Origin: Anaeroplasma bactoclasticum
GTDB taxonomy: Bacteria; Bacillota_I; Bacilli_A; Acholeplasmatales; Anaeroplasmataceae
NCBI RefSeq assembly: GCF_003550015.1
Contig: NZ_QXEV01000013.1
Location: forward strand, 1 to 51,414
DNA length: 51,414 bases
Direction of reading: 5' to 3'
A program made the position numbers and the translations under genes. Of this stretch, positions 1 to 51,414 are shown one piece after another; position 1 is the first letter of the stretch, and each line of letters opens with the position of its first letter. The notes below the pieces were generated by a model. The model made no database searches. It had not been told where the DNA came from and saw only the letters and a program-made list of their open reading frames with translations.

Positions 1-163
1 TATTTTAGTTCCTGGTGTAATAATTATTTATAAGCATATACCAAATTATAAGAGATTAGCTAATGGAACTGAAAATTCATTTAAAAAGAAAAAGGTTGAC
101 CCAATTGAGGCAACTGTTGAAGATGATACTGAAAATAATAATGAAAATGCTGCAGAAAATTAA
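1..163 (+). CDS. plsY: PlsY glycerol-3-phosphate acyltransferase, C-terminal end
   Basis: Only the last 53 codons are in the window. A hydrophobic segment (LVPGVIIIYKH) is followed by NYKRLANGTENSFKKKK, which matches the conserved end of PlsY, where a last membrane helix runs into an RLxxGTE motif. PlsY is the membrane enzyme that acylates glycerol 3-phosphate from acyl-phosphate in phospholipid synthesis. After the motif comes an acidic, Asn-rich tail of about 22 residues that is not part of the usual family core. The identification rests on this C-terminal motif alone. The stop codon lies in the loop of a terminator hairpin. Confidence 0.75.
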   Translation, partial: ILVPGVIIIYKHIPNYKRLANGTENSFKKKKVDPIEATVEDDTENNNENAAEN

Positions 164-180
164 TTCTGCAGTTTTCTTTT
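150..180 (+). terminator. Terminator of plsY
   Basis: Stem CTGCAGAA / TTCTGCAG with loop AATTAA, followed by TTTTCTTTT. It overlaps the end of plsY. Confidence 0.85.
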
Positions 181-232
181 CTACCCATTTTTTTATCTTT
201 TGTATCATTTTTAAAATTTAAGTTTTAAGTAC

Positions 233-261
233 TTGATAGAGTATGAAATTTAACTTATAAT
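233..261 (+). promoter_or_regulatory. Promoter of the repeat-protein gene
   Basis: TTGATA and a perfect TATAAT are separated by 17 bp. They lie about 45 bp upstream of the ATG at 305. Confidence 0.75.
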
Positions 262-304
262 TTTAATTAGAATTACTTTTTGAATAATTGATTGGAGTGA
301 TTTC

Positions 305-1081
305 ATGGAAACGAATGAATTTCAAAAAAAGATCATTCAGGAGTTTGTACAAAGAGGATTTAATATTCAAATCCTAAAGGATGATACAAACATGATTTAT
401 ATGAATAATCCTGTCGGGATGACGGTTGAAATTTATCCGGAAAGATATTTAGTATTCAATGCTAAATATAAAAGTATCTTCGAAGAAGATAAAACTGAAT
501 CTGGTCAAAAGAGAATTTGGAAGAAAAAAAGATATGATAAAAATGGTAATTTAACTCATTCAGAATCTTCTAATGGAGAATGGGATGATTACTTTTATGA
601 TAAAGAAGATCAATTAGTTAAGCATATGTCTTCTACTGGTAGATGGGAAGAATATTCCTATACTTCCTTTGGAGCACAATCTTATTACACGAATTCTTCT
701 GGATTTTGGGAAAGATGTGAATATGATGATAAGAATAGATTGATTCATAAATATACATCCGATTTCCACTGGAGATATATCTTCCCTGATATGGGAATTG
801 ATATTGATGGTATTAAGAATAAATATACTAAGATTCGAGTAAATAAGGAAAGCTACCGCTTAAATAAGAGTAGATATAATAATTATCATGTTTTATTAAC
901 TACAGGCTTAATGACAGAGGAGCTTGCTAAAAAGACATTCTCTAAGCTTGAATTCTATATTTATGAGAATTTAACAGATGTACTTCGTATGGAAGAGAAA
1001 GCTGAAATTAATAGACAAAAGGCTATTTTAGAGCAAAAGAAAAAAGAACGTAGAAAAAGAGGATTATGGGACGAGTTTTAA
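305..1081 (+). CDS. Hypothetical protein with Trp/Tyr tandem repeats (YD/RHS-like)
   Basis: 258 residues, no signal peptide and no membrane segment, so probably cytosolic. Residues about 70-160 hold four imperfect repeats of about 22 residues, each with a Gly/His-x-Trp and an aromatic-Asp pair (SNGEWDDYFYDKEDQL, STGRWEEYSYT, SSGFWERCEYDDKNRL, SDFHWRYIF). This resembles YD-repeat propeller strands but is too short for an RHS toxin. The C-terminus is a Lys/Glu-rich helix, roughly residues 220-258. The start has a TTGGAGTG ribosome site. The gene is monocistronic, with its own promoter and terminator. I do not recognise a function; peptidoglycan- or protein-binding are guesses only. Confidence 0.6.
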   Translation: METNEFQKKIIQEFVQRGFNIQILKDDTNMIYMNNPVGMTVEIYPERYLVFNAKYKSIFEEDKTESGQKRIWKKKRYDKNGNLTHSESSNGEWDDYFYDKEDQLVKHMSSTGRWEEYSYTSFGAQSYYTNSSGFWERCEYDDKNRLIHKYTSDFHWRYIFPDMGIDIDGIKNKYTKIRVNKESYRLNKSRYNNYHVLLTTGLMTEELAKKTFSKLEFYIYENLTDVLRMEEKAEINRQKAILEQKKKERRKRGLWDEF

Positions 1082-1100
1082 TTCGTCCCTATTCTTTTTA
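1068..1100 (+). terminator. Terminator of the repeat-protein gene
   Basis: Stem GGGACGA / TCGTCCC followed by TATTCTTTTT. The stop codon sits in the loop. Confidence 0.85.
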
Positions 1101-1128
1101 TAAAAAAGAAAAAAGGGCCTAAGCCCTT
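1098..1128 (-). terminator. Terminator of the ferredoxin gene
   Basis: On the minus strand, stem AAGGGC / GCCCTT with loop TTAG, followed by TTTTCTTTTTT. It is convergent with the preceding plus-strand terminator. Confidence 0.85.
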
Positions 1129-1145
1129 AAATCTATAAAATGTTT

Positions 1146-1316
1146 TTATCCTTCAACGATAGCGTCAACTGGGCAAACACCCTGGCATGCACCGCAATCA
1201 ATACATGCATCAGCATCGATGCGGGAAACATCCTCAACTGTGATAGCACTAACAGGACACTCAGGTGCACATGCACCGCAAGCGATACAGTTATCTTCTA
1301 CAACAACTCTTGGCAT
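1146..1316 (-). CDS. 2[4Fe-4S] ferredoxin
   Basis: 56 residues. There are two CxxCxxCxxxCP clusters (Cys10, 13, 16, 20 and Cys38, 41, 44, 48), the clostridial-type layout of a small soluble electron carrier. An in-frame ATG lies 18 bases upstream, but AAAGGGG overlaps that position and is spaced 8 bases from the ATG chosen here, so the protein begins [10 protein letters not shown]. The gene is monocistronic between its own promoter and terminator. Ferredoxins of this type serve pyruvate:ferredoxin oxidoreductase and hydrogenase in anaerobes, so it points to fermentative anaerobic metabolism. Its actual partner is not shown here. Confidence 0.95.
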
Positions 1317-1346
1317 ATTCATTTCCCCTTTCATTATTCTACTTTA

Positions 1347-1375
1347 ATTATAGTATTTAAAGCCTAGTTTGTCTA
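1347..1375 (-). promoter_or_regulatory. Promoter of the ferredoxin gene
   Basis: TAGACA, 17 bp, TATAAT on the minus strand, 31 bp upstream of the chosen start. Confidence 0.65.
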
Positions 1376-1411
1376 GCATAACCATTATTTTTCTATCTTA
1401 AAAAATAATAG

Positions 1412-1440
1412 TTGAAAATTGCTTCCTTAAAGTGTAAAAT
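1412..1440 (+). promoter_or_regulatory. Promoter of yneF
   Basis: TTGAAA, 17 bp, TAAAAT, with an upstream TG next to the -10. It lies 28 bp before the start codon. Confidence 0.7.
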
Positions 1441-1468
1441 AAACTAGAAAGTAAAGGAGTCATAGTTT

Positions 1469-1813
1469 ATGTTTTTAGAAGTTGAATCAGGACATATGGA
1501 CTTAGCCATTTGGCAGTTTGTTTTAATTGTTGTCTTTGTTTTACTTGCTACTGCAATTGCAACATTCTTCTTAGTTAGAAAGCTATTTGAGAAGGAATTA
1601 AAGAAAAACCCTCCTGTAAGTGAGGCAATGATTCGTGCAATGTTCCAGCAGATGGGTAGAACTCCATCAGAAAAGCAGGTTAGAGCCGTTATGAAGTCTA
1701 TGAACGATGCTAACGAAAAGGAAGAGGCAAAGAAAAAAGAAAAAGCTGAACTTGAGGCTAAGCGTGCAGCAAAGAAAGCTGAAAAGGAAGCTAAAAAAAA
1801 GGAAGCAAATTAA
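1469..1813 (+). CDS. yneF: YneF / UPF0154 family membrane protein with charged tail
   Basis: 114 residues. One N-terminal membrane helix (about 11-35) is followed by the UPF0154 signature, KKNPPVSEAMIRAMFQQMG and PSEKQVRAVMKSMN. Typical YneF proteins end near this point at about 70-75 residues. Here a further tail of about 37 residues made almost only of Lys, Ala and Glu is added, probably a cytosolic helix. AAAGGAGT lies 8 bases before the ATG. The family is widespread in Bacillota and Mollicutes and has no settled function. The charged tail could be an adhesion or coiled-coil extension, but nothing in the sequence decides this. Confidence 0.85.
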   Translation: MFLEVESGHMDLAIWQFVLIVVFVLLATAIATFFLVRKLFEKELKKNPPVSEAMIRAMFQQMGRTPSEKQVRAVMKSMNDANEKEEAKKKEKAELEAKRAAKKAEKEAKKKEAN

Positions 1814-1842
1814 AAAGGGATTTCTAAAAATCCCTTTTTTTT
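1812..1842. terminator. Bidirectional terminator between yneF and the facing gene
   Basis: Stem AAAGGGATTT / AAATCCCTTT with A-rich and T-rich flanks on both sides, so it can serve both convergent genes. Confidence 0.8.
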
Positions 1843-2154
1843 CTATTCCATTTTGGAATCAAAGCCATGAATTTTACAATAGTGAATGGCACAATCTAAA
1901 TCCTTCATATTAGTAAACTTCTTCTTTGAATAAGAAATTAGCTTAATTCCACCTAAAATATCTACTGCTCCAAGTGTAGCCATGATACCACCTAAAATAT
2001 ACATAATTTTATCATTACCATATATAAAGAATATAATTGCAACACTAAATAATATAGCAGCTATAATAAAGATAAATATACTTAAGCCGATAGATAGTTT
2101 TTTCATTGTTTTTCTATATTTATCTGCATATATTTTCATTTCTTCTTTTGTCAT
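1843..2154 (-). CDS. Small two-helix membrane protein
   Basis: 103 residues. There is a charged N-terminus, two hydrophobic helices (about 20-45 and 49-72) with a short GNDK turn, then a soluble C-terminus with two Cys and two His (DCAIHYCKIHGF). AGGAGAAATC precedes the ATG. It follows another small membrane protein on the same strand, with a terminator-like hairpin between them. I do not recognise a family. The CxxxxxC-x3-H spacing is not a standard metal motif. Confidence 0.6.
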   Translation of the reverse strand: MTKEEMKIYADKYRKTMKKLSIGLSIFIFIIAAILFSVAIIFFIYGNDKIMYILGGIMATLGAVDILGGIKLISYSKKKFTNMKDLDCAIHYCKIHGFDSKME

Positions 2155-2164
2155 GATTTCTCCT

Positions 2165-2195
2165 AAAAGAAATCCCTTAAGGTTATCTTAAGGGA
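2165..2195 (-). terminator. Intergenic terminator or attenuator hairpin
   Basis: On the minus strand, stem TCCCTTAAG / CTTAAGGGA, then TTTCTTTT running straight into the AGGAG ribosome site of the next gene. The T-tract is short, so read-through is likely. Confidence 0.6.
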
Positions 2196-2201
2196 AATTT
2201 A

Positions 2202-2465
2202 CTATTCTTCTGTAGTAGTTTCAACCTCTGTTGTTGTTTCAACACCAGATGTTTTGGTTTCTTCCTCATCATCTAAATTGGTTGGATGCTCTACTGCTTC
2301 TAAAACATCTTCGATTGTTCTATGACGTCTTTCTTCTAATTCATTATAATTTCTAGCATAATGAATAATACCAAATACTAAAATGATAGCTGCAATAATT
2401 GCAAGAACAAGTAAAGGATTTGTTCTTTTCTTTGTATCAAGATAGGATGCTTCTTTCTTTCTCAT
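2202..2465 (-). CDS. Small single-pass membrane protein with Thr/Glu tail
   Basis: 87 residues starting MRKKEASYLD. A GGAGGTAATGAT ribosome site selects this ATG over one 18 bases upstream. One membrane helix (about residues 18-37) follows a Lys/Arg-rich N-terminus, so the C-terminus is probably outside. That half is acidic and ends in a Thr/Glu-rich, low-complexity stretch (VETTTEVETTTEE). No family is recognised. It leads a two-gene unit with the next small membrane protein. Confidence 0.55.
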   Translation of the reverse strand: MRKKEASYLDTKKRTNPLLVLAIIAAIILVFGIIHYARNYNELEERRHRTIEDVLEAVEHPTNLDDEEETKTSGVETTTEVETTTEE

Positions 2466-2502
2466 ATCATTACCTCCAAACATTTTAGTTTATCTTAAAG
2501 TT

Positions 2503-2511
2503 ATTATAACA
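2503..2511 (-). promoter_or_regulatory. Extended -10 promoter element
   Basis: TGTTATAAT on the minus strand, upstream of the small membrane protein. There is no good -35. Confidence 0.45.
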
Positions 2512-2539
2512 CTTTTTATATCTTTTGTATAGGTGTCTT

Positions 2540-2573
2540 TTTTTCAAGAAGAAAAACAACCATTACGGTTGTT
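2540..2573 (-). terminator. Terminator of the DUF368 gene
   Basis: Stem AACAACC / GGTTGTT, then TTTCTTCTT, on the minus strand. It overlaps the last codons of the gene. Confidence 0.8.
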
Positions 2574-3567
2574 CATCTTTTATAATATTTGGTTTATTTT
2601 CTTCTATTTCTTCTACTTGTTCTTGTTGTATTTCTTTTTCTTCTACTACTATAGTATTACCATCTATCTCATTATCTTCTTTATTATTCATTTTAAGTTT
2701 AGATAAGAAATAAGATAATACAAAGCCTATAGGAAGGGATATAAAACCTAAAATGATTTGAAGTGTAGCTGTAGTGCTTGGGTTACTTCCATATTCTTGG
2801 AAGAAATTAACAAATATTACTGGAATAGATGCTAAAACAAAGCCTAAGATTGCAAAATAAGAACCAATAGGGAATCTTTTAAACATCCAAGATAATAATT
2901 TAGATGCTGGAATTAATCCTGCAATAATACCTAAGCCAACAGGTAATAAAACCAAAATGACATTATGATATCCTGCCATAGAGAATTTAGTAATATGGGC
3001 AATCGCATCCATGAATGTACCATAATAATTAAATACCACAAGCATTAATACACCAGATACACCAGGTATTAGCATTGCAAAACAGCCAATAAAGCCAGAT
3101 ACAAAGAGTAATGCATAATCCTTAAATTCAAGTGTAACATCTCCAATAGGTACACTTGAATCCTTATTGAATGCTAAACCTAAAAACATTAGTCCTATTA
3201 CTGCTAAAGCACCTAAAATAAAGGATATTACATATTTCCAATTAATCTTTTTAATTACTGGCTTTGCAAGCATAGGTACAGACCCTAAAATTATACCTGC
3301 AAAAAAACAATAGGTAGGTAGTGGAATATATTCTAGCATTACTCGTTTTAAGAAGATTCCTCCACCTAATATACCAATGATAGCACCTACTGCGAAGATT
3401 AGTAAAAAGATTATTACAGCCTTAAATTTTTTAAATATATTTGCAATAGAATCCAAAAGCTTATCATAAATCTTTGTTATAACAAGCATCGTTCCACCAC
3501 TCATACCAGGAATTAAATTTGATGCACCAAAGAGTACACCCTTTAAAAATGTTAATATATGCTTCAT
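2563..3567 (-). CDS. popT: DUF368 (PopT-type) undecaprenyl-phosphate translocase
   Basis: 334 residues and about eight membrane helices. The N-terminus MKHILTFLKGVLFGASNLIPGMSGGTM carries the DUF368 hallmark N-x-IPGxSGGT, and a second GVSG motif (LIPGVSGVLML) lies near residue 170, as expected from the internal repeat of this family. DUF368 proteins have been shown to return undecaprenyl phosphate across the membrane for reuse in wall synthesis, which is the likely role here. The last 45 residues (from about KMNNKEDNEID) form a Glu-rich cytosolic tail not needed for the fold. It ends its transcript. The gene symbol is by family, not by direct orthology. Confidence 0.85.
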   Translation of the reverse strand: MKHILTFLKGVLFGASNLIPGMSGGTMLVITKIYDKLLDSIANIFKKFKAVIIFLLIFAVGAIIGILGGGIFLKRVMLEYIPLPTYCFFAGIILGSVPMLAKPVIKKINWKYVISFILGALAVIGLMFLGLAFNKDSSVPIGDVTLEFKDYALLFVSGFIGCFAMLIPGVSGVLMLVVFNYYGTFMDAIAHITKFSMAGYHNVILVLLPVGLGIIAGLIPASKLLSWMFKRFPIGSYFAILGFVLASIPVIFVNFFQEYGSNPSTTATLQIILGFISLPIGFVLSYFLSKLKMNNKEDNEIDGNTIVVEEKEIQQEQVEEIEENKPNIIKDEQP

Positions 3568-3609
3568 TTAAATCACCAACACTCCCATTCAATTATAATG
3601 GTATTGGAA

Positions 3610-4278
3610 TTATAAATCAATATGGAAATTCCTTAGTACATGTGTATCTGAAAATGAATAATACTTATCCTCTGATATTATTAGATGATCTAAAAGTATA
3701 ATATCTAAATTTGTTAGCATTTTACCAAGCTCATAGGTATATTTTAAATCTGCCTCGGATGGCTTTAAATTTCCACCAGGATGATTATGAATTAAAAATA
3801 TACCATAAGGGTTCATATGAATAATATCCTTTATTACATCTTTAATAGGTACAGATATTTCATGGTAGGAATGGCTTGTATATTTCTTTTCACTTGTAAT
3901 TCTTAACTTAGAATCTACTCCAATTAAAATCATGATTTCTTTTTTCTGTCCATAATAGGTAGGATATACATATTCAAATAAGGCTTTAGCATCCTCTAAT
4001 GGCTTTTGATTTGATTCTTCCTTCATGACTCTTCTTGCGATTTCAAAAACAGATATGAGCTTTGTTGCTTTAGCTTCTTTTATACCTGGTATTTTAGATA
4101 GTTCTAGATAATCCATTCGTAAAAGATGGGAAAATCCATAATCCTTAATTAGTCTTTTACTCATAGTAAATACATCTTCATTTTTAGTTCCAACTCCAAG
4201 CATTATTGCTAGTAATTCATCATCTGTTAATTTATCTATTCCATCCTCTATTAGTTTTTCTCTTGGTAGTTTATTCAT
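3610..4278 (-). CDS. radC: RadC / UPF0758 JAB-domain protein
   Basis: 222 residues, the usual family length. The N-terminal half contains a helix-hairpin-helix-like segment (KIPGIKEAKA, 62-71). The C-terminal JAMM domain has HNHPGG (His164, His166) and the downstream Ser174-x-x-Asp177, so the zinc site is complete. RadC proteins were once assigned to DNA repair; the exact reaction is not settled. AAGGAGT precedes the start. A clean promoter sits 23 bp upstream, so it need not depend on the folC transcript, which ends in a terminator before it. Confidence 0.93.
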   Translation of the reverse strand: MNKLPREKLIEDGIDKLTDDELLAIMLGVGTKNEDVFTMSKRLIKDYGFSHLLRMDYLELSKIPGIKEAKATKLISVFEIARRVMKEESNQKPLEDAKALFEYVYPTYYGQKKEIMILIGVDSKLRITSEKKYTSHSYHEISVPIKDVIKDIIHMNPYGIFLIHNHPGGNLKPSEADLKYTYELGKMLTNLDIILLDHLIISEDKYYSFSDTHVLRNFHIDL

Positions 4279-4300
4279 AAAAAATACTCCTTTTTTTGGT

Positions 4301-4329
4301 ATTATAAAGGAATAAATTTATCTTTTCAA
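4301..4329 (-). promoter_or_regulatory. Promoter of radC
   Basis: TTGAAA, 17 bp, TATAAT on the minus strand. Confidence 0.75.
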
Positions 4330-4387
4330 ATTGCCTAAAATTTCATTTTTTGAAACATTTACTATATGTAATCATACATGTATAATA

Positions 4388-4420
4388 AATAAGAAAAAGT
4401 GAGATGTTTTCATCTCACCT
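4388..4420 (-). terminator. Terminator of the GNAT-valS-folC operon
   Basis: Stem GTGAGATG / CATCTCAC, loop AAAA, followed by TTTTTCTTATTT on the minus strand. Confidence 0.88.
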
Positions 4421-4451
4421 TTTAGAAAATATAGTCTTAATAGTTATAAAA

Positions 4452-5714
4452 TTATTTATTAAAATATTTTTCTCTTACCTGTGATATAAAATGTAAGGAG
4501 CCTGTAATGAATAAAATTTCATCACTTTTTAGATTAGGAATTGCTTTATCTAAGGCTTCAGTGAAATCACGACTTATATCATATGGTACCATAGTATATT
4601 TAATAAATTCCTTAGGGTCTGTAGCTCTTAGGTCATCTAGACCACAAAAATAATAATAACTTGCGATATGATTTAGGCTTGAAATCATAGCTTTATAATC
4701 CTTATCATATAATGCTGTAAATAATACCTTTACCTTATTTTTCCCCTTAAGCTTCTCTAAAGCATTAGTGGATGCTTTAATGGCATGGATATTATGGCCT
4801 CCATCAATAATGATTTTAGGATTATCTGATACTACTTCCATTCTTCCTGGCCAAAATATTTTGGATAACGCAAAATCAATAAAATCCTTTGGATAATCCT
4901 TATCTATAAATTTTACTGCCTCAATTGCTAGGCTTGCATTATAGGCTTGATAATCTCCTCTTAAGGATACGGAATATGTATTATCCTTATAAGTAAATGT
5001 AGTTACACTAGAGGATTTAATATCCTTAATAAATGGATTTACATAAATCATTTTACAATTTATTTTATCTAAATAGGATTTAAAATAAGGAATTAAGCTT
5101 TGATCTACTGCAGTAAGTAATGTACCATTTTCTTTTGCAATACCAAGCTTATGGTATGCTATTTCTTCTAAGGTATTTCCAAGCTGAGCCATATGGTCAT
5201 AGCCTATATTGGTAATAATTGCTAAATCCTTATCTAAAAAGTTTGTTGCATCTAAAAGTCCACCTAGTCCTGCTTCCATTACTAAGATATCAATATTACG
5301 ATCCTTATAATACATTAAAGCCATTAATAATGTTAATTCAAAGAATGGAATGATATCTTTATATTCTTCTTCATATTTTTTTGAAAAATCATATAATATA
5401 TTTCCATAATGCATGATTTCAGCATTTGATATATATCTATCATTGATTTCTATTCTTTCATTAAAGCTTATAACATAAGGGGATACAAATAAACCGACAT
5501 GCTTGCCAGTTAAGGCAAGCATTTTTTGTATCATTACAGCTGTAGAGCCTTTTCCATTGGTTCCGGCTACATGAATGATTTTATAATTTGGTTTATCTAG
5601 CCCAAGCATTTTAGATGCTTGTTTAATTCTATCTAAATTTTCTCTTTTTTGAGCTTTTCTTTGGTTAAATAACCAAGAATACACTTCGTCGATTGTAGTA
5701 AACATTTTAGGCAT
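4452..5714 (-). CDS. folC: Bifunctional dihydrofolate/folylpolyglutamate synthase
   Basis: 420 residues, normal for FolC. The ATP-binding loop HVAGTNGKGST lies at 48-58, and further family motifs follow (FVSPYVISFNERI, EAGLGGLLDATN, and IIDGGHNIHA at the start of the C-terminal domain). It adds glutamate to dihydropteroate or tetrahydrofolate in the cytosol. The start overlaps the end of valS by 8 bases with no convincing Shine-Dalgarno of its own, so translation is probably coupled. An alternative start is the fourth codon (Met4). valS-folC order is common in Bacillota. It is the last gene of the T-box operon, so folate polyglutamation would rise with valine-tRNA starvation. Confidence 0.95.
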   Translation of the reverse strand: MPKMFTTIDEVYSWLFNQRKAQKRENLDRIKQASKMLGLDKPNYKIIHVAGTNGKGSTAVMIQKMLALTGKHVGLFVSPYVISFNERIEINDRYISNAEIMHYGNILYDFSKKYEEEYKDIIPFFELTLLMALMYYKDRNIDILVMEAGLGGLLDATNFLDKDLAIITNIGYDHMAQLGNTLEEIAYHKLGIAKENGTLLTAVDQSLIPYFKSYLDKINCKMIYVNPFIKDIKSSSVTTFTYKDNTYSVSLRGDYQAYNASLAIEAVKFIDKDYPKDFIDFALSKIFWPGRMEVVSDNPKIIIDGGHNIHAIKASTNALEKLKGKNKVKVLFTALYDKDYKAMISSLNHIASYYYFCGLDDLRATDPKEFIKYTMVPYDISRDFTEALDKAIPNLKSDEILFITGSLHFISQVREKYFNK

Positions 5715-8322
5715 TTAAATTAGCTAAGGACTTTAATACTTCCTCATATTGTTCCTTATATTCCTTTTGTTTTGCTTTTTCAGCATCAATCTTAGCCTGT
5801 GGGGCTTTAGAAATAAAGGATTCATTAGAAAGCATTTTCTCACTTCTAGCTAGCTCAGCTTCAAGCTTAGCCTTTGTAGCTTCTAGCTTCTTGATGGCTT
5901 CTTCTAGGTTAACTAAGTCCTCTGTTGGAATAAAAATTTTGCACATTGGAAGTACAACAATTACATAACGCTTACTATCTAAGCCCTCATCGCTTGTTAA
6001 GAATTCTAGCTTCTTAGGGTTAGTAAACTTGAATAAATATTTTGTTGTAGATGCGATTGTTTTAGATACTGCATTATCCTTAGCAACAATAGTTAAGGCA
6101 ATAGGCTCCTTTGGAGCTTTATTTGCTTTACTACGCTCATTTCTTACTGCAGTAATGATTTCAATCATATCATCGATAGCTTCTTTATCAAGCTCATCCT
6201 TGAATTCTTCTTTTACTGTAGGCCATTTAGAAATAGTAATGGATGCCTCTTTGTGAGGTAGTGCCTGGTAAATTTCTTCTGTGATGAATGGAATGAATGG
6301 GTGTAAAAGCTTTACGATAGCTCTTAGAACATATACTAATACATTCTTAGTCATCTGCTGCTCTTCTTTATCCTCGCTTTGTAAATCAACCTTGGATAAT
6401 TCAACATACCAAGATGCAAAATCATCCCAAACGAAGGAATATAGAGTTCTTGCAGCTTCACCAAATTCATATTTTTCCATGTTGTAATCAACATTTTCAA
6501 TAACCTTATTTAATTTAGATAAGATCCACTTAGATGGTAGGTTTAGCTTAGATACCTCAATTGAAGTTTCCTTATAGCCTGTACCTAAATTCATAAGTAC
6601 ATATCTTGAAATATTCCAAATCTTATTTAAATAATTCCAGCTAGATTCAATCTTTGTTTCATCAAATCTTAAGTCTAAGCCTGGGGCACTATTTGTAGTT
6701 AAGAAATATCTTAAGGAGTCTGTACCGTATTTTGCAATAACATCAAATGGGTCAACACCATTACCTAAGGATTTAGACATTTTTCTTCCTTGGCTATCAC
6801 GAATTAAGCCATGGATTAAAATATCTTTAAATGGTGCATGATGAGTAAATTCAACACCCTGGAATAGCATTCTTGCTACCCAGAAGAAAATAATATCATA
6901 TCCTGTAACTAATACGTTCGTTGGGTAATATCTTTCAAGTAGGTCAGTTTTTTCTGGCCAGCCAAGTGTTGAGAATGGCCATAGTGCACTTGAAAACCAA
7001 GTATCAAGTACATCTTCATCCTGAACCCAGCCCTCACCTGGACATTCAACTTGTACTTTTACTTCATTATCCTTATACCATGCAGGAATTCTATGACCCC
7101 ACCATAATTGACGAGATACACACCAATCCTGAATAGATTCAGGGTCTAACCAGTGCTCTAGAGTCTGTTTAAATCTTTGAGGTACGAAACGATATTCATC
7201 ATTTTCTAATACTTGCTTAGCAAGGACATCCATCTTAACGAACCACTGTTTAGATAATCTTGGTTCAACAACAACACCAGTTCTTTCACTATGTCCAACA
7301 GAGTGAACGATTGGCTCTGTTTTAACATATAGACCTTCCTTTTGTAAATCTTCAATGATATGTTTTCTACATTCAAAGCGGTCCATACCTTCATATTTAC
7401 CAGCCATAGAATTCATTGTACCATCATCATTCATACATAAAGGCATTGGTAGGTTATGACGCTTACCAACCTCAAAGTCGTTAGGGTCATGAGCTGGAGT
7501 AACCTTAACACAGCCTGTACCAAAATCCTTATCTACATAAGAATCTGCAATAACTGGAATTTCAATATTTGTAAGAGGGATTCTTACCTTCTTACCAATA
7601 ATATTTTTATATCTTTCATCCTCAGGATGAACCATAACTGCTTGGTCAGCAAACATAGTTTCTGGTCTTGTTGTAGCAATTGTAACATAGCCAGATCCAT
7701 CCGTTAGAGGGTAATTATAATGATAGAATGCACCCTCATCATCGGTATGCTCAACCTCAATATTCGATAGTGCAGTTTTAGCCTGGCAGTCCCAGTTAAT
7801 GATTCTTTCACCCTGATATAATAAGCCCTTATTATATAGAGTAATAAATACATGGTTTACTGCCTTATTTAAGCCCTCATCTAATGTAAATCTTTCCTTT
7901 GTATAATCTAAGGATAAGCCTAGTGCTGCCCACTGGCTTCTAATGAAGCCTGCATATTCATGCTTCCACTGCCATGCAACCTCTAAGAATTTTTCTCTTC
8001 CAAGATCATATCTTGAAATACCTTGTTCCTTTAATTTTGCATCAACCTTAGCCTGTGTTGCAATACCAGCATGGTCCATACCAGGAAGCCATAATGCATC
8101 ATAGCCCTGCATTCTTTTTCTTCTTATAATAATATCTTGTAATGTTGTATCCCAAGAATGTCCTAAATGTAATTTACCAGTTACATTTGGTGGTGGAATC
8201 ACAATAGTAAATGGTTCTTTGGATTTATCACCTGCAGTGAAGAATCCACCCTTAAGCCAAAAATCATATTTTCCAGCTTCTACTTCTTTAAAATCATATT
8301 TTGGTTTTAATTCCTTGCTCAT
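5707..8322 (-). CDS. valS: Valyl-tRNA synthetase
   Basis: 871 residues, full length. It carries PPPNVTGKLHLGH (HIGH at 52-55), the editing domain with ATTRPETMFADQAV and GTGCVKVTPAHDPND, WCVSRQLWWGHRIPAW, and KMSKS at 514-518. A Lys/Glu-rich C-terminal coiled-coil arm of about 65 residues follows, as in bacterial ValRS. It charges tRNA-Val in the cytosol. AAGGAAAG precedes the ATG, inside the end of the upstream acetyltransferase gene, which it overlaps by 29 bases. Control is by the T-box leader at the head of the operon. Confidence 0.98.
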   Translation of the reverse strand: MSKELKPKYDFKEVEAGKYDFWLKGGFFTAGDKSKEPFTIVIPPPNVTGKLHLGHSWDTTLQDIIIRRKRMQGYDALWLPGMDHAGIATQAKVDAKLKEQGISRYDLGREKFLEVAWQWKHEYAGFIRSQWAALGLSLDYTKERFTLDEGLNKAVNHVFITLYNKGLLYQGERIINWDCQAKTALSNIEVEHTDDEGAFYHYNYPLTDGSGYVTIATTRPETMFADQAVMVHPEDERYKNIIGKKVRIPLTNIEIPVIADSYVDKDFGTGCVKVTPAHDPNDFEVGKRHNLPMPLCMNDDGTMNSMAGKYEGMDRFECRKHIIEDLQKEGLYVKTEPIVHSVGHSERTGVVVEPRLSKQWFVKMDVLAKQVLENDEYRFVPQRFKQTLEHWLDPESIQDWCVSRQLWWGHRIPAWYKDNEVKVQVECPGEGWVQDEDVLDTWFSSALWPFSTLGWPEKTDLLERYYPTNVLVTGYDIIFFWVARMLFQGVEFTHHAPFKDILIHGLIRDSQGRKMSKSLGNGVDPFDVIAKYGTDSLRYFLTTNSAPGLDLRFDETKIESSWNYLNKIWNISRYVLMNLGTGYKETSIEVSKLNLPSKWILSKLNKVIENVDYNMEKYEFGEAARTLYSFVWDDFASWYVELSKVDLQSEDKEEQQMTKNVLVYVLRAIVKLLHPFIPFITEEIYQALPHKEASITISKWPTVKEEFKDELDKEAIDDMIEIITAVRNERSKANKAPKEPIALTIVAKDNAVSKTIASTTKYLFKFTNPKKLEFLTSDEGLDSKRYVIVVLPMCKIFIPTEDLVNLEEAIKKLEATKAKLEAELARSEKMLSNESFISKAPQAKIDAEKAKQKEYKEQYEEVLKSLANLNA

Positions 8323-8857
8323 ATTTAACTTTCCTTTCGTAATCCTCTTTTGTCATTGAATAAAAGTCAGCATCTATGATTCTTCCATCATATAGCTCCT
8401 TATATTTACATAATCTTCCATCATATAGGAATCCGCACTTCTCGATGACTCGCTTTGATGCAAAGTTATCGGAGTGGTGTCCTACCTCAATGACTTCACA
8501 ATCTGTTTTATGGAAGATGTAATCAATGACATTTAAAACGACCTCTGTCATGATTCCCTTGTTCCAATATTGGTCATTTAAGGAGAACCCAAGCTGCTTA
8601 ACATATTTATATTTTCTGATTCCGTAATTATAAATTGAAATGGTTCCGATCATTTTATGATTTTCAATAAGCTCGATTGCAAATACATCCTTTTGTAAAA
8701 TCATGGATGAGAAGACTCGGCGCCCTACCTCTTCATTTGGGATTGGCTTCCAACCCGCCATAGGACCTATAGTATCCCTTACTGCATATTCATAATAATC
8801 ATCAAAATCCTTAAAGCTTAAATCACGGATAATTACTCTTTTACATATTAATCTCAT
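8294..8857 (-). CDS. GNAT-family N-acetyltransferase (RimJ/RimL-like)
   Basis: 187 residues. It has the RimJ/RimL pattern: N-terminal RLICKRVIIRDLSFKDFDDYYEYA, a central strand ELIENHKMIGTISIYN, the acetyl-CoA site LGFSLNDQYWNKGIMTEVV, and the late ASKRVIEKCGF motif. Such enzymes acetylate protein N-termini or small amines; the substrate is unknown. It sits between the valine T-box and valS, so it is the first gene under tRNA-Val control. The ATG comes right after the T-run of the T-box terminator. Its only candidate Shine-Dalgarno, GAGGAC, is in the 3' arm of that hairpin, so translation may also depend on the leader fold. Confidence 0.85.
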   Translation of the reverse strand: MRLICKRVIIRDLSFKDFDDYYEYAVRDTIGPMAGWKPIPNEEVGRRVFSSMILQKDVFAIELIENHKMIGTISIYNYGIRKYKYVKQLGFSLNDQYWNKGIMTEVVLNVIDYIFHKTDCEVIEVGHHSDNFASKRVIEKCGFLYDGRLCKYKELYDGRIIDADFYSMTKEDYERKVKYEQGIKTKI

Positions 8858-9091
8858 AAAAAAAAGTCCTCAGGAATATAAATTCCTAAGGACGAATTAT
8901 CGCGGTACCACCTTAGTTCCATATATTACAAAATATATGACACTCCATTTACCCGTAACGAGGGGGACGCTTTGGCTAATTTCGATTTCTCACCAAAGAG
9001 CTCCATGACTACCTTCAATATAACTTTTAAGCATTCACACCAACCATGCTCTCTCTTTAAAAAGCTTCTATTTACTCCTTCATTTCAACGC
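8858..9091 (-). ncRNA. T-box leader (valine type)
   Basis: The minus strand has the T-box core AAGGTGGTACCGCG (8901-8914), followed by the terminator stem GTCCTTAGGAAT / ATTCCTGAGGAC and eight T residues (8858-8893). Upstream are the stem I elements AAGGAGTAAATAGA, AGAGAGAGC and GGTTGGTG. In the specifier region, GGTAGTCATGG contains two Val codons, GTA and GTC. GTC at 9007-9009 is the better candidate because it is followed by A. The gene order makes valine the expected amino acid. Uncharged tRNA-Val should pair with the leader and the UGGU bulge and favour the antiterminator. The exact specifier needs a structure model. Confidence 0.93.
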
Positions 9092-9097
9092 TATTTT

Positions 9098-9126
9098 ATT
9101 TTAGTATTATTTATTAAAATTGTCAA
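9098..9126 (-). promoter_or_regulatory. Promoter of the T-box operon
   Basis: Perfect TTGACA, 17 bp, TAAAAT on the minus strand. The -35 overlaps the stop codon of the upstream ABC permease gene. Confidence 0.85.
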
Positions 9127-10148
9127 ATGAATATTGCGATTAATACTCCAATTATTATAGAAACACCTAAAGATATTATATCATGTCTTTTTATTCTAAA
9201 GCTTTTTCTATATACACAGTAGAATAAATAGCCTGCAAGACCAATAACTACCCATAGGGCAGATATAGACGATGAGATGAGCTTAAATGATGTAACCATA
9301 TATAAAGGTATTAATACCTTATATCCAAATACGGAATCAGACTCATCACCAACAAGCTCTGCATTATTCCTTTCACTATTAATAAAGAAGAATGCTAAAA
9401 TTGCTAAGCTTGCAAGGGCTAAATTTAATACTAATCCTAATACATTAATAGAGGATGATGTAGTACTTACCATTTTGGAATAGAAATTTACAGATAAATC
9501 AAAGAATGGAGAATACATGAAAAACCATCTCATGTATAAGGTTCTATCTGAGGTATCTGCCTTTAAAATTAAAGAATACATTACATTCATTAAGGTTGGT
9601 AAGAAGCAGGATGCTAATACCATAAATATAATACCATCAACTAATGCATTTCCCATGGTAAAGAAGAAAGTTTCAAAGCTAAATACCATAATACCAAAGC
9701 CTATTGCAGCAAGTAGGTAATATAGATAATAGCTCATATCATAAACTGTAGTTACCGATGGTGTAGTTGCAAGCCATATAAAGGATATTAACCACTGGGG
9801 GATAAATAAAATTGCAAATTCAGCAAGTCCTACACAATATTTAACAATGTAGAATTTAATTCTTTTTATTGGTAAGGAATAATATAAATCTACACTTCTT
9901 CTTTTCATTTTAAATGAAAATTCAAGTATTGGTATTACAGATACAATCACACAAGCTAATACGGATAAATAAATAAATGGATTGGTTTGTCCATGAATTT
10001 CAGTTCTTTGGGAAACTTCTTGAGTTTGGGAATAAGATATAAAAGAAGATTGTGCTTGAATGATTATAGTCATTATAGATAAGGCTACCATCAAAATTAA
10101 AATTGCTGGGATTCTTCTTCTAAAGTAATATAAGAATACCTTTTTCAT
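9123..10148 (-). CDS. ABC-2 type transporter permease
   Basis: 341 residues with about seven hydrophobic helices, starting MKKVFLYYFRRRIPAIL. After the second helix a cytosolic KMKRRSVDLYYSLPIKRIKFYIVKY segment matches the coupling region of ABC-2 permeases of the YhaP/YtrC type. The start overlaps the stop of the ATPase gene by 4 bases, so the two form one exporter. The substrate cannot be told; similar pairs handle peptides or envelope stress. No GntR-type regulator, often beside such pairs, is visible. Confidence 0.8.
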   Translation of the reverse strand: MKKVFLYYFRRRIPAILILMVALSIMTIIIQAQSSFISYSQTQEVSQRTEIHGQTNPFIYLSVLACVIVSVIPILEFSFKMKRRSVDLYYSLPIKRIKFYIVKYCVGLAEFAILFIPQWLISFIWLATTPSVTTVYDMSYYLYYLLAAIGFGIMVFSFETFFFTMGNALVDGIIFMVLASCFLPTLMNVMYSLILKADTSDRTLYMRWFFMYSPFFDLSVNFYSKMVSTTSSSINVLGLVLNLALASLAILAFFFINSERNNAELVGDESDSVFGYKVLIPLYMVTSFKLISSSISALWVVIGLAGYLFYCVYRKSFRIKRHDIISLGVSIIIGVLIAIFI

Positions 10149-11023
10149 ACCATTTTACCTCCATTTTCTACGATTGCGGTAAATACCTCTTCGAATTCAA
10201 TTGGAAGCTCATCGATGAAGACTGGCTTCATATCCTTTAGCTTTTCTTCAATATCCTTTAAATTAAGCTCTGATATTAATCTTACAACTCTTCCATCCTT
10301 TTCGATATGCTTATATATTCTTGGGAAGAAATGAATATCAATATCTTCTTTAAATGCAATTTGGTATTTATGTAATACTCCAATAGATTCCTCTATAGAT
10401 CCTGAGGCTGCTATTTTTGTATTATTTAATATAGCAAATGCATCACATAAATCCTCTAATTCCTTTAAGGAGTGACTTGATATAATTACTGTTGTACCAA
10501 GCTTATCTACCATATCCTTGATTTGATTTTTAAATTCTACTCTAGCAAGTGGGTCAAGTCCATCAAATGCTTCATCTAGTAGCATATATTTTGGACGTAT
10601 CGCAAATGCTAAAGATACAAACACTTGACGCTTCATACCCTTAGAGAATTTATCCATTCTCTTATGGATAGGTATTTTGAATTTATCTAATGTTTCAAAA
10701 TAGGTTACCTCATTTACTGGGTAGAATGTATTCATTAGAGTAAGTAAGCTTGCAGGAGTAGTTCTTGCAGTATAGAAGGGATCATCTGATAAAAAGAACA
10801 TCTTCTTTTTGACATTCTCATTATCAAAGGCATTTTCACCATCAACTAATACTACTCCATCATCTGCAGAGTATATTCCAGATATTACTCTTAATAGTGT
10901 AGATTTACCTGCACCATTAATACCAATTAAGCCTAATATCTTTTTATCTGGAATTTTTAAATTAATATCCTTTAGGACCTCATGGTCCTTGAAGGATTTT
11001 GATATTCCACGTATTTCAATCAT
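10145..11023 (-). CDS. ABC transporter ATP-binding protein
   Basis: 292 residues. Walker A is GINGAGKS (34-41), the signature FSKGMKRQ lies at 126-133, and Walker B YMLLDEAFDGLD begins at 146. A SSHSLKELEDLCD switch region follows. The signature reads SKGMK rather than LSGGQ, as is common in ABC-2 ATPases (YtrB/BcrA-like). The C-terminal 70 residues are an accessory domain seen in this group. AGGAGGT precedes the ATG. It is paired with the permease that follows, giving a half-exporter on the inner face of the membrane. Confidence 0.92.
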   Translation of the reverse strand: MIEIRGISKSFKDHEVLKDINLKIPDKKILGLIGINGAGKSTLLRVISGIYSADDGVVLVDGENAFDNENVKKKMFFLSDDPFYTARTTPASLLTLMNTFYPVNEVTYFETLDKFKIPIHKRMDKFSKGMKRQVFVSLAFAIRPKYMLLDEAFDGLDPLARVEFKNQIKDMVDKLGTTVIISSHSLKELEDLCDAFAILNNTKIAASGSIEESIGVLHKYQIAFKEDIDIHFFPRIYKHIEKDGRVVRLISELNLKDIEEKLKDMKPVFIDELPIEFEEVFTAIVENGGKMV

Positions 11024-11056
11024 GGATATACCTCCTAGGTGTGCCTAAGCACAATA

Positions 11057-11737
11057 TTACTTATTCATTAATTCATGTATTTTTAAACTTATGCTTGCAT
11101 ATCTTTGGTAATAATTTCTTATTTCCTTTAGCATTGCATCATAATTACAAGCAGTAAAGTCTTCGATTTCCTTTTTACCAAAGTAGTATTCCTTCCATAT
11201 ATATAGCTCATCACTATTTGCTAGATTAGAGCAATTCTTGCATAATGCTCCACCCTTATCTAAATCGATAAATGAAATATCACTACTACCACAGGAAACA
11301 CATGTTTTTAAATTGGGGGCTATACCAAAGGCATATAGCATCTTTACTAAAAAAATGCATAAAAGCTTTTTTGGATTTTCAGTTAATAAATCATTTAATA
11401 CCTTTTTAAATGTATTATAGATTGGATAATGATTATTATCCTCTGGTATATGATTTATGACATCTAGCATAATCATAAATACCTTAACTCTATCTAAATC
11501 CTCACTAATCTTATATATACTAGATTCTACATTATACTCCATTAATGTAGGAAGCTCACTATCTGTTGAGACAAAGGAAACTGTATTTCCTATCGTAGTA
11601 AAGCCTAAAAGCCCATTCTTGGGCTTATTTGCACCTAGGGCTTTTACACTAATTCTACCGAATGGAGTATATAAATGTACTATTTTGGAGGATTCCTTAT
11701 AATCTATGGTATTAAGTATAATTCCTTCACTTTTCAT
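11057..11737 (-). CDS. recO: DNA repair protein RecO
   Basis: 226 residues. An N-terminal OB fold (MKSEGIILNTIDYKESSKIVHLYTPFGRISVKALGANK) is followed by a helical domain and a zinc site made of Cys146, 149, 166 and 169 (CVSCG and CKNC). RecO works with RecR to load RecA on SSB-coated single strands. The start shares one base with the stop of era, and the two genes are neighbours in many Bacillota. It is a little shorter than the usual 240-250 residues. Confidence 0.95.
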   Translation of the reverse strand: MKSEGIILNTIDYKESSKIVHLYTPFGRISVKALGANKPKNGLLGFTTIGNTVSFVSTDSELPTLMEYNVESSIYKISEDLDRVKVFMIMLDVINHIPEDNNHYPIYNTFKKVLNDLLTENPKKLLCIFLVKMLYAFGIAPNLKTCVSCGSSDISFIDLDKGGALCKNCSNLANSDELYIWKEYYFGKKEIEDFTACNYDAMLKEIRNYYQRYASISLKIHELMNK

Positions 11738-12651
11738 TAGAAATTATCTGTAGAATAGCCTAAGGCTCTAAGGTCATCCGGTCTATCCTTCCAATCCTTC
11801 TTTACCTTAACCCATAAATCCAAATGAACCTTGCGGTCCAAAAGCTTCTTTATATCCTTTAAAGCAAATTGCTTTACCTTTTTAATCATTTCTCCATTAT
11901 GACCAATAATGATTTTCTTTTGAGAATCACGTTCAACAAATATTGTTGCGTAAATCTCTAGGGCATCTTCTTCTTCAGATTCTTTCATAGAATCTACAAC
12001 AACGGCAACACTATGAGGGATTTCTTCTTTTGTGGCAACTAAAATCTTTTCTCGAATTAACTCAGATACTAAGAAACGATCGGAGTGATCACTTTTCATA
12101 TCATCTGGGAAGAATTTAGGTCCAAATGGAAGGCAGCCCTTAATAGCATCCATTAAATGGTCAATATTTTTATCTTCTAATACAGATATAGGAAATATTC
12201 CTTGGAATGGGAATAAATTCATATATAGGGCAATCGTTAAGTCAATATCATTGAATTCCTTTAACTGATCTACCTTATTGATAACTAAGAATACTGGAAC
12301 TTTAGTTTTCTTAATATTATCTAATATGATTTGATCTCCTGGTAAGACATGCTTAACTGGAGTAGTCATAAATATGATTGCATCTACACCTTGCGTTGCA
12401 TCATAGGATGCGTTAACCATTCTTCTTTGAAGCTCAGTAGTTGGCTTATGGATACCTGGGGTATCTGTAAATGCAATTTGGTATTCACCTGTTGTAACGA
12501 TACCTAAAATTTTATTTCTTGTTGTTTGAGGCTTATCACTCATGATAGCCACCTTTTTACCTACCATCTTATTTAAGAAGGTAGATTTTCCTACATTTGG
12601 TCTACCAATAATCGCAACAAAGCCAGATTTATATGTATCTATATTCATCAT
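11737..12651 (-). CDS. era: GTPase Era
   Basis: 304 residues. G1 is GRPNVGKS (16-23), G3 is DTPG (63-66) and G4 is NKVD (125-128). The C-terminal KH domain carries IIIGHNGEMIKKV and ends with LDLWVKVKKDWKDRPDDLRALGY, typical of Era. It binds the 3' end of 16S rRNA and assists 30S assembly. The start overlaps the end of cdd by 4 bases. GGAG lies 10 bases before the first of two adjacent ATG codons. Confidence 0.98.
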   Translation of the reverse strand: MMNIDTYKSGFVAIIGRPNVGKSTFLNKMVGKKVAIMSDKPQTTRNKILGIVTTGEYQIAFTDTPGIHKPTTELQRRMVNASYDATQGVDAIIFMTTPVKHVLPGDQIILDNIKKTKVPVFLVINKVDQLKEFNDIDLTIALYMNLFPFQGIFPISVLEDKNIDHLMDAIKGCLPFGPKFFPDDMKSDHSDRFLVSELIREKILVATKEEIPHSVAVVVDSMKESEEEDALEIYATIFVERDSQKKIIIGHNGEMIKKVKQFALKDIKKLLDRKVHLDLWVKVKKDWKDRPDDLRALGYSTDNF

Positions 12652-13055
12652 TTTAAAGAGTCTCCAGAGAAGGAATATGGAAGTAATTCTGCAACAGTCA
12701 TAACTTTAACCTTTCTTTCTAGATTAGTTAAAACAACTGGAGTATTTGGCTTTAATAATTCTTCCATTACCTGACGGCATGCACCACATGGAGAAATTGG
12801 TTCATCTGTTTGGCCTACAATACAAAATGCAACTGCATCCTCTTTTGTATAGCCTTTTGCAATCATTTGGAATAATGCATTACGCTCTGCGCAAATGCAT
12901 AGTCCATAGCTTGAGTTTTCTACATTACATCCTGTAATATATGTACCATCCTTCAATAGAATGGATGCTCCAACCTTGAATTTGGAGTAGGGTGTATAGG
13001 CATTGCTTCTAGCTGCAAGTGCCATATCAATTAGTTTATCTTGATCGAAATTCAT
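12648..13055 (-). CDS. cdd: Cytidine deaminase
   Basis: 135 residues, the size of tetrameric zinc cytidine deaminases. The catalytic Cys55-Ala-Glu57 and PCGAC (Cys90, Cys93) supply three zinc cysteines and the proton-shuttling Glu. The substrate loop CNVENSSYG precedes them. It deaminates cytidine and deoxycytidine in pyrimidine salvage. It overlaps ybeY by 4 bases upstream and era by 4 bases downstream, the usual Bacillota order. Confidence 0.96.
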   Translation of the reverse strand: MNFDQDKLIDMALAARSNAYTPYSKFKVGASILLKDGTYITGCNVENSSYGLCICAERNALFQMIAKGYTKEDAVAFCIVGQTDEPISPCGACRQVMEELLKPNTPVVLTNLERKVKVMTVAELLPYSFSGDSLK

Positions 13056-13480
13056 CTTTTAATACCTGCCTTTAAAAGGATATCATCTTGTTTTTTAAAC
13101 ATGATCTCCTCATCCTCTTTTGTCATGTGGTCAAAGCCACATAAGTGTAAGTAACCATGAACGGCTAAGAATGCAAATTCTCTTACCTCAGAATGGCCAT
13201 ATTCCTTTGCTTGTTCCTTTGCTCTTTCAATACAAATGAATATGTCACCTAGCTCCCTAGATTTTTTATCCCAAGTGGGATCATCACAATTTGCAAAAGA
13301 AATTACATCAGTAACCTTATCTAGCTTACGATATTCTTTGTTGATTCTTTGAATCTCATCCTTATTTACAAAGATGACATTGAATTCTTTCTTTCCGCCA
13401 ATAGTTTTAAATACATTTTTAATTATTTTCTCATATTGTCTAACCTTACAATCAGACTCATTAAAGAAATTTACTCTCAT
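13052..13480 (-). CDS. ybeY: rRNA maturation endoribonuclease YbeY
   Basis: 142 residues. The zinc motif HGYLHLCGFDH gives His108, His112 and His118, and TDVISFAN is the conserved substrate-side strand. YbeY acts in 16S rRNA 3' end maturation and ribosome quality control. It overlaps its neighbours by 4 bases on each side and sits with era, another 16S 3' end factor. The phoH and diacylglycerol kinase genes that often belong here are absent from this stretch. Confidence 0.96.
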   Translation of the reverse strand: MRVNFFNESDCKVRQYEKIIKNVFKTIGGKKEFNVIFVNKDEIQRINKEYRKLDKVTDVISFANCDDPTWDKKSRELGDIFICIERAKEQAKEYGHSEVREFAFLAVHGYLHLCGFDHMTKEDEEIMFKKQDDILLKAGIKR

Positions 13481-14343
13481 TTTTCTTCTTCACTTGCCTT
13501 TAAGTATGCAGCAAGCTGTTTTTCTTCCTTTTCTTTTAGATTTGCCATAACGGCCATAGATTCGATATAAAGCTTAATAGTTTTTGTTAAAGTAGAATCC
13601 TCTTGGTAATTTGCGACTGTTACAAAGTCGATTCTTTCTTCTTTTACTAATTGCTCTGCAGCCTTAGTTTTTGCTCCACTAGGGTATATTGCAATAGCTT
13701 TACCACCCTTTTCACGAATTAGGGTCATACATGGAATATCTGTAATTCCATCACCAATATAAATCATATTCTCATAAGGGATTCTTCTTTCCTTTTTCGA
13801 AGTTGCCTTATTTAGGTTTTTATCATCTGTAACAGATAATACACCCTTAGAGACTCTAAATATATATTGTGTCTTTTGTGTGAAGTTAATTGCAATGGCA
13901 GGCCAAATGGCATGTCCTTCATCATCATATAGGAAGGAGCATCCATAAACTGCCTTAAAGAATTTTGCAATTTCTGTACCTTCAATAATTTCTGTGATTC
14001 CACTAGAGATAATGTAGTGCTCTACAGTTACTCCATTTTCTTCACCGAATTTATTGATTCTATCGAACCAAGAGGATACACCCTTATATAAAAGTACAGA
14101 TTCTCCACAATGGTTTAAGTATTCTCTTGTAAGTTCAATTCCCTTCTTTTTACATTGCTCAACCATTACATACATGTATGCTAAAATACCATCCATGCCA
14201 TTTTGTAATTTTAATTTAGCACATTCATCCCAGAATTCTTTCGGTGACATTCCTAAATTCTTGATGAAATCATATTCTTGCATATCTGTTGTAGATAATG
14301 TCTTATCAAAATCGTATAGAAGGGCAACAATTGGTTTTGACAT
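13477..14343 (-). CDS. HAD-superfamily phosphatase (SerB-like fold)
   Basis: 288 residues. Motif I is YDFDKTLS (Asp11, Asp13), motif II is ISSGITEII, and motif IV is IYIGDGITDIPCM, so the catalytic set is complete. The long cap between motifs I and II resembles the phosphoserine-phosphatase-like group. It ends with a Lys/Glu-rich helix. The start is 15 bases downstream of the leucine-rich-repeat gene, and the stop overlaps ybeY. The substrate is unknown. Since no histidinol-phosphatase gene is recognised in the his operon of this window, that activity is one unproven option. Confidence 0.75.
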   Translation of the reverse strand: MSKPIVALLYDFDKTLSTTDMQEYDFIKNLGMSPKEFWDECAKLKLQNGMDGILAYMYVMVEQCKKKGIELTREYLNHCGESVLLYKGVSSWFDRINKFGEENGVTVEHYIISSGITEIIEGTEIAKFFKAVYGCSFLYDDEGHAIWPAIAINFTQKTQYIFRVSKGVLSVTDDKNLNKATSKKERRIPYENMIYIGDGITDIPCMTLIREKGGKAIAIYPSGAKTKAAEQLVKEERIDFVTVANYQEDSTLTKTIKLYIESMAVMANLKEKEEKQLAAYLKASEEEK

Positions 14344-14358
14344 AATTGATTACCTCTT

Positions 14359-15795
14359 TTAAGCTTGGAATGCAAATAAACCAAATTTATTGGAAAGCTT
14401 TTGCATTTCCTTGTAAATATAGATTAAGAAATCACCATGAAGATTATAATTAGACTCTAGCGTCATGAAATTTGGTTTATATGCTTGTGCCTCTTCTTCA
14501 GTGATTGGCTCTAGGTTTGCGTTAAGCATTTCTACATCATAACGCTTTGCAAGCTCATCAATAGATACTCCTGCAAGCTCTTCTGCCTTAGCAATATGCT
14601 CATCTAGATGCTCCCAGATGATATCAATTAAAGAGTATACACTTCCAAGCTCATTATAATCCTTAAGTGTTTGTTCAAATATATATTGGCTAAGCTTTAC
14701 CTGATCAATGGTTGGATCATCTTCCATCTTACGCTTTAAATTGATTAAGAAGGTCCATTTTGGACATCCATCAATTTGAGATAGGAAGCCTTGTGTTACA
14801 GAGATTACAGCAGCATCGATTGCATCTCTGATTTCATCATGCTGATCTTCCGTGATTAGCTTATTCTTAAACTGTGTTTCAAATTTAGCTGCAAGCTCAC
14901 TAAATTGGTTAATTGCAAATTCTCTATCATAATTACCATTTCCGTAATTAGCTTCTAATATTTGAGCTTTTACGAAGCAGTAATTTAAGCCATCCTTTAC
15001 AATTGTTTCAACGCCCTTATTTTCAATCATTACACCCTCCAGGTATGGTGTTTTAATTGAGAATGTAGAAACTAAGTTCTTATTTGCAAGTACATTGATC
15101 TTTAAAACTAAGAAGTCTGGATCATTTTCAGAATACATACCAATTAATGGTTTAGATTCACCTGCAACCTCAAATGTGATATTTGGCATTTCCTTTTTAT
15201 GCCATACTGCAACCATGAATTCATCACCATCAAAATAAATTGGGATATCTAATTCCTTAGTTGTTAATTCACCAACGGTAATCTTATCAAATTGTTCATC
15301 GACATATCTTGCACGAGATGCAACAATTTCACTATTGATGGATTCTCTTGCTTCCATTAGCTCAATTGGGAATGCAGCACAGTGTCCATTGGAGTGACCT
15401 AAAATCTTATGCTCATCTCTTTCTTTTAGGAATTCTTCGATTTGACCCTTACACATATTTCCTAAGAATGCATTTGTACCAATATTCTTAATGGATTTTG
15501 GAAGCTCAACAGATTCTAGGTTACAAGAAATAAAAGCCCAGTCCTCAATTGTCTCTAATCCTTCTTCAAATACTACCTCACTTAATAAAGGGCAGTTTGC
15601 AAATGCATATGATCCAATAACTCTAACAGACTTTGGAATTACTACCTTTTTAAGTGATGGCATATCAGTTAATGCTTGTGCTTCAATTTTAGCAACAGGC
15701 TTTCCTTCAAGCTCAGTTGGGATTTCAATTTCAACCTCATCCTTACTTGCACCTGTGATTACAGCAATTTTTCCTTGAAATTCATAACGTATCAT
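14359..15795 (-). CDS. Cytosolic leucine-rich-repeat protein with unknown C-terminal domain
   Basis: 478 residues without a signal peptide or membrane helix. Residues about 15-115 are BspA-type LRR_5 repeats of about 23 residues (LKKVVIPKSVRVIGSYAF, LSEVVFEEGLETIEDWAF, LESVELPKSIKNIGTNAF). The remaining 360 residues form a mixed and then helical domain I do not recognise. BspA-like repeats are usually on surface proteins, so a cytosolic form leading an operon with ybeY, era and recO is unusual. AGGAGGT precedes the ATG, and it is the first gene after the operon promoter. Confidence 0.7.
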   Translation of the reverse strand: MIRYEFQGKIAVITGASKDEVEIEIPTELEGKPVAKIEAQALTDMPSLKKVVIPKSVRVIGSYAFANCPLLSEVVFEEGLETIEDWAFISCNLESVELPKSIKNIGTNAFLGNMCKGQIEEFLKERDEHKILGHSNGHCAAFPIELMEARESINSEIVASRARYVDEQFDKITVGELTTKELDIPIYFDGDEFMVAVWHKKEMPNITFEVAGESKPLIGMYSENDPDFLVLKINVLANKNLVSTFSIKTPYLEGVMIENKGVETIVKDGLNYCFVKAQILEANYGNGNYDREFAINQFSELAAKFETQFKNKLITEDQHDEIRDAIDAAVISVTQGFLSQIDGCPKWTFLINLKRKMEDDPTIDQVKLSQYIFEQTLKDYNELGSVYSLIDIIWEHLDEHIAKAEELAGVSIDELAKRYDVEMLNANLEPITEEEAQAYKPNFMTLESNYNLHGDFLIYIYKEMQKLSNKFGLFAFQA

Positions 15796-15838
15796 AATAT
15801 ATACCTCCTGGATGCGAAAAATCGTTAGTTTATAATAT

Positions 15839-15867
15839 ATTTTACCTTTTTTTAACTTTTAATACAA
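15839..15867 (-). promoter_or_regulatory. Promoter of the LRR-ybeY-era-recO operon
   Basis: TTGTAT, 17 bp, TAAAAT on the minus strand, about 45 bp upstream of the first start. Confidence 0.55.
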
Positions 15868-15950
15868 GGTATTAAACAATTATTACACTATAATTACTTA
15901 AATTTTCGTAAAACTAATGAATATTATATATTCAAAAACATAATTTTTGA

Positions 15951-15976
15951 CTAAAAAAGGACACTGTCCAGTGTCC
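15951..15976 (-). terminator. Terminator of the HEPN/MNT locus
   Basis: Self-complementary GGACACTGTCCAGTGTCC followed by TTTTTTAG on the minus strand. Confidence 0.8.
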
Positions 15977-15986
15977 AAATAAAGCT

Positions 15987-16300
15987 CTATTTTGTAATAA
16001 TGTTCATCAACTCAATCTTTAAATTCGGAATATCTACAGTTATCGCATTATAAACGAATTGAAGATTAACTCCACCATAATCATGAACCAATCTATTTCT
16101 AAAACCTTTTATGCTTATCCAATCAATATTCGAATGTGATAGTTTAAAATCTTGAGAAATATTATTCATATGTTCAGACATTTGTATCAGTCTAAAAACA
16201 ATCCCATCTAATATAACGGGAGTTTCAATTAAATCATTTATCTTTATATTTTTGAATAATCTAGAACAATGTTAATTTCATTTAAAGTTTTTGGTATAGT
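15987..16300 (-). pseudogene. hepT: HepT-like HEPN toxin, frameshifted
   Basis: The C-terminal two thirds are clear HepT (DUF86): IETPVILDGIVFRLIQMSEH, then GFRNRLVHDYGG with the RNase motif Arg-x4-His, then VYNAITVDIPNLK. The open part starts only at Met 16181. Upstream, the protein continues in frame to about 16250 without an ATG. The preceding helix LNEINIVLDYSK lies in another frame that stops at TAA. Adding one A to the AAAAA run near 16250 would join the two frames into one HepT. No ATG is seen for the upstream part either. I therefore call it a decayed toxin. A sequencing slip in the A-run is the main alternative. Confidence 0.7.
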
Positions 16301-16302
16301 AA

Positions 16303-16800
16303 TTATTGTCTTTTATCATATATTTTAATTCCATCCAGTAATATCTCATTTAGTAATTCTTGATTATTGTTCAATTGTTCTATGTTTAATAACTCTACCT
16401 TCTTATGCAATGCTTCTCTTAGTTTTTCAGCTAATCCAAAAAATGACATTCCTGTTATTTTAGTCGATACTAATAAATCAACATCACTCATTTCACTTGC
16501 TTTATTCTTTGAATAGCTGCCAAATAAATAACAATATTCTACATCAAAAGTTGATAATACATGTGAAACTACATCTCTTATTGTTTCTAATGATAATATT
16601 CCATGTTCCTCATCAATATAGCCTATTTTGCTTAATTCATTAAAAATATAGTTATACTTAATAGTTTTTTTCTTTTTATCGTCATTTTCATATTCTTTGT
16701 ATGAACGTAATGATATTCCCACTATTTGAGCAGCTTGGGCTTGAGTTATTCTTTTCAGTAAACGTAATTCTTTAAGTGTCATTTTTGAATCATCTCGCAC
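16303..16800 (-). CDS. mntA: HTH-MNT nucleotidyltransferase antitoxin (MntA-like)
   Basis: 165 residues from a GTG start, or 159 from ATG at 16782; neither has a strong ribosome site. Residues 7-40 are an XRE-type helix-turn-helix (LKRITQAQAAQIVGISLRSYKEYEN). The second half is a minimal nucleotidyltransferase with GSYSKNKASEMSDVDLLV, that is Gly94-Ser95-x10-Asp106-x-Asp108. MntA enzymes AMPylate and so silence HepT, and the fused HTH suggests it represses its own promoter through the repeats just upstream. HepT follows directly but is broken, so the antitoxin now appears to have no intact local toxin. Confidence 0.85.
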   Translation of the reverse strand: MRDDSKMTLKELRLLKRITQAQAAQIVGISLRSYKEYENDDKKKKTIKYNYIFNELSKIGYIDEEHGILSLETIRDVVSHVLSTFDVEYCYLFGSYSKNKASEMSDVDLLVSTKITGMSFFGLAEKLREALHKKVELLNIEQLNNNQELLNEILLDGIKIYDKRQ

Positions 16801-16814
16801 TTATATTTCACACA

Positions 16815-16922
16815 ATTTGCACTTTTAAATCAATATAGAGTTGCAAAAAATGCACTTTTTAAAATCAAAATAGTGCAAAAAATGCACTTTTATAAGTGTG
16901 AGAAGGTGCAAAATTTAAGCAA
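16815..16922 (-). repeat. Operator iterons upstream of the HTH-MNT gene
   Basis: Three direct repeats begin with TGCACTTTT at 16818, 16851 and 16883, spaced 33 and 32 bp. They are joined by two near-identical dyads, TGCAAAAAATGCA (16842-16854 and 16874-16886, the second extended to GTGCAAAAAATGCAC). A GTGCA half-site follows at 16916. Spacing of three helical turns puts the sites on one face of the helix, as expected for an autoregulatory HTH protein. The remaining stretch to 17040 shows nothing I can name. Confidence 0.7.
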
Positions 16923-17040
16923 TTCTTCTATTTTAGTAATTCAAATATTTCTTTTTTGTTGGGGTTGATTAAATAATTATAGGAATTATCTTTTGAATTA
17001 CTTCTACTGATTTATCCCACTATTTTAATATCTCTAAAAT

Positions 17041-17066
17041 GTAAAAAGGGATGAAGCCATCCCTTT
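17041..17066 (-). terminator. Terminator of the BspA-like lipoprotein gene
   Basis: Stem GGGATG / CATCCC, loop GCTT, then TTTTTAC on the minus strand. Confidence 0.8.
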
Positions 17067-17074
17067 CTATAATC

Positions 17075-18541
17075 TTATTCCTGGTATATCCAGTTTGCAT
17101 TTGTTAATTTTTTATTACCGTCCCCAATATAGATAATGTTATCTGTATATGGACCATTTCCCATATAATGAACGGTTGTAAGATTCGTATCATAGAATGC
17201 ATTTTCAAAAATACCATAGGTATTATCTTTAATAGTGATTTCTTCAAGTCCACTACCCTTGAATAGTTCATTATCAATATATCTTAATGCCTTTGGAAGC
17301 ACAATACTTTTTAAATTTCTACAGTTTTCAAATGCGTTATATTCTATTTTAGATAGATTATTTGGTAAATCTATTTTTTCTATTCCACTACCTTTAAATG
17401 CGTATGGTCCAATATAATTTAGATCCTTAGATATTGTTACATTTAAAAGATTTCTACATCCCATAAATGCACTTTCATTTATCTCTGTAACATTGGATAA
17501 ATCAATTTGACTTATATTTGTATTTTCAAAAGCGGAATGTCCTATTCCAGTAACTGTATTTGATAATGATACATTTGTTAAATTTATGCAGTTTTTAAAT
17601 GTATCATAAGAAATTCCATCGATTTTTGCTTCTATTATTACACTTTCTAGGTATTCACAATCTTCAAAAACACTTGTATCCATGATATTAACGGATTCTG
17701 GAATAGTAATCGTTTTTAAATTGGTATTTTCAAAGACACCATACCTTATTATTTTTAAAGTACTTGGTAATGTAATGCTTGAAATACTAGTATTTTTAAA
17801 TGCTTGTGACTCTATTTCTATACAAGAACTTGGAATATTTACACTAGATAAATTAATGCAATTTTCAAATGTTTCTTGATTAATTATTTTTATCTTATCG
17901 GATAAATGTGCAGTTACTATATTTAGATTATCCTCTAAAGTAGCGGTTAAGAATTTAGAATCATCATGCATAGTAAGAGTAGATATATTGTTTGGTATAT
18001 CCATACAAATTAAATATGGATTTGTTTCATTACCAACGTAGGATAAATCTAAATATTTATTCACATTTAAGGATTCACATTCAGAAAAAACTCTTTTTCC
18101 TACATATTCTATGTCATTTGGAATAATTATGGATTTTAAGCTTGTACAGCCTAAAAAGGCATGATCTTCAATTCTTTTTAAATTCTTAGGTAGCTTTATT
18201 TCTTCTAAGGATTCGCATCCTGCAAATGCACCTCTTTCTATTTCAGTTACACTATCTGGAATAGTTACAGATTTTAAATTTTTACATCGTGCAAATGCCT
18301 CATAACGAATCATCTTTACTCCATCTGGAATAGTAACACTTGTTACTTTATCCGTATCTATCATAAGCTTTTGAGTTATATAAGCATCTCCATATTCATT
18401 TTTTCCAATAATGAATTCACCCATTTCAATTGTTTCATTTGACTTTAACATGGCAAAGGAAAAATTTGAACAGCCAGATAAGCTAATTGTAGTAACCGCT
18501 AAGGATAAAATGGCTATTCCTTTTTTTAATAATTTATTCAT
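17075..18541 (-). CDS. BspA-like leucine-rich-repeat lipoprotein
   Basis: 488 residues. MNKLLKKGIAILSLAVTTIS then LSGC gives a lipobox with Cys24, so the protein is exported and lipid-anchored. From about residue 65 to 455 it consists of LRR_5 (TpLRR/BspA) repeats of about 23 residues with the pattern L-x-x-V-x-I-P-x-x-V-x-x-I-x-x-x-A-F-x-x-C. Homologues bind host or matrix proteins in oral and gut bacteria; binding here is inferred. The upstream region has its own promoter and it is divergent from another lipoprotein gene. Confidence 0.9.
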   Translation of the reverse strand: MNKLLKKGIAILSLAVTTISLSGCSNFSFAMLKSNETIEMGEFIIGKNEYGDAYITQKLMIDTDKVTSVTIPDGVKMIRYEAFARCKNLKSVTIPDSVTEIERGAFAGCESLEEIKLPKNLKRIEDHAFLGCTSLKSIIIPNDIEYVGKRVFSECESLNVNKYLDLSYVGNETNPYLICMDIPNNISTLTMHDDSKFLTATLEDNLNIVTAHLSDKIKIINQETFENCINLSSVNIPSSCIEIESQAFKNTSISSITLPSTLKIIRYGVFENTNLKTITIPESVNIMDTSVFEDCEYLESVIIEAKIDGISYDTFKNCINLTNVSLSNTVTGIGHSAFENTNISQIDLSNVTEINESAFMGCRNLLNVTISKDLNYIGPYAFKGSGIEKIDLPNNLSKIEYNAFENCRNLKSIVLPKALRYIDNELFKGSGLEEITIKDNTYGIFENAFYDTNLTTVHYMGNGPYTDNIIYIGDGNKKLTNANWIYQE

Positions 18542-18574
18542 ATAATCCCTCCCAGATTACAAAATAACGCTTAT

Positions 18575-18603
18575 ATGATAATCCAAATTAGTAAAAAAAG
18601 CAA
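18575..18603 (-). promoter_or_regulatory. Promoter of the BspA-like lipoprotein gene
   Basis: TTGCTT, 17 bp, TATCAT on the minus strand. It is divergent from the promoter at 18617-18645. Confidence 0.5.
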
Positions 18604-18616
18604 ATTACAGCAAAAC

Positions 18617-18645
18617 TTGACAAAAGCGCTGAATGCGTGTAGATT
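18617..18645 (+). promoter_or_regulatory. Promoter of the plus-strand lipoprotein gene
   Basis: TTGACA, 17 bp, TAGATT, 39 bp upstream of the start codon. Confidence 0.7.
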
Positions 18646-18684
18646 ACATAAATAGGAGATTAAACTCTGAGGGGAGAAATAGTT

Positions 18685-19422
18685 ATGAATAAAAAAATAA
18701 TGCTAATTCCTTTAGTAATACTTCCATTTGCATTAACTAGCTGTAATAAAAAAATCGGGGCTAGATCTTATGGGGATTTTCTATATAAAATCGATTCCGA
18801 TACAAATACAGTTTATTTAATGGGATTTACTAAAGAAGGCGAAAAAAAGGATGTCATTGTAGTTCCTACAACAATTGAAAATCGTAAAGTTACAACTATC
18901 GGATATGAACAGCCAAGAGTCTTTGGTAGTCCACTTTATCAAGGCTCATTTTATGGTTCTTATTCTAAGCTTTATATTCATTCACAAGTAAAAAGTATTA
19001 TACGAGAATACTCAGGTCATATTATTTATTCAAGCAAGGATAATTACAATATCTATATGGGTGGAGAAATTAATACAAGTATAAAATCAACGATGTATTT
19101 TCCATTCCAAACATTAAAGAATAATTCTTTGGATAAGGATTTATATAATGTAGGATTTTCTAATTTAGTTTATTACCTAAATGATGGAACAGATAATACC
19201 TTCTTCTCTGATGATATTGATGGTACAAAGGTTGAGGTTATACCTCCAACACCATATAATCCAGGATATACCTTTACTGGGTGGTATAAGGAGCCTGAAT
19301 GTATAAACTTATTTGATTTTGATAATGAAATCTTACCTAAGAAGCAATATGATAGCGAAGGCTTCGTAATAAGAAGTGAAACTAAGCTATATGCTGGATG
19401 GACAGCTACTAAGAGCGCTTAA
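18685..19422 (+). CDS. Lipoprotein with C-terminal Listeria-Bacteroides repeat
   Basis: 245 residues. The signal MNKKIMLIPLVILPFALTSC ends in a lipobox with Cys20. The middle contains a segment like the start of BspA repeats (GFTKEGEKKDVIVVPTTIENRKVTTIG) but no full repeat array. Residues about 190-242 match the Flg_new/InlB B-repeat (YNPGYTFTGWYKEPECINLFDFD ... KLYAGWTA). Such modules are surface-exposed spacers or binding units. AGGGGAG precedes the ATG. It is monocistronic and divergent from the BspA-like gene; a shared role at the surface is inferred from position. Confidence 0.8.
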   Translation: MNKKIMLIPLVILPFALTSCNKKIGARSYGDFLYKIDSDTNTVYLMGFTKEGEKKDVIVVPTTIENRKVTTIGYEQPRVFGSPLYQGSFYGSYSKLYIHSQVKSIIREYSGHIIYSSKDNYNIYMGGEINTSIKSTMYFPFQTLKNNSLDKDLYNVGFSNLVYYLNDGTDNTFFSDDIDGTKVEVIPPTPYNPGYTFTGWYKEPECINLFDFDNEILPKKQYDSEGFVIRSETKLYAGWTATKSA

Positions 19423-19442
19423 TTGCGCTCTTTTTTCTTTTT
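19411..19442 (+). terminator. Terminator of the plus-strand lipoprotein gene
   Basis: Stem AAGAGCGC / GCGCTCTT with loop TTAATT containing the stop codon, then TTTTCTTTTT. Confidence 0.9.
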
Positions 19443-19469
19443 AAAAGAAAAGGGACACCAAAGTGTCCC
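19440..19469 (-). terminator. Terminator of the Ig-like protein / peptide operon
   Basis: Stem GGGACAC / GTGTCCC followed by TTTTCTTTTAAAAAG on the minus strand. Confidence 0.85.
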
Positions 19470-19478
19470 AAAAGGTTA

Positions 19479-19604
19479 TTAGAATATGTTTCCAAAATCT
19501 ACACCTGTATCTCCATTAGTGGAATTGAATGTACCAGATGTAACACAAATGTCTTCTAATTCTAAAACTTCTTCTTCAATAATTGGTTTATTATATTCTT
19601 TCAT
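19479..19604 (-). CDS. 41-residue acidic peptide downstream of the Ig-like surface protein
   Basis: The ORF reads MKEYNKPIIEEEVLELEDIC followed by VTSGTFNSTNGDTGVDFGNI and a final F. It has a very strong ribosome site (GGGAGGGG, 7 bases before the ATG) that begins right at the stop codon of the secreted protein gene, 15 bases from stop to start. It has no signal peptide. The layout is an acidic N-terminal half and a Ser/Thr/Gly/Asn-rich C-terminal half with a single Cys, reminiscent of leader-plus-core peptides and of short M-K-x-Y-x-K-P ORFs that I recall from gut Bacillota. No modification enzyme is encoded nearby, so a RiPP role is speculation. Confidence 0.65.
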   Translation of the reverse strand: MKEYNKPIIEEEVLELEDICVTSGTFNSTNGDTGVDFGNIF

Positions 19605-19618
19605 ATTTATTCCCCTCC

Positions 19619-21301
19619 CTAGGCATAATATGCTAAATATGTTAAAGCGTAGCTTGCAGCCTGTACTGCTTCTTCGCTAGAATGATTAGCTAAATACTCT
19701 TGAGCTAATGACTTAACAGAATATCCATTAACTTCGTTTGTATAGTATTCATGTCCATCTACACTAACATATCCAACTGCAGTAATTACAGTTTCAATGC
19801 TTGTAAGAGGAATGTTGTTAACAGAAACACAAATTCTATATGTATTAGAATCAACTTCTACTGCTTCACAAGCAACACTAGTTGAATTATTTAAACGAAC
19901 ACCAAATGTAACTGTAGTACCTAATTCCTGTAATGAATTATATAATTCCTTAGAGATTGTATAACCAATTCTCATAGTTACCTTATTCTCATTACCATTA
20001 GCATCAGTATATGTTACATCACCATCAGTAGGGATAAAAGTAGCGGGAAGATTTGTGTTTAAATTTTGATGTGCATATGCTTTAATTTGACTATGTGTTG
20101 AATCAGTGTATCCAAAATATCGATTTGTAATTTTATTGTTGATTGATCCATTAGTGGAATCAAATGTCCATAAAAAGTTATCTTCGCTTCCAGAAGGAAT
20201 TGTTGTTTCTTTTGCGATGTTTGTTTTGCTAATACTTCCTAAATAATAATCTCCCATTTTAATATTAAAATATTGATTATCATCACTACTTGGTATAAGT
20301 GTAAATACTACAGAATTAGTTGAAAGATCTGAAGTATTAAAATTACTATCAGAAACTACACAAGGGAAATTATCATAAATGTTTCCAATATAAAATGTAG
20401 TATCGTATGATACTGAAGAAATAGGCTCAAAGGAATGAGCATATTCATAATGGAATGATAATTGTTCTTGTAAATCTAAAGTTCCAAAATCAAGTACTTC
20501 TGTTATTGCTGCTGATACTGAAACTTCACACTCTGCAGTAAGTGAACTATCATATGCTGATGTAGCAGTGATTGTCGCATTGCCCTCAGCTACAGCAGTA
20601 ACTTTACCTGTTGAGTCTACAGTGGCAACTGAATCATCACTTGTAGACCAAGTAACATTGGAATAACGAGTATCAGTTGGTAAAACAGTTGCAACTAGTG
20701 TTTCTGATGTTCCAGCAGTTAAATTCAATGAAGACTTATTAATATTAACACTACTTGGAAGAATATCACTAACATATGTGATTGAAAAGCTTTCGCAATA
20801 TAATGAATTTGCAGTTGCAGCTATTGTAATTACAACATCTTCATTTTCTTTAATAGAATAGTCATTTTTGGTCATTGTTGGGGTAACATCAACGTACTCT
20901 GTTGACCAACTACCATGCCAATTACTAGAACTAAATGTTGATTCCTCAATTGAAGCAATCGTTGTTGAACCTGCAACTACACTTAATGTTCCTGCACCTG
21001 ATGATTTGTTTGATTTCATTGAAAGAGTAATTCCAGTGATAATATATCCATTCCACCCTTTCAAAGTTAGTGTCATGCTATGGTCCTTAGTTAACTGACA
21101 TTTTGAAGTATATGTTGATGCATATACGTATGTTGTGCCAGTTGGAACTGTTCCAGATTGTGAAACCGCTGAAGTGCTAGTAACTGTATAAGTCACTATA
21201 TTATCTGCAGCATAAACTGATGTAGTGCTTGTAAATGCGAATACAAATAATCCAAGCATTACCATTGCGAAAAACGCTATTAATTTTTTTGCTTTTTTCA
21301 T
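19619..21301 (-). CDS. Secreted protein with bacterial Ig-like (Big_2) domain
   Basis: 560 residues. A classic signal peptide (KKAKKLIAFFAMVMLGLFVFAF) ends with VYA-AD near residue 32. Residues about 35-180 form a beta-rich domain. A Big_2 domain follows at about 184-265 (INKSSLNLTAGTSETLVATV, VTWSTSDDSVATVDSTGKVT, ATITATS). The rest (to about 560) is a larger beta-rich region of unknown family, ending ALTYLAYYA. There is no LPxTG, membrane anchor or dockerin, so it is probably released or held non-covalently. AAAGGAG precedes the start. It is followed by a short peptide gene in the same transcript. Confidence 0.8.
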   Translation of the reverse strand: MKKAKKLIAFFAMVMLGLFVFAFTSTTSVYAADNIVTYTVTSTSAVSQSGTVPTGTTYVYASTYTSKCQLTKDHSMTLTLKGWNGYIITGITLSMKSNKSSGAGTLSVVAGSTTIASIEESTFSSSNWHGSWSTEYVDVTPTMTKNDYSIKENEDVVITIAATANSLYCESFSITYVSDILPSSVNINKSSLNLTAGTSETLVATVLPTDTRYSNVTWSTSDDSVATVDSTGKVTAVAEGNATITATSAYDSSLTAECEVSVSAAITEVLDFGTLDLQEQLSFHYEYAHSFEPISSVSYDTTFYIGNIYDNFPCVVSDSNFNTSDLSTNSVVFTLIPSSDDNQYFNIKMGDYYLGSISKTNIAKETTIPSGSEDNFLWTFDSTNGSINNKITNRYFGYTDSTHSQIKAYAHQNLNTNLPATFIPTDGDVTYTDANGNENKVTMRIGYTISKELYNSLQELGTTVTFGVRLNNSTSVACEAVEVDSNTYRICVSVNNIPLTSIETVITAVGYVSVDGHEYYTNEVNGYSVKSLAQEYLANHSSEEAVQAASYALTYLAYYA

Positions 21302-21334
21302 AAAACTATAACTCCTTTTATAAACTCCTTTATT

Positions 21335-21363
21335 ATTTTATAATAACACAGTGTTTAATTCAA
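21335..21363 (-). promoter_or_regulatory. Promoter of the Ig-like protein operon
   Basis: TTGAAT, 17 bp, TAAAAT on the minus strand. The spacer holds the dyad AACACTGTGTT, a possible operator. Confidence 0.6.
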
Positions 21364-21414
21364 TATGATTTAACTCAAAAATGTTGCTTTTTATCACAGT
21401 TGACATAATTGTTA

Positions 21415-21449
21415 TTTCAAAAGAAAAGACGAGCAATTGATTGCTCGTC
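21415..21449 (-). terminator. Terminator of the Rpn-family gene
   Basis: Stem GACGAGCAA / TTGCTCGTC, then TTTTCTTTTG on the minus strand. A near copy lies at 22378-22398. Confidence 0.85.
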
Positions 21450-21470
21450 TAACATGTCTATTAAGTACAA

Positions 21471-22292
21471 TTAATTGTTCTCTAAAACATGCTTAACATA
21501 CTCTAAATCTAAGGATAATGCTTTTGAAATGAAATCTGCGTCAAATCCATTTGAATGCATAGTTTTTATTACTTCAATTTGCTCCTTATTTCTACCTTTT
21601 CGTTCGGCAACTTCTAGTTCAGATATTCTATCTAATTCAGCTTTTCTTCTTGCTTCTCTTAACATAGCTGCTTTTTCAGATTTATCATATTCATTTAACA
21701 TAATCGCTGCCCTCCTTATGGTATCGGATTTGTCGTTAAAGTATGTTTCAACATTTGGTTGTATTAATAACTTTAACGCTCTATCTAATTCCATTTTACC
21801 ATTTTCAGGAATTTTTACAAGTGAGACTCTAAAGATCATAATATTGTCATATTCAGCCATAAGCTCTTTATTATAGAATTTTAAAAGCTGAATATAGTTT
21901 GTGCCTGGAATGTCATAATTATATAAGAATACAACAACTGATTTTCTATTATCGTATCCTTTTTCCTTATAACCATAGCTTGAAGAATGTAATGCTGAGG
22001 CGTAATAGATTGCTCTATTAATATCATATTCATATTCTCCATATTGATTCTTCGTAGAATCCACTATTTCCTTTTGTGCCTCAAAATCGATTCTCATATT
22101 CTTACATACAAGCTTAATATCATAATTAATTGTTTTGTATGTAATAGAATCTCTTTCTTCAGTATTGGTTATTTCAATATCTTCTTCTTTTAGATTTAAA
22201 CCACATATTCCATTTACTAAAACTAATAAATAATCTTTATTATTTTCGAGTAGTTCTTTAAAGTAATAGTCTGTAAGACCTATTTCATGCAT
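21471..22292 (-). CDS. Rpn / PD-(D/E)XK transposase-family nuclease
   Basis: 273 residues from the ATG at 22292 (AAAGGGGG is spaced 8 bases; a GTG 9 bases upstream is less likely). The PD-(D/E)XK core is visible: NYDIKLVCKNMRIDFEAQKE supplies an Asp and a Glu-x-Gln, and RAIYYASALHSSSYGYKEKGYDNRK plus VVVFLYNYDIPG are the usual following motifs of the PDDEXK_2 family. The C-terminal 70 residues are helical (RKAELDRISELEVAERKGRNK ... FISKALSLDLEYVKHVLENN). Rpn proteins promote RecA-independent recombination and are widely multiplied in gut genomes. A truncated copy of its 3' end lies next to it. Confidence 0.85.
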   Translation of the reverse strand: MHEIGLTDYYFKELLENNKDYLLVLVNGICGLNLKEEDIEITNTEERDSITYKTINYDIKLVCKNMRIDFEAQKEIVDSTKNQYGEYEYDINRAIYYASALHSSSYGYKEKGYDNRKSVVVFLYNYDIPGTNYIQLLKFYNKELMAEYDNIMIFRVSLVKIPENGKMELDRALKLLIQPNVETYFNDKSDTIRRAAIMLNEYDKSEKAAMLREARRKAELDRISELEVAERKGRNKEQIEVIKTMHSNGFDADFISKALSLDLEYVKHVLENN

Positions 22293-22359
22293 TGGCTCCA
22301 CCCCCTTTCATTAAATAAATAGGAGGAAAAGACAAAAAAATTAAAAATAATCTTACAAA

Positions 22360-22398
22360 AATTTTAAAAAAAGAAAAGACGAGCATTTTTTGCTCGTC
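22360..22398 (-). terminator. Terminator of the truncated Rpn copy and probably of the his operon
   Basis: Stem GACGAGCA / TGCTCGTC followed by TTTTCTTTTTTTAAAA on the minus strand. No better terminator is seen after hisIE. Confidence 0.8.
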
Positions 22399-22680
22399 TA
22401 ACATGTCCATTAAGTACAATTAATTGTTCTCTAAAACATGCTTAACATACTCTAAATCTAAGGATAAAGCTTTTGAAATGAAATCTGCGTCAAATCCATT
22501 TGAGTGCATAACTTTTATGCTTTCTTCTTTGCCTAGTTCTTTGCCTAGTTCTTTGCCTTCCTCAATACCAAGCTCTTTTCCAAGTTCAATACCTATTCCT
22601 TTGCCTTCTTCAATTCCCTTATTTCTACCTTTTCGTTCGGCAACTTCTAGTTCAGATATTCTATCTAATTCAGCTAGTCT
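22378..22680 (-). repeat. Duplicated 3' segment of the Rpn gene
   Basis: The DNA from the terminator through the last 27 codons, and again the stretch coding AELDRISELEVAERKGRNK, is almost identical to 21428-21648. Between these two blocks the copy carries extra DNA of about 90 bp made of repeated GGCAAAGAACTAGG-like units on the minus strand. The duplication is direct, about 950 bp apart. Confidence 0.85.
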
Positions 22681-22725
22681 TATGGATTCTCTTCGCATTG
22701 CTTTCTTTTCAGCTTCAGTTATCAT
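22420..22725 (-). CDS. Truncated Rpn-family C-terminal paralogue with GKELG repeats
   Basis: 101 residues from the ATG at 22725, with AAAGGGAG spaced 7 bases. It lacks the whole nuclease domain and begins within the helical tail. The tail is identical to that of the full-length neighbour over AELDRISELEVAERKGRNK and over SNGFDADFISKALSLDLEYVKHVLENN. Between them lies a run of short Gly-Lys/Ile-Glu units (GIELGKELGIEEGKELGKEL). It starts 29 bases after hisIE with no promoter in between, so it is probably translated from the his transcript. A stand-alone function is doubtful; it may be a remnant. Confidence 0.65.
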   Translation of the reverse strand: MITEAEKKAMRRESIRLAELDRISELEVAERKGRNKGIEEGKGIGIELGKELGIEEGKELGKELGKEESIKVMHSNGFDADFISKALSLDLEYVKHVLENN

Positions 22726-22754
22726 AATAGCACTCCCTTTCAAATGGATTTATT

Positions 22755-23402
22755 TTAACGCTTCTTTAGTTCTTCAAAGACATCGCTCCAAGAAATCTCT
22801 TTTACGCCCATTTCTACTGTTAAATGATAGATTAAATCAGCAATTTCACCAACAATTGCTTGTTTATCTCCATCTTTACATGCGATGACTGTTTCAGTAG
22901 CTTCTTCTCCTACTTTTTTAAGAATCTTATTTTCGCCTTTTTCAATTAAATAATTAGTATATGAGCCTTCTACTGGATTTTTAATACGATCATTTATTGT
23001 AGCCTCTAAATTGAATAATTCAATATCGGATTTAGAAACCTTAGTACGGTTTACAATGACATCAATATCCTCTTCTAAATCTCTATAGAAGCAAGTTGCA
23101 TGACCTGTATGACAGGAAATGCCACCAACTTGCTCTACTTGGAATAAAAGTGCATCTCCATCACAATCGATAGATAAGCCCTTCATATACTGATAATAGC
23201 CAGAGGTTTCACCCTTAACCCAAAGCTCTCCTCTAGATCTTGACCAATAAGTCATTTGCTTTGTTTCTAATGTTTTTTCTAGGGCTTCTTTATTCATATA
23301 GGCAACCATTCTTACCTTTTTGGCATGGTAATCTTGGATGACACAGCATACAAGACCCTTGTCATCGAATTTTACAGCCTCTAAAATTTCTTTTTTTGTC
23401 AT
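22755..23402 (-). CDS. hisIE: HisIE bifunctional cyclohydrolase/pyrophosphohydrolase
   Basis: 215 residues. The N-terminal half is HisI ([55 protein letters not shown] with metal-binding Cys and His). The C-terminal half from about 118 is HisE ([31 protein letters not shown]). It performs the second and third steps of histidine synthesis, PR-ATP to PR-AMP to ProFAR. It overlaps hisF by 4 bases and is the last biosynthetic gene of the operon. Confidence 0.97.
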
Positions 23403-24154
23403 AGTCTTACATTGACTCCTTTACTTCTTAAATATTCCTTTAAATCCTTAATTTCAAGCTCTTTATAATGGAATAGACTTGCAGCCAAGGCTGCATCGGC
23501 AAAGCCTTTCGTAAATACATCATAAAAATCTTCCTTAGATCCTGCACCACCGGATGCAATGACTGGAATATTAACTGCACTTGAAACAAGGAAAGTTAAA
23601 TTTAGCTCGAAGCCTTTTTTTGTGCCATCGGCATCCATTGATGTAAGTAGGATTTCACCTGCACCTAAGGATTCAACTTCCTTGGCCCATTTAATTGCAT
23701 CTAGTCCTGTTGCAGTTCTTCCACCATGGATATAAACCTCATAGAACTTGCCATTCCATTTGGCGTCAATTGCGACAACGATACACTGGTTGCCATATTT
23801 TTTTGCACCCTCACGGATTAATTCTTTATTGGTTACTGCAGTAGAATTAATAGATACCTTATCAGCTCCTGCCATTAAGATATTATGGATATCCTCTAAA
23901 GTTCTAATTCCTCCACCTACAGTAAGTGGAATAAAGACTTTTTCTGCAGTTTTCTTTACGACATCTAAAATGATACCACGCTTTTCATAGGATGCAGTTA
24001 TATCTAAAAATACAACCTCATCCGCACCAAGCCTAGAGTAGCCTTCTGCAATTTCTACAGGATCACCTGCATCTACTAAATTTATGAAGTTTACGCCTTT
24101 TACTACTCTTCCTTCCTTTATATCTAAGCAAGGGATTATTCTTTTACAAAGCAT
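23399..24154 (-). CDS. hisF: Imidazole glycerol phosphate synthase, cyclase subunit HisF
   Basis: 251 residues, a beta/alpha barrel with catalytic Asp11 ([13 protein letters not shown]) and Asp130 (VVAIDAKW), and phosphate sites GGGIRT and IASGGAGS. With HisH it converts PRFAR and ammonia to imidazole glycerol phosphate and AICAR. The gene starts 2 bases after hisA and overlaps hisIE. Confidence 0.98.
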
Positions 24155-24156
24155 AA

Positions 24157-24870
24157 TTATACCTCATATTCTTCTATAGCTTTTTTTAAATCTATAGCAC
24201 CAGAATATATAGATTTACCTAAAATGATACCAAAAGAGCCAATCTCTTTAGCATTTTTAATATCATTCATAGATTTAGCTCCACCAGAGGCTACAATATC
24301 TAAGCCAGTAGAATCTATCATTTTCTTTGTTTGTGCTACATTAATACCTTCTAAGGTTCCATCTTTAGCAATATCAGTAAATATTATAGTTTTAATGCCT
24401 AAAGCTTTAAGCTTTAAGGCAAAATCAACTGCATCAATATCTGTAGTATCTAACCATCCATGAGTAGATACCTTCATATTTTTACAATCAATTCCAATAA
24501 CTATTTTTTCAGGACCAAATTTATCTATTGCTTCCTTTACAAAATCTAAATTTAAGGCAATAGAACCTAAGATAACTCTTTTTACACCAATATTTAATAA
24601 TTCTTCTATTTGAGCAAGTGTTCTAATACCTCCACCAAGTTCACAATCGATATTGGCATTTTTAATAATTGCTTTAACAGCTTCTAAGTTTAAAGAATGT
24701 CCTTCCTTAGCTCCATCTAGATCCACTAAATGTAAAAATTTAGCACCAGCTTCTTTCCACTTTAAAGCAACCTCCACAGGATCTCCATAACCAGTTACTT
24801 GGTTATAATCTCCTTTATATAGACGGACAGCCTGTCCATCATGTAAATCTATTGCAGGATATATTCTCAT
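24157..24870 (-). CDS. hisA: ProFAR isomerase HisA
   Basis: 237 residues from the ATG at 24870, which overlaps the hisH stop as ATGA. A TTG two codons upstream is less likely. It is a beta/alpha barrel with Asp8 (YPAIDLHDG) and Asp128 (IGIDCKN) in the expected catalytic positions, and phosphate loops GGGIRT and VASGGAKS. It isomerises ProFAR to PRFAR, the step before HisFH. Confidence 0.97.
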
Positions 24871-25481
24871 AGGCAACAGAAATTCTTTAATATAGCAAGA
24901 CCAACCTCACCACTTTTTTCAGGGTGAAACTGAGTTGCATAAAGATTTCCCTTTCTTACGGCACTAGCATATGTAATGCCGGCATATTCTGTAGTTGCAA
25001 TGACATCTTCCTTATCTGGATTATCTAAATAATAAGAATGTACAAAGTACACTTCCTTATTATCTAGTCCATTTAATAGCTTATTGTCATTCATAACCTT
25101 AATTTGATTCCAACCAATTTGAGGAATCTTATAAGTTATATTATCTTTTTCTTGAGGAAATTTAACAATTCTACCCTTAAGTAATCCAAGTCCCTTATGG
25201 ATACCATATTCTTCAGATTCTTCAAATAATAATTGCATACCAACACATATACCTAAAATAGGTGTATTTTTCTTTATTAGTTCATTTACTACTTCTATAA
25301 ATCCATAGGATTTAAATGTTTCTATGGCATCATTAAATGCTCCAACTCCAGGTAAGATTACTTTATCAGAAGATAATATTACTTCCTTATCTGATGTAAT
25401 AATAGAATCAAAACCTAAGTAATCTAGTGCATTTTTAACACTACCTAGATTTCCTATTCCATAATTCATTATAGCAATCAT
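24867..25481 (-). CDS. hisH: Imidazole glycerol phosphate synthase, glutaminase subunit HisH
   Basis: 204 residues, a class I glutamine amidotransferase. The nucleophile is Cys79 in LGICVGMQLLFE, with His186 and Glu188 in QFHPEKSGE. It supplies ammonia to HisF. The start shares a base with the hisB stop, and the end overlaps hisA by 4 bases. Confidence 0.97.
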   Translation of the reverse strand: MIAIMNYGIGNLGSVKNALDYLGFDSIITSDKEVILSSDKVILPGVGAFNDAIETFKSYGFIEVVNELIKKNTPILGICVGMQLLFEESEEYGIHKGLGLLKGRIVKFPQEKDNITYKIPQIGWNQIKVMNDNKLLNGLDNKEVYFVHSYYLDNPDKEDVIATTEYAGITYASAVRKGNLYATQFHPEKSGEVGLAILKNFCCL

Positions 25482-26065
25482 TAAATCACACCCTTTGTAG
25501 ATAGGCTTCCCTTGATATCGGAATTAATCTTAATTGCATCGCGCAAGCATTTAGCTAAGGATTTAAACATTGCTTCTATGATATGGTGAGAATTTTCACC
25601 TCTTAATATTACAAAATGTAGATTAATTTTTGCATTATCAGCAAATGATCTAAAGAATTCATCTACAGTTTCAGTTTCAAAATCGCCAACCTTATCTACA
25701 TTAAATGTAGCATTAGATTCATAATATGCTCTACCACATAAATCAACTGCACAAAGTACAAGTGCATCATCCATTGGCATAACGAAATTTGCATATCTTT
25801 GAATACCATCTTTAGATACTAATGCTTTATTAAAGGCATCACCTAAAACAATTCCAGAATCTTCAACAGAATGATGTGTGTCTACATTTAAATCACCCTT
25901 ACAAGTGAAATCTAAATTAAATCCACCATGCTTAGCTAAGGTATTTAGCATATGATCAAAAAAACCAATTCCAGTTTCAAGCTTAGCAATACCTTCACCA
26001 TCTAAAGTAAGGGTGCAAGAAATATCTGTTTCTTTTGTTTTTCTTTTAACAGTAGCTTCTCTCAT
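25481..26065 (-). CDS. hisB: Imidazoleglycerol-phosphate dehydratase HisB
   Basis: 194 residues, the monofunctional dehydratase without the histidinol-phosphatase domain found in enteric HisB. It carries the paired metal motifs DTHHSVEDSG and SHHIIEAMFK and the DHMLNTLAKHGGF motif. It dehydrates IGP to imidazole acetol phosphate. It is tightly packed between hisC and hisH. Confidence 0.97.
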   Translation of the reverse strand: MREATVKRKTKETDISCTLTLDGEGIAKLETGIGFFDHMLNTLAKHGGFNLDFTCKGDLNVDTHHSVEDSGIVLGDAFNKALVSKDGIQRYANFVMPMDDALVLCAVDLCGRAYYESNATFNVDKVGDFETETVDEFFRSFADNAKINLHFVILRGENSHHIIEAMFKSLAKCLRDAIKINSDIKGSLSTKGVI

Positions 26066-27081
26066 TATTTTAATACCTCCAATAAGGAATCATTTTCACT
26101 CTTTGTGCCTACAGTAATTCTATAAACACCACTTTTAAATTTACGAATATAAATCTTATTTTTAATTAATAATTCATTTTTACTATCATCCATTAATACA
26201 TATAAGAAATTAGCCTCTGATGGATATATGTTATATCCTCTTTCTTTTAATGTATGATAAATTCTTTCTCTTTCTCTTTTTATTTCTTCAATTTGATTTT
26301 TATATAATTCAAAATGATTAATCGCAATTTCACCAACCATCTGTGTAAATGTAGTTACACTATATGGTGCTTTAATTGCATTTAACATATCAATATTATC
26401 CTTATTTGAAATGGCATAGCCTAATCGAATAGATGGTAATGCCATAGCTTTAGAGAATGTTTTAAATGCAATTACATTATCATATTCTAAAGCAATTTTT
26501 GTATAATCTTCCTTTGCAAAATCAATATAGGCTAAATCAAGACCAATTAATGCATCTGTAGATTCAATGATTCTTCTTACATCACTTTTAGATAAATACT
26601 GACCTGTTGGGTTATTTGGGGTACAAATTAAAACTAATTTAGGATTGTATTCCTTAATAGCCTTAATCATATCATCTACATGAAATATCATATTACTATC
26701 CCCATATACAGGAATATATTTCGCTCCTACAAGCTCTGTAAATACCTGATACATAGAAAATGATGGGGAAAATCCTAATACTTTATCATTAACCTCTAGG
26801 GTTGCACGAAACATTACATCTAATAATTCATCAGAACCAACACCACAGGATACATTATTAGGATTTATACCATAATGCTTAGCAATAGCCTCATTTAGCT
26901 TTACCTCATCCATATCAGGGTAGCGGTTAAATTCTATTTTGTTTACTGCCTTTTTAAATTCATCAACTAAGCACTTTGGTGGTGCAATAGGAGATTCGTT
27001 TGCGTTTAGGATAATCCCCTCTGGAATTAAGCCAGAGTGGTATGGTTCCATATTCGCAAAGCTCTTTTTCATATACTTCAT
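26065..27081 (-). CDS. hisC: Histidinol-phosphate aminotransferase HisC
   Basis: 338 residues, a class I/II PLP aminotransferase. LNANESP at the N-terminus, CTPNNPTGQYLS, LDLAYIDFA and the PLP-lysine motif FKTFSKAMALPSIRLGY are all present. It converts imidazole acetol phosphate to histidinol phosphate using glutamate. It is slightly shorter than the usual 350-360 residues. It starts 4 bases after hisD ends. Confidence 0.96.
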   Translation of the reverse strand: MKYMKKSFANMEPYHSGLIPEGIILNANESPIAPPKCLVDEFKKAVNKIEFNRYPDMDEVKLNEAIAKHYGINPNNVSCGVGSDELLDVMFRATLEVNDKVLGFSPSFSMYQVFTELVGAKYIPVYGDSNMIFHVDDMIKAIKEYNPKLVLICTPNNPTGQYLSKSDVRRIIESTDALIGLDLAYIDFAKEDYTKIALEYDNVIAFKTFSKAMALPSIRLGYAISNKDNIDMLNAIKAPYSVTTFTQMVGEIAINHFELYKNQIEEIKRERERIYHTLKERGYNIYPSEANFLYVLMDDSKNELLIKNKIYIRKFKSGVYRITVGTKSENDSLLEVLK

Positions 27082-27085
27082 AGGA

Positions 27086-28372
27086 TTACTCCTTTCTTAC
27101 TCTTGCAGATAAGGCATGCATACCTAAGCCTTCAGCCTCTGCGAAGCAATCAACATCATCAATTAACTCTTGACAGGCTTCAAAGCTGAATTCTAATAAG
27201 GATGATTTTTTAATGAAATCATCTACACCTAAAGGTGAAAAGAATCTAGCTGTACCTACAGTAGGTAAGACATGGTTAGGTCCTGCCATATAATCACCTA
27301 GAGCTTCTGCAGCATAGTGACCAATAAATATTGCCCCTGCATTATCAATATCCTTTACAATACTTCTTGCATTATCAAGTGCAAGCTCTAAGTGCTCAGG
27401 AGCAAGTCTATTTGTATAATCTATTGCTTCCTTTAAGTCATTTACAACAATAATTTTAGAGCAATTTGTTAAAGATTTTGTTAAAATTTCTCTTCTTGGA
27501 GATTCATTATAATATTTGTTTAATTGCTCTTTAATCTCTTTTGCTTTAGCTTCATCTGTAATAAATAGAGTAGATGATGCTTGCTCATCATGCTCAGCTT
27601 GACCTAAAAGGTCAGCAGCAACATAATTTGTTTTGCAAGTAGAATCTGCAATAATTGCAATTTCAGATGGGCCTGCAATAGAATCAATTCCAACTAAACC
27701 ATATACTTCTCTTTTTGCTAGGGCAACAAAGATATTACCAGGACCAACAATTTTATCTACTTTAGGAATACTATTTGTACCATAAGCTAAGCTTGCAATA
27801 GCCTGGGCTCCACCAACCTTATATACATGATCCACTTCACATACATATGCTGCAGCAAGTACAAGTGGGTTAATATATCCTTTTGGAGCTGGAGTAACCA
27901 TAATAATATTCTTTACTCCTGCAACCTTAGCAGGAAGTACATTCATTAATACACTAGATGGGTATGCAGCCTTTCCACCAGGTACATATACACCGACACT
28001 TTTAAGTGGAGTAATCTTTTGACCAAGCTTCGCTCCAATAGAATCTGTATATTCCCAGGTTTCTCTTTTTTGGTGCATATGATAAGAATAAATTCTATCT
28101 TTACTCTTTAGTAATACATTTTTTAATCTTTCATCTAAGGAATCAAAGGCCAATCTTTGTTCTTCTTTAGAAATTTCTATATTTTTAATATCAAAATTAG
28201 CATCATCAAATTTTTTAGTATATTTTTCTAATGCCAAATCGCCATATTCTGCTATATCTGAAACAATTTCTTTAACTACATTTGAAAATTCTCCAGAATT
28301 GACAGCTCCTCTTTTTTTAAGGACTTGGAAGTATTCTTCAATATCCTTCTTTTCTTTAATAATCTCTATCAT
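27086..28372 (-). CDS. hisD: Histidinol dehydrogenase HisD
   Basis: 428 residues, full length. The motifs GVYVPGGKAAYPSSVLMN, GGAQAIASLAYGT, VGPGNIFVALAKREV, AGPSEIAIIAD, QAEHDEQASS and LAPEHLEL include the zinc ligands and the substrate and NAD sites. It oxidises histidinol to histidine in two NAD-dependent steps, the last steps of the pathway. Confidence 0.98.
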   Translation of the reverse strand: MIEIIKEKKDIEEYFQVLKKRGAVNSGEFSNVVKEIVSDIAEYGDLALEKYTKKFDDANFDIKNIEISKEEQRLAFDSLDERLKNVLLKSKDRIYSYHMHQKRETWEYTDSIGAKLGQKITPLKSVGVYVPGGKAAYPSSVLMNVLPAKVAGVKNIIMVTPAPKGYINPLVLAAAYVCEVDHVYKVGGAQAIASLAYGTNSIPKVDKIVGPGNIFVALAKREVYGLVGIDSIAGPSEIAIIADSTCKTNYVAADLLGQAEHDEQASSTLFITDEAKAKEIKEQLNKYYNESPRREILTKSLTNCSKIIVVNDLKEAIDYTNRLAPEHLELALDNARSIVKDIDNAGAIFIGHYAAEALGDYMAGPNHVLPTVGTARFFSPLGVDDFIKKSSLLEFSFEACQELIDDVDCFAEAEGLGMHALSARVRKE

Positions 28373-28377
28373 TTATC

Positions 28378-29004
28378 TTATTTCTCCTTTAAAATGGCTC
28401 TAAAGCCTTCTACAACGGCAGAAATTTCATCATATTTTGTTTTAAGTGATGCAGGATTAGCAACCAATCTTGCAGATAAATCATGGATTGTTGTTACATC
28501 CTGTAAGCCGTTTTCTCTTAAGGTTCTACCAGATTCAACAATATCAACAATACAATCGGATAAACCAGTGATTGGGGCAAGCTCAACACTACCATTTAAT
28601 TTGATGATTGTTGTATTTTGACCCATAGAATCAAAATACGCCTTAGCGATATTTGGATACTTTGTAGCAACCCTTAAATTTACAATATTCTTATAAGAAT
28701 CTCCATCTTCCTTTGGTGCACAAACACACATACGACATTTACCAAATCCTAAATCTAATAATTCAGCAATATCTCTATGCTCTTCTATAATGGTATCTTT
28801 ACCAACTACACCTAAATCCGCAACACCATTATCTACAAATGTAGGTACATCAGATGGCTTTGCTAAAAAGAAACGAAATTCACCTTGCTCAATAATTAAT
28901 CTTCTATCTTCTTCATCGATAGTAATATCTACTAAATTTAATTCCTTTAGCATCTTAAAGATTTTATCTGCAAGTCTTCCTTTAGATAATGCGAAGGTTA
29001 GCAT
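28378..29004 (-). CDS. hisG: ATP phosphoribosyltransferase, short form HisG
   Basis: 208 residues from the ATG at 29004, chosen because GGGAGGT lies 6 bases upstream; a start 15 bases earlier has no such site. This is the short form (FALSKGRLADK, ADLGVVGKDTI, ATKYPNIAKAYF, DCIVDIVESGRTLRENGL) that lacks the C-terminal regulatory domain and works only with HisZ, whose gene is adjacent and overlaps by 7 bases. It commits PRPP and ATP to histidine synthesis. Confidence 0.97.
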   Translation of the reverse strand: MLTFALSKGRLADKIFKMLKELNLVDITIDEEDRRLIIEQGEFRFFLAKPSDVPTFVDNGVADLGVVGKDTIIEEHRDIAELLDLGFGKCRMCVCAPKEDGDSYKNIVNLRVATKYPNIAKAYFDSMGQNTTIIKLNGSVELAPITGLSDCIVDIVESGRTLRENGLQDVTTIHDLSARLVANPASLKTKYDEISAVVEGFRAILKEK

Positions 29005-30194
29005 TTTTCTACCTCCCATATAGTTTTAACATTATTTTTATATTCTATAACTGCATCAAATCCATTATCCTTAGCATATTCTAATGCTTTATCTTTAGAA
29101 TCAAAACAAATATCAGAAACAATAATTCCATTATTTCTTAATACTTCATTTTCCTTATATGCATAAACCATAGACTCCTTATCAAATATAGAAATATATT
29201 TTTTTCTGTTTACATTAATTAAATTCTTTTCAAGACAGTAGCTTGCTAAAACATCAATATCTAAACCAAAGCCAATGTCTTCTAAATCCTTACCATATTC
29301 TTTGAATAGCTTATCGCATCTACCACCAGAAATTACACTCTTTCTTGCACCTTCAACATATACATTAAAGATAATTCCTGTATAGTATTCTGCATAAGAA
29401 TAAATGGAAAAATCAAATACAATATTCGAAATCCCTAGTTCATTTAGAGTTTCATATACCTTCTTAAGATATAATAATTCCTCTAAAGCCTTTGTTCCCT
29501 TAAGATCAGAGATTAATTTATCCATATATCTTAATCTTCCACCCTTAAGCATTAAATCAATTAAGAAGGAAGCTTTTTCCTCATTTAAAGTCTCTTCCAG
29601 TAAGCTTCTTAGGGTTACATAATCTTTAGAATCAATTAAAGAATAAATCTTCTTTTGGATATCCTTTTCAATTCCAAAATCAGAAAATAACCTATTTAAA
29701 AACTCAGATGAGCCTAAATGGATAGTGAAATCATGAACGTTACAATGTCGCATAGTTAAGTTAGCAAGCGCAATAATAGCTACATCCGCCTCAATTCCAC
29801 CCTTACCAATGAATTCAACACCAGCCTGTAAGAACTGATGGTTCTTACCCTGGTATAATCTTGGGTAACGGAAGGTATCTGCGATATAGCAATACTTCTT
29901 AGGACCATTAGGAAGTGAATTATTAGAGCATACGAAACGAGCGATAGACGCAGTCATATCGTTACATAGCGCTAATACCTCTCCCTGACGATTGATAAGG
30001 TTATAAAGATCTGGCTTTTGCATTCCATTTTTAGAATAAACATCAATATATTCTAATGTTGGAGTTTTAATAAGCTCATAGCCAAAGGATGAAAATACAT
30101 TTAATACCTTCATCTCTATATCCTTTTTGACTAACATTTCGTTTCCGTAGGTGTCCTTAAATCCTTCGGAAACATGCAACTTGTAATTTTTCAT
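28998..30194 (-). CDS. hisZ: ATP phosphoribosyltransferase regulatory subunit HisZ
   Basis: 398 residues, a histidyl-tRNA-synthetase-like protein without tRNA charging motifs. It has GFKDTYGNEMLVKKDIEMKVLNVF, MTASIARFVCS, YCYIADTFRYPRLYQGKNHQFLQAGVEFIG (class II motif 2 region) and SGGRCDKLFKEYG. HisZ forms the octamer with short HisG and gives feedback control by histidine. It is the first gene of the operon. The run of about 7.4 kb from here to hisIE has small gaps or overlaps, so it is one transcript. Confidence 0.96.
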   Translation of the reverse strand: MKNYKLHVSEGFKDTYGNEMLVKKDIEMKVLNVFSSFGYELIKTPTLEYIDVYSKNGMQKPDLYNLINRQGEVLALCNDMTASIARFVCSNNSLPNGPKKYCYIADTFRYPRLYQGKNHQFLQAGVEFIGKGGIEADVAIIALANLTMRHCNVHDFTIHLGSSEFLNRLFSDFGIEKDIQKKIYSLIDSKDYVTLRSLLEETLNEEKASFLIDLMLKGGRLRYMDKLISDLKGTKALEELLYLKKVYETLNELGISNIVFDFSIYSYAEYYTGIIFNVYVEGARKSVISGGRCDKLFKEYGKDLEDIGFGLDIDVLASYCLEKNLINVNRKKYISIFDKESMVYAYKENEVLRNNGIIVSDICFDSKDKALEYAKDNGFDAVIEYKNNVKTIWEVEKC

Positions 30195-30225
30195 GTTATC
30201 ACTCCATATAAAAAATATTTTAAAT

Positions 30226-30234
30226 ATTTTACCA
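30226..30234 (-). promoter_or_regulatory. Extended -10 promoter of the his operon
   Basis: TGGTAAAAT on the minus strand, about 30 bp before the hisZ start. There is no good -35; dyads lie just upstream. Confidence 0.5.
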
Positions 30235-30255
30235 TAGGTAAAACTAAAATTCCAC

Positions 30256-30286
30256 CAAAAGTGGCACTTTTGTTTAAAGGTGCACC
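30256..30286. promoter_or_regulatory. Paired palindromes upstream of the his promoter
   Basis: CAAAAGTGGCACTTTTG (30256-30272) is a perfect 17-bp palindrome with a central G, and GGTGCACC (30279-30286) is a perfect 8-bp palindrome. They share the GTG-CAC core and lie between the his operon and the divergent protease gene. They are candidate operators; no T-box or His-codon leader peptide is present. Confidence 0.55.
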
Positions 30287-30336
30287 ATTAAAACGCTTTC
30301 GTGTGTAGACAATTTCACATATTTTTTATGATTATT

Positions 30337-30345
30337 TGTGATATA
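30337..30345 (+). promoter_or_regulatory. Extended -10 promoter of the protease gene
   Basis: TGATATAAT, 24 bp upstream of the chosen ATG. The -35 is weak. Confidence 0.5.
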
Positions 30346-30369
30346 ATATCTTTAATGGGAAGTGATATA

Positions 30370-31422
30370 ATGAGGCATAAAAGAAAATTACTTACAGCTA
30401 TATTAGCCTTAGGTTTTTTAAGCCTAACAAGCTGTAATATTAATTTATTGGCTAAAGAGGAAAATCCAGTTGTAACTACATCCATCATTGAAAACACTAC
30501 AGCAGACTATACAATACCAAATCCAGAAACTAAAGGGGATTATAAGGTAAGCTATGTATGCAATAATGGATATACCTATACATCCATAACAACTGCTCAA
30601 AATAAAATATTAGAACCAGATACTCCAACCAAAACTTGTGCAACATTTAAGGGATGGTATATAGATAAGGAGCTTACCAACCTTTTTGATTTTTCAAAGG
30701 CTGTTCATGAGGATACTATTCTTTATGCAAAATGGGATATCGATTTAGTTTCTTTAGTTAATCAGGTTTCAACAGATACAATTAAAGCAAATGTAAGAAT
30801 CTTTATAACAAATTATGATAAAACAGGCTATGGCCCTATGGCTACTATAAGAAATGCTTCTACTGCCTTAGGTAGCGGAGTCATATTCTATGAATATGGT
30901 GCATATTATTATGCCCTAACAAATAATCATGTAGTATATACTACAACGACTTATCAGGATTTAACCTTAGAGGATGCATATGAGGAAAAATATGAATTTG
31001 ATATTGTAGCAAAAGATAGCCAATATGATTTATCAATTATTCGTTTTAGAAAGTCCAATGAGCTTACGGTATTAAATTTGGCAAAATATGGTTTAGAAAA
31101 GAATGAGCTAGTATTTGCGATGGGAGAGCCTAATGGACTATCTAACACAGTTTCTATGGGTTATTCCTTAGGTAGTAAAGTATTTACTCCTGATGAGGCA
31201 ACAATTGCTATGTCTAATGTAACATTTAGTGTATATATGTCCTCTGCCCCAATTGATTCTGGTTCTTCTGGTGGTGCGTTAATTGATTCAAACCTAAATT
31301 TAGTTGGAATTAATTTTGCAAGTGCTATAGATCAAGAAACAAATCAATTTAAATATTCCTATACAATACCTGAAAATAGAGTAAGAGAATTTATTAATTC
31401 TCATTTAAGCTTTGACATATAA
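30370..31422 (+). CDS. Lipoprotein trypsin-like serine protease with Listeria-Bacteroides repeat
   Basis: 350 residues from the ATG at 30370, which places the lipobox LTSC at Cys22 after a clean signal (MRHKRKLLTAILALGFLS). A 69-base longer ORF would put an unlikely sequence before it. Residues 57-123 are one Flg_new repeat (TFKGWYIDKELTNLFDFS ... LYAKWD). Residues about 140-345 are a trypsin-2/S1C domain with His187 (TNNHVV), Asp220 (YDLSII) and Ser300 (GSSGGALID), so the triad is complete. There is no PDZ domain. It is an exported, membrane-anchored protease, perhaps for protein quality control. It is divergent from the his operon. Confidence 0.88.
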   Translation: MRHKRKLLTAILALGFLSLTSCNINLLAKEENPVVTTSIIENTTADYTIPNPETKGDYKVSYVCNNGYTYTSITTAQNKILEPDTPTKTCATFKGWYIDKELTNLFDFSKAVHEDTILYAKWDIDLVSLVNQVSTDTIKANVRIFITNYDKTGYGPMATIRNASTALGSGVIFYEYGAYYYALTNNHVVYTTTTYQDLTLEDAYEEKYEFDIVAKDSQYDLSIIRFRKSNELTVLNLAKYGLEKNELVFAMGEPNGLSNTVSMGYSLGSKVFTPDEATIAMSNVTFSVYMSSAPIDSGSSGGALIDSNLNLVGINFASAIDQETNQFKYSYTIPENRVREFINSHLSFDI

Positions 31423-31455
31423 AAAAATAATCCCAGCATCGCTGGGATATTTTTA
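31422..31455. terminator. Bidirectional terminator
   Basis: Stem TCCCAGC / GCTGGGA with T-rich sequence on both strands, between the protease and the convergent phosphatase genes. Confidence 0.85.
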
Positions 31456-32115
31456 ATTATTAAAGTTAAAATCCTTTGTAACTCTTAAATAAGTATCTTT
31501 ATATTTCTTCTCTAAATATTTAAGTGCATCCATAAATTCTACATTTCTTCTATCTAAATCATGACAATCCGAAGCAATAAAATCAATTAAATTGTTTTTT
31601 AATAAATATTTCATTTGCTTCTTATATTCTTTATTCAATATAGATTTTGAATTTACCTGTATTTTGGCATATTTATGGATTTCATCATAATCAGAAAGCT
31701 TTAAATAAGAATATCTTTCAATATGAGCTAATATGATTTTATAGCCAGTTAAGGATAAATCATATAAGATATCCGATATGTTTTCTTCAATGCGAGTTGA
31801 AAACTCGATTAATACATATTTTGAATTATCCATAGTTAAGATTTTATCATTTAATAAATCATTTTTTAATTCAGGATAATAATAGATCTCACAGCCTAAG
31901 GCTAATAGGATATTTAAATCCTTAACATCATCCTTAAAGGAATTAAATTTTTCAATTAAGCCATTCTTATCCAAATTATTCTTATTTTGATGAGGAGTTA
32001 ATATTACTTTAGTAATACCTTGATTTATTTCTTGTAATAATAACCTCCTAGATATATCTAAAGATTTTGATCCATCATCTACATTTGGTAATATATGGGT
32101 ATGCATATCAAGCAT
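31453..32115 (-). CDS. CpsB/YwqE-type PHP tyrosine phosphatase
   Basis: 220 residues. MLDMHTHILPNVDDGSKSLD is the classic start of the CpsB/CapC manganese-dependent PHP phosphatases. LTPHQNK, LALGCEIYY, LAHIERY and ASDCHDLDRR carry the remaining metal residues. It dephosphorylates the tyrosine cluster of the kinase encoded just upstream. GAGGTG precedes the start. Capsule glycosyltransferase genes that usually follow this pair are absent in the window, so its polysaccharide target is unknown. Confidence 0.92.
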   Translation of the reverse strand: MLDMHTHILPNVDDGSKSLDISRRLLLQEINQGITKVILTPHQNKNNLDKNGLIEKFNSFKDDVKDLNILLALGCEIYYYPELKNDLLNDKILTMDNSKYVLIEFSTRIEENISDILYDLSLTGYKIILAHIERYSYLKLSDYDEIHKYAKIQVNSKSILNKEYKKQMKYLLKNNLIDFIASDCHDLDRRNVEFMDALKYLEKKYKDTYLRVTKDFNFNN

Positions 32116-32127
32116 ATTATCACCTCG

Positions 32128-32155
32128 AGAAAAAAGCCCAAGAAGGGCTTTTAAT
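32128..32155 (-). terminator. Intercistronic terminator/attenuator between kinase and phosphatase
   Basis: Stem AAAAGCCC / GGGCTTTT then TTCTC on the minus strand. Partial termination would set kinase over phosphatase. Confidence 0.65.
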
Positions 32156-33651
32156 TATTTATCTTCATTATTTCCATAATAATAGTAATATGAATCATGC
32201 TTATTGCTTTCAGCCTTAGTAATAGAAATACCAATAATAGATGCATCTACTCCCTTTAAGGCATTTAAGCAATCTAAAATATCCTTCTTCTTTGCCTGAT
32301 TTAAGGCTAAGGAGAAGATAATACCATCTGCATATTGTGCAACAATTTGAGCATCACTACATGCAAGGCATGGTGGAGTATCAATAATTACATAATCATA
32401 TTCATTTCTTAATTCTTCAATTAATTCTTTAATCTTTGAAGTTTCAAGTACTGCAACAGGATTAATTACATCCTTACCTACAGTAATAATATCTACACCA
32501 GATTCTGTATGCTTAATTAATTCTTCTTTCGTAATATCTCCAGCAATATAATCTACAATACCAGCTTCTTTAGAAACCTTGAATGTTTTATGTAATACTG
32601 CCTTACGAATATCTAAATCAACAATAATTACCTTATTTTTATTATTTGCCATACAGAATGCTAAATTAGCAGCTGTTGTGGATTTTAATTCATCTGGTAA
32701 TGTTGATGTAAATTCAATAACCTTGTAAGGATTTTCTAAATTAGAATACTTAATATTGCTTAATAGCTTATTATATGGCTCAAAGCTTCTAATGGAAGCA
32801 TCTACTAAGAATACATCCTTATTATCCTTTTGTTCCTTCTTAAGTCTTCTATCTGGGAATACACCAACAATCTTTTCGTCGAAAGATGCTTCAATTTCAG
32901 CCTTTGTTTTAAATTTGTTAGACATGAATTCCTTAACAAAAATAACAATAACACCTAAAACTAAACCAATTAAGAAGGCAATAATAATATAAAGCTTCTT
33001 ATTTGGAGATGCATATTCTCCTTCTTTTGCCTCTGAAGATGCAACCATATTTCCATCAGCAAAGAAGAAAACTCCCTTTGTACCATCTTCTTTTGCCTTT
33101 GTAGCCTCTTCAATGCATTTTGTTTGAATAGCATCTGCAAAATATTCACTCACGATTGGGTTTTTGGCAGCTACTGTAATAGTAACCATCATAGAGTTTG
33201 TAGTATAGGATACACTAACCATTTCAGAAAGTGACTTAGAAGTCATTTCTTTTAATCCAGTGGATGAAACAGTTTGCCATTTAGATTCATCTAAAGGATA
33301 TTTTAATTTATAGGAAGGTAATACAAGTGTATTATTTCCATCCTTTAAATCTTCATTATATCTTTCAACAACTGGATCGATAATCGAATTGTTTTTGATA
33401 GTGTCTGCAACAGTTACAACTGCACGAATAGAATTTGTGTAATCGTATGTTGTTTGATGTGTACTTTCAGATACATAATCAATAGCAACAGTTATTGCAG
33501 CATTTGATTTATATGTTGGCTTAGCAATTGCGAATGTGTAGATTGCACCTATTACAAATACACATCCTGTAATTACTGCTAACAAAATGATATTCTTCCA
33601 TAATACATGGAAAATATCACCAAGTGTAATTGATTTTTCTTTTTCTTGCAT
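32155..33651 (-). CDS. Fused Wzz-type polysaccharide copolymerase and BY-kinase-like protein
   Basis: 498 residues from the ATG at 33651 (AAGGGAG upstream; an earlier ATG lacks a site). Two membrane helices (about 20-43 and 220-240) frame an extracellular Wzz domain. The cytosolic part resembles a BY-kinase: Walker A' VIIVDLDIRK (342-350 region), Walker B YVIIDTPP and a C-terminal tyrosine cluster SYYYYYG. Walker A, expected as P-x-x-GKST, reads STLPDELKSTTAANLA, so Lys323 and Ser remain but the glycines are missing. It may bind ATP poorly or be a structural copolymerase. It is coupled with the phosphatase downstream. Confidence 0.88.
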   Translation of the reverse strand: MQEKEKSITLGDIFHVLWKNIILLAVITGCVFVIGAIYTFAIAKPTYKSNAAITVAIDYVSESTHQTTYDYTNSIRAVVTVADTIKNNSIIDPVVERYNEDLKDGNNTLVLPSYKLKYPLDESKWQTVSSTGLKEMTSKSLSEMVSVSYTTNSMMVTITVAAKNPIVSEYFADAIQTKCIEEATKAKEDGTKGVFFFADGNMVASSEAKEGEYASPNKKLYIIIAFLIGLVLGVIVIFVKEFMSNKFKTKAEIEASFDEKIVGVFPDRRLKKEQKDNKDVFLVDASIRSFEPYNKLLSNIKYSNLENPYKVIEFTSTLPDELKSTTAANLAFCMANNKNKVIIVDLDIRKAVLHKTFKVSKEAGIVDYIAGDITKEELIKHTESGVDIITVGKDVINPVAVLETSKIKELIEELRNEYDYVIIDTPPCLACSDAQIVAQYADGIIFSLALNQAKKKDILDCLNALKGVDASIIGISITKAESNKHDSYYYYYGNNEDK

Positions 33652-33705
33652 GGCTTTAATACTCCCTTCATGCATAATCCCTATTTTTTTTACAATAGTA
33701 TTGTT

Positions 33706-33734
33706 ATTATACTATAGATAGTATTATAAATCAA
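33706..33734 (-). promoter_or_regulatory. Promoter of the BY-kinase/phosphatase operon
   Basis: TTGATT, 17 bp, TATAAT on the minus strand. Confidence 0.65.
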
Positions 33735-33736
33735 AC

Positions 33737-33774
33737 TTAAATCAAAATTCGATTTAAAATCATACAATTGTATG
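33737..33774. promoter_or_regulatory. Two dyads between divergent promoters
   Basis: TTAAATC-7-GATTTAA (33737-33757) and the perfect 14-bp palindrome CATACAATTGTATG (33761-33774). They are candidate operator sites serving both directions. Confidence 0.5.
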
Positions 33775-33791
33775 AAAAATATTGCAATTTT

Positions 33792-33820
33792 TTGACTTTT
33801 TTAGAAGAATAACTTATAAT
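33792..33820 (+). promoter_or_regulatory. Promoter of the nucleotidyltransferase gene
   Basis: TTGACT, 17 bp, TATAAT, 26 bp before the start codon. Confidence 0.75.
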
Positions 33821-33846
33821 GGTGTTACGAAAAGAGGTGTTAATTT

Positions 33847-34746
33847 ATGGAATTAGTAATTCTAGCGGCTGGTATGGGTAGCCGATTTGGAGGACTAAAG
33901 CAAATTGAGCCAATTGATGAATATGGTAATTTCATTATTGATTATTCCGTATATGATGCAATTGAAGCTGGCTTTGATAAGGTTATTTTCATTATCAAAG
34001 AAGAAAATTATGAAATATTTAAAGAAACAATAGGAAAAAGAATTGAAGATAAAATTAAAGTGGAATATGTATTCCAAAAATTATCCTTATTACCAGAGGG
34101 CTATTCTATCCCAAAGGATAGAGTAAAGCCTTTAGGTACAGCTCAAGCTATTTTAGCTGCAAAGGATAAAATCTCTAATCGCTTTGCGATTATTAATGCA
34201 GATGATTTCTATGGCAAAGAATCCTTCTTTGCAGCAGCAAATTTCTTAAAGAATTCTTGTAAGGATAAGGCTTATGGTAATGTTGCATATTTAGTTACAA
34301 ACACAATGACAGAAAATGGTTCTGTTAAGCGTGGTGTATTAAGTATGGATAAGAATAATCTATTAACTCATATTGAAGAATCTAAGGTAGAAAAAGTTAA
34401 TGGTAAGGTTATCGCAACTCCACTAGATGAAGCAAAGAAGCCATTTGAAATCCCTAGTGATACATTAGTATCTATGAATATGTTCTGCTTCTCCTCTTCT
34501 ATTATGGATTATATGTGGGATAGATTCCCTAAATTCTTAGATGAGAATAAGAATAATCTAATGAATTGTGAATACCTATTACCTACAGTAGTTTCTGATT
34601 TAATTCAAGAAAATGAAGTTACTGTTGAAATTGTACCATCTCCTGCAGTTTGGTATGGAATCACTTATAAAGAAGATAAGCCTTCTGTAGTTGAATCCAT
34701 TTCAAAGCTTATGAAGGATGGTAAATATAAAAAAGGCTTATGGTAA
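33847..34746 (+). CDS. Sugar-phosphate nucleotidyltransferase
   Basis: 299 residues. The N-terminal nucleotide loop is LAAGMGSRFGGLKQIEPI, followed by PLGTAQAILAAKD and the metal-binding INADDFYG. The fold is the NTP-transferase Rossmann type used to make UDP-, dTDP- or CDP-activated sugars or choline. The substrate cannot be assigned; the C-terminal part has no hexapeptide acyltransferase repeats. AGAGGTG precedes the ATG. It is divergent from the polysaccharide copolymerase operon, in line with a role in envelope glycan precursor supply. Confidence 0.85.
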   Translation: MELVILAAGMGSRFGGLKQIEPIDEYGNFIIDYSVYDAIEAGFDKVIFIIKEENYEIFKETIGKRIEDKIKVEYVFQKLSLLPEGYSIPKDRVKPLGTAQAILAAKDKISNRFAIINADDFYGKESFFAAANFLKNSCKDKAYGNVAYLVTNTMTENGSVKRGVLSMDKNNLLTHIEESKVEKVNGKVIATPLDEAKKPFEIPSDTLVSMNMFCFSSSIMDYMWDRFPKFLDENKNNLMNCEYLLPTVVSDLIQENEVTVEIVPSPAVWYGITYKEDKPSVVESISKLMKDGKYKKGLW

Positions 34747-34753
34747 GAATAGA

Positions 34754-34785
34754 GGCTAACTTGGTCGCAAGTTAGCCTTTTCTTT
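34754..34785 (+). terminator. Terminator of the nucleotidyltransferase gene
   Basis: Stem GGCTAACTTG / CAAGTTAGCC, loop GTCG, then TTTTCTTT. Confidence 0.9.
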
Positions 34786-35362
34786 AGAATTTATTTATTA
34801 TTTTAAATAATTCTTCATTATTCTTATATAGAATACCTTTAATTTTAGTATTCTCTAATACTTTAATATTGGATATATTATCATCAATAAAATAAATTTC
34901 ATCAAAATTTTGATTAAATCCTTCTACTGCCAGATTATAAAATTTTAAATCTGGCTTTTTTATTTTATAATCACAGGATATAAAGCATTTATCAAAATAT
35001 AAATTAAAATCTAAGGAAGGAAATAATATATCAAATATACCAATTGCAGCATTAGATAATAATCCTATAGTATTTCTCTTTTTTAATTCTTTAATCTTAT
35101 CTAATAAAGGTATATTTAATTTGGCATAGGATTTCATTTCAGTAAGTATTTCTTCTTCATTAAATCCTAAATCTATAGCCATATTATGAATGGTTTCTTT
35201 AAATGTAAATATGCCTAAATCCGCAGGCTCAAAATATTTATTTTTTAATATAGCTGCATATGTAGAATCCTTAATATGGTTATTAAACCATTTCGGTGCA
35301 ATTTCAGATGAAATTACACCATAAAAATCAAATAGAATTAATCTATTAGAACATAAGCTCAT
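34784..35362 (-). CDS. HAD-IA family hydrolase-like protein, second Asp replaced
   Basis: 192 residues. Motif I is LILFDFYGVISSE, in which Asp12 is the nucleophile but the usual second Asp (DxD) is Tyr14. Motif II GLLSNAAIGI, a Lys in YKIKKPDLKFYN and motif IV YFIDDNISNI are present. HAD-IA members with altered motif I include dehalogenases and other non-phosphatases, so phosphatase activity is doubtful. The start overlaps the end of the alcohol dehydrogenase gene by 17 bases. Confidence 0.75.
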   Translation of the reverse strand: MSLCSNRLILFDFYGVISSEIAPKWFNNHIKDSTYAAILKNKYFEPADLGIFTFKETIHNMAIDLGFNEEEILTEMKSYAKLNIPLLDKIKELKKRNTIGLLSNAAIGIFDILFPSLDFNLYFDKCFISCDYKIKKPDLKFYNLAVEGFNQNFDEIYFIDDNISNIKVLENTKIKGILYKNNEELFKIINKF

Positions 35363-36509
35363 AGATTTCCCTCATTTCCTTATAAGTTAAAGGAATAACA
35401 TCTTCTATTACTCTTGTTTTATTCCAAGATACTCTTAAGGATAAATCCTCAAGCTCATCTTTAGATACACCTAAATCAGCCATATTTTGAGGCATTCCTA
35501 AATCCTTAAAAAATTCCTGTAATTTTAATATACCGTTATAGCAATCTTCTTCTTTATTATCAGTCTTTTCTATATTAAATACTTCATAGGCTAATCTTAA
35601 GAATCTTTTAAATGCAATTTCATTTTTATAAATATATTTCGCATATGCAATCCATACAACAGCAAGCCCTGCACCATGAGCGATATTATCATGAACTGCA
35701 CTTAATACATGCTCAAACTGATGTGCTCTAAAGCACATAGGGCGCGCAAGCTCCATTAAGCCATTGTGGCTGAATGATGATGCAAGCATGATTTCTCTTC
35801 TTGCTTGAAAGTTTTTAGGTTCATTATATGCAACAAGACCCCATTTATATACTGTTTTTAATAATGCAATACAAAAATTATCAGCTAAATCACTCTCATA
35901 TGGAGTAATAAAGCGCTCTAAAGTATGCATCATTATATCTACAATACCACATGCAGTTTGGTATTTAGGTAGGGTATATGTATTAACTGGATTCATAATT
36001 GCAAATTTAGGTCTTACTAAATCCGAATTAAAGCCATTTTTGGCTTCGATACTTAAATTAGATATAACACAGGAATTACTCATTTCAGATCCTGCCGCTG
36101 CAATAGTTAATATTACACCTATAGGTAGGGCAGTATTGGGAGTTTCTTTTTTGGAATTAAAATCCCATGGGTCAAAATTAGTATTATAGCTTACTGCAAT
36201 ACTTTTTGCAGTATCTATTACAGAACCTCCACCTACAGCAAGTATGAAATCTATATCATAATTTTTAGATAATACATTTCTTACAAATTCAACCTTAGGG
36301 TTTGGTTCTACTCCAGATTCTTCTATAAAATTTAAATCATTATCTTTTAATGATTTTACTACCTTATCATATAATCCATTTTTCTTAATAGAGGATTTAC
36401 CATAAACAAATAGGATATTTTTATATCCCATCTCTTTTATGATTTCTCCTACTCTTTCTTCTTCACTACCGATATATAGTTTTGTTGGTGCATAATATAA
36501 ATTGCTCAT
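35346..36509 (-). CDS. Iron-containing alcohol dehydrogenase (YugJ/BDH type)
   Basis: 387 residues. The NAD(P) motif AVGGGSVIDTAKSIAV is followed by the metal-ligand region CGIVDIMMHTLERFI and by VHDNIAHGAGLAVVW with two more histidines, so the site is complete. N-terminal LYYAPTKLYIGS fits the butanol-dehydrogenase subgroup. It reduces aldehydes or oxidises alcohols at the end of fermentation. It has no visible strong promoter and lies 23 bases after a terminator. Confidence 0.93.
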   Translation of the reverse strand: MSNLYYAPTKLYIGSEEERVGEIIKEMGYKNILFVYGKSSIKKNGLYDKVVKSLKDNDLNFIEESGVEPNPKVEFVRNVLSKNYDIDFILAVGGGSVIDTAKSIAVSYNTNFDPWDFNSKKETPNTALPIGVILTIAAAGSEMSNSCVISNLSIEAKNGFNSDLVRPKFAIMNPVNTYTLPKYQTACGIVDIMMHTLERFITPYESDLADNFCIALLKTVYKWGLVAYNEPKNFQARREIMLASSFSHNGLMELARPMCFRAHQFEHVLSAVHDNIAHGAGLAVVWIAYAKYIYKNEIAFKRFLRLAYEVFNIEKTDNKEEDCYNGILKLQEFFKDLGMPQNMADLGVSKDELEDLSLRVSWNKTRVIEDVIPLTYKEMREIYELMF

Positions 36510-36527
36510 AAGACTCCTTTATTTAAA

Positions 36528-36550
36528 AAATCCTGGTATTTCCAGGATTT
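36528..36550 (-). terminator. Terminator of the 109-residue protein gene
   Basis: Stem AAATCCTGG / CCAGGATTT followed by TTTAAAT on the minus strand. Confidence 0.75.
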
Positions 36551-36554
36551 AAAT

Positions 36555-36884
36555 TTACTTTGTTTGGAAAGAATATTTATGATTTACGTAATTATCAACC
36601 ATCTTCTTGAACTTTTCTGAATTCTTATCTAATGGCTTAATTCTTACAACCTTATGATCTAAGAGCTTATTACCATTAAATTCATAGATTTCATAGTTTT
36701 CTGTAGAACCTTCCTTTACTGGAAGCTTCTCACAAATGATAGCTGCAACATTACTGGATTCTACAATGAATAAATAGATATGGTAATCTACCATTTCATT
36801 ATTATCATTAATTAGATATGTATCATATCCTTCATATTTTGGTTCACTGACTACAGTGTTAAATGCATGAATATCAAATTTCAT
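36555..36884 (-). CDS. Hypothetical 109-residue cytosolic protein
   Basis: It has no signal peptide or membrane segment and is mixed alpha/beta (MKFDIHAFNTVVSEPKYEGY, YHIYLFIVESSNVAAIICEK, NYEIYEFNGNKLL). The C-terminus is Lys-rich. GAGGGAATAAAA lies before the ATG. It is monocistronic, with hairpins on both sides. No family is recognised. Confidence 0.6.
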   Translation of the reverse strand: MKFDIHAFNTVVSEPKYEGYDTYLINDNNEMVDYHIYLFIVESSNVAAIICEKLPVKEGSTENYEIYEFNGNKLLDHKVVRIKPLDKNSEKFKKMVDNYVNHKYSFQTK

Positions 36885-36938
36885 TTTTATTCCCTCTTTT
36901 CTACAAAATAATTGTATAACAATTATGATAAATCAGCA

Positions 36939-36972
36939 AGAAAAAAATAAAGAGGATAATTATGTATCCTCT
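36939..36972 (-). terminator. Second terminator downstream of the GLUG protein gene
   Basis: Stem AGAGGATA / TATCCTCT, then TTATTTTTTTCT on the minus strand. It backs up the hairpin at 37112-37150. Nothing else was recognised in 36885-37111 except a small GGGTTTACCC dyad with a T-run on the plus strand. Confidence 0.65.
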
Positions 36973-37111
36973 CTATCTTGGGTTTACCCTTTTTTCTTTT
37001 TTCTTTTCTATAAGAAAAACAACTCTTCAAATATAAATTACAATGATTAATCAAAAATGTCAATATGGTTTAGATACATTTTTATTAACTTTTGTTACTT
37101 AATTGAATGAG

Positions 37112-37150
37112 TAAGAGAAAAAGGATGCAATAGCATATTGCCTTGCATCC
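37112..37150 (-). terminator. Terminator of the GLUG protein gene
   Basis: Stem GGATGCAA / TTGCATCC with a 12-base loop, then TTTTTCTC on the minus strand. Confidence 0.8.
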
Positions 37151-37162
37151 TAAAGCTTATAA

Positions 37163-40100
37163 TTAAGCAACCTTTTCTCCGAATACACTTTCACTAGCGT
37201 TATAGTGTACTTTATGATTACCCCAGCTCCATACATCTATTGCATTGGAAGAAACTCCTGATACTGAATTACCTGAATAAGCAACTCCAGATGCAAATCC
37301 TGCAAGGCTTCCAATCCATGCATAATCGGATACAGACTTTTGACTTAAGTAACCACCAACAGTATTGCTATACATAGATGTGTTGATTGCTACACCCATT
37401 AGTCCACCAGCATTACATTTATATTTATGGCCATCAGTTGTAACGATAGAAACCTGATAGAATGATACATTTGCTCTTACCTGGTTAGAATTAATCCTAC
37501 AATTAACTGTAAATCCATATCCGCCACCAACTGATCCGTTTCCTGATATACTTAATGTATAACCATTTGTTCTATTACTTTCTGATTTAGTACCTTTGGC
37601 ATAGCCGATAAATCCACCAGTAAATGCTTTAGAGCCATTCTTAACTTCACCTGTGATTGTTCCACCATTTACATTATTTAATGAAACTGATCCTCCATTG
37701 GCATAACCGCAAATTCCACCAACATATGCATCTGTATAACTGCTTGAACTATAAATATTAGTAGTGCTATTAGTTCTTGTATTATTAGTAATTGTTGAGT
37801 TTGCACTATATGCAATGATTCCACCAACATAATAATTTCCTGAAACAGTTCCTTGTGCTTCATTATTTGTTATTGAAGCATACTCGGCATATCCTACAAT
37901 ACCACCTGCATATCCTTTTGAACAATTATTAACTATATTTTTAACTGATTTATTTTTAGTAAGAGAACCATTTTTTAATAAATTTCCACAAATACCACCA
38001 GCATAACTAAAAGTATTTGAAGAGGAAGTGCTAACTTCAATTTCAACGCTACACTCTCTTATTTTCCATCCATAGCCAGCAACACCACCAGCATAATAGT
38101 CACCTTTTACATATGATTGACTTTGAGGTGAATACCATATTGATGAACCCTTGATTTCTCCACTATATTGTTGACCTACCATACCACCAGCGTAGTGTCC
38201 TTCAACTCCAACAGAATCTAAAATACAGCTTGTAACAATAGGATAACTATATCCATTTTGACCAGGATTATCAGTGTATTTCATCGATCCTGTAATACCA
38301 CCTATATATGAATTTCCAGTCGCTTTAATAGTATTTAATGCATTACCTTTAATTCTACCATCATCAATATATGCACTTGCTCCAACTAATTGTCCAGCAA
38401 TACCACCTACATATCCTGTTGCAGTAGATGCAGTAATATTAATGTTTCCATAGAAATATGCAGTTTTTACGGCACATCTATTATCACCGACAATACCACC
38501 TATAAAGTACTGTCCATTTCCACTGATTGTTGCTTTAATGCTTGTATGTACATCAATATACATTAACATTCCATAGTTTAAACCAGCAATTGTTCCAAAA
38601 CGAGAACTACCAACATTTAAAGTAATTGTATCTAAAATATTGATATTACTTAATGTTCCACTTGATTCTAATGTATTGCAAATAAGTCCATTTTGAGTAA
38701 TTTTATAATTATTAGTTTTAATACAGTTTGCGAAATATAATCTATCGATGGAACCTTTTATTTGGTTAAATAAAGGATATTCATCAAAATATAAATTTGT
38801 TATTTTTTTACTTAAATCATCCCCAGATTTAATTGACGCATTAAAACAAATATTATTTAATGTTGAACTTGTATGAAATCTACTAAGAGTAATATCATTT
38901 TCAATAACAAAAACATGATTATTCTTATTGTATTCAGGATAATTCTTTAAGATATAGAACATATTAATGAATTGCTTTTCATTATATATGTGATGGAATG
39001 ATTTTCCATTATTAACTATTGTCTTTCCAAAGAACCAATCAATTTTAATAGAATCTATAGTAGTTGGTTTAAAAGATAACTCTTCACCAGAAGTAAGACC
39101 ATCAATATTTGTTTTTACCTCAACTTTTACAATTTCAAATTTACTTTGATTTTCCATGAATGCCTTAAGGTTAGTAGTTCCCTTTAACTCAATTAAATCA
39201 AAGGGATGTGATGTAGTATTTCCAGTTTTTTTAGGGTAAGCTAATGTAAATTCTTTAGGACTTGTACAATTAATTGGTCTAATTGTCACATAGATAACAT
39301 CATTTTGCTTTAATCCTGTCGCATTTAAATTAACTATTACTTTATCAAGATCTTCATTGTAATTAGCAGAAAGTGAGTATGACACTCCAGATTCCTTTGC
39401 ATTAATAAATACCTTAGTAGGAATCTTAACCTTATCATTTCTTCCAATAGGATTACAAATAATTGTTAAGGTTGTACCTCCAAATGGCTGATCATTTGGA
39501 ACCACAATTACTTGTTTTGGATTATTTACCTCATCACTATTATCGTCAAAGGTAATATCATATACATTAAATGAATCACTATTTGAAATAGCAACCTTAT
39601 ATGAACCACCTCTTTTTAAAGAATACATATCATTGATTTTTTCAACTTCTTTACCATTTAGATCAACAAGCTTATAAGTAACTAAATCAGTAGTTACAAT
39701 TGGCTTTGCATTCTTTGTAACCATAAAATATACATATTGGTTCTCTTCATAATAATTACAATGGTATACATTTCCATCTACACTTGCTGAATATCCATAG
39801 TCTGCAAAGATAAAGTCTTCTGTTGTTTTAATTCCACTGAAAGAAATACCATAATCATCACTTTCAGAAATCAAATATCCATATATAACTCCGGCCTGTA
39901 GTTCAACATCAGAATTCATATTAGTAACTGTAGCTTTTGAAGATACTTCATGACTTAAATTAGATTCATAATTAACTGCAGCGGTAGAAACAATATAATA
40001 AGTAGCACCTAATGATAAACGATAGTTTGCTTTACCGTTAGAAACTTTTGAATCATAAACATTGAAATTTTCATCATAAATTACATAATTACTTGGAATA

Positions 40101-42100
40101 GTAAGTAATCTACCATTAGCTTTAAATTGAGCTATTGATCCAGTAAATGTAAATGTTTGGTTTAAATCTAAATAATTTCCGAAAGATGCTTCATCCATTT
40201 TATGAATATTTAATGTTACATTAGATGCAACATCAAGATAATACTTTCCAGAATTTAAATAGTAAACCGCAAAATTTCCATTGACATTTGGAGCTATTTC
40301 TACGAAATTAGCATCATAAATTCTTAAATTTGAAACCTTAGATGAATCAACAACATAGTAACCTGATTGATAATTTGGAACATAGAAATAACAAGAAGTA
40401 TTTAAATTAGAATAGAAATTGTCTATATCAATTCCATAAGATAAATAAGGCTTTATTTCCATATAACCTGAGCGGCTTAAGCTTGCAGGTAAAACAACAT
40501 TATATTTAGTTCCTTTTGTTAAATAATATCCATTTGCTGTCTTTTCAACACCTTTGATTTTTAAATCAACTTCATTTTCATCTAAAGTAAAATCATAATA
40601 TCCAGTATGACTAGGTGTGAATGTCATATTCTTTGCCTGGCCCTTAGAAACAGTAATTGTGGTTGACTCATGATCCTTTATAGCAGTTGGCTCAATTACA
40701 GCTCCTTCGTCTAAAGTATTTAATACTTTAAAATCATAATGAGTTGTAAGAGCCAGCTCTTCTCCATTGACAGAAACGGATTGAATATCATACAATGATA
40801 AAGCGATAAATGGGTTTAATTTTCCCTCATTATTATATACATTATCTAATAAGTAATTTGCTTTCGCATAATTACCGCATAAATCTGTACTTAAAGAATG
40901 ATTTTCACTTGTCATAATAGCAATATTTCTAACAAGTTCATCGCGGAAACGCATTTGGTCATTTGTTCCGCCTTCGTAAACTAATGCATTCTCTTGATTA
41001 GTAATATCTAGTTTAAGTGCATCTATAGCTCCTGTACATAAATCATACGCGCCCATAATAACACTGTATGCTATACCAACATAAGGAATATTTCCTATAG
41101 AATTGTCAGCTACAATTCGCATATATATTTTTCCAAATGCTTCATCATCAAAATACATATTTGCACAATATAAATCGTATGTTACTCCAGTAAAGCAAAC
41201 GTTAGTATCCTTTGTAACATTATATTCATTATCATATGCATTTAGAGAATCTAAGGCAATTAAAACAGAATTGAATGTGATATTATTAAATATAATATTA
41301 GTATCATAATACTGAAAACCAGAACCGTCAGTAAAATTCTCACCAATAACTGGAGCTAAAGTTCCTCCAACTGTTAGTATTTGTTCTTCAAAATCTTTAG
41401 ATGTAAAAAAGGATTGTACGCGTGGAACTACTACAGTATTATCAGTAGATTTGTTAATCGCATAAAAACAACCTTTTGCTTGTCCTGGCATAAGGAAAGT
41501 AGGCCAATCTGTACTTAAATTTGTAAAATAATAGTAATCCATGCAGGTATGTGTAATTGTTTCGAATGCCAAATCAGTTAATGTATAATAGCTTTTACTA
41601 AATACAATTTCAATTTCTTGCTCTAAGCCATTATAAACTGTACCTGTAGTACTAAAGTTTGCTAATTTAGTACTTGTTCTAAAAACAGTAACATCATTAG
41701 TTAAAGTATTTTCATCATTATAGTATTGTGAACAAATATAAAAACCATATTCATCTCCAATATATAATTCTGAACATTCATTATAAAATAATTCCTTTGG
41801 AATAATTTTTACAATGTCATCATCGCCATTAATGGTCATAAAGCTTTCTCTAACAAAGTTTGCCATTAAAGTCTTATACTCTACATTTTTTGCATAACCA
41901 GTTCTTAAATACTGATCAATTGTTTTTCCCTCATCATAATATATTGATGAAGTATAATCTTGGTAATATTTACCATCTTCAATAACTAGTTCTTCACTAT
42001 CTTCACTTGCACCATCGGCATATACAACCATGCCTAAAAATACAAATAAAAAAAACGCAAAGAAAACACTAGTTGCGCTAAAAAAAATCTTTTTAATCAT
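37163..42100 (-). CDS. Giant secreted protein with C-terminal GLUG repeats
   Basis: 1645 residues. The signal peptide MIKKIFFSATSVFFAFFLFV ends near VVYAD. The first 450 residues are a novel domain rich in Tyr and Asn. Residues about 450-1000 are beta-rich modules, several like the N-terminal parts of Ig or PPC folds (FTPSHTGYYDFTLDENE, SGKYYLDVASNV). Residues about 1200-1640 contain at least ten GLUG-type units with a (Y/F)xGG(I/V)xG core. GLUG repeats occur in large bacterial adhesins and IgA proteases. No protease motif, LPxTG or anchor helix is seen. GGAGAGAGGAG precedes the ATG. It has its own promoter and long leader. Confidence 0.85.
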   Translation of the reverse strand: MIKKIFFSATSVFFAFFLFVFLGMVVYADGASEDSEELVIEDGKYYQDYTSSIYYDEGKTIDQYLRTGYAKNVEYKTLMANFVRESFMTINGDDDIVKIIPKELFYNECSELYIGDEYGFYICSQYYNDENTLTNDVTVFRTSTKLANFSTTGTVYNGLEQEIEIVFSKSYYTLTDLAFETITHTCMDYYYFTNLSTDWPTFLMPGQAKGCFYAINKSTDNTVVVPRVQSFFTSKDFEEQILTVGGTLAPVIGENFTDGSGFQYYDTNIIFNNITFNSVLIALDSLNAYDNEYNVTKDTNVCFTGVTYDLYCANMYFDDEAFGKIYMRIVADNSIGNIPYVGIAYSVIMGAYDLCTGAIDALKLDITNQENALVYEGGTNDQMRFRDELVRNIAIMTSENHSLSTDLCGNYAKANYLLDNVYNNEGKLNPFIALSLYDIQSVSVNGEELALTTHYDFKVLNTLDEGAVIEPTAIKDHESTTITVSKGQAKNMTFTPSHTGYYDFTLDENEVDLKIKGVEKTANGYYLTKGTKYNVVLPASLSRSGYMEIKPYLSYGIDIDNFYSNLNTSCYFYVPNYQSGYYVVDSSKVSNLRIYDANFVEIAPNVNGNFAVYYLNSGKYYLDVASNVTLNIHKMDEASFGNYLDLNQTFTFTGSIAQFKANGRLLTIPSNYVIYDENFNVYDSKVSNGKANYRLSLGATYYIVSTAAVNYESNLSHEVSSKATVTNMNSDVELQAGVIYGYLISESDDYGISFSGIKTTEDFIFADYGYSASVDGNVYHCNYYEENQYVYFMVTKNAKPIVTTDLVTYKLVDLNGKEVEKINDMYSLKRGGSYKVAISNSDSFNVYDITFDDNSDEVNNPKQVIVVPNDQPFGGTTLTIICNPIGRNDKVKIPTKVFINAKESGVSYSLSANYNEDLDKVIVNLNATGLKQNDVIYVTIRPINCTSPKEFTLAYPKKTGNTTSHPFDLIELKGTTNLKAFMENQSKFEIVKVEVKTNIDGLTSGEELSFKPTTIDSIKIDWFFGKTIVNNGKSFHHIYNEKQFINMFYILKNYPEYNKNNHVFVIENDITLSRFHTSSTLNNICFNASIKSGDDLSKKITNLYFDEYPLFNQIKGSIDRLYFANCIKTNNYKITQNGLICNTLESSGTLSNINILDTITLNVGSSRFGTIAGLNYGMLMYIDVHTSIKATISGNGQYFIGGIVGDNRCAVKTAYFYGNINITASTATGYVGGIAGQLVGASAYIDDGRIKGNALNTIKATGNSYIGGITGSMKYTDNPGQNGYSYPIVTSCILDSVGVEGHYAGGMVGQQYSGEIKGSSIWYSPQSQSYVKGDYYAGGVAGYGWKIRECSVEIEVSTSSSNTFSYAGGICGNLLKNGSLTKNKSVKNIVNNCSKGYAGGIVGYAEYASITNNEAQGTVSGNYYVGGIIAYSANSTITNNTRTNSTTNIYSSSSYTDAYVGGICGYANGGSVSLNNVNGGTITGEVKNGSKAFTGGFIGYAKGTKSESNRTNGYTLSISGNGSVGGGYGFTVNCRINSNQVRANVSFYQVSIVTTDGHKYKCNAGGLMGVAINTSMYSNTVGGYLSQKSVSDYAWIGSLAGFASGVAYSGNSVSGVSSNAIDVWSWGNHKVHYNASESVFGEKVA

Positions 42101-42212
42101 ATTGTTCTCCTCTCTCCAATTTTATTTAGCAGTGTTGCTACACCCTTGAAAAACAAAAATGTAGTTGTGCCACCTAAACTGCATTGACTCCCAATAATGC
42201 AACAACGGTGTA

Positions 42213-42241
42213 ATTATAATAAATAAAAGAACAATAGTCAA
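42213..42241 (-). promoter_or_regulatory. Promoter of the GLUG protein gene, with a structured 5' UTR of about 105 nt
   Basis: TTGACT, 17 bp, TATAAT on the minus strand. The leader down to 42101 contains small hairpins (TGCATT / AATGCA and a GTGT / ACAC stem). I could not match it to a known riboswitch. Confidence 0.7.
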
Positions 42242-42300
42242 TAAAATGTTTAAATTTATATAATATCATAGTTTTTGTTTCTTAATGTATATATGTTTAT

Positions 42301-42328
42301 AAAAAAAAATGGTCAATTTGACCATTTA
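42301..42328 (-). terminator. Terminator of the GNAT gene
   Basis: Stem AATGGTCA / TGACCATT followed by eight or more T on the minus strand. Confidence 0.85.
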
Positions 42329-42847
42329 TTATTTTTCTTCTTCAGTTAAATGTAAATTTCTATTATTCCATGGTTCACATGGTTCATTATATAAAGATCT
42401 AGATAATATAGCATAATTACCAGATAATGAAACTCTGTCTCTAGGGCATTGGTAGGATTCAGCTGTATAGCCATTTACTTTTAAGAATGTTTTAGCGCCA
42501 GGGAAGCCTGTTTCTGTATTGAAGATTACTCTCATTCTTCTATAGCCTAAGTCTCTAGCTGTTTCATCTAATAATCTTAATGCTTCAGAACCTAATCCTA
42601 ATCTTCTATATTTAGGTAATATACCAAACCAACCTAAGAAGCCATCTTCAACATCTGCTCCATAATGAGCTAGTCCAGATACACCGATACATTCATCCCC
42701 ATTATATACTAAAAAATAGTTATTATCATTTTCCCCATTAACCATTTCTGTATACTTTTTAGTAGCATCATCATATGGGAAAATTTCCCTTTGAACTTCG
42801 ATAGCAAAAGCTAAATTATCTTGGTTAAGCTTAATATGTTTAATCAT
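42329..42847 (-). CDS. GNAT-family N-acetyltransferase
   Basis: 172 residues. The acetyl-CoA motif is DGFLGWFGILPKYRRLGLGSEALRLLDETA, and GFPGAKTFLKVNGYTAESYQC is the usual C-terminal end of the fold. The substrate is unknown. It lies about 100 bases after the Cof-type gene, and a TATAAT in that gap suggests its own promoter. It is not closely similar to the GNAT at 8294-8857. Confidence 0.82.
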   Translation of the reverse strand: MIKHIKLNQDNLAFAIEVQREIFPYDDATKKYTEMVNGENDNNYFLVYNGDECIGVSGLAHYGADVEDGFLGWFGILPKYRRLGLGSEALRLLDETARDLGYRRMRVIFNTETGFPGAKTFLKVNGYTAESYQCPRDRVSLSGNYAILSRSLYNEPCEPWNNRNLHLTEEEK

Positions 42848-42948
42848 AACTCCACCGCCTTATAAAAACGTTTGCATTATATATTTTACTAAAATTTTCC
42901 GAAAAATTAAAGTATTATTTTTAAAAATTTCGTATATTTTATTATGAT

Positions 42949-43776
42949 TTAATATAAATTATGCTTTTTTATGAATTCAATTACTCCATTATTATTAAAA
43001 TCATAATCTGTCATGTATTCTGTTACGCTTTTAAGCTCACCTACAGCATTGATCATTGCAACCCCATAATGAGCTTCTTCTATCATAGAAATATCATTTA
43101 ATTGATCTCCAAAGGCTAAAGTTTTATCGTTATCAATTTTATAATATTCCTTTAAATATCTTAAGGCATTGCCTTTAGATGCTTTTTTAGAATGAATTTC
43201 AATAGAATAAACATCTATATTTAAATCATCCTGGAAATACTTACCCCAATTTCTATAAAAGATATGTTCTTGATATTTATTAATAATTTTTTCAAATTCA
43301 TTAAAGCATTCCGCTTTTACCCATAAATTACAAATTAATGGTGCATCCATTACAACCTCACAAGGATTTCCATCAACAATAGTTAAATCATTATACTCAT
43401 TATGAACAATCCAATTAGGAACTAAATTTAAATTATGCGCATACACTCTTTTTGTACCTGTAGTCATATACATATATGCATCCATACCCCTAGTTTCTTC
43501 TAAAAAGGATTTAAAAATATTTAGTGGTATTTCAAAGAATTTATCTTTACCATCTAGATTATAAATCGCACAGCCGTTATCTGTAACCATAGGCATATTT
43601 AATCCTAAATCTTTAAAAATAGCTAATGCGCCTGTATAGGGGCGCCCTGTACAAATCGCAAATACATTTCCCTTATTTGTAAATTCATTTAAGAATACTT
43701 TTGTCTCTTCTGTTATTTTTTTATCCCATGTTAATAAGGTATCATCTAAATCCGATAATACTAAATATTTACTCAT
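42949..43776 (-). CDS. Cof-type HAD-IIB phosphatase
   Basis: 275 residues. Motif I is LSDLDDTLLTWDK, motif II is AICTGRPYTGA and motif IV is LAFGDQLNDISMIEEAHYGVAM, the complete Cof/YidA set with a C2 cap between motifs II and III. Such enzymes dephosphorylate sugar phosphates, FMN or pyridoxal phosphate. The substrate is not deducible. AAGGGG precedes the start. About 135 bases upstream ends a terminator-bearing structured RNA, which could be its leader. Confidence 0.9.
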   Translation of the reverse strand: MSKYLVLSDLDDTLLTWDKKITEETKVFLNEFTNKGNVFAICTGRPYTGALAIFKDLGLNMPMVTDNGCAIYNLDGKDKFFEIPLNIFKSFLEETRGMDAYMYMTTGTKRVYAHNLNLVPNWIVHNEYNDLTIVDGNPCEVVMDAPLICNLWVKAECFNEFEKIINKYQEHIFYRNWGKYFQDDLNIDVYSIEIHSKKASKGNALRYLKEYYKIDNDKTLAFGDQLNDISMIEEAHYGVAMINAVGELKSVTEYMTDYDFNNNGVIEFIKKHNLY

Positions 43777-43910
43777 AAAATCAGCCCCTTGTTTTGTTTC
43801 CTTATAAGTATAACAAAAGTAATCTAAAAAAGAAAGTTATATATAATATAACATTTTTACTATATAAATGAAATTTATAAGCATAATACATTCTATAAAT
43901 AGAATTTATA

Positions 43911-43944
43911 TGAATTAAAAAGCCTAGGGGGCTTCCTAGGCTTT
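43911..43944 (-). terminator. Terminator of the structured RNA
   Basis: Stem AAAGCCTAGG / CCTAGGCTTT, loop AAGCCC, then TTAATT on the minus strand. Confidence 0.8.
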
Positions 43945-44062
43945 ATATAGAAAGGATGGAAAAAGCTATGGAATACTAACATGTAGTATCAATAGTTTCT
44001 TCTTTTGGTTAAGGCATAAGCCTTATAGGATTTGAGATGACCCTAGAGCAGCTAGGCCACCT
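43915..44062 (-). ncRNA. Candidate structured RNA (small RNA or attenuated leader)
   Basis: No ORF covers this stretch, yet it has a promoter, several hairpins and a strong terminator. On the minus strand the 5' end CTAGGTGGCCTAG folds on itself or as CCTAG / CTAGG. AAGGC-TTAT-GCCTT forms a second hairpin, and ATACTA / TAGTAT with an outer CTAT / ATAG forms a third. The 5' CTAGG segments are also complementary to the terminator arm CCTAGG, so an antiterminator is possible. I do not recognise it as 6S, SRP, tmRNA, RNase P or a known riboswitch. The next gene on this strand is the Cof-type HAD. Confidence 0.55.
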
Positions 44063-44068
44063 AGAATT

Positions 44069-44097
44069 AATATACGCTTTATATAAACACATTTCAA
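44069..44097 (-). promoter_or_regulatory. Promoter of the structured RNA, with overlapping dyad
   Basis: TTGAAA, 17 bp, TATATT on the minus strand. The -35 is inside the perfect inverted repeat TTTCAAT-ATG-ATTGAAA (44092-44108), a possible operator. Confidence 0.6.
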
Positions 44098-44330
44098 TAT
44101 GATTGAAACACTTTTTCAAATTCGAATTTTTTTATTAAAAAACACTATTATTTTAGACATATGTTCGAAAATTTAATATAAAATAGACACTTAACAACTA
44201 AATATAACTATTTAATATTAATAGAATTAATAGATAATAACTAAATTACTGTTTGACAAATTATGGAATACATATACATGTTCATAAAATTTGTTACATA
44301 TTGAGAGATACCTAACTATCAATCAGAAAT

Positions 44331-44352
44331 ATTTTCGTAAATTTACGAAAAT
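44331..44352. repeat. Perfect 22-bp palindrome downstream of hipA
   Basis: The sequence 44331-44352 (core TTTTCGTAAATTTACGAAAA) equals its own reverse complement. It lies 29 bp after the hipA stop and may be a terminator-like hairpin or a protein site. The AT-rich stretch 44109-44330 shows nothing else I can name. Confidence 0.6.
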
Positions 44353-44380
44353 GTATGATAAAACTAATGTTTTCAAAATT

Positions 44381-45685
44381 CTATTTTGTAGATTTATTTT
44401 CATTTAGTAATACAAAGTTATTTTCTATTTCTTCAATGATATCCTTCGGTAAAAATGCTTCATAAGCATACTTTTCAAACTGTTTTACTGCACTTCTTAC
44501 CTCTTCAATTATTCTTTTTATTTTTAGCTCACTAATATTCATATTTTTACCTGCAGAAATAATATCCTCTAAAGTGATATTAGAGCTTTTACCATTAACT
44601 AACATTTGATGCTCATTTGTCCATTTGCCTAAAGGATCATACATATAGGTAATATCATATGCAGGAGAAAGTGTCCATTTTCCATTTTTATTCATTAAAA
44701 ATGAAATATTTTTAACGTGATCATCCTGATTTCTTGCCATTACATTAAACACCATTCTCCTAAAAAACTGTTCAATGTCTTGGGCGCCAATATTCATTTT
44801 CTTCATAACTTGAACAGTTTGTTCATATCCAAATATTCTTGTTTTATCAAATGGTAAATGATTAATTGCGCAAAGAGATTGCATATGGATTTTTTTCATA
44901 CTTCCGTTTTCATCGATATATCTATCAAATCTTTTTGTCATGAAATGATACTTATTATCTCGAATTAATAGTTCTGAATTAGACATATTAATTCCAGCAT
45001 TTATAGCCATTAAATAGTATGCATATTCTATTCTAGTTGAATAAATAGAATCTATTCTATCCTTATCCTTATTCTTAGTAATTCCATCAAACTTTATAAT
45101 ATAATAATCGTACCCGGTTCCAGCATCTATTTGACCAGATTTAAATTTATCTATACTCCTATTATATGCAACAATCGCCTTTGCTCTTGCGCCACCTGCA
45201 GATGTTCCAACCTTTATTAAATTTCTTAAATCCAATTCTTTTGTTCCAAGATGGTTTTTAGAATTTAATACTTCATTACACAAATCAACAATTTTATCTA
45301 GATATATATTTGTACTTGTTTCTTTACTTATATAGGATGGATAATATTCAAGTGCCCCTAATCCTCTTTGTCCAATATATAATAATCTTTCAACAGGTCC
45401 AAAATCATCAATTGTTTTACCTTGGGTAGCTAACCAATCCGCTAAGATGGATGTTCCAAATTTATCAGGAAGGGAATCTGCTAGCATACCTGGCAAGCCC
45501 AAAAAAGTTTTATATGATAAATCTCTAAAAATATATTCATTTTCAGATAATGGCATGAATATAGGTGATATTTGAATATTGGATTTTAAAAATTTTTCAT
45601 CATAAATAAATTTACAATATCCATCATCTAGCTCTATTACTTCACCTATTTTTGTATTCCACATTTTAACAATTGCTTTTATCAT
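44381..45685 (-). CDS. hipA: HipA-family serine/threonine kinase toxin
   Basis: 434 residues, normal HipA length. The N-terminal couple_hipA domain ends in PVERLLYIGQRGLGALEYYP. The phosphate loop VGTSAGGARAKA lies near 159-170 (equivalent to the Ser150 loop of E. coli HipA). KRFDR starts the C-lobe, and the catalytic Asp321 and Asn326 in RNQDDHVKNISF and metal-binding Asp344 in SPAYDITY are intact. HipA kinases phosphorylate aminoacyl-tRNA synthetases and cause growth arrest. The start overlaps hipB by 4 bases. Confidence 0.95.
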   Translation of the reverse strand: MIKAIVKMWNTKIGEVIELDDGYCKFIYDEKFLKSNIQISPIFMPLSENEYIFRDLSYKTFLGLPGMLADSLPDKFGTSILADWLATQGKTIDDFGPVERLLYIGQRGLGALEYYPSYISKETSTNIYLDKIVDLCNEVLNSKNHLGTKELDLRNLIKVGTSAGGARAKAIVAYNRSIDKFKSGQIDAGTGYDYYIIKFDGITKNKDKDRIDSIYSTRIEYAYYLMAINAGINMSNSELLIRDNKYHFMTKRFDRYIDENGSMKKIHMQSLCAINHLPFDKTRIFGYEQTVQVMKKMNIGAQDIEQFFRRMVFNVMARNQDDHVKNISFLMNKNGKWTLSPAYDITYMYDPLGKWTNEHQMLVNGKSSNITLEDIISAGKNMNISELKIKRIIEEVRSAVKQFEKYAYEAFLPKDIIEEIENNFVLLNENKSTK

Positions 45686-46008
45686 TTATCTTCCCCCCAT
45701 ACCCATTCAGATTCTTTATTTGATTTTTTATACCTTTTTCGCTCAATAGGCTCACGAAGAATTATATTTTCCTTTTCAGGAATTAATACATTAAGATTCG
45801 TAATTAGATTTAGTCCATCCAAAATTCTTATTATATTAGAAAAACTACTATCAGAGCCATTTTCAATATTACTAATTGTCCTTAATGAAACTCCTACCTT
45901 TTTTGCAAATTCATTTTGTGTAATGGAAAGTCCTATTCTATATTCTCTTATTCTTTTTCCGATTTCTTGTAAAACTAGATCCATATTATATAAACCATCT
46001 ATTCTCAT
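45682..46008 (-). CDS. hipB: HipB-family XRE antitoxin
   Basis: 108 residues from the ATG at 46008 (AAGGTG spaced 6 bases; a GTG 9 bases upstream is less likely). The helix-turn-helix is IGLSITQNEFAKKVGVSLRTISNIENG (about 26-52). The C-terminal part is Lys/Arg/Glu-rich and ends EWVWGED, with aromatic residues that may contact HipA. It neutralises HipA and represses the operon through the repeats upstream. Confidence 0.92.
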   Translation of the reverse strand: MRIDGLYNMDLVLQEIGKRIREYRIGLSITQNEFAKKVGVSLRTISNIENGSDSSFSNIIRILDGLNLITNLNVLIPEKENIILREPIERKRYKKSNKESEWVWGEDK

Positions 46009-46044
46009 AGCTATCACCTTCGTATATATTTTACATCATTTTAA

Positions 46045-46107
46045 TATAATATGCAATATCTTGCTTATAATGTAAATACTATAACTATAATATGCAATAT
46101 TTTACAT
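46045..46107 (-). promoter_or_regulatory. hipBA operator repeats
   Basis: TATAATATGCAATAT occurs at 46045-46059 and 46086-46100, with similarity extending 7 bases further (TTgCtT / TTaCaT). The spacing is 41 bp, four helical turns. Each copy includes an AATAT-3-ATATT dyad and a TATAAT-like element. They are likely HipB sites over the promoter. Confidence 0.7.
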
Positions 46108-46125
46108 TTTATATGGAAAATACGG

Positions 46126-46155
46126 GATAAAATAAAAAGGCGATGGAATCGCCTT
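46126..46155 (-). terminator. Terminator of the paralogous lipoprotein pair
   Basis: Stem AAGGCGAT / ATCGCCTT, loop TCC, then TTTATTTTATC on the minus strand. Confidence 0.88.
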
Positions 46156-46171
46156 AGTATTTGAATATAGC

Positions 46172-47203
46172 TTATTCAACTGTAAAATATTTATCATATA
46201 TATTATTAGGATCATTTACCTCTGAATCAGCAAATAAAGCTTCATGGTTTGAATAGAATGGAAGAGGCTCATCATAAGAAAATTCTTGTTCTACTTCATA
46301 TTCTGTATATCCATCTAAGTACATAGAATCATCTAAAATGCTATCTTTAGATAAATATAATTCATAGAATTGTTCACGCTTTTGTGATTTTGATTCACTA
46401 ATCAAATAATATGCAGCAAATAATGGCTTTTTAACTCGAATACTCTTATACTGATATTTTGAACTTCCAGAATTAACTATATCATATATATAATTATCTT
46501 TAACATAGACCTCACATGAACTATTTAGGTAGTTATTAACCCGATAGCCATCTTTTACTAAGCTAGTAAAAGAAGATAGGTTTTCTTTTGAATCTAGATA
46601 TGCATTAGATTCCTGTGGATTAACCTTTGTATAAAGCTTTGCAGAACCTGATACACATTTATTTGCTAAAGCATAACTAGACCAATCACCGGCATCTATA
46701 TTAGAATTATGTACAATTAATCTATCTAGCTTAAAATCAGTTTTTACTATATAGTAGTTATCCTTCAAAACAAATTTTGTTTCTATTTCATTAACAAAAT
46801 TTAATGGTTTTCCATTATCATCATTATATTTAATAACTGCTTTTTCATAATGCCAACCAATATTAGAATTATAATCATAAACAGTTTTAGAATATACATA
46901 ATATTCCCCATTATTTGTATCTGAAGTAAATACATTATTATACTGTGATAACATAACTAAAGAATTATAATTTTCTTTATAATCCTTTAATTCTTCATCA
47001 GATGTTGCTTGATCTACACAAATATTATCAAAGTATTCCTGTTTTTCTTCAGCCTTCAATAGTTTTGCATCAGAATCTGCTTCTGGTGCTGTAATAGTAA
47101 AATCCTTATTTGTATTTAAATTTGATTTTGCATCACCACAGGATGCAAGTGCAATTGTAGCAACTGAAGCTACACTTAAAGTTAATAATAATTTCTTTTT
47201 CAT
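46172..47203 (-). CDS. Lipoprotein, paralogue of the neighbouring gene product
   Basis: 343 residues. MKKKLLLTLSVASVATIALA then SC gives a lipobox with Cys22. The body is rich in Tyr, Asn and Asp, with no recognised domain. It shares its layout with the next gene's product: NNDAKLLxxEEK near 45-55, DYxxNYxSxVMx, the YWYYEK/GWHYEK strand and LVLKDNxYIxKT. Probably a product of tandem duplication. It is 25 bases downstream of the paralogue, so co-transcribed. Surface location follows from the lipobox; function unknown. Confidence 0.75.
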   Translation of the reverse strand: MKKKLLLTLSVASVATIALASCGDAKSNLNTNKDFTITAPEADSDAKLLKAEEKQEYFDNICVDQATSDEELKDYKENYNSLVMLSQYNNVFTSDTNNGEYYVYSKTVYDYNSNIGWHYEKAVIKYNDDNGKPLNFVNEIETKFVLKDNYYIVKTDFKLDRLIVHNSNIDAGDWSSYALANKCVSGSAKLYTKVNPQESNAYLDSKENLSSFTSLVKDGYRVNNYLNSSCEVYVKDNYIYDIVNSGSSKYQYKSIRVKKPLFAAYYLISESKSQKREQFYELYLSKDSILDDSMYLDGYTEYEVEQEFSYDEPLPFYSNHEALFADSEVNDPNNIYDKYFTVE

Positions 47204-47228
47204 TTTTCTCTCTCCTCATATTTTTAAA

Positions 47229-48263
47229 TTATTCTACTTTTGTAACTGTAAAATTAGATTCATATACTTCCCTTGGAATAGAATTTACAACACCACTTGA
47301 AATAAAAGCTGTTGAGCTAGTTGCTGTATTTAGAAATGGTAGCATTTTTTGTTTATAATACTCAGTATAATCATATGCATATTCTTTGATATCAGATAGA
47401 TTTAATGAATCATCTAATAGATTATCCTTCACTAAATAATATTCACTAAAATACTCATTTGTATTCTTATCGTATTCCTTTGTATCATAATTATAATCAC
47501 TGTTTTCATATTTAGTATAATCATATATATATTCATTATCAGTAATTAGAATGTCCATATTGGAATTTCCATTTGAAATACAATAAGTATAATTATTTAA
47601 GGTATATACATCTGCACTTTCATAGTTTATAAATCTATTTCCTTCGGAATAATAATAAAAGCTTTGATTTAAATTCGTTACTTTAGCAAGTAGAATATCT
47701 TCAGTGAAGCTTTTAGAAAGGGTAGTATAAAATTCCGCCTTACCATTTACCTTATAGGTATTTTCCTTTGTATAACCAAAATCATCTTCTTTACATTCCC
47801 AGTATCTATAATTGTTTAAATTAAGACATGTTTTTGCAATATATTTATTATCCTTTAAAACAAGCTTTGTTTCAATTTCACTAATGTTCTTCTCTTCATT
47901 TACTGTTTTAATTTCTTTCTCATAATACCAATAAGTATTATTCTTATAATCTAAAATGAATTTACTCAAGTACTCTAAAGACTCTTCTTTAGTAGTAAAA
48001 CGTCTCTTACCAACCATTACAATAGAAGAATAATTATCCATATAATCTTTTACTTTATTTGAATCTACTGTATAGGATTTATAATTTTCATAAATTTGTG
48101 CTTTTTCTTCTTCTGTTAATAATTTCGCATTAGAATCCCAAGTATCTCTTAACGGCAAATCAAAATCCATAGATGTACTTAAAATACTATCTTGACTAGA
48201 GCAAGATGCTAAAGCGATACCTGTTACTACAATACCAAATAAACCAATAAATTTCTTTTTCAT
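47229..48263 (-). CDS. Lipoprotein, first of a paralogous pair
   Basis: 344 residues. MKKKFIGLFGIVVTGIALAS then C21 is the lipid-anchoring site. The sequence is Tyr/Asn/Asp-rich with strands KNNTYWYYEKEIK and LVLKDNKYIAKTCLN matching the downstream paralogue. No known domain. AAGAGGGAG precedes the start. A TTGACA promoter lies 36 bp upstream. Confidence 0.75.
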   Translation of the reverse strand: MKKKFIGLFGIVVTGIALASCSSQDSILSTSMDFDLPLRDTWDSNAKLLTEEEKAQIYENYKSYTVDSNKVKDYMDNYSSIVMVGKRRFTTKEESLEYLSKFILDYKNNTYWYYEKEIKTVNEEKNISEIETKLVLKDNKYIAKTCLNLNNYRYWECKEDDFGYTKENTYKVNGKAEFYTTLSKSFTEDILLAKVTNLNQSFYYYSEGNRFINYESADVYTLNNYTYCISNGNSNMDILITDNEYIYDYTKYENSDYNYDTKEYDKNTNEYFSEYYLVKDNLLDDSLNLSDIKEYAYDYTEYYKQKMLPFLNTATSSTAFISSGVVNSIPREVYESNFTVTKVE

Positions 48264-48298
48264 AATATTCTCCCTCTTGCATTTTTAAATGCAAATTT

Positions 48299-48327
48299 AT
48301 AATAATACCTAAGTATTCAATTGTCAA
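48299..48327 (-). promoter_or_regulatory. Promoter of the lipoprotein pair
   Basis: Perfect TTGACA, 17 bp, TATTAT on the minus strand, followed by a small GCATTT / AATGC hairpin in the leader. Confidence 0.75.
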
Positions 48328-48398
48328 TTATTAATTTATATAAATAATAACAGAGTTCTCTTCCATAATTTAACACTCCTTAAAGCACGTTTTCTCAC

Positions 48399-48525
48399 TT
48401 GAACCTCTCATGATTAAAATCATAAGATTCTAACTTCTAATAACGCTAAAGAGACTTTAGCGGCATAGATATAATGCTGATAAAGTTGCCTAAATCCTGT
48501 CTAGAAGACACATTATATCTACCTA
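48399..48525 (-). ncRNA. Omega-RNA (reRNA) region and right end of the TnpB element
   Basis: Directly after the tnpB stop, the minus strand has an 11-bp long-range stem TAGATATAATG / CATTATATCTA (48511-48521 with 48466-48476) enclosing a GTCT-TCT-AGAC hairpin. It is followed by a perfect hairpin CGCTAAAG-TCT-CTTTAGCG (48444-48462) and a last hairpin CTTATGAT-TTTA-ATCATGAG (48407-48426). Then GAGGTTCAA ends near 48399. This layout, with stable hairpins just before the element end, is typical of TnpB guide RNAs. The guide would be the flanking DNA starting GTGAGAAAACGTGC. The end point is inferred. Confidence 0.75.
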
Positions 48526-48538
48526 ACATATTAGACTA

Positions 48539-49882
48539 TTAGTTAATAACATTTAATAATACTTTAAATGTATTATATGTTAATTTTGTTCCACTCAAAG
48601 CTAAAGAAGCTTTTGTCTCTAGCTTTGACCTTGAACTTTCATCCAAGGGTTTTAATGTCTCTCTTATATAATATCTTGCTGCGATATTATATGATGCACT
48701 TAAATCACAATTATATATCTTTCCGCTTACAAATTTGCATATAGAATAATTATCATTATCTCTTTCTACCTCTCCAGATCCATCATATGCATATCTGCTT
48801 GTCCCATTTGGATTAACTGTTGATACTCTTATTCCATTTCTATGTGCCATTTCATATGCTTTATTATATATTGCTATCTTTCTCCAACGATGTAATCTTG
48901 CTCTAAAAGATCTTTTTGCTCTTTTGAATTTATGTCTTAAATTCTCAAATACTATTACATCTACTCCATATGATAAGCATATTTTTATAATTTGATTTAC
49001 AGTATGATTAACTATATTTTCATTAATTGAATTTATTTTATTATTAATATGTAGATTCCTTAAATATTTATAATTGCCACTATTCCTTTGTATTTTTCTT
49101 TTCTTATTAAGTAAATGATTCATTAGGTCTTTGTTATTAGTATTAATAAAATGTCTTCCTAAAATAGTGCCTTCATAATTCATTATACTTATTGTGGCAT
49201 CATTATTTACACCTAAGTCTACTCCACATATTATTCTTTTATTTAATTCTTTATCTTGAAGCTTTACATCTTCAATTTCAAATGAGAATTTTATATATAT
49301 CTTTTTTCCTATAATCTTTATTTCAGGATTATATCTTTTTCCATTTATTTTATTTATATATTTTAAATCATTTTTCTTTAATTTAAATTCTTCATATTTC
49401 CAAGTATTATCTTCATATATCTTTAATGCTATTTTATTATCAGATATTACTTTATACATATTATCTTTATAAAATGATGGTAGCATATTACATTTAGATA
49501 AGCTTGGTTCTCTTTTTTTAAATTTCTTCCCATTTGATATTTTATTATATCTTTCTTTTTTATAATTATCTAAATTAGATTTATATGAAACAATATGTCC
49601 AATAGCTTTTGATTCTATATCTCTTAATAAATAACATGGAAGCTTATAATACATTGAATCAAAATCATATTTTGCAATATTATTCTTTGTGTTATGTATT
49701 AAATGTTCTAAATACATTCTTCTTTCTAAATTATTTAATTCTTTTATTTCATCATAATGCATGAGCACTACATCACATACATAATTTAATGCAGAATTAT
49801 ATAAAGATAATGTATTAGCTACTATATGTCTTAATTTATTTGTATTATTTATAACTTCAACATTGTAGCTAACAACTGCCAT
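48539..49882 (-). CDS. tnpB: TnpB-family RNA-guided nuclease (IS200/IS605 type)
   Basis: 447 residues from the ATG at 49882 (GGAGGG upstream; an ATG 12 bases earlier has no site). RuvC-I GVDLGVNND gives Asp222, RuvC-II VIVFENL gives Glu313 and RuvC-III YNCDLSASYNIA gives Asp393, so the nuclease triad is kept. The zinc ribbon normally between II and III is degenerate: the first CxxC is replaced by TSRYAYDGSG, and only two scattered Cys remain. This matches a TnpB lineage I recall from gut Clostridia. No tnpA is near, so the element moves in trans or is fixed. Confidence 0.9.
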   Translation of the reverse strand: MAVVSYNVEVINNTNKLRHIVANTLSLYNSALNYVCDVVLMHYDEIKELNNLERRMYLEHLIHNTKNNIAKYDFDSMYYKLPCYLLRDIESKAIGHIVSYKSNLDNYKKERYNKISNGKKFKKREPSLSKCNMLPSFYKDNMYKVISDNKIALKIYEDNTWKYEEFKLKKNDLKYINKINGKRYNPEIKIIGKKIYIKFSFEIEDVKLQDKELNKRIICGVDLGVNNDATISIMNYEGTILGRHFINTNNKDLMNHLLNKKRKIQRNSGNYKYLRNLHINNKINSINENIVNHTVNQIIKICLSYGVDVIVFENLRHKFKRAKRSFRARLHRWRKIAIYNKAYEMAHRNGIRVSTVNPNGTSRYAYDGSGEVERDNDNYSICKFVSGKIYNCDLSASYNIAARYYIRETLKPLDESSRSKLETKASLALSGTKLTYNTFKVLLNVIN

Positions 49883-49940
49883 AATACCCTCCATTTTTAG
49901 TGCGATTAAGCTTTAAAAACCATAATAATTCTCCACCACT

Positions 49941-49949
49941 ATTATACCA
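49941..49949 (-). promoter_or_regulatory. Extended -10 promoter of tnpB
   Basis: TGGTATAAT, about 60 bp upstream of the tnpB start. There is no good -35. Confidence 0.5.
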
Positions 49950-50034
49950 TATTATAGGCTAAATCCGGCTTGGGAAAAATAGGAAAATTTATGTAGTATT
50001 ATTTAACTTTTTTAGGTTCTTTTTCTCAAAACCA

Positions 50035-50093
50035 ATACAACGAATAAGAGCCTAACTCGTAAATTAATTAACGAGTGTGCGGCCCTATTGTAT
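50035..50093. repeat. Long imperfect stem-loop element
   Basis: ATACAA (50035) pairs with TTGTAT (50093 end), AATA-AGAGCC pairs imperfectly with GGCCCTATT, and ACTCGT pairs with ACGAGT around an AT-rich loop. The whole 59 bp folds as one arm on either strand. It lies between tnpB and the YhhN-like gene and could be the left end of the TnpB element or an unrelated palindromic unit. Confidence 0.55.
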
Positions 50094-50122
50094 CAAATAA
50101 TTTATCAATATATTCTTTCACC

Positions 50123-50168
50123 AACCGCAAGTTTGGATTAAAATAAACCGCAAGTTTGGATTAAAATG
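50123..50168. repeat. 23-bp tandem repeat, two copies
   Basis: AACCGCAAGTTTGGATTAAA followed by ATA, then the same 20 bases followed by ATG: 22 of 23 positions identical, adjacent with no spacer. Confidence 0.85.
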
Positions 50169-50204
50169 AATATAAGATGGCCAAATTAAATTTTTTTTAT
50201 TTTT

Positions 50205-50240
50205 AGACATAATAAAAAGCAACCCCTCCCTGGGTTGCTT
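50205..50240 (-). terminator. Terminator of the YhhN-like gene
   Basis: Stem AAGCAACCC / GGGTTGCTT then TTTATTATG on the minus strand. Confidence 0.88.
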
Positions 50241-50247
50241 AAATATA

Positions 50248-50970
50248 TTAATTACTATTTATATTCTTTTTATTATGTATAAAGCATAATAACATAAAAT
50301 TTGCCATCATGTAGGTTGGCCAAATAATAAATGATGATATATCATTAATTACTTTAGGCTCTTTTATAGTACTTCTTATTCCAATGAATGTATCTGAGAT
50401 AAATGCTAGTGTTACTGCTAGTGATAAGAATAGATTAGATATATTTTTATCTTTACTATATCTAATCCAAGAAATAACCATATTTACTATTAATACTTCT
50501 GCTAAAGTTATAGTTATAAAGGATTGGAATGTAAATTTATTTAATATGAATAATAAAATAGTTCCTACTGCAAATAATACTACTCTTATAATTATTTCTA
50601 TATAATGCTTATATAAAAATATCATTATTAAAGAATAAGCTATTAAAAATGTAATAATACCACCTAAGGATATTTTTAATATAGAAAAGAATATATCTGC
50701 AATAATAATAGTAAAAAAATAGATAATAATAAGTCCATTTTTGGCTATTATTTTATTTTTATTATTTCTTATATAGAAATATAATCCAAAGATGAAATAT
50801 AAAACTACAGAGGATATTTTAAGTGTTGTGAATGTTATTTCTATAGGATCATTATATGATCTATCTACATATAGACCATCTTTAATTCTTAAGGATATTA
50901 AAAGAATTATACCAAGCATTAATAATGCTTCTATTATGAATGCAATATATAATATATGCCTATTTTTCAT
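50248..50970 (-). CDS. Multi-spanning membrane protein, YhhN-like
   Basis: 240 residues with about eight hydrophobic helices. The C-terminal half reads LAVTLAFISDTFIGIRSTI and then FIIWPTYMMANFMLLCF, matching the YhhN pattern of an (S/G)D motif in helix 7 and a Y-x2-A-x2-L motif in the last helix. An earlier IIADIFFSI fits the second conserved Asp. YhhN proteins include lysoplasmalogenases; the similarity here is moderate. The ATG overlaps the stop of the upstream reading frame as ATGA, so the two were translated together. Confidence 0.55.
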   Translation of the reverse strand: MKNRHILYIAFIIEALLMLGIILLISLRIKDGLYVDRSYNDPIEITFTTLKISSVVLYFIFGLYFYIRNNKNKIIAKNGLIIIYFFTIIIADIFFSILKISLGGIITFLIAYSLIMIFLYKHYIEIIIRVVLFAVGTILLFILNKFTFQSFITITLAEVLIVNMVISWIRYSKDKNISNLFLSLAVTLAFISDTFIGIRSTIKEPKVINDISSFIIWPTYMMANFMLLCFIHNKKNINSN

Positions 50971-51215
50971 TTTTTAATAACCTCTAAGAATTCCTTATGG
51001 CTATTTAGTGGTATTGCAGTAAAATTAAAATTCTTGCACCAGGAAGGATAGTTTTCTTCCATAATGGCTTTAGCTTCTTCCATTGAATTTAATTCTCCTG
51101 TAAACCAAATGAGCTTCATATGCTCCTTATCCTCTTTTACACTATCCTTTTGTCTTACAGCTAGTAATGCTTTATATTCTTTATTACTTTGTGTTTCCCC
51201 ATTTTTTAATAAAGG
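50967..51215 (-). pseudogene. 5'-truncated gene coupled to the YhhN-like gene
   Basis: An open frame without a good start covers about 83 codons (LLKNGETQSNKEYKALLAVR, ... MKLIWFTGELNSMEEAKAIM, ... AIPLNSHKEFLEVIKK) and ends in an ATGA overlap with the next gene. The only ATG (51119) would give 50 residues and has AAGGAG just 3 bases away. The coding-like sequence upstream of it suggests loss of the true 5' end, perhaps through insertion of the element that starts near 51220. No family is recognised. Confidence 0.5.
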
Positions 51216-51224
51216 GTAAAAATG

Positions 51225-51254
51225 ATAAAAAAATATCCAGGTAGAAATACCTGG
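51225..51254 (-). terminator. Hairpin with minus-strand T-run
   Basis: Stem CCAGGTA / TACCTGG, then ATATTTTTTTAT on the minus strand. It lies just before the truncated frame and insulates it from upstream transcription. Confidence 0.6.
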
Positions 51255-51272
51255 GTTTTGTGTCTTATATAA

Positions 51273-51301
51273 GTGAAAAAAGACCTCAAAAATGGTATAA
51301 T
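51273..51301 (+). promoter_or_regulatory. Promoter of the gene at the window end
   Basis: GTGAAA, 17 bp, TATAAT with an extended TGG before the -10. Confidence 0.6.
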
Positions 51302-51341
51302 TAAATTGGCAAAAATAACTAAATACCAGAGGACTTTTTCC

Positions 51342-51414
51342 ATGAAAAATTATAGCACTTTAAACGATATTTTAAAAGATGAAATTGTTAATTATATAAA
51401 GGATATTACAAAAG
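51342..51414 (+). CDS. Start of a gene running off the window
   Basis: Twenty-four codons are visible: MKNYSTLNDILKDEIVNYIK then DITK. AGAGGAC lies 8 bases before the ATG and a promoter lies 40 bp upstream. The position next to a truncated gene makes a transposase possible, but the visible residues are too few to identify a family. Confidence 0.5.
   Translation, partial: MKNYSTLNDILKDEIVNYIKDITK

What the first reader, a model, noticed from the sequence alone, without database searches (positions are those of the whole stretch)
48399..49882. TnpB nuclease with a well-formed omega-RNA but no zinc-ribbon cysteines and no TnpA
All three RuvC carboxylates (Asp222, Glu313, Asp393) are present, while the zinc ribbon is replaced by TSRYAYDGSG...SICKFVSGKIYNC. 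The 3' flank folds into three hairpins plus an 11-bp closing stem, ending in GAGGTTCAA, as TnpB guide RNAs do. A zinc-less but catalytically complete TnpB with its RNA is a candidate compact RNA-guided nuclease or a domesticated one. That this lineage recurs in gut Clostridia is from memory.
Basis: partly seen in the sequence, partly recalled or inferred. Interest (0 to 1): 0.8.

Follow-up and report, generated by a model that had tools for sequence, protein, structure and literature searches.

The report
IS605-type transposon with zinc-free TnpB
This is an ordinary IS200/IS605-type jumping gene that has lost its transposase but keeps an intact gene for an RNA-guided DNA-cutting enzyme (TnpB) and its guide RNA; the one mildly unusual point is that the enzyme belongs to a widespread branch in which the usual zinc-binding knob is replaced by a conserved zinc-free motif.

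Summary
A TnpB gene (48539-49882, minus strand, 447 aa) carries RuvC residues D222, E313 and D393 and no Cys4 zinc ribbon. Its 3' flank is a structured, covarying RNA ending exactly at TTCAA (48399). Twenty other right ends in the host's genus and family share that boundary with different flanks. Of 20 left ends, 17 lie directly 3' of TTGAT, the published ISDra2 target site and TAM. The element is therefore 48399-50091, a 1,693-bp IS200/IS605-family element.

(1) The missing TnpA is a local deletion: sibling copies carry a full Y1 tnpA directly upstream of tnpB, and this copy keeps the left end and a tnpA start remnant. No Y1 transposase was found in the genome, so the copy looks stranded; nothing shows domestication. 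(2) Zinc loss is clade-wide: all 27 members examined (Bacillota, Pseudomonadota, Cyanobacteriota) lack a Cys4 set and share TSxxA(Y/F)DG(S/T)G...F..GKxY; many sit beside a tnpA.

Best reading: a nuclease guided by its right-end RNA to TTGAT-flanked empty sites. No activity was tested. It is a new member of a known kind, in a zinc-free clade I could not find described.

The parts
48399..50091 (-). whole IS200/IS605-family element (1693 bp), tnpA deleted
   Evidence: right boundary shared by 21 right ends; left boundary directly 3' of TTGAT as in 17 of 20 left ends; homology of the left flank to an ATPase gene on contig C36 stops at the same place
48539..49882 (-). tnpB, 447 aa, zinc-free TNB domain, RuvC D222/E313/D393 intact
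48399..48543 (-). omega-RNA scaffold (145 nt modelled; true 5' end unknown), overlapping the tnpB stop codon
   Evidence: fold z -3.79; the L010 copy independently folds the same way, z -5.33; covariation; no Rfam match
48406..48430 (-). right-end subterminal hairpin with preceding GAAT: by analogy the TnpA recognition hairpin, here also the 3' hairpin of the omega-RNA
   Evidence: conserved in the sibling copies; similarity to the IS608 right end is from general knowledge
48399..48403 (-). TTCAA right terminus; the next base 3' starts the guide
48379..48398 (-). predicted guide sequence (GTGAGAAAACGTGCTTTAAG), host DNA next to the right end
   Evidence: position by analogy with ISDra2 reRNA (PMC8612924); inferred
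50092..50096 (-). TTGAT target site, predicted TAM
   Evidence: TTGAT directly 5' of 17 of 20 left ends; same as the published ISDra2 TAM
50048..50086 (-). left-end subterminal hairpin
   Evidence: conserved among left ends of sibling copies
49883..49946 (-). -10-like TATAAT (49941-49946) and remnant tnpA start codon (ATG at 49923) left after deletion of most of tnpA
   Evidence: comparison with upstream regions of L009, L013 and L015; read from the sequence, not called by the promoter scan

Best explanation
This is an IS200/IS605-family insertion sequence from which tnpA has been deleted. The remaining tnpB is transcribed through the right end into adjacent host DNA. TnpB binds the 3' RNA (omega-RNA), whose scaffold ends at TTCAA and whose guide is the next 16-20 nt of host DNA. 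The complex cuts double-stranded DNA at TTGAT followed by the guide match, which is the empty donor site, so that repair restores the element. The zinc ribbon of the TNB domain is replaced throughout this clade by a zinc-free segment (TSxxAYDGSGxVxR...F..GKxY), which I infer holds the RuvC-III region in place without a metal. With no Y1 transposase found in the genome, this copy is probably immobile. Shown here: boundaries, TTGAT site, RNA structure with covariation, TnpB/Cas12f fold, catalytic residues, clade-wide zinc loss, tnpA deletion. Inferred: transcription, RNA binding, cutting, and the role of the replacement segment.
For: Sequence: all 11 aligned members hit NCBIfam guided_TnpB and TIGR01766; TIGR01766 is above its cut-off for the window protein. 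Fold: AlphaFold2 model (mean pLDDT 82.2) matches AsCas12f1 7wju (Z 20.3, rmsd 5.2, 359 aligned) and ISDra2 TnpB 8h1j (Z 18.5, rmsd 5.3, 341 aligned). Ends: TTCAA on the right and TTGAT on the left across independent insertions. RNA: same architecture folded independently in diverged copies; 91.2% of cells paired against 84.5% in shuffles, with two compensatory switches in the closing stem. Selection: dN/dS 0.27 against the 71%-identical L010 and 0.32 against the 96%-identical L009. Relatives with tnpA: L009, L010, L013 and plasmid copies. Precedent for guide, TAM and proposed role: PMC8612924, PMC10278001.
Against: No biochemical or transcript data. The window protein scores below the NF040570 cut-off (71.6 against 100) and the PF07282 gathering score (17.1 against 26.3). 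The zinc-ribbon segment is among the less certain parts of the model (block pLDDT 58-62 at residues 371-390). Left and right flanks do not form one continuous gene, so the donor joint that the guide would target may no longer exist anywhere.
Confidence: 0.8

Rival explanations
1. The copy is a decaying remnant: with tnpA lost, tnpB is simply not yet mutated and does nothing at present.
For: tnpA is deleted and no Y1 transposase was found in the genome. Protein identity to the L009 copy is 96%, so an intact ORF needs little selection, and dN/dS against L009 is only 0.32. Flanks are rearranged.
Against: ORF, ribosome-binding motif, omega-RNA stems, TTCAA and TTGAT are all intact. The short hairpin of this copy differs from its siblings by paired changes that keep the stem (CGCUAAAG/CUUUAGCG against CGUUAUAG/CUAUAACG).
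Confidence: 0.25
2. TnpB and its RNA have been domesticated by the host, for example as a regulator or a defence nuclease.
For: tnpB is kept without tnpA; the protein has a Cas12f-like fold.
Against: The catalytic triad is intact, unlike nuclease-dead repressors. Copy number and position vary among sibling genomes and many contigs break inside the element, as for a mobile repeat. The ends are intact mobile-element ends.
Confidence: 0.05
3. The protein is nuclease-inactive because the zinc ribbon is gone, and acts only by RNA-guided binding.
For: In ISDra2 TnpB the TNB domain holds a Cys4 zinc site (PMC10097598).
Against: D222, E313 and D393 are all kept in 26 of 27 clade members, which a pure binder would not need. 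[quoted passage not shown]
Confidence: 0.08

Closest known systems
ISDra2 (IS200/IS605 family, Deinococcus radiodurans) TnpB and reRNA
   Same: TTGAT target site and TAM, guide taken from DNA 3' of the right end, 3' hairpin shared by element end and RNA, same overall fold (8h1j Z 18.5)
   Different: ISDra2 TnpB has a CCCC zinc finger (C331, C334, C351, C354) and its tnpA; identity over the structural alignment is 13%
IS608-type right end (IS200/IS605 family)
   Same: GAAT before and TCAA after the terminal hairpin (IS608 features from general knowledge, not tested)
   Different: IS608 uses TTAC as target, this element TTGAT; tnpA is lost in this copy
Derived TnpBs (RuvC-III NADXN) of Nety et al. 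2023, PMC10278001
   Same: some members of the present clade read NADLN at RuvC-III; the published Derived omega-RNA model has two 5' stem-loops plus a 3' stem-loop, as here
   Different: the window itself reads NCDLS; whether the published clade contains zinc-free members could not be checked
AsCas12f1 (type V-F CRISPR effector)
   Same: best structural match (7wju Z 20.3, rmsd 5.2, 359 aligned)
   Different: works with CRISPR-derived RNA; here the RNA comes from a transposon end

Membership tests
IS200/IS605 family element | subterminal hairpins at both ends and a fixed target motif 5' of the left end | tested here: met
   TTGAT left, TTCAA right, hairpins at both ends
IS200/IS605 family element | Y1 (HuH) TnpA transposase encoded by the element or available in trans | tested here: not met
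   absent from this copy and no PF01797 match in the genome; present in sibling copies L009, L010, L013, so this is a deletion derivative of such an element rather than an autonomous member
TnpB RNA-guided nuclease | overall TnpB/Cas12 domain architecture and fold | tested here: met
TnpB RNA-guided nuclease | RuvC D-E-D catalytic triad | tested here: met
   D222, E313, D393
TnpB RNA-guided nuclease | Cys4 zinc ribbon in the TNB domain (usual, as in ISDra2; not required of all TnpB/Cas12 enzymes) | tested here: not met
   no Cys4 set in any of 27 clade members; controls L039 and L021b have it
TnpB RNA-guided nuclease | structured RNA at the right end with fixed 3' boundary | tested here: met
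TnpB RNA-guided nuclease | RNA-guided, TAM-dependent dsDNA cleavage | not testable with these tools
   needs a cleavage or interference assay
Cas12f (type V-F CRISPR) | CRISPR array next to the effector gene | tested here: not met
   no array-like direct repeats in window 46000-51414; only two two-copy tandem repeats
TldR (nuclease-dead TnpB repressor) | loss of RuvC catalytic residues | tested here: not met
   triad intact

The most novel reading that the evidence does not exclude
A TnpB clade spread over at least three phyla replaced the TNB zinc ribbon with a conserved zinc-free motif while keeping full RNA-guided cutting, giving a natural metal-site-free TNB domain that may load or release its DNA target differently from ISDra2-type enzymes.
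Probability: 0.45. Interest if true: 0.5.

Novelty: new member of a known kind. Interest (0 to 1): 0.32.

Why it matters
It gives a precisely bounded element with target motif, guide position and RNA scaffold ready for a direct assay. It also shows that the zinc ribbon often treated as part of TnpB is missing from a whole conserved clade that keeps its catalytic triad and, in many members, its transposase, which would help separate the essential parts of TnpB from the optional ones. The single copy itself is ordinary.

Tried and rejected
Rfam searches gave no omega-RNA match at either threshold, only a sub-threshold chance-level hit inside the gene. A single-sequence search of the PDB found nothing; the alignment profile did. 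A single-protein query of viral contigs found nothing; the alignment query found 13 loci. The promoter scan did not call the visible TATAAT on the minus strand. An empty site was sought in sibling genomes with the right flank; no match reached the element border apart from the window itself and short weak ones, so none was established. The PNAS 2023 TnpB/Cas12 classification paper is not held, so whether this clade was already described as zinc-free is unresolved; text searches for zinc-less TnpB found no such statement.

Considered and rejected: zinc bound by the two remaining Cys (C382, C392), because neither is conserved in the Bacillus, Alteromonas, Allochromatium or cyanobacterial members. 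A pseudoknot between AACUU (loop of the long hairpin) and AAGUU (3' side of the closing stem) is possible by sequence, but both are invariant and it competes with the closing stem, so it is not claimed. A CRISPR association was rejected for lack of an array.

Full report
What is there. On the minus strand a 447-aa ORF (48539-49882) encodes a TnpB-family protein. The longest ORF starts at 49894, but that ATG overlaps the GGAGGG motif and relatives start at the equivalent of 49882. RuvC residues D222, E313 and D393 are present.

Element boundaries. The gene and its flanks were compared with sibling copies in the host's genus and family (host assembly G000, 99% complete; near relatives are titled Bacillales bacterium UBA3206 and Acholeplasmatales in the public records). 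On the right, all homology ends at ...GAGGTTCAA, window 48399, in 21 right ends including this one, with different flanks. On the left, homology begins directly after TTGAT in 17 of 20 left ends; the exceptions are ATGAT in L009, GTGAT in L102, and L083, a weak match. In the window this gives TTGAT at 50092-50096 and the element at 48399-50091. Independent support comes from contig C36 of the same genome: a related gene start (MKEYIDRLFDKELDFYLKTTGAVLVVGPKWCGKST..., an ATPase by its P-loop) matches the window's left flank up to the same TTGAT and then continues into its own sequence. The window's right flank is not the rest of that gene, so the flanks were rearranged after insertion or the gene was already broken.

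Missing TnpA. L009, L010 and L013 carry a complete Y1 transposase (MKHGRGYVYDLYYHIVWCVKYRHK...HVH...) between the left end and tnpB. The window copy keeps the left-end hairpin, a TATAAT box and an ATG at 49923 followed by a few codons and a stop; the rest of tnpA is gone. L015 shows a different internal deletion. A genome-wide search for Pfam Y1_Tnp found none. The absence is thus a local loss that leaves this copy stranded.

Guide RNA. The 145 nt ending at 48399 fold into a two-part closing stem (CUAAU/GUUAG and UCUAAUA/UAUUAGA), a long branched hairpin, a short hairpin and the terminal hairpin (z -3.79). The L010 copy, very different in the middle, folds alone into the same architecture (z -5.33). 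On a sequence-only alignment the window structure keeps 91.2% of cells paired, 9 pairs have changes on both sides against 5.3 in shuffles, and sliding the partners destroys it. MAFFT misaligned the long hairpin between the two subfamilies, so these counts understate the support. The structure was derived from the window sequence, so the cells-paired figure leans towards it; the independent fold of L010 does not. Several more distant members end in GAGG(C)TTCA(C/G).

Zinc ribbon. In 27 clade members (two of them near-duplicate fragments) none has a Cys4 set; the region reads TSxxA(Y/F)DG(S/T)Gx(V/L)xR ... F..GKxY(N/H/S)(C/A/S)DL(S/N)A(S/T)YNI in nearly all. Two canonical TnpBs run alongside do have the cysteines. 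The D-E-D triad is complete in all but L021 (D393N). Members come from Bacillota, Pseudomonadota and Cyanobacteriota, and many lie next to a tnpA. Zinc loss therefore appears ancestral to this clade and compatible with continued mobility.

Structure. AlphaFold2 with 12 sequences gives mean pLDDT 82.2, pTM 0.54. Leading matches are AsCas12f1 (Z 20.3) and, a little lower, ISDra2 TnpB (Z 18.5). The zinc-ribbon segment is modelled with lower confidence, so its replacement fold is not established.

Mechanism. By the ISDra2 precedent (TTGAT TAM, guide from the 3' flank, proposed cutting of the donor joint; PMC8612924; PMC10278001), the copy would express TnpB plus an omega-RNA with guide GTGAGAAAACGTGCTTTAAG and cut TTGAT followed by that sequence. 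Expression, RNA binding and cutting are all inference. Purifying selection between subfamilies (dN/dS 0.27) speaks for function of the lineage, less so for this copy.

Novelty. The element is a new member of a known family. The zinc-free state is unusual relative to the solved ISDra2 TnpB, but it is clade-wide, and a second, differently built zinc-free TnpB exists in the same genome. I found no paper that describes this clade as zinc-free, but the main classification paper was not readable here.

Noticed in passing
L114:376-1800 (G000:C6, near 87210): A second TnpB-family protein in the same genome (475-aa ORF, above the NF040570 cut-off) also lacks zinc-ribbon cysteines (YTSASSFYDNDEIK...INADINAALNI) and has Gly at the aligned RuvC-II Glu position; it may belong to the published RuvC-II-rearranged TnpB clades.
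   Followed up: partly
window 50123-50168: Two tandem 23-bp repeats containing TTTTAATCCAAACTTGCGG upstream of the truncated ATPase gene start; the same pair lies upstream of the related ATPase gene on C36 and nowhere else in the genome. Possibly an operator.
   Followed up: partly
G000:C36, 15627 onward (L003): The ATPase-like gene related to the window's left flank is itself frameshifted (the protein continues in another frame after about 55 codons).
   Followed up: no
L021:2497-3838 (Ruminococcus albus plasmid pRUMAL01): A clade member with the RuvC-III Asp changed to Asn and only a 90-bp annotated transposase fragment upstream; a candidate inactive copy.
   Followed up: no
window 46172-47203 and 47229-48263: Two adjacent lipoprotein-like genes of similar length beside the element; the region around the start of the second has two 75-78% similar matches on contig C2 of the same genome.
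   Followed up: no
window 8885-9097: T-box leader (Rfam RF00230, 133 bits, minus strand) upstream of the ORF at 8294-8857.
   Followed up: no
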